A program made the position numbers and the translations under genes. A DNA stretch of 13,774 nt, taken from contig DBHE01000209.1 in the NCBI GenBank assembly GCA_002296055.1, forward strand, positions 1 through 13,774, read 5' to 3'. Of this stretch, positions 1 through 13,774 are shown in pieces (the first letter of the stretch is position 1; each line of letters starts with the position of its first letter). Below the pieces are notes generated by a model. That model did no database searches. It worked only from the letters and a program-made list of their open reading frames with translations, and had not been told where the DNA came from. This stretch comes from Pseudomonadaceae bacterium UBA836 (GTDB taxonomy: Bacteria; Pseudomonadota; Gammaproteobacteria; Pseudomonadales; Pseudomonadaceae).

Positions 1-762
1 AACAACGAGGGCAACCTGAAGTGGCAGACCCTGTCGCGCAACCAGGACAACCTGAACAACGCCATCAGCCGCGCGCCGTCTGGCATGTTCAACTCGGCCT
101 GTTCGCTGGCACCGGTCATGATCTTCCTGGATGACCACAAGGCCGAAACCCTGCAGCGCGCAACCGCCGCCGTGGAAGAGTTCGCTGCCGAGCACAACAC
201 CGACGACATGCAGTTCCTGCTGGCGGCCGGTAACGCCGGTATCGAAGCGGCTACCAACGTAGTGATTGAAGCGTCCCAGACCAAGATGCTGTTGACCGTG
301 TACGCGGTCGTTATCCTGATGTGTCTGGTGACCTTCCGCTCGATCCGTGCGGTGCTCTGTATCATCATTCCGCTGGCACTGACCTCGGTACTGGCCAACG
401 CACTGATGGCCTTCCTTGGCATTGGTGTGAAAGTCGCAACCCTGCCGGTAATCGCGCTGGGTGTGGGTATTGGTGTTGACTACGGCATCTATATCTACAG
501 CCGACTGGAGACCTACCTGCGTCAGGGCCTGCCGCTGCAGGAAGCCTACTATGAAACCCTGAAGACCACAGGTAAGGCTGTGACCTTCACCGGCTTCACC
601 CTGGCTATCGGCGTAGCGACCTGGATCTTCTCGGCCATCAAGTTCCAGGCTGACATGGGCATTCTGCTGACCTTCATGTTCCTGTGGAATATGTTCGGCG
701 CCCTGTGGCTGCTGCCTGCACTGGCGCGCTTCCTGATCCGTCCGGACAAGCTGCGTAGCTGA
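1..762 (+). CDS. RND/MMPL superfamily transporter, C-terminal part (5' end outside window)
   Basis: The frame is open from base 1 and ends at a TGA at 760-762, giving 253 visible residues of a larger protein; the first ATG (85) is internal. The fragment begins with a soluble, periplasmic-looking segment (about residues 1-93). It then has about five hydrophobic helices near 96-112, 117-142, 147-167, 196-213 and 219-247. The motif GVGIGVDYG at about 154-162, with an acidic residue inside a membrane segment, is typical of the second membrane half of RND/MMPL exporters, which use proton flux to move lipophilic substrates. The helix arrangement fits the C-terminal half of a roughly 750-850 residue inner-membrane protein. 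Substrate cannot be read from this part. A terminator follows 15 bases after the stop, so it is the last gene of its transcript. Confidence 0.85.
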   Translation, partial: NNEGNLKWQTLSRNQDNLNNAISRAPSGMFNSACSLAPVMIFLDDHKAETLQRATAAVEEFAAEHNTDDMQFLLAAGNAGIEAATNVVIEASQTKMLLTVYAVVILMCLVTFRSIRAVLCIIIPLALTSVLANALMAFLGIGVKVATLPVIALGVGIGVDYGIYIYSRLETYLRQGLPLQEAYYETLKTTGKAVTFTGFTLAIGVATWIFSAIKFQADMGILLTFMFLWNMFGALWLLPALARFLIRPDKLRS

Positions 763-776
763 GTGGGTTGATGTAC

Positions 777-804
777 AAAAAAACCGCCTTTGGGCGGTTT
801 TTTT
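777..804. terminator. Bidirectional intrinsic terminator
   Basis: A 12-base arm AAAAAAACCGCC (777-788) pairs perfectly with GGCGGTTTTTTT (793-804) around the loop TTTG. The GC core is flanked by an A-run on one side and a T-run on the other, so it can stop transcription of the transporter (+) and of the convergent serine hydrolase (-), whose stop lies 24 bases away. Confidence 0.93.
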
Positions 805-827
805 GTGGGCGCGTGCCGGGGTACGGG

Positions 828-2045
828 TCAGTCCACCAGCGCACCATTGATAATGGCGCGCAGCTCCTGGCGCACGGCATAGCTGGAGGAGGGGATCAGT
901 TGGGTCATGAACACCATCAGCAAATCTTCTACTGGATCGATGAAGAAGTTGGTGCTGGCCATGCCGCCCCAGCCGTACTCGCCCGTTGAGCCGTTGGTCT
1001 GTGACTTGGCGACGTCGATCTTGACTGAAAAGCCCAGGCCAAAGCCGCTGCCGTCATAGGGCGTCTCGCTGAAGGAGCCGACGGAGACACCCGGCAGGTC
1101 CTGATTGTTGGGCAGGTGGTTCATGCGCATGAATTCCAGCGTCTTGCGACCGATGATGCGTGCGCCGTCCAGCTCGCCACCGTTGGCCAGGGCTTGGGCG
1201 AAGCGGTAGTAGTCGTCGATGGTGGAGACCAGCCCGCCGCCACCGGACAGATAGCCGTGAGCTTTGCTGAAGTTGGAATCCTGCGGGTCGTCCTGCAGGC
1301 TGAAACTGCCGCCGGGCTGGAACTGGTAGCAGGCAGCAAAGCGCGCCAGCTTGTCGGCGGGGACGGTGAAGAAGGTATCCACCATGCCCAGTGGTGCGAA
1401 GATATGGCGCTGGAAGTACTCATCCAGGGTCAGGCCGGATAGTACCTGTACCAGATAGCCGCACACGTCGGTTGCGACAGAGTAGTTCCAGGCGGTGCCG
1501 GGTGAAAACTCCAGTGGTAGGCGGGCCAGATCTTCGATTAACCGATCCAGGGTCAGGCCGGGGCCGCCGTCGAGTTTGAGGCTGCGGTAGGCGGCGTCGA
1601 CGTTGGTGCGGTTCATAAAGCCGTAGGTCAGGCCCGACTGATGGGTGAGCAGATCGCGGATGGTCATCGGCCGTTCGCAGGCGGTAGTCAGTATCTGCGG
1701 GTAGACGCCGGTCTTGTACACGCGCAGGTTGCTCCAGCTGGGGATGTACTTGTGCACCGGATCATCGAGCAGAAAGCGTCCTTGCTCGTAAAGCTGCATC
1801 ACCGCAATGGAGGTGACCGGCTTGGTCATCGAGTAGATGCGGAAGAGGGTGTCGCGCTCGACCGGCAGGCCGCGCTCGACATCGCGCAAACCCTGTGCAT
1901 GGCAGTACACCAGTTCACCGCGGCGGGCGACCAGCGTCAGGGCGCCAGGCAGCTTGCCTGCGTCGATGTAGGCTGATTGCAGATGGGAGCCGATGCGCGA
2001 AATCCGTTCCAGGTCGACGCCGGCGATGCAGTTGCTGTGTGCCAT
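828..2045 (-). CDS. Serine hydrolase, class C beta-lactamase/EstB-like esterase family
   Basis: With the ATG at 2045 the protein has 405 residues, usual for EstB-type carboxylesterases. It carries the penicillin-binding fold signature S72-M-T-K75 (catalytic serine and general-base lysine). Also present are LLTHQSGL (132-139), the second-motif tyrosine Y188-S-V, and a late Y-G-W-G-G motif (357-361) where the third active-site element of this family lies. The family (COG1680) includes esterases, D-aminopeptidases and AmpC. No signal peptide is visible at the N-terminus ([10 protein letters not shown]), so a cytoplasmic esterase is likelier than a periplasmic beta-lactamase. The frame stays open upstream to 2303, but that extension is arginine-rich, unlike the family, and would overlap the divergent gene at 2255, so 2045 is preferred. 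The Shine-Dalgarno match is weak (GGA about 12 bases upstream). Substrate unknown. Confidence 0.85.
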
Positions 2046-2079
2046 GTTTAGAGGTATCCGTGGTGTGCGTGAACCCAGA

Positions 2080-2085
2080 ATAGTA
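2080..2085 (-). promoter_or_regulatory. Candidate -10 box for the serine hydrolase
   Basis: Read on the minus strand the hexamer is TACTAT, 4 of 6 to the sigma70 -10 consensus. A poor -35 (TTCTGT) lies 17 bases upstream. It would give a leader of roughly 30 bases. This is a weak match and is offered only as the best candidate in the spacer. Confidence 0.2.
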
Positions 2086-2114
2086 GCCTGCCAGGTGAGC
2101 TGACAGAAGGCGCA

Positions 2115-2135
2115 GACGGTGGCAAATGCCACGTC
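2115..2135. promoter_or_regulatory. Inverted repeat in the divergent spacer (possible operator)
   Basis: GTGGCA (2119-2124) and TGCCAC (2127-2132) are perfect inverted copies around AA. The symmetry continues as GAC (2115-2117) and GTC (2133-2135) with one unpaired G. It lies between the divergent start codons at 2045 and 2255, as expected for a dimeric regulator site, but no regulator gene is next to it. Confidence 0.35.
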
Positions 2136-2254
2136 ATGCGGGGAGGTGATAGCGGTTACAAAATAAAGTCGCTTTTGCCCCTCGGCGCCTCTTGTGCGGC
2201 GGCGCGGCGCGGAGTAAAAAGCGCGCACCGTAGCGGCCTGAGGATTGCGATGAA

Positions 2255-2632
2255 ATGAGCGACCATTCGCCCTGTCTGAACTGCGGCGCCTGTTGCGCCA
2301 CATTCAGGGTGTCTTTTTACTGGGGAGAAACCGATAGTGCCCCAGGGGGTGACGTACCCACCCACCTTACCGAACAATTAACGCCTTACCGTGCCTGCAT
2401 GCAGGGCACCAATCAGCCCAAGCCGCGTTGTGTCGGCTTGCTGGGAACGGTTGGAGAAGGCGTGCGTTGCAATATTTATGAGCAGCGCCCCAGTCCGTGC
2501 AGGGAGTTTCCCTATCACGGCGAAAACGGCCAGGACAGTCCGGAATGTCAACGCGCCAGAGCCGCCCACGGCTTGCCCCCGTTGCCATCCAACCCGACGC
2601 GTCCGCGACTGATTCCGACGATCGCAGCTTGA
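2255..2632 (+). CDS. YkgJ-family cysteine-cluster protein
   Basis: This is a 125-residue protein with nine cysteines. An N-terminal cluster C7-x-x-C10-G-A-C13-C14 is followed by C48, C59, C72, C82 and C98, including the family block [14 protein letters not shown] (72-85). This pattern defines the YkgJ/UPF0153 family (CxxCxxCC), small soluble proteins presumed to bind zinc or an iron-sulfur cluster; their molecular role is not established. The ATG at 2255 is preceded by GAGGA (2240-2244) at a good spacing of 10 bases, which supports the start; an overlapping ATG at 2250 is out of frame. It stands alone, divergent from the serine hydrolase and convergent with the metallopeptidase gene, so the neighbourhood gives no functional hint. 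Confidence 0.88.
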
Positions 2633-2640
2633 GCTGTAGG

Positions 2641-2666
2641 CACGCACGCCGGCCTCGGCGCGCGTG
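2641..2666. terminator. GC-rich hairpin between convergent genes
   Basis: CACGC-A-CGCCG (2641-2651) pairs with CGGCG-C-GCGTG (2656-2666) around GCCT, with one A-C mismatch. It sits between the stop of the YkgJ-type gene (2632) and the stop of the convergent metallopeptidase gene (2670). No T-run follows on either strand, so it would be an atypical terminator or a 3'-end protecting hairpin. Confidence 0.4.
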
Positions 2667-2669
2667 ACG

Positions 2670-3815
2670 TCAGTCGGCGCTAGTGCGCGTGCTGCTATCG
2701 GCAATCAGGGCATGTACCAGGTACAGCTTGCGCAGGCTGTCGACATTGAGCACAAAGGGGTAGATATCGGTCTGCCCCATACTGCGCGCCAGCACGTTCA
2801 GCACGCTGCTGAGCTGCACCCAGCGATTGCAGAAATCCAGAAAGGCCTCGCGCTCGTCTTGACCGAGTGGCAAGGGCGGTAGCTGGCTGCTGTCGAAGGG
2901 CTCGACCTGCATCGCCAGGCTGCCGGGTTGAATGCCAAAGTCCAGCGCGGCGTTCAGGGTATCGGTCATGTGCAGATAGTGCGCCCAGGTTTCGGCCCAG
3001 TCCTCCCAGGGGTGGGCGCTGGCGTACTGGCTGATGAAATGTTGCTGCCAGTTGCTGACGGGGTGGTCGTAGTGCGTTTTGAGGGCGGCTTGGTAGTCAG
3101 CGCGCTCATCGCCGAACAGCTCGCGGTAGGGCGTCAGCCAGTCGCTGTTTTGCACCAGCCGATCCCAGTAGTAGTGGCCGCTCTCATGGCGAAAGTGGCC
3201 AAGCAGGGTGCGATAGTGTTCGTGCAGTTGCTGGCGGCGCTGCTCGCGGTTGGCGGGGTCTGCTTCGGCGAGATCCAGGGTGATTTCGCCGGCCATGTGT
3301 CCGGTGGTCACCGGTGGGCCGCCAGGCAACTGGCGCAGCAGGTGAAAACCGAGCCCATGCTCGGGGTCCAGCCTGCGTGGCACCACGGGCAGCCCAAGCA
3401 GCACCAGCTGGGCTACCAGCCTGCGTTTGGCTTGCTCCACCTCTAGCCACAGAGCGCCGCTATCGGGCTGGCTGAGGTCGGGGATGGTCAGGTTGAGGTC
3501 ACATGACAGACATAGGCTGGCGTCGCTATCGGCCGGAATCATCCAGTTGCATTGGGCGGGGCCTTTGCGGTTACCGCAGCAGCGCACAGCGCGCGGGCTG
3601 TCCTCTTGGGTCTGCCAGTGCTCTGCGTCGGGCTGCAGGGCCAGCAGCTGGCCTGAGGCCGGCAGATAGCCCAGCTCGGCACCGCAGCGCAGGCAGTGGG
3701 TATTGTCGAAGAATATTGGCTGGCCGCAGCTGCAGCGCTGCAGCAAGCCGTTGGGGTGATAATCGAACAGCTGTTGTCCGCGACTGCGTTGCAGCAGTTG
3801 CTCGAAATAGCTCAC
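2670..3815 (-). CDS. Zinc-ribbon metallopeptidase (putative zinc-binding peptidase, HExxH)
   Basis: This is a 381-residue protein. The N-terminus holds a zinc-ribbon-like region with C28-x-C30 and C41-x-x-C44, then further cysteines at 79, 80, 89, 102 and 105. The C-terminal half carries the zincin motif H210-E-S-G-H214 (two zinc ligands and the catalytic glutamate). The later block W-A-E275-T-W-A-H is a plausible source of the third ligand. This is the layout of the uncharacterised 'putative zinc-binding metallopeptidase' family (zinc-ribbon plus Peptidase_Mx type domain), as I recall it. No signal peptide is seen, so it should be cytoplasmic. It is the third gene of the leftward operon, 18 bases after the alpha-E stop. 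I infer that it trims or removes a peptide made by the upstream ligase. The start is GTG, supported by AGGAGG just upstream. Confidence 0.85.
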   Translation of the reverse strand: MSYFEQLLQRSRGQQLFDYHPNGLLQRCSCGQPIFFDNTHCLRCGAELGYLPASGQLLALQPDAEHWQTQEDSPRAVRCCGNRKGPAQCNWMIPADSDASLCLSCDLNLTIPDLSQPDSGALWLEVEQAKRRLVAQLVLLGLPVVPRRLDPEHGLGFHLLRQLPGGPPVTTGHMAGEITLDLAEADPANREQRRQQLHEHYRTLLGHFRHESGHYYWDRLVQNSDWLTPYRELFGDERADYQAALKTHYDHPVSNWQQHFISQYASAHPWEDWAETWAHYLHMTDTLNAALDFGIQPGSLAMQVEPFDSSQLPPLPLGQDEREAFLDFCNRWVQLSSVLNVLARSMGQTDIYPFVLNVDSLRKLYLVHALIADSSTRTSAD

Positions 3816-3819
3816 GGGG

Positions 3820-3825
3820 CCTCCT
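3820..3825 (-). promoter_or_regulatory. Strong ribosome binding site for a GTG start
   Basis: On the minus strand AGGAGG lies four bases (CCCC) before the GTG at 3815-3813. The perfect Shine-Dalgarno core fixes the start of the metallopeptidase despite its GTG codon and rather short spacing, and gives this gene its own translation signal inside the operon. Confidence 0.75.
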
Positions 3826-3833
3826 GTGCCCGC

Positions 3834-4790
3834 TCAACTGCTGCTCTGCAGCTGCTCCGGGCTGGCGAAATAGGTTTGGCTGATCGCTGCGTGCAGCTCG
3901 TCAAAGTCGATCTGAATCTCATCGACAAAGGCGTGCAGCTCATCGGGCTCGGCGGCCAGCAGGGTTACATCCGGTTTGCTCAGGTTTTGCCGGCAGGTTT
4001 CCACCTCTTGCAGTGCCAGTTCGTGCCTTGGCAGGGTCTGCAGGGCATTGGCCAAGCGTTCCATGCAGCAGGCTACGCTACGCGGGAACAGCCGATCCTG
4101 CAGCAGGAAGCTAAGCACATCCGGGCCACGAATGCGCAACCGAACATGCTGACGATACATCTGATAGCCGGTCAGTGACTTGAGTACGCTCATCCACTGC
4201 AGCGTTTCAAAGGGTTTCAGGTCTTCTGCGCTACGTGGCAACAGGTTGGCCGAGCGTACGTCAATGATGCGCGTGGTCATGTCGGCGCGCTCCAGTTGGC
4301 GCCCGAGCATCAGGAAGGAGCGCACCTGGGTGTAACTCAGGGTGCCCTCAATAAGCCCATTGACGGTTTGGCAGCTGCGGATCACCCGGCCGAGAAAGGC
4401 GTCTCGCCGGCGCGGTGTGATACCCGAGCCCACCTGGTCCTTGACGCTCAGGTACAGCTGGTTAACCTCTTCCCAGATCTCACGCGGGATTACGTCGCGG
4501 GTGGTGCGCAGGTTTTCGCGGGCGGCGGCCAGGGAGCTGAGAATCGAGCCGGAGTAGCGGCGGTCACCGCACATGAACGACAGCACGCTGGCTTCATCGC
4601 GAGTGGGGTAGAGCTCATCGAACAGGGCGTCGTTACCGGTGATGGCGATGATTTCGGCCCAGCCAAGCTTGGTCGAACGAGGCAGGTCGAGCAGCAGGTG
4701 GCTGTTGACGCTCAGCAGGCGAGCGGTGTCTTCGGCGCGCTCCAGGTAGCGGGCCATCCAGTAAATATTTTCGGCTACACGTGAAAGCAT
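3834..4790 (-). CDS. Stand-alone alpha-E domain protein (DUF403)
   Basis: This is a 318-residue, mostly alpha-helical protein that begins with the family signature L-S-R-V-A-E-N-I-Y-W-M-A-R-Y-L-E-R-A-E (2-20). A second, internal repeat-like motif G-R-Q-L-E-R-A-D lies at 163-170, and A-R-E-N-L-R at 90-95. Alpha-E (DUF403) is found almost only beside, or fused to, circularly permuted ATP-grasp enzymes and is predicted to work with them; its chemistry is unknown. The gene follows the ATP-grasp gene with only three bases between stop and start (TGA-CTC-ATG). A GGGA about ten bases before the ATG lies within the upstream gene, so the two are probably translationally coupled and made in fixed ratio. 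A fused version of the same pair is present at 9842-12427. Confidence 0.93.
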   Translation of the reverse strand: MLSRVAENIYWMARYLERAEDTARLLSVNSHLLLDLPRSTKLGWAEIIAITGNDALFDELYPTRDEASVLSFMCGDRRYSGSILSSLAAARENLRTTRDVIPREIWEEVNQLYLSVKDQVGSGITPRRRDAFLGRVIRSCQTVNGLIEGTLSYTQVRSFLMLGRQLERADMTTRIIDVRSANLLPRSAEDLKPFETLQWMSVLKSLTGYQMYRQHVRLRIRGPDVLSFLLQDRLFPRSVACCMERLANALQTLPRHELALQEVETCRQNLSKPDVTLLAAEPDELHAFVDEIQIDFDELHAAISQTYFASPEQLQSSS

Positions 4791-4793
4791 GAG

Positions 4794-6248
4794 TCAGTTC
4801 CCTGCCAGGTCAACGATCCAGGTGTCTTTGCTGCCGCCGCCCTGCGAGGAGTTGACGACCAGCGAACCTTTGGTAAGTGCGACCCGGGTCAGGCCGCCGG
4901 TAGTAACCCAGGTGGATTCTCCAGACAGGATAAAGGGCCGCAGGTCCACGTGGCGCGGCTCCATGCTGTTGCCGCACAGCGTTGGCGAGGTGGACAGGCT
5001 GAGTGTCGGCTGCGCCATGTAATTGCGAGGGTCGGCTTTGATCAATTCGGCAAAGGTGTCGCGTTCCTTTTTAGTCGCATGCGGGCCGATCAGCATGCCG
5101 TAGCCGCCCGATTCGTTAGCCGGCTTGACCACCAGCTTATCGAGGTTGTCGAGTACGTACTTGCGGTCATCGTCGAACATGCACAGGTAACTCGGCACGT
5201 TCGGCAGCAGCGGCTCCTGGCCCAGATAGTATTCGATGATCTTGGGTACAAAGGCGTAGATCACCTTGTCGTCTGCCACGCCGGCACCCGGTGCGTTGGC
5301 CAGTGCCACGTTGCCCTTACGCCAGGCGCGCATCAGGCCGTGTACGCCGAGCATGGAGTCGGGGTTGAATACCTCGGGGTCGATGAACATGTCATCAACG
5401 CGGCGGTAGATCACGTCCACCCGCGCCAGCCCGTCGATCTTGCGCATGTAGACGCAGTCGTCGTCACCTACTACCAGGTCTGTGCCCTCGACCAGTTGCA
5501 CACCCATCTGCTGGGCCAGATAGGAGTGCTCGTAGTAGGCGGAGTTGTAGATGCCGGGAGTCAGGATAACGATGCAGGGGTCGTCGCCGGGGCGCGGCGA
5601 CAGCGAGGCGAGCGTGTCATACAGCTGGGCGGTGTAGTCGTCGACCGGCTGGATCAGCCCGGTGGCAAACAGGTCGGGCATAACCCGTTTGGTCACGTTG
5701 CGGTTTTCCAGCATGTAGGACACGCCGGAGGGGACGCGCAGGTTGTCTTCCAAAACGTAGAGCGTACCGTCCTTGTCACGCACGAGATCTGAGCCGCAGA
5801 TGTGGGCCCAGACGTTATGCGGGGTAGAGATGCCGACGCACTGCGGCCGGAAGTTAACCGACTGGGCCAGGACTTCCTTGGGCACCACGCCATCCTTGAC
5901 GATTTTCTGGTCGTGGTAGAGGTCGTCGATAAACATGTTCAGCGCCTGTACGCGCTGCTTGAGCCCGGCGTCGGTCTTCTGCCACTCGGCCAGCGGGATG
6001 ATGCGCGGCACGATGTCGAAGGGCCAGGCCCGGTCGATCATGTTGCCTTCGGTGTACACGGTAAAGGTGATGCCCATCAGCTGGATGGCTACCTCGGCCG
6101 CGGTCTTGTGCTCGTTCAGCTCGCGGGCGTCGAGATTGGCGAGATACTGGCACAACAGCTCGGCCTCCGCGCGGGGCTGTCCCGGTGCCTTGATGAGTTC
6201 GTCGTAAAAGCCCTTCGAAGTGTAATCGTCCCAGTTTACTTTACTCAT
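4794..6248 (-). CDS. Circularly permuted ATP-grasp enzyme (stand-alone)
   Basis: This is a 484-residue protein of the circularly permuted type 2 ATP-grasp family (DUF404/DUF407, COG2308), predicted to join a carboxylate to an amine using ATP. Visible blocks are G-S-D-L-V-R-D (152-158), the acidic/metal-type motif Y-V-L-E167-D168-N169-L-R171-V-P-S-G (164-175), and L-V-E-G-T-D-L (252-258). Further on are the nucleotide-binding-like V-V-K375-P-A-N-E-S-G-G-Y-G (373-384), H-V-D-L-R-P-F (433-439), and a C-terminal S-Q-G-G-G-S-K-D-T-W (468-477). All these elements look intact, so the enzyme should be active. It is the first gene of the leftward operon, divergent from the transglutaminase-amidoligase gene and coupled to alpha-E. 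The upstream Shine-Dalgarno is weak. The acceptor and donor substrates are unknown. Confidence 0.93.
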   Translation of the reverse strand: MSKVNWDDYTSKGFYDELIKAPGQPRAEAELLCQYLANLDARELNEHKTAAEVAIQLMGITFTVYTEGNMIDRAWPFDIVPRIIPLAEWQKTDAGLKQRVQALNMFIDDLYHDQKIVKDGVVPKEVLAQSVNFRPQCVGISTPHNVWAHICGSDLVRDKDGTLYVLEDNLRVPSGVSYMLENRNVTKRVMPDLFATGLIQPVDDYTAQLYDTLASLSPRPGDDPCIVILTPGIYNSAYYEHSYLAQQMGVQLVEGTDLVVGDDDCVYMRKIDGLARVDVIYRRVDDMFIDPEVFNPDSMLGVHGLMRAWRKGNVALANAPGAGVADDKVIYAFVPKIIEYYLGQEPLLPNVPSYLCMFDDDRKYVLDNLDKLVVKPANESGGYGMLIGPHATKKERDTFAELIKADPRNYMAQPTLSLSTSPTLCGNSMEPRHVDLRPFILSGESTWVTTGGLTRVALTKGSLVVNSSQGGGSKDTWIVDLAGN

Positions 6249-6394
6249 TCAGCTACTCTATTCGCCAGGGAAAGGTTGGTGTGCAACCTGCAATTGCCAT
6301 ACCAGACGCACTGGATCGGGGCACGGTCCTGTTCAGCGCGTTGTTACAGGCGGCAGCGAAGATTGTCACCCACCTGTGTTAAAGGTTGAGTATC

Positions 6395-6412
6395 GCTGTG
6401 CCTTGGCACAGC
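6395..6412. promoter_or_regulatory. Perfect 18-base dyad in the divergent operon spacer (candidate operator)
   Basis: GCTGTGCC (6395-6402) and GGCACAGC (6405-6412) are exact inverted copies around TT. The dyad lies in the 217-base spacer between the divergent starts at 6248 and 6466. A -35-like TTGTCA (6363-6368) lies upstream on the plus strand, but its -10 partner is poor (GAGTAT at 6388-6393, spacing 19). A dimeric regulator bound here could control both operons; a short RNA hairpin in the rightward leader is the alternative. Confidence 0.5.
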
Positions 6413-6465
6413 CATTGCTTCTACTGTCGCGGGCACGGCCGCACACTTGATCGGGATCATCTGTC

Positions 6466-9400
6466 ATGACAATCCGCGTAGCACTAAGGCACCAGACCAC
6501 CTACGATTTCGACAAGCCGGTTGCGCTGTCGCCGCACCTGGTACGCCTGCGTCCGGCGCCGCATTGCCGCACGCCGGTTGATGCCTATAGCCTCAAGATT
6601 AGCGGAGGTGAGTACTTCATCAACTGGCAGCAAGATCCTTTTGGCAACCATGTGGCCCGCCTGGTGTTTCCAGAGAAGATGCGCCACCTGTCTATCGAAG
6701 TAGAGCTGGTTGCCCCGATGACGGTAATCAACCCCTTTGATTTCTTTGTCGAGGAGTACGCCGAACAGTTCCCCTTTGATTACCAGGATGGCTTGCGCAA
6801 GGAGTTGGCGCCTTACCTTGAAAGCCCCAAGCCAGGGCCCTTGTTGAGCAAATGGCTTACCTCTGTCAGCCGCGAAGAGTGCTCAATCACTGATTTTCTG
6901 GTCAGCCTCAATCAGCGGCTGGCCAACGATATTACCTACGGTATTCGCATGGAGCCGGGGGTGCAGACGCCCGAGCAGACCCTGGAATTGGCCAGCGGAT
7001 CCTGCCGTGATTCAGCCTGGCTGTTGGTACATATCTGCCGACAACTGGGGCTGGCAGCGCGCTTTGTCTCAGGCTATCTGGTGCAACTGACCGCCGACGT
7101 CAAAGCGTTGGATGGCCCTTCAGGGACCGAAACCGACTTTACCGATCTGCACGCCTGGACCGAGGTGTTTGTGCCCGGTGCCGGCTGGATCGGCCTGGAC
7201 CCGACGTCAGGCCTGTTGGCGGGCGAGGGGCATCTGCCGCTGGCGGCCACCGCTGAGCCGGCTAGCGCGGCGCCCATCACCGGCGCAAGCGACCCCTGCG
7301 AAGTCGAGTTTGGCTTTGACATGAGTGTCACTCGGGTGCACGAAGACCCGCGGGTAACCAAGCCTTACAGCGACAGCCAGTGGGAGGATATTCTGGCGCT
7401 GGGGCAGCAAGTTGATGCGCGCCTGGATGAGCTGGACGTGCGTTTGACCATGGGCGGCGAGCCGACCTTCGTGTCTATCGACGACATGGATGCACCAGAA
7501 TGGACCATAGCGGCGCAAGGTCCGACCAAAAGGGGGCTCTCCGAACGTCTGCTACGCCGCCTGCGACCCCATTTTGCGCCCCATTCGCTGATCCATTATC
7601 AGCAGGGTAAATGGTATCCGGGCGAGCCGCTGCCACGCTGGGCGCTAGCCTGTTACTGGCGTCGTGACGGCAAGCCGATGTGGCAGGATGATCGCTGGCT
7701 GGCTGACGTGGACCGCGATTACGGCGCGGACGAGCACAGCGCCAAACGCTTTGCCGAGGCGCTGATGCGCCGCCTGGGCGTGTCGGGTAAGCATTTGCTG
7801 CCTTGCTTTGAAGACGCCTACTACTACCTCTGGCTGGAACGTACTCAGCCCATCGACGTTGACCTGCGCGGTGAAGACCTCAAGGACGATGAAAATCGCC
7901 TGCGTCTGGCGCGTCTGCTGGAGCGTGGTCTTGACCGTACCGTGGGCTACACATTGCCGCTGACACGGGCAGAGCAGGGCGGCTGGCTCAGTGGCGATTG
8001 GCCCCTGCGGCGTGAGCAGTTGTATCTGGTACCGGGTGACTCGCCCATGGGCCTGCGCCTGCCGCTGTCGTCGTTGCCCATTGCCCGGCGTGAAGAGGCG
8101 CAGCCGTTGTCGCTGTTTGACGAGCCCGCGCCGCTGCCCGACCTGCACGGCGAGGTGGCGAGCCGCTACAGCGCTGTGCACAGCATCCGCCACGACGGCA
8201 TGCATCACATGGCAGCGGGGCAGGACTGGCAGGAGCAACTGCCCGAGTTGAGCGACGGTGGTGTCATCGGCACTGCGCTGTGCATCGAGCCGCGTGACGG
8301 CAAGTTGTTTATCTTCATGCCGCCGCTGACCGAGCTTGAGTCCTATCTGGAGCTGTTGGCGTGCATTGAGCACACGGCCGCCGAGCTGGATATGCCGGTG
8401 TGCATTGAGGGCTATGCGCCGCCTTCGGATAACCGCATCGAAAAATTCATGATCACCCCGGACCCGGGTGTCATCGAGGTGAACATCATGCCGGCGGCCA
8501 GCTGGCCGGAGCTGGTGCGCAACACCGAAATTCTCTACGAAGAGGCGCGCCAAACCCGTCTGGGCACCGAGAAGTTTATGCTCGACGGCCGCCATACCGG
8601 CACCGGCGGTGGCAACCACGTTACCCTGGGCGGCCGCACGCCGGCCCAGTCGCCGTTCCTGCGTCGGCCTGATCTGCTGGCCAGCATGCTGACCTACTGG
8701 CAGCATCATCCGAGTCTGTCATATCTGTTCTCCGGCATGTTTATCGGCCCGACCAGTCAGGCGCCGCGAGTGGATGAGGCGCGTTACGAGGCGCTGTATG
8801 AGCTGGAAATTGCGCTGTCGCAGATGCCGGAAGGTGAGGTGCCGCAGCCCTGGCTGGTTGACCGCCTGGTGCGCAACCTGCTGACGGATATCACCGGCAA
8901 TACCCACCGTGCCGAGTTTTGCGTCGACAAGATGTACTCGCCCGACAGCGCCACCGGGCGCCTTGGGCTGCTGGAGCTGCGCGGTTTTGAAATGCCGCCG
9001 CATGCGCGCATGAGCTTGATGCAGCAACTGCTGATTCGCGCTTTGGTGGCGCGCTTCTTTGCCCACCCGTATCGCCAGCCGCTGGCGCGCTGGGGCACCG
9101 CCCTGCACGACAAGTGGATGATGCCGCATTACCTCTGGCGTGACCTGTGCGAGGTGCTGGCGGATCTGCGCGAGCACGGCTTTGACTTTGCAGAAGACTG
9201 GTTCGCGCCTTTTCTGGAGTTTCGCTTCCCCCATGCTGGCGAGGTGCAATACGGCGACACGCGTATCACTCTGCGTCAGGCTATCGAGCCGTGGCATGTG
9301 CTGGGCGAGGAAGTCAGCGGTGGCGGCACGGCGCGCTATGTGGATTCCTCGGTCGAACGGCTTGAGGTCAAACTGCAGGACTACAACCCGGCGCGTCACG

Positions 9401-9786
9401 TATTGACCTGCAACGGCTTCCGGGTGCCGCTGCAGTCGACCGGTGTCGCGGGCGAGGCGGTGGCAGCGGTGCGCTATCGTGCCTGGCAGCCACCGTCGGC
9501 GCTGCATCCGACCATCGCCGTGCAGGCGCCGCTGGTGTTTGATCTGGTCGATACCTGGAACGCCCGCTCGCTGGGCGGCTGCACCTATCATGTGGTGCAC
9601 CCGGCCGGACGCAACTTCGAACGCTTCCCGATCAATGCCAATGAAGCAGAAGCACGGCGCATGGCGCGCTTCTGGGAATACGGTCACACCCAGGGGGCGA
9701 TGGCCGAGATCCAGCAGGCACCCGGACAAGAGTATCCACATACGCTCGATCTGCGGCGCGCCGGGGTGCGCACTCCTGGTTTATAA
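6466..9786 (+). CDS. Transglutaminase-like domain fused to DUF2126 GS-like amidoligase
   Basis: This is an 1106-residue two-part protein. Residues 1-90 match the N-terminal domain of bacterial transglutaminase-like proteins. The papain-fold core follows with a complete predicted triad: C180 in S-G-S-C-R-D, H229 in D-L-H-A-W-T-E, and D245 in G-L-D-P-T-S-G. After a linker (about 262-285) the rest is DUF2126, described as a circularly permuted glutamine-synthetase-like amidoligase. Conserved-looking blocks are T-M-G-G-E-P-T-F (328-335), a P-D-P-G-V-I-E-V-N segment (665-673) and G-T-G-G-G-N-H-V-T-L-G-G (712-723), likely parts of the nucleotide/metal site. One polypeptide therefore joins a thiol hydrolase or acyl-transfer fold with an ATP-dependent ligase. 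No signal peptide. The ATG is preceded by GGGA (6453-6456). It is the first gene of the rightward operon; the next starts 55 bases on. Confidence 0.92.
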   Translation: MTIRVALRHQTTYDFDKPVALSPHLVRLRPAPHCRTPVDAYSLKISGGEYFINWQQDPFGNHVARLVFPEKMRHLSIEVELVAPMTVINPFDFFVEEYAEQFPFDYQDGLRKELAPYLESPKPGPLLSKWLTSVSREECSITDFLVSLNQRLANDITYGIRMEPGVQTPEQTLELASGSCRDSAWLLVHICRQLGLAARFVSGYLVQLTADVKALDGPSGTETDFTDLHAWTEVFVPGAGWIGLDPTSGLLAGEGHLPLAATAEPASAAPITGASDPCEVEFGFDMSVTRVHEDPRVTKPYSDSQWEDILALGQQVDARLDELDVRLTMGGEPTFVSIDDMDAPEWTIAAQGPTKRGLSERLLRRLRPHFAPHSLIHYQQGKWYPGEPLPRWALACYWRRDGKPMWQDDRWLADVDRDYGADEHSAKRFAEALMRRLGVSGKHLLPCFEDAYYYLWLERTQPIDVDLRGEDLKDDENRLRLARLLERGLDRTVGYTLPLTRAEQGGWLSGDWPLRREQLYLVPGDSPMGLRLPLSSLPIARREEAQPLSLFDEPAPLPDLHGEVASRYSAVHSIRHDGMHHMAAGQDWQEQLPELSDGGVIGTALCIEPRDGKLFIFMPPLTELESYLELLACIEHTAAELDMPVCIEGYAPPSDNRIEKFMITPDPGVIEVNIMPAASWPELVRNTEILYEEARQTRLGTEKFMLDGRHTGTGGGNHVTLGGRTPAQSPFLRRPDLLASMLTYWQHHPSLSYLFSGMFIGPTSQAPRVDEARYEALYELEIALSQMPEGEVPQPWLVDRLVRNLLTDITGNTHRAEFCVDKMYSPDSATGRLGLLELRGFEMPPHARMSLMQQLLIRALVARFFAHPYRQPLARWGTALHDKWMMPHYLWRDLCEVLADLREHGFDFAEDWFAPFLEFRFPHAGEVQYGDTRITLRQAIEPWHVLGEEVSGGGTARYVDSSVERLEVKLQDYNPARHVLTCNGFRVPLQSTGVAGEAVAAVRYRAWQPPSALHPTIAVQAPLVFDLVDTWNARSLGGCTYHVVHPAGRNFERFPINANEAEARRMARFWEYGHTQGAMAEIQQAPGQEYPHTLDLRRAGVRTPGL

Positions 9787-9841
9787 TCGACGGCCTCACA
9801 CATCAGGCTGCTGATTCTCAGCCGTCACCGGGAAGCGTTGC

Positions 9842-12427
9842 ATGCAACAAGCTGTCAATCTGGGGTCTGCCGTCAAGGCCATTCTCGGCGAGTACGCAGG
9901 ACACGCCGGGCACGACGAGCTGCTGGGCGAAGATCAGCAGCCGCGTGCGCCTTGGCAGGCCTTGCTGGAAGATGTCGCGCGCCTTGGCCCGGACGTGCTG
10001 GCCGGCCGCTGGGAAGAAACCCAGAATCTGCTGCACGAGAACGGCGTTACCTTCAACCCCTACGAAGACGATCCAGGTCAACTGCGCTCCTGGCAACTGG
10101 ACTGTCTGCCCTGGGTAGTCGGTACCCAGGAGTGGGATGAACTGGAGGCGGGCCTGCGCCAGCGCAGCCGCCTGCTTGAGCACATTCTGGATGACCTCTA
10201 CGGCGCGCGGCGCATTATCAGCGAAGGGCTGCTGCCACCCGAACTGATCTTTACCCACCCCGGGTTTCTGTTCTCTGCAGCGGATGATCCACCTCAGGTT
10301 GAGCGGCCTCTGCTGATATTCCATGGTACTGACCTGGTGCGCGACAGCCAGGGCGGTTGGCAGGTGCTGGCCGATTGGACCCAGTCTCCCGCCGGCGCCG
10401 GCTACGCTCTGGAGAACCGCATTACCCTGGCGCGCGCCTTGCCAAGTATCTACCGCGAGGCGCCAATCAAGCGGCTGGCGGGCTTTCTGCAGGCGCAGCA
10501 CCGCTGTCTGGCCAGTCTCGCCAATGGGCAGCGCGAGCAACCCAATATCGTGCTGTTGTCGCCGGGGCCGGGCAGCCCCGGCTATTTCGAGCATGCCTGG
10601 CTGGCCAACTACATGAACTTCTCGCTGGTTGAGGGCGACGATCTGGTGGTGCGTGACGGCCAAGTCGCCATGCGCACCCTGGGTGGCCTCAAGCAGGTGG
10701 ATGTGATTCTGCGCCAGATTAACGATCCCTGGTGTGACCCGTTAGAACTGCGCCCGGACTCGCTGCTTGGGGTGCCGGGGCTGTTGCAGGCCGCGCGTTG
10801 CGGCAACGTGCACATCGCCAATGCGCTGGGCGCGGGTATTCTTGAACATCCGGGGCTATCGGCCTTTTTGCCGGCGCTGTGTGAGGCGCTGCTGGGCGAG
10901 GAGCTGTTGTTGCCTTGCCGAGAAACCCTCTGGTGTGGCGATCCTCGCTCACTGGAGCAGGTTAAGACAGAGATCGATGGCTGGATTCTGCGTGATATCA
11001 GCAAGCCTGGGCGTCTCTACCATGCCGATCAAATGGGCCTTGAAGCGCTGCGCGACCTGCGTATCAGCATGGAACGGCATCCTTATCTGTTCACCGCCCA
11101 ACGGCCTGTTGAAGCGGCGGTGACCCCAGGCTTCAACCCGCAGACGGGTACGCTGGAGCGGCAAAATGCGACGCTGCGCTTTTTCAGCCTGGTTGAGCCT
11201 GATGATCTGACCAAGCCGGTCAATGAGCGAAATTATCGCGTCATGCCGGGCGGGCTGGCCTGGGTTGGTGAGCCAGGTGCGCCGCTGATGAAGAGTCGCC
11301 TGGTGAAGGATATCTGGGTGATGGCGCCGGTGCCCCAGCCGCATATCAGCCTGCTGCGGCAGGCGTTGGGGCCAATCGTCGTGACCCGTGATGGCAAGGA
11401 CCTGCCGTGCCGCGTGGCAGAAAGCCTGTTCTGGATGGGGCGTTATGGTGAGCGACTGGACACGCGTGGGCGGCTGCTGCGCGAGGCGCTGGCAAGGCTG
11501 CTGCAAGATGACCGGCAGGAGAGCGGTTCGCAGCTGATGCCTGACCTGTTGCGTGCGCTGGAAATCCCGCTGGACCCGGCTGAGCTTGAGGAAGAAACGC
11601 CCGCCAGTAGCCGGTTCTCGCGAGAGTACATCGCCACCCGTGATCGCTTGCTGCAGCTGTTCGCCGATGATCTGCCCGATGGCCTGCCGGTGCTGTTCGG
11701 CCACTTTGTACGCAACAGCCGCGCCGTGCGCGATCACCTGGGTGATGACACCTGGCGCGCCATCAACAGTCTGCGGCAGCACTTCAACAGCATGTCGCGC
11801 ACGCGGGGCGTGGTGGTGGGGCAGCGCCATCTGGAAGCCATGGTGCTGGATCTGGCTGCCTTTTTTGGTCTGTGCAACGAAACCATGCCGCATCACTATG
11901 GCTGGCGTTTTCTCGATATCGGGCGTTTTCTCGAGCGCGCCCTAGGTTCGCTTGAGCTGCTCAAACTGGCACTGCTGACTGCCGACGAGCCCGGCATTCC
12001 GCTGTGGGAGGTGGTACTGGCGACCACGGACAACCTGACAGTGTATCGCCGTCGCTACCGCTCACAGCTGCACCCGCTGGCGATTCTTGACCTGCTGTTG
12101 TTCGATGAGGCCAACCCGCGCTCTATCGGCTATATGCTCAAGCGCCTGGGCTCGCAAATCGCCAAACTGCCCTCGCCAGGCAGCTCACCGTACCGCAATC
12201 AGGAGCAACGGCTGATCATTCAGGCCACCAGCGCCTTGCATCTGGTCGATATCGAGACGCTGGCGGACCTGGAGGGTTCGGCATCGGCGCGCGAAGCGCT
12301 GAACAACCTGCTTGACCAGTTGATCCAGCCAATGGCCGAGTTGTCCAACGCCATTACCCACAGTCACTTCAGTCATGTTGAGGCGCCACGCCAGTTGGTC
12401 AGCATGCACTACAGCGGCCAGGCCTGA
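9842..12427 (+). CDS. Circularly permuted ATP-grasp fused to alpha-E domain
   Basis: This is an 861-residue fusion: ATP-grasp at about 1-515 and alpha-E at about 523-855. The alpha-E part starts C523-R-V-A-E-S-L-F-W-M-G-R-Y, the same signature that opens the stand-alone alpha-E. The ATP-grasp half aligns in order with its stand-alone neighbour (G-T-D-L-V-R-D, L-V-E-G-D-D-L-V-V, R-P-D-S-L-L-G-V, K-D-I-W-V). It differs at the presumed active site: A177-D-W179-T-Q181 replaces E-D-N-L-R, and R384-D-I-S replaces K-P-A-N with loss of the following S-G-G-Y-G. It may be a pseudo-enzyme or have changed substrate. GGGAAG (9830-9835) six bases before the ATG supports the start. The second transglutaminase starts 10 bases after its stop. 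Confidence 0.92.
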   Translation: MQQAVNLGSAVKAILGEYAGHAGHDELLGEDQQPRAPWQALLEDVARLGPDVLAGRWEETQNLLHENGVTFNPYEDDPGQLRSWQLDCLPWVVGTQEWDELEAGLRQRSRLLEHILDDLYGARRIISEGLLPPELIFTHPGFLFSAADDPPQVERPLLIFHGTDLVRDSQGGWQVLADWTQSPAGAGYALENRITLARALPSIYREAPIKRLAGFLQAQHRCLASLANGQREQPNIVLLSPGPGSPGYFEHAWLANYMNFSLVEGDDLVVRDGQVAMRTLGGLKQVDVILRQINDPWCDPLELRPDSLLGVPGLLQAARCGNVHIANALGAGILEHPGLSAFLPALCEALLGEELLLPCRETLWCGDPRSLEQVKTEIDGWILRDISKPGRLYHADQMGLEALRDLRISMERHPYLFTAQRPVEAAVTPGFNPQTGTLERQNATLRFFSLVEPDDLTKPVNERNYRVMPGGLAWVGEPGAPLMKSRLVKDIWVMAPVPQPHISLLRQALGPIVVTRDGKDLPCRVAESLFWMGRYGERLDTRGRLLREALARLLQDDRQESGSQLMPDLLRALEIPLDPAELEEETPASSRFSREYIATRDRLLQLFADDLPDGLPVLFGHFVRNSRAVRDHLGDDTWRAINSLRQHFNSMSRTRGVVVGQRHLEAMVLDLAAFFGLCNETMPHHYGWRFLDIGRFLERALGSLELLKLALLTADEPGIPLWEVVLATTDNLTVYRRRYRSQLHPLAILDLLLFDEANPRSIGYMLKRLGSQIAKLPSPGSSPYRNQEQRLIIQATSALHLVDIETLADLEGSASAREALNNLLDQLIQPMAELSNAITHSHFSHVEAPRQLVSMHYSGQA

Positions 12428-12431
12428 GAGG
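12426..12431 (+). promoter_or_regulatory. Ribosome binding site overlapping the upstream stop codon
   Basis: GAGAGG overlaps the TGA at 12425-12427 and lies six bases before the GTG at 12438. It decides the start of the second transglutaminase: the in-frame ATG at 12375 would lie inside the upstream gene and lacks a comparable site. Confidence 0.7.
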
Positions 12432-12437
12432 TTTCCG

Positions 12438-13322
12438 GTGAAGTACCTGTTACGCCACAGTACCCGTTATCAATACAGCGGCCCGGCCAGCCTGAGTCAG
12501 AACGAGGCGCGTATTCTGCCTCGGGTGCTGCCCTGGCAGGAGTGCAGCAACAGTCAACTGACGATCAGTCCGCGGCCTGACCGACAGCGCGAGCGCACCG
12601 ATTTTTTCGGCAACCGGGTGGTGTATTTTTCCATCGAGTCCTTGCACGACAGCCTGGACGTTAGCGTCAGCAGTGAAATCATCACCCATCCAAGACCCTT
12701 GGCTGACATCTTCTCGGGCATCGCCTGGGAGCAAGCGGTGCTGGAACTGCGCCAGGACCCGCGTCGCACCAACCGTGATTGTCTGGATGCGCGGCTGTAT
12801 GTGCTCAGCTCGCCCTTTGTGTATCAAAGCGCCGAACTGGCCGAGTTTGCCCGCAGCAGTTTCACGCCCGCACGTAACCTGATTGATGCGGTGCTGGAGC
12901 TGAATACCCGGATTTTCACCGAATTCACCTACGACCCTGAATTCACTACTGTGGCCACCCCCTTGCAGGACGTACTGGCCAGCAAGCGTGGCGTCTGCCA
13001 GGACTTCGCACATCTGGCCATCGGTTGTTTGCGCTCGCTCGGGCTGGCAGCGCGTTATGTCAGCGGCTATATGGAAACCATGCCGCCGCCGGGGCAGGAG
13101 AAACTGCTCGGCGCGGACGCCACCCACGCATGGCTGGCGGTGTTCATACCGGGCTGGGGCTGGCTTGAAATTGACCCGACCAACGGCTGCGTGCCGGACG
13201 AGCGTTACATCGTGCTTGGTTGGGGGCGTGACTTCGCCGATGTGACCCCCCTCAAGGGCGTGATGACGGGCGGCGGCGAGCATGTGCTTAGTGTGGCGGT
13301 GGATGTGATGCCGCAGGCCTAG
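12438..13322 (+). CDS. Transglutaminase-like cysteine protease-fold protein
   Basis: This is a 294-residue protein when started at the GTG at 12438. The sequence right after it, K-Y-L-L-R-H-S-T-R-Y-Q-Y, is the usual beginning of the bacterial transglutaminase N-terminal domain. The frame extends to an ATG at 12375, but those 21 residues are unlike the family and overlap the preceding gene. The core carries a full predicted triad: C187 in R-G-V-C-Q-D-F, H230 in A-T-H-A-W, and D246 in E-I-D-P-T-N-G. In bacteria this fold more often acts as a peptidase, amidase or acyl-transferase than as a protein crosslinker. It is the last gene of the rightward operon, translationally close-coupled to the fusion gene, and resembles the N-terminal part of the protein at 6466-9786. 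No signal peptide is seen. Confidence 0.92.
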   Translation: MKYLLRHSTRYQYSGPASLSQNEARILPRVLPWQECSNSQLTISPRPDRQRERTDFFGNRVVYFSIESLHDSLDVSVSSEIITHPRPLADIFSGIAWEQAVLELRQDPRRTNRDCLDARLYVLSSPFVYQSAELAEFARSSFTPARNLIDAVLELNTRIFTEFTYDPEFTTVATPLQDVLASKRGVCQDFAHLAIGCLRSLGLAARYVSGYMETMPPPGQEKLLGADATHAWLAVFIPGWGWLEIDPTNGCVPDERYIVLGWGRDFADVTPLKGVMTGGGEHVLSVAVDVMPQA

Positions 13323-13342
13323 AACAAGCTGCAAGCCGCAAG
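13322..13342 (-). repeat. Tandem CTTGNNG heptads, minus strand
   Basis: On the minus strand this reads CTTGCGG, CTTGCAG and an imperfect CTTGTTC, directly adjacent. It starts at the last base of the transglutaminase stop codon and is inverted relative to the longer array at 13522-13549. Confidence 0.6.
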
Positions 13343-13346
13343 AAAG

Positions 13347-13382
13347 AACCCGCGCGGTTTCGAATCGCGCGGGTTTTCTTTT
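13347..13382 (+). terminator. Intrinsic terminator of the rightward operon
   Basis: AACCCGCGCG (13347-13356) pairs perfectly with CGCGCGGGTT (13366-13375), and the loop can extend the stem slightly. TTTTCTTTT follows (13374-13382). It lies 25 bases after the stop of the second transglutaminase and closes the three-gene rightward operon. Confidence 0.92.
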
Positions 13383-13476
13383 GCCTATGCATGGCAGCAA
13401 ATAGCGTTGAGATGCAGCTGACGGCCTACTTGCAGGCCTCGTCCTGAGTACGCTTGCCCGAGGGGGGCGGCGTTCG

Positions 13477-13491
13477 CTTTGCAGCTTGAGG
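13477..13491 (+). repeat. Short CTTGNNG repeat pair
   Basis: CTTTGCAG (one extra T) followed by CTTGAGG, in the same orientation as the array at 13522-13549 and next to the terminator hairpin at 13496-13520. Confidence 0.4.
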
Positions 13492-13495
13492 GCAC

Positions 13496-13520
13496 AAAAA
13501 ACCCGGCCGGAGCCGGGTTT
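13496..13520 (-). terminator. Intrinsic terminator of the ETF-ubiquinone oxidoreductase gene
   Basis: AAACCCGGC (13499-13507) pairs with GCCGGGTTT (13512-13520) around CGGA. The run of six A at 13496-13501 becomes a U-run on the minus strand, so the hairpin terminates the leftward transcript about 50 bases after its stop codon. Confidence 0.88.
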
Positions 13521-13521
13521 G

Positions 13522-13549
13522 CTTGCAGCTTGCCGCTTGAGGCTTGCTG
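13522..13549 (+). repeat. Four tandem CTTGNNG heptads
   Basis: CTTGCAG, CTTGCCG, CTTGAGG and CTTGCTG follow one another without a gap. Only positions 5 and 6 of the unit vary. The array lies between the ETF-ubiquinone oxidoreductase stop and its terminator, so it would be transcribed into that mRNA's 3' untranslated region. Confidence 0.7.
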
Positions 13550-13552
13550 CTA

Positions 13553-13572
13553 TAACGCGCCGAGGCGCGTTA
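13553..13572. other. Hairpin overlapping a stop codon
   Basis: TAACGCGC (13553-13560) pairs perfectly with GCGCGTTA (13565-13572) around CGAG. The right arm contains the TAA stop of the leftward ETF-ubiquinone oxidoreductase gene (13572-13570). No U-run follows directly, so it looks like a 3'-end RNA hairpin rather than the terminator itself. Confidence 0.6.
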
Positions 13573-13774
13573 CATGTTCGGGTAGTTCGGGCCACCCATG
13601 CCCTCGGGCGCGATCCAGTTGATGTTCTGGGCCGGGTCCTTGATGTCGCAGGTTTTGCAATGTACGCAGTTCTGCGCGTTGATCTGGAAGCGTTTCTCGC
13701 CGTCGTCCTGGGTCACGACTTCGTAAACGCCAGCAGGGCAGTAGCGTTGTGCCGGCTCGTCGTACAGCGGCAGG
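13570..13774 (-). CDS. Electron transfer flavoprotein-ubiquinone oxidoreductase, C-terminal end (partial)
   Basis: The last 67 residues are visible; the gene enters from the right edge of the window and ends with TAA at 13572-13570. The fragment shows Y-C-P-A-G-V-Y-E (cysteine 12 of the fragment) and [13 protein letters not shown] (cysteines 36, 39 and 42). Together these are the four ligands of the single [4Fe-4S] cluster of ETF-QO. It ends in the typical G-G-P-N-Y-P-N-M. The enzyme passes electrons from reduced electron transfer flavoprotein (fatty-acid and amino-acid oxidation) to the membrane quinone pool; FAD and quinone sites lie outside the window. It converges on the rightward amidoligase operon and is separated from it by two terminators, so no functional link is implied. 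Confidence 0.95.

Follow-up and report, generated by a model that had tools for sequence, protein, structure and literature searches.

The window analysed here is a stretch of 13,774 nucleotides from Pseudomonadaceae bacterium UBA836 (contig DBHE01000209.1, forward strand). Positions 2670..13322 are occupied by six long open reading frames (ORFs) that form two divergent operons, and all six have strong Pfam matches (Table 1). The ORFs and Pfam matches bear out the domain inventory that an initial annotation, made from the sequence alone, had given for this span, as well as its two back-to-back operons: genes 3, 2 and 1 (operon A) lie 3 and 18 bp apart and genes 4 to 6 (operon B) 55 and about 10 bp apart, spacings that fit such a grouping, and the divergent gene order is the same in 19/19 genus regions that span the block (a twentieth, L092, ends at a contig edge). 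As listed, the ORF of gene 6 overlaps gene 5; its start is most likely the downstream GTG, which is preceded by GAGG.

Table 1. Genes and candidate regulatory elements of the cluster, in window coordinates
Feature	Position	Strand	Match or note
Gene 1: Peptidase_Mx + zinc ribbon	3815-2670	-	Pfam E 2e-96 / 3e-26
Gene 2: stand-alone Alpha-E	4790-3834	-	Pfam E 1e-86
Gene 3: stand-alone CP_ATPgrasp_2	6248-4794	-	Pfam E 7e-166
Sigma54-type -24/-12, operon A	6289..6304	-	TGGTATGGCAATTGCA; 2 mismatches to TGGCAC-N5-TTGCW
NtrC-like half-palindrome GCAC-N7-GGGC (tentative)	6308..6322	+	imperfect; closest relatives alone; not above chance in window
Inverted-repeat-like TGTCAC-N6-GTGTTA (tentative)	6364..6381	+	most genus members keep the left half, part of them the right half
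Sigma54-type -24/-12, operon B	6404..6419	+	TGGCACAGCCATTGCT; perfect match
Gene 4: Transglut_core + DUF2126	6466-9786	+	Pfam E 1e-16 / 0
Gene 5: CP_ATPgrasp_2 + Alpha-E	9842-12427	+	Pfam E 2e-119 / 9e-63
Gene 6: Transglut_core	12438-13322 (ORF listed from 12375)	+	Pfam E 2e-19

The cluster is bordered on its left by the C-terminal end of an MMPL/RND-type transporter (1-762, plus strand), a beta-lactamase-fold serine hydrolase (828-2303, minus strand; the closest NCBIfam model, AcmB, scores 173 against a cut-off of 550 bits) whose start was probably called too early, and, adjoining the cluster, a small CxxCxxCC protein that is putatively zinc- or iron-chelating (2255-2632, plus strand). Overlapping the 3' end of the window is what appears by eye to be an electron-transfer-flavoprotein oxidoreductase (L078:13550-15553, minus strand), followed by apparent etf genes in a region that is masked in parts.

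Circularly permuted (CP) ATP-grasp, Alpha-E and transglutaminase-like genes are clustered here, which is the combination that marks operons of the Anbu kind. Neither the ORF list nor Pfam revealed an Anbu proteasome-like peptidase in the window, and the cluster is therefore an Anbu-less variant of the known ATP-grasp/Alpha-E/transglutaminase kind rather than an Anbu operon. It shares the three clustered families with the Anbu operons of P. putida (PP_2685-2688) and Y. bercovieri, and the nitrogen-limitation link published for these (available portions of PMC7801951 and PMC6376114) is a further likeness; it differs from them in its lack of Anbu and in the addition of DUF2126, a fused pseudo-ATP-grasp, as predicted below, and Peptidase_Mx. 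The same kinds of part make up I35_5080-5083 of B. cenocepacia (DUF404/407, DUF403, a transglutaminase and a large transglutaminase), for which the accessible text of PMC5491218 names no fused second ATP-grasp or Peptidase_Mx. The amidoligase loci of Iyer et al. 2009 contain the same domain families and came with a proposal of peptide synthesis or tagging, as relayed in excerpts of PMC3597751, PMC5666114 and PMC6376114. The description of this system as uncharacterised accordingly stands for its substrate and product, and has to be given up for the Anbu operon and the nitrogen-limitation response, which are already in print (PMC5666114, PMC6376114, PMC5491218 and PMC7801951, each in the parts available). 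PMC12239564 and PMC12096838 deal with other transglutaminase or ATP-grasp proteins. New here are the predicted conserved pseudo-ligase, the sigma54 elements, the nested co-distribution and the glutamine-synthetase (GS) fold of DUF2126.

Gene 3 is predicted to be an active ligase. Its presumed Mg/ATP residues (E167-x-N169, K375 and the GGYG of 381-384) are intact, occur in 3n6x too, and are common to 67/67 stand-alone relatives, an alignment of 67 of 69 rows in which the two omitted are pieces of one broken copy (L131). The companion alignments kept 64/68 Alpha-E, 42/45 DUF2126 and 35/40 transglutaminase rows, along with all 37 fused and all 30 peptidase rows. Gene 2 keeps the Alpha-E ER motif. 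The full catalytic triads that had been ascribed to two transglutaminase-like domains are indeed intact as Cys-His-Asp in genes 4 and 6: C180/H229/D245 of gene 4 is invariant in 28/28, and the triad of gene 6 (Cys at 12996-12998, His at 13125-13127, Asp at 13173-13175) is kept in at least 97% of the 35 aligned. So is the HExxH peptidase motif, present in gene 1 as HESGH and kept in at least 97% of 30. The DUF2126 domain of gene 4 has a glutamine-synthetase fold by sequence and models, which makes it a GS-like amidoligase by fold with putative ligase activity. Its identity to glutamine synthetase and gamma-glutamylmethylamide synthetase is 6-15% over aligned residues and, unlike those enzymes, it is fused to a transglutaminase-like domain. 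We take the large transglutaminase of I35_5080-5083 to be a DUF2126 carrier as well. The view of the two operons as divergent ligase modules holds insofar as each contains one ligase fold whose key residues are conserved, an ATP-grasp for A and a GS-like fold for B; it does not extend to the second ATP-grasp.

That second ATP-grasp is joined to Alpha-E in the fused protein of gene 5, to which the nearest named homologues, of Pseudomonas sp. and Halopseudomonas, are 96-97% identical; the genome assembly, which is 84% complete, has just two CP-ATP-grasp matches. The initial annotation had implied two working ATP-grasp ligases, a count that fails at gene 5, which, unlike gene 3, is without the presumed metal and glycine-loop residues: E is replaced by A177, N by W179 and R by Q181, and GGYG is lost. 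The presumed metal-site pair E167 and N169 (gene 3 numbering) occurs in 67/67 stand-alone relatives and in 0/37, 0/119 and 0/79 fused homologues, three overlapping sets with 0, 2 and 5 gapped rows, respectively. The 119 proteins are the closest homologues, taken from the best 120 of 6819 matches with one of fewer than 600 aa left out. The 79 loci, from the best 80 of 588 confirmed places, lie inside and outside the class and are skewed towards pseudo-ligases, since one of the three search peptide patterns includes the Q that replaces R171; the 37- and 119-member sets are free of this bias. Gene 5 is under purifying selection. As the two presumed Mg ligands are missing together with the glycine loop, it looks like a conserved pseudo-ligase. 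Telling it from the probably live ligase shows which of the two proteins should be assayed and which could serve as bait. In our literature search, which did not include Iyer et al. 2009 itself, no title or abstract named a pseudo-ATP-grasp in this system.

Among the 79 distant fused proteins, K375 is retained in 52/79 and an Asp stands at the E167 position in 7/79, so residual nucleotide or metal contact may persist in the fused family. The loss of residues is also patterned rather than random: D168 is retained in 72/74 ungapped proteins, Q takes the place of R171 in 68/74 ungapped proteins of this skewed set, and R437, K474 and D475 are retained in 79/79. Such a pattern would suit a protein that is repurposed rather than dead, in which the ATP-grasp fold, its metal ligands altered, carries out some other nucleotide-dependent reaction. 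We regard this as quite unlikely for gene 5, given that neither the glycine loop nor either presumed Mg ligand is left and that no alternative site was identified.

We consider it moderately probable that the cluster as a whole is a sigma54-driven, Anbu-less variant in which gene 3 and the GS-like gene 4 are the ligases, gene 5 is a non-catalytic partner, and the remaining enzymes are Cys/Zn hydrolases or transferases. Gene 3 would activate a carboxylate as an acyl-phosphate and form an amide bond, with Alpha-E as its docking partner, and the GS-like domain of gene 4 would activate a gamma-glutamyl-type carboxylate and add a second amine. Having given up catalysis, gene 5 may hold the substrate or product or regulate gene 3 via its Alpha-E half. 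The conjugate, which could be a protein tag or a small peptide-like metabolite, would be transferred or hydrolysed by the zinc peptidase and by the Cys sites of the transglutaminase-like domains. The safest statement is that of a two-ligase amide-forming system that has a non-catalytic ATP-grasp/Alpha-E partner beside its Cys/Zn hydrolases or transferases, and the make-and-remove cycle proposed for the cluster is plausible. We know of no substrate or product for the widespread ATP-grasp/Alpha-E system since the 2009 prediction.

It is possible, if short of probable, that no protein is tagged at all and that the product of the ligases is a soluble compound, an amide or something peptide-like, which the peptidase-like partners mature or recycle. 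The ligases of glutathione, glutathionylspermidine and fungal E-64 make such small compounds. The closest folds agree with this, being those of glutathione synthetase, Gss, trypanothione synthetase and Cp1B (PDB 9cjn), although none of the six genes was recognised as encoding a transporter, a carrier protein or a tailoring enzyme. Cp1B is covered in the available part of PMC12568646, which deals with the E-64 pathway. Gss is alike in having a CP-ATP-grasp-type ligase and a Cys amidase half, and the fold matches include 2iob and 2io7; the cluster differs in its separate genes and its GS-like second ligase, and the gene 3 profile gave no sequence-level match to Gss (hhalign probability 0.1). A review (PMC7764037) tabulates a metagenomic clone, jj117, with ATP-grasp, Alpha-E, transglutaminase and protease genes under antinematode activity, the compound being unknown; the portion available lists these genes and gives no proof that they cause the activity.

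Whether the two operons of this amide-forming system belong together is addressed by their distribution. In a class sample of 229 genomes, CP-ATP-grasp genes occur in 63, DUF2126 in 38, full Peptidase_Mx in 31 and the fused protein in 17. The last three are confined to the 63, and all 17 genomes with the fused protein also have a stand-alone ATP-grasp. (Peptidase_Mx was matched in 38 genomes, seven of them weakly and partially, with E above 1e-10, and not counted as full; one of the seven is among the 63.) Module B thus occurs in this sample only alongside module A, and not the reverse, a co-distribution that upholds the earlier proposal of a shared system. In comparisons whose P values are uncorrected for phylogeny, with some loci drawn from the same genome and with stretches of unequal length, DUF2126 accompanies the fused protein within the 63 (15/17 with it vs 23/46 without; Fisher P 0.008), Peptidase_Mx tends not to occur together with DUF2126 (13/31 vs 25/32, P 0.005), and Anbu, found in 26/50 class loci examined, is present in 2/16 fused-protein loci vs 24/34 others (P 0.0002). 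Module B and Anbu are seldom at one locus in the class sample. The 79 fused loci from the class and beyond include a stand-alone ATP-grasp in 40, DUF2126 in 52, a transglutaminase in 74 and Anbu in 12. Stand-alone ATP-grasp is absent from the other 39/79 stretches, many of which end at contig edges; the nesting is accordingly shown for the class sample only, these loci having been covered as stretches. One genome, G117, has the stand-alone ATP-grasp beside module B in pieces (L131) and an intact copy elsewhere (L132), with Anbu and Peptidase_Mx.

Within the genus, DUF2126 is found in 22/37 genomes. Peptidase_Mx is absent from both locus and genome in four that have the rest (L086, L088, L095 and L097), making gene 1 optional. 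Five genus genomes contain a second, shorter Peptidase_Mx paralogue (L142-L146, about 330-345 aa, that of L142 being cut), with no ATP-grasp or Alpha-E genes found around it in the stretches examined. A search with one Anbu query gave no match in 36/37 genus genomes, and in the sole match a stop interrupts the aligned stretch. This bears on a reading in which the ligases, under nitrogen stress, tag proteins with an amino acid or peptide, and the peptidases either take the tag off or degrade the protein. Tagging has been proposed for the Anbu operon, as cited in the available text of PMC5666114 and PMC6376114, and Anbu is present at the class loci counted above; the near absence of Anbu from the genus weighs against it, as does the report, in the same portion of PMC6376114, that Anbu had no peptidase activity on the substrates tested. 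We consider protein tagging somewhat unlikely. That text also reports that no specific interaction was detected among the Anbu-operon proteins, which tells against the two-ligase system favoured above.

Returning to the sigma54-driven two-ligase system, both operons are preceded by a sigma54-type element (Table 1). Across the whole window, 11 matches with up to 2 mismatches are found against 11.0 expected, which is chance level, so the case for these elements is made by where they lie, by the perfect match and by conservation. The operon B element has at most 1 mismatch in 21/21 genus regions with upstream sequence (15 perfect; two further regions that end at a contig edge are left out) and the operon A element at most 2 mismatches in 21/22 genus upstream regions (the exception being L082), counts that are not independent because the genomes are related. 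Both elements lie mostly at a similar distance from the called starts, and the intergenic DNA outside them has mostly diverged across the genus. Outside the genus, a site with at most 1 mismatch occurs at 10/58 operon heads, from 9 loci, against 0.37 expected and a maximum of 3 in 300 shuffles (regions inside operons or shorter than 150 bases were left out); 48/58 heads are without a site, and the opposite strand of the 58 regions has 3 sites, above the shuffle mean.

Promoters of the sigma54 type are common among starvation-responsive genes. Their presence on both operons makes expression switched on by starvation probable, and the inducing signal is most likely nitrogen limitation. This suggests a growth condition in which to seek the product. 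In the available text of PMC5491218, I35_5080-5083 of B. cenocepacia is NtrC- and sigma54-dependent, and excerpts of PMC7801951 and PMC3325844 tie PP_2685-2688 of P. putida to nitrogen limitation. The former of these excerpts reports that PP_2686-2688 are up 14-20-fold even in an rpoN mutant, so sigma54 is not the sole control in P. putida, and that wild-type cells show a rise of just 1.1-fold for the Anbu gene PP_2685. The same domains are connected with urea metabolism in a study of marine metagenomes (PMC3597751, in part). No good NtrC site conserved between the two promoters was found in the genus upstream comparison; the inverted-repeat-like sequence there is a tentative candidate enhancer. 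In a sister genome (G008, L158-L173), we counted 16 perfect sigma54 sites vs 3 and 3 for the control pattern. By eye, some of these lie before flagellar/chemotaxis genes, some before transport/scavenging genes (apparently those of an ABC substrate-binding protein, a TRAP-type protein and a permease of the nucleobase type), and some fall within ORFs. Since such sites also precede flagellar genes, sigma54 control alone does not name nitrogen.

A bolder proposal joins these lines: the fused ATP-grasp would be an ancient cross-phylum pseudo-ligase whose residual site, repurposed to bind an activated intermediate or a nucleotide signal, controls an ATP-grasp and GS-like amide-conjugation pathway that is induced by nitrogen starvation through divergent sigma54 promoters. 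We rate it as unlikely. If true, conjugation here would be gated by a pseudoenzyme, an arrangement for which we met no counterpart in the literature searched. In Sinorhizobium meliloti, the regulatory region of a gene of COG2308 (circularly permuted ATP-grasp) is among those associated with nodule competitiveness, according to the available part of PMC8407117.
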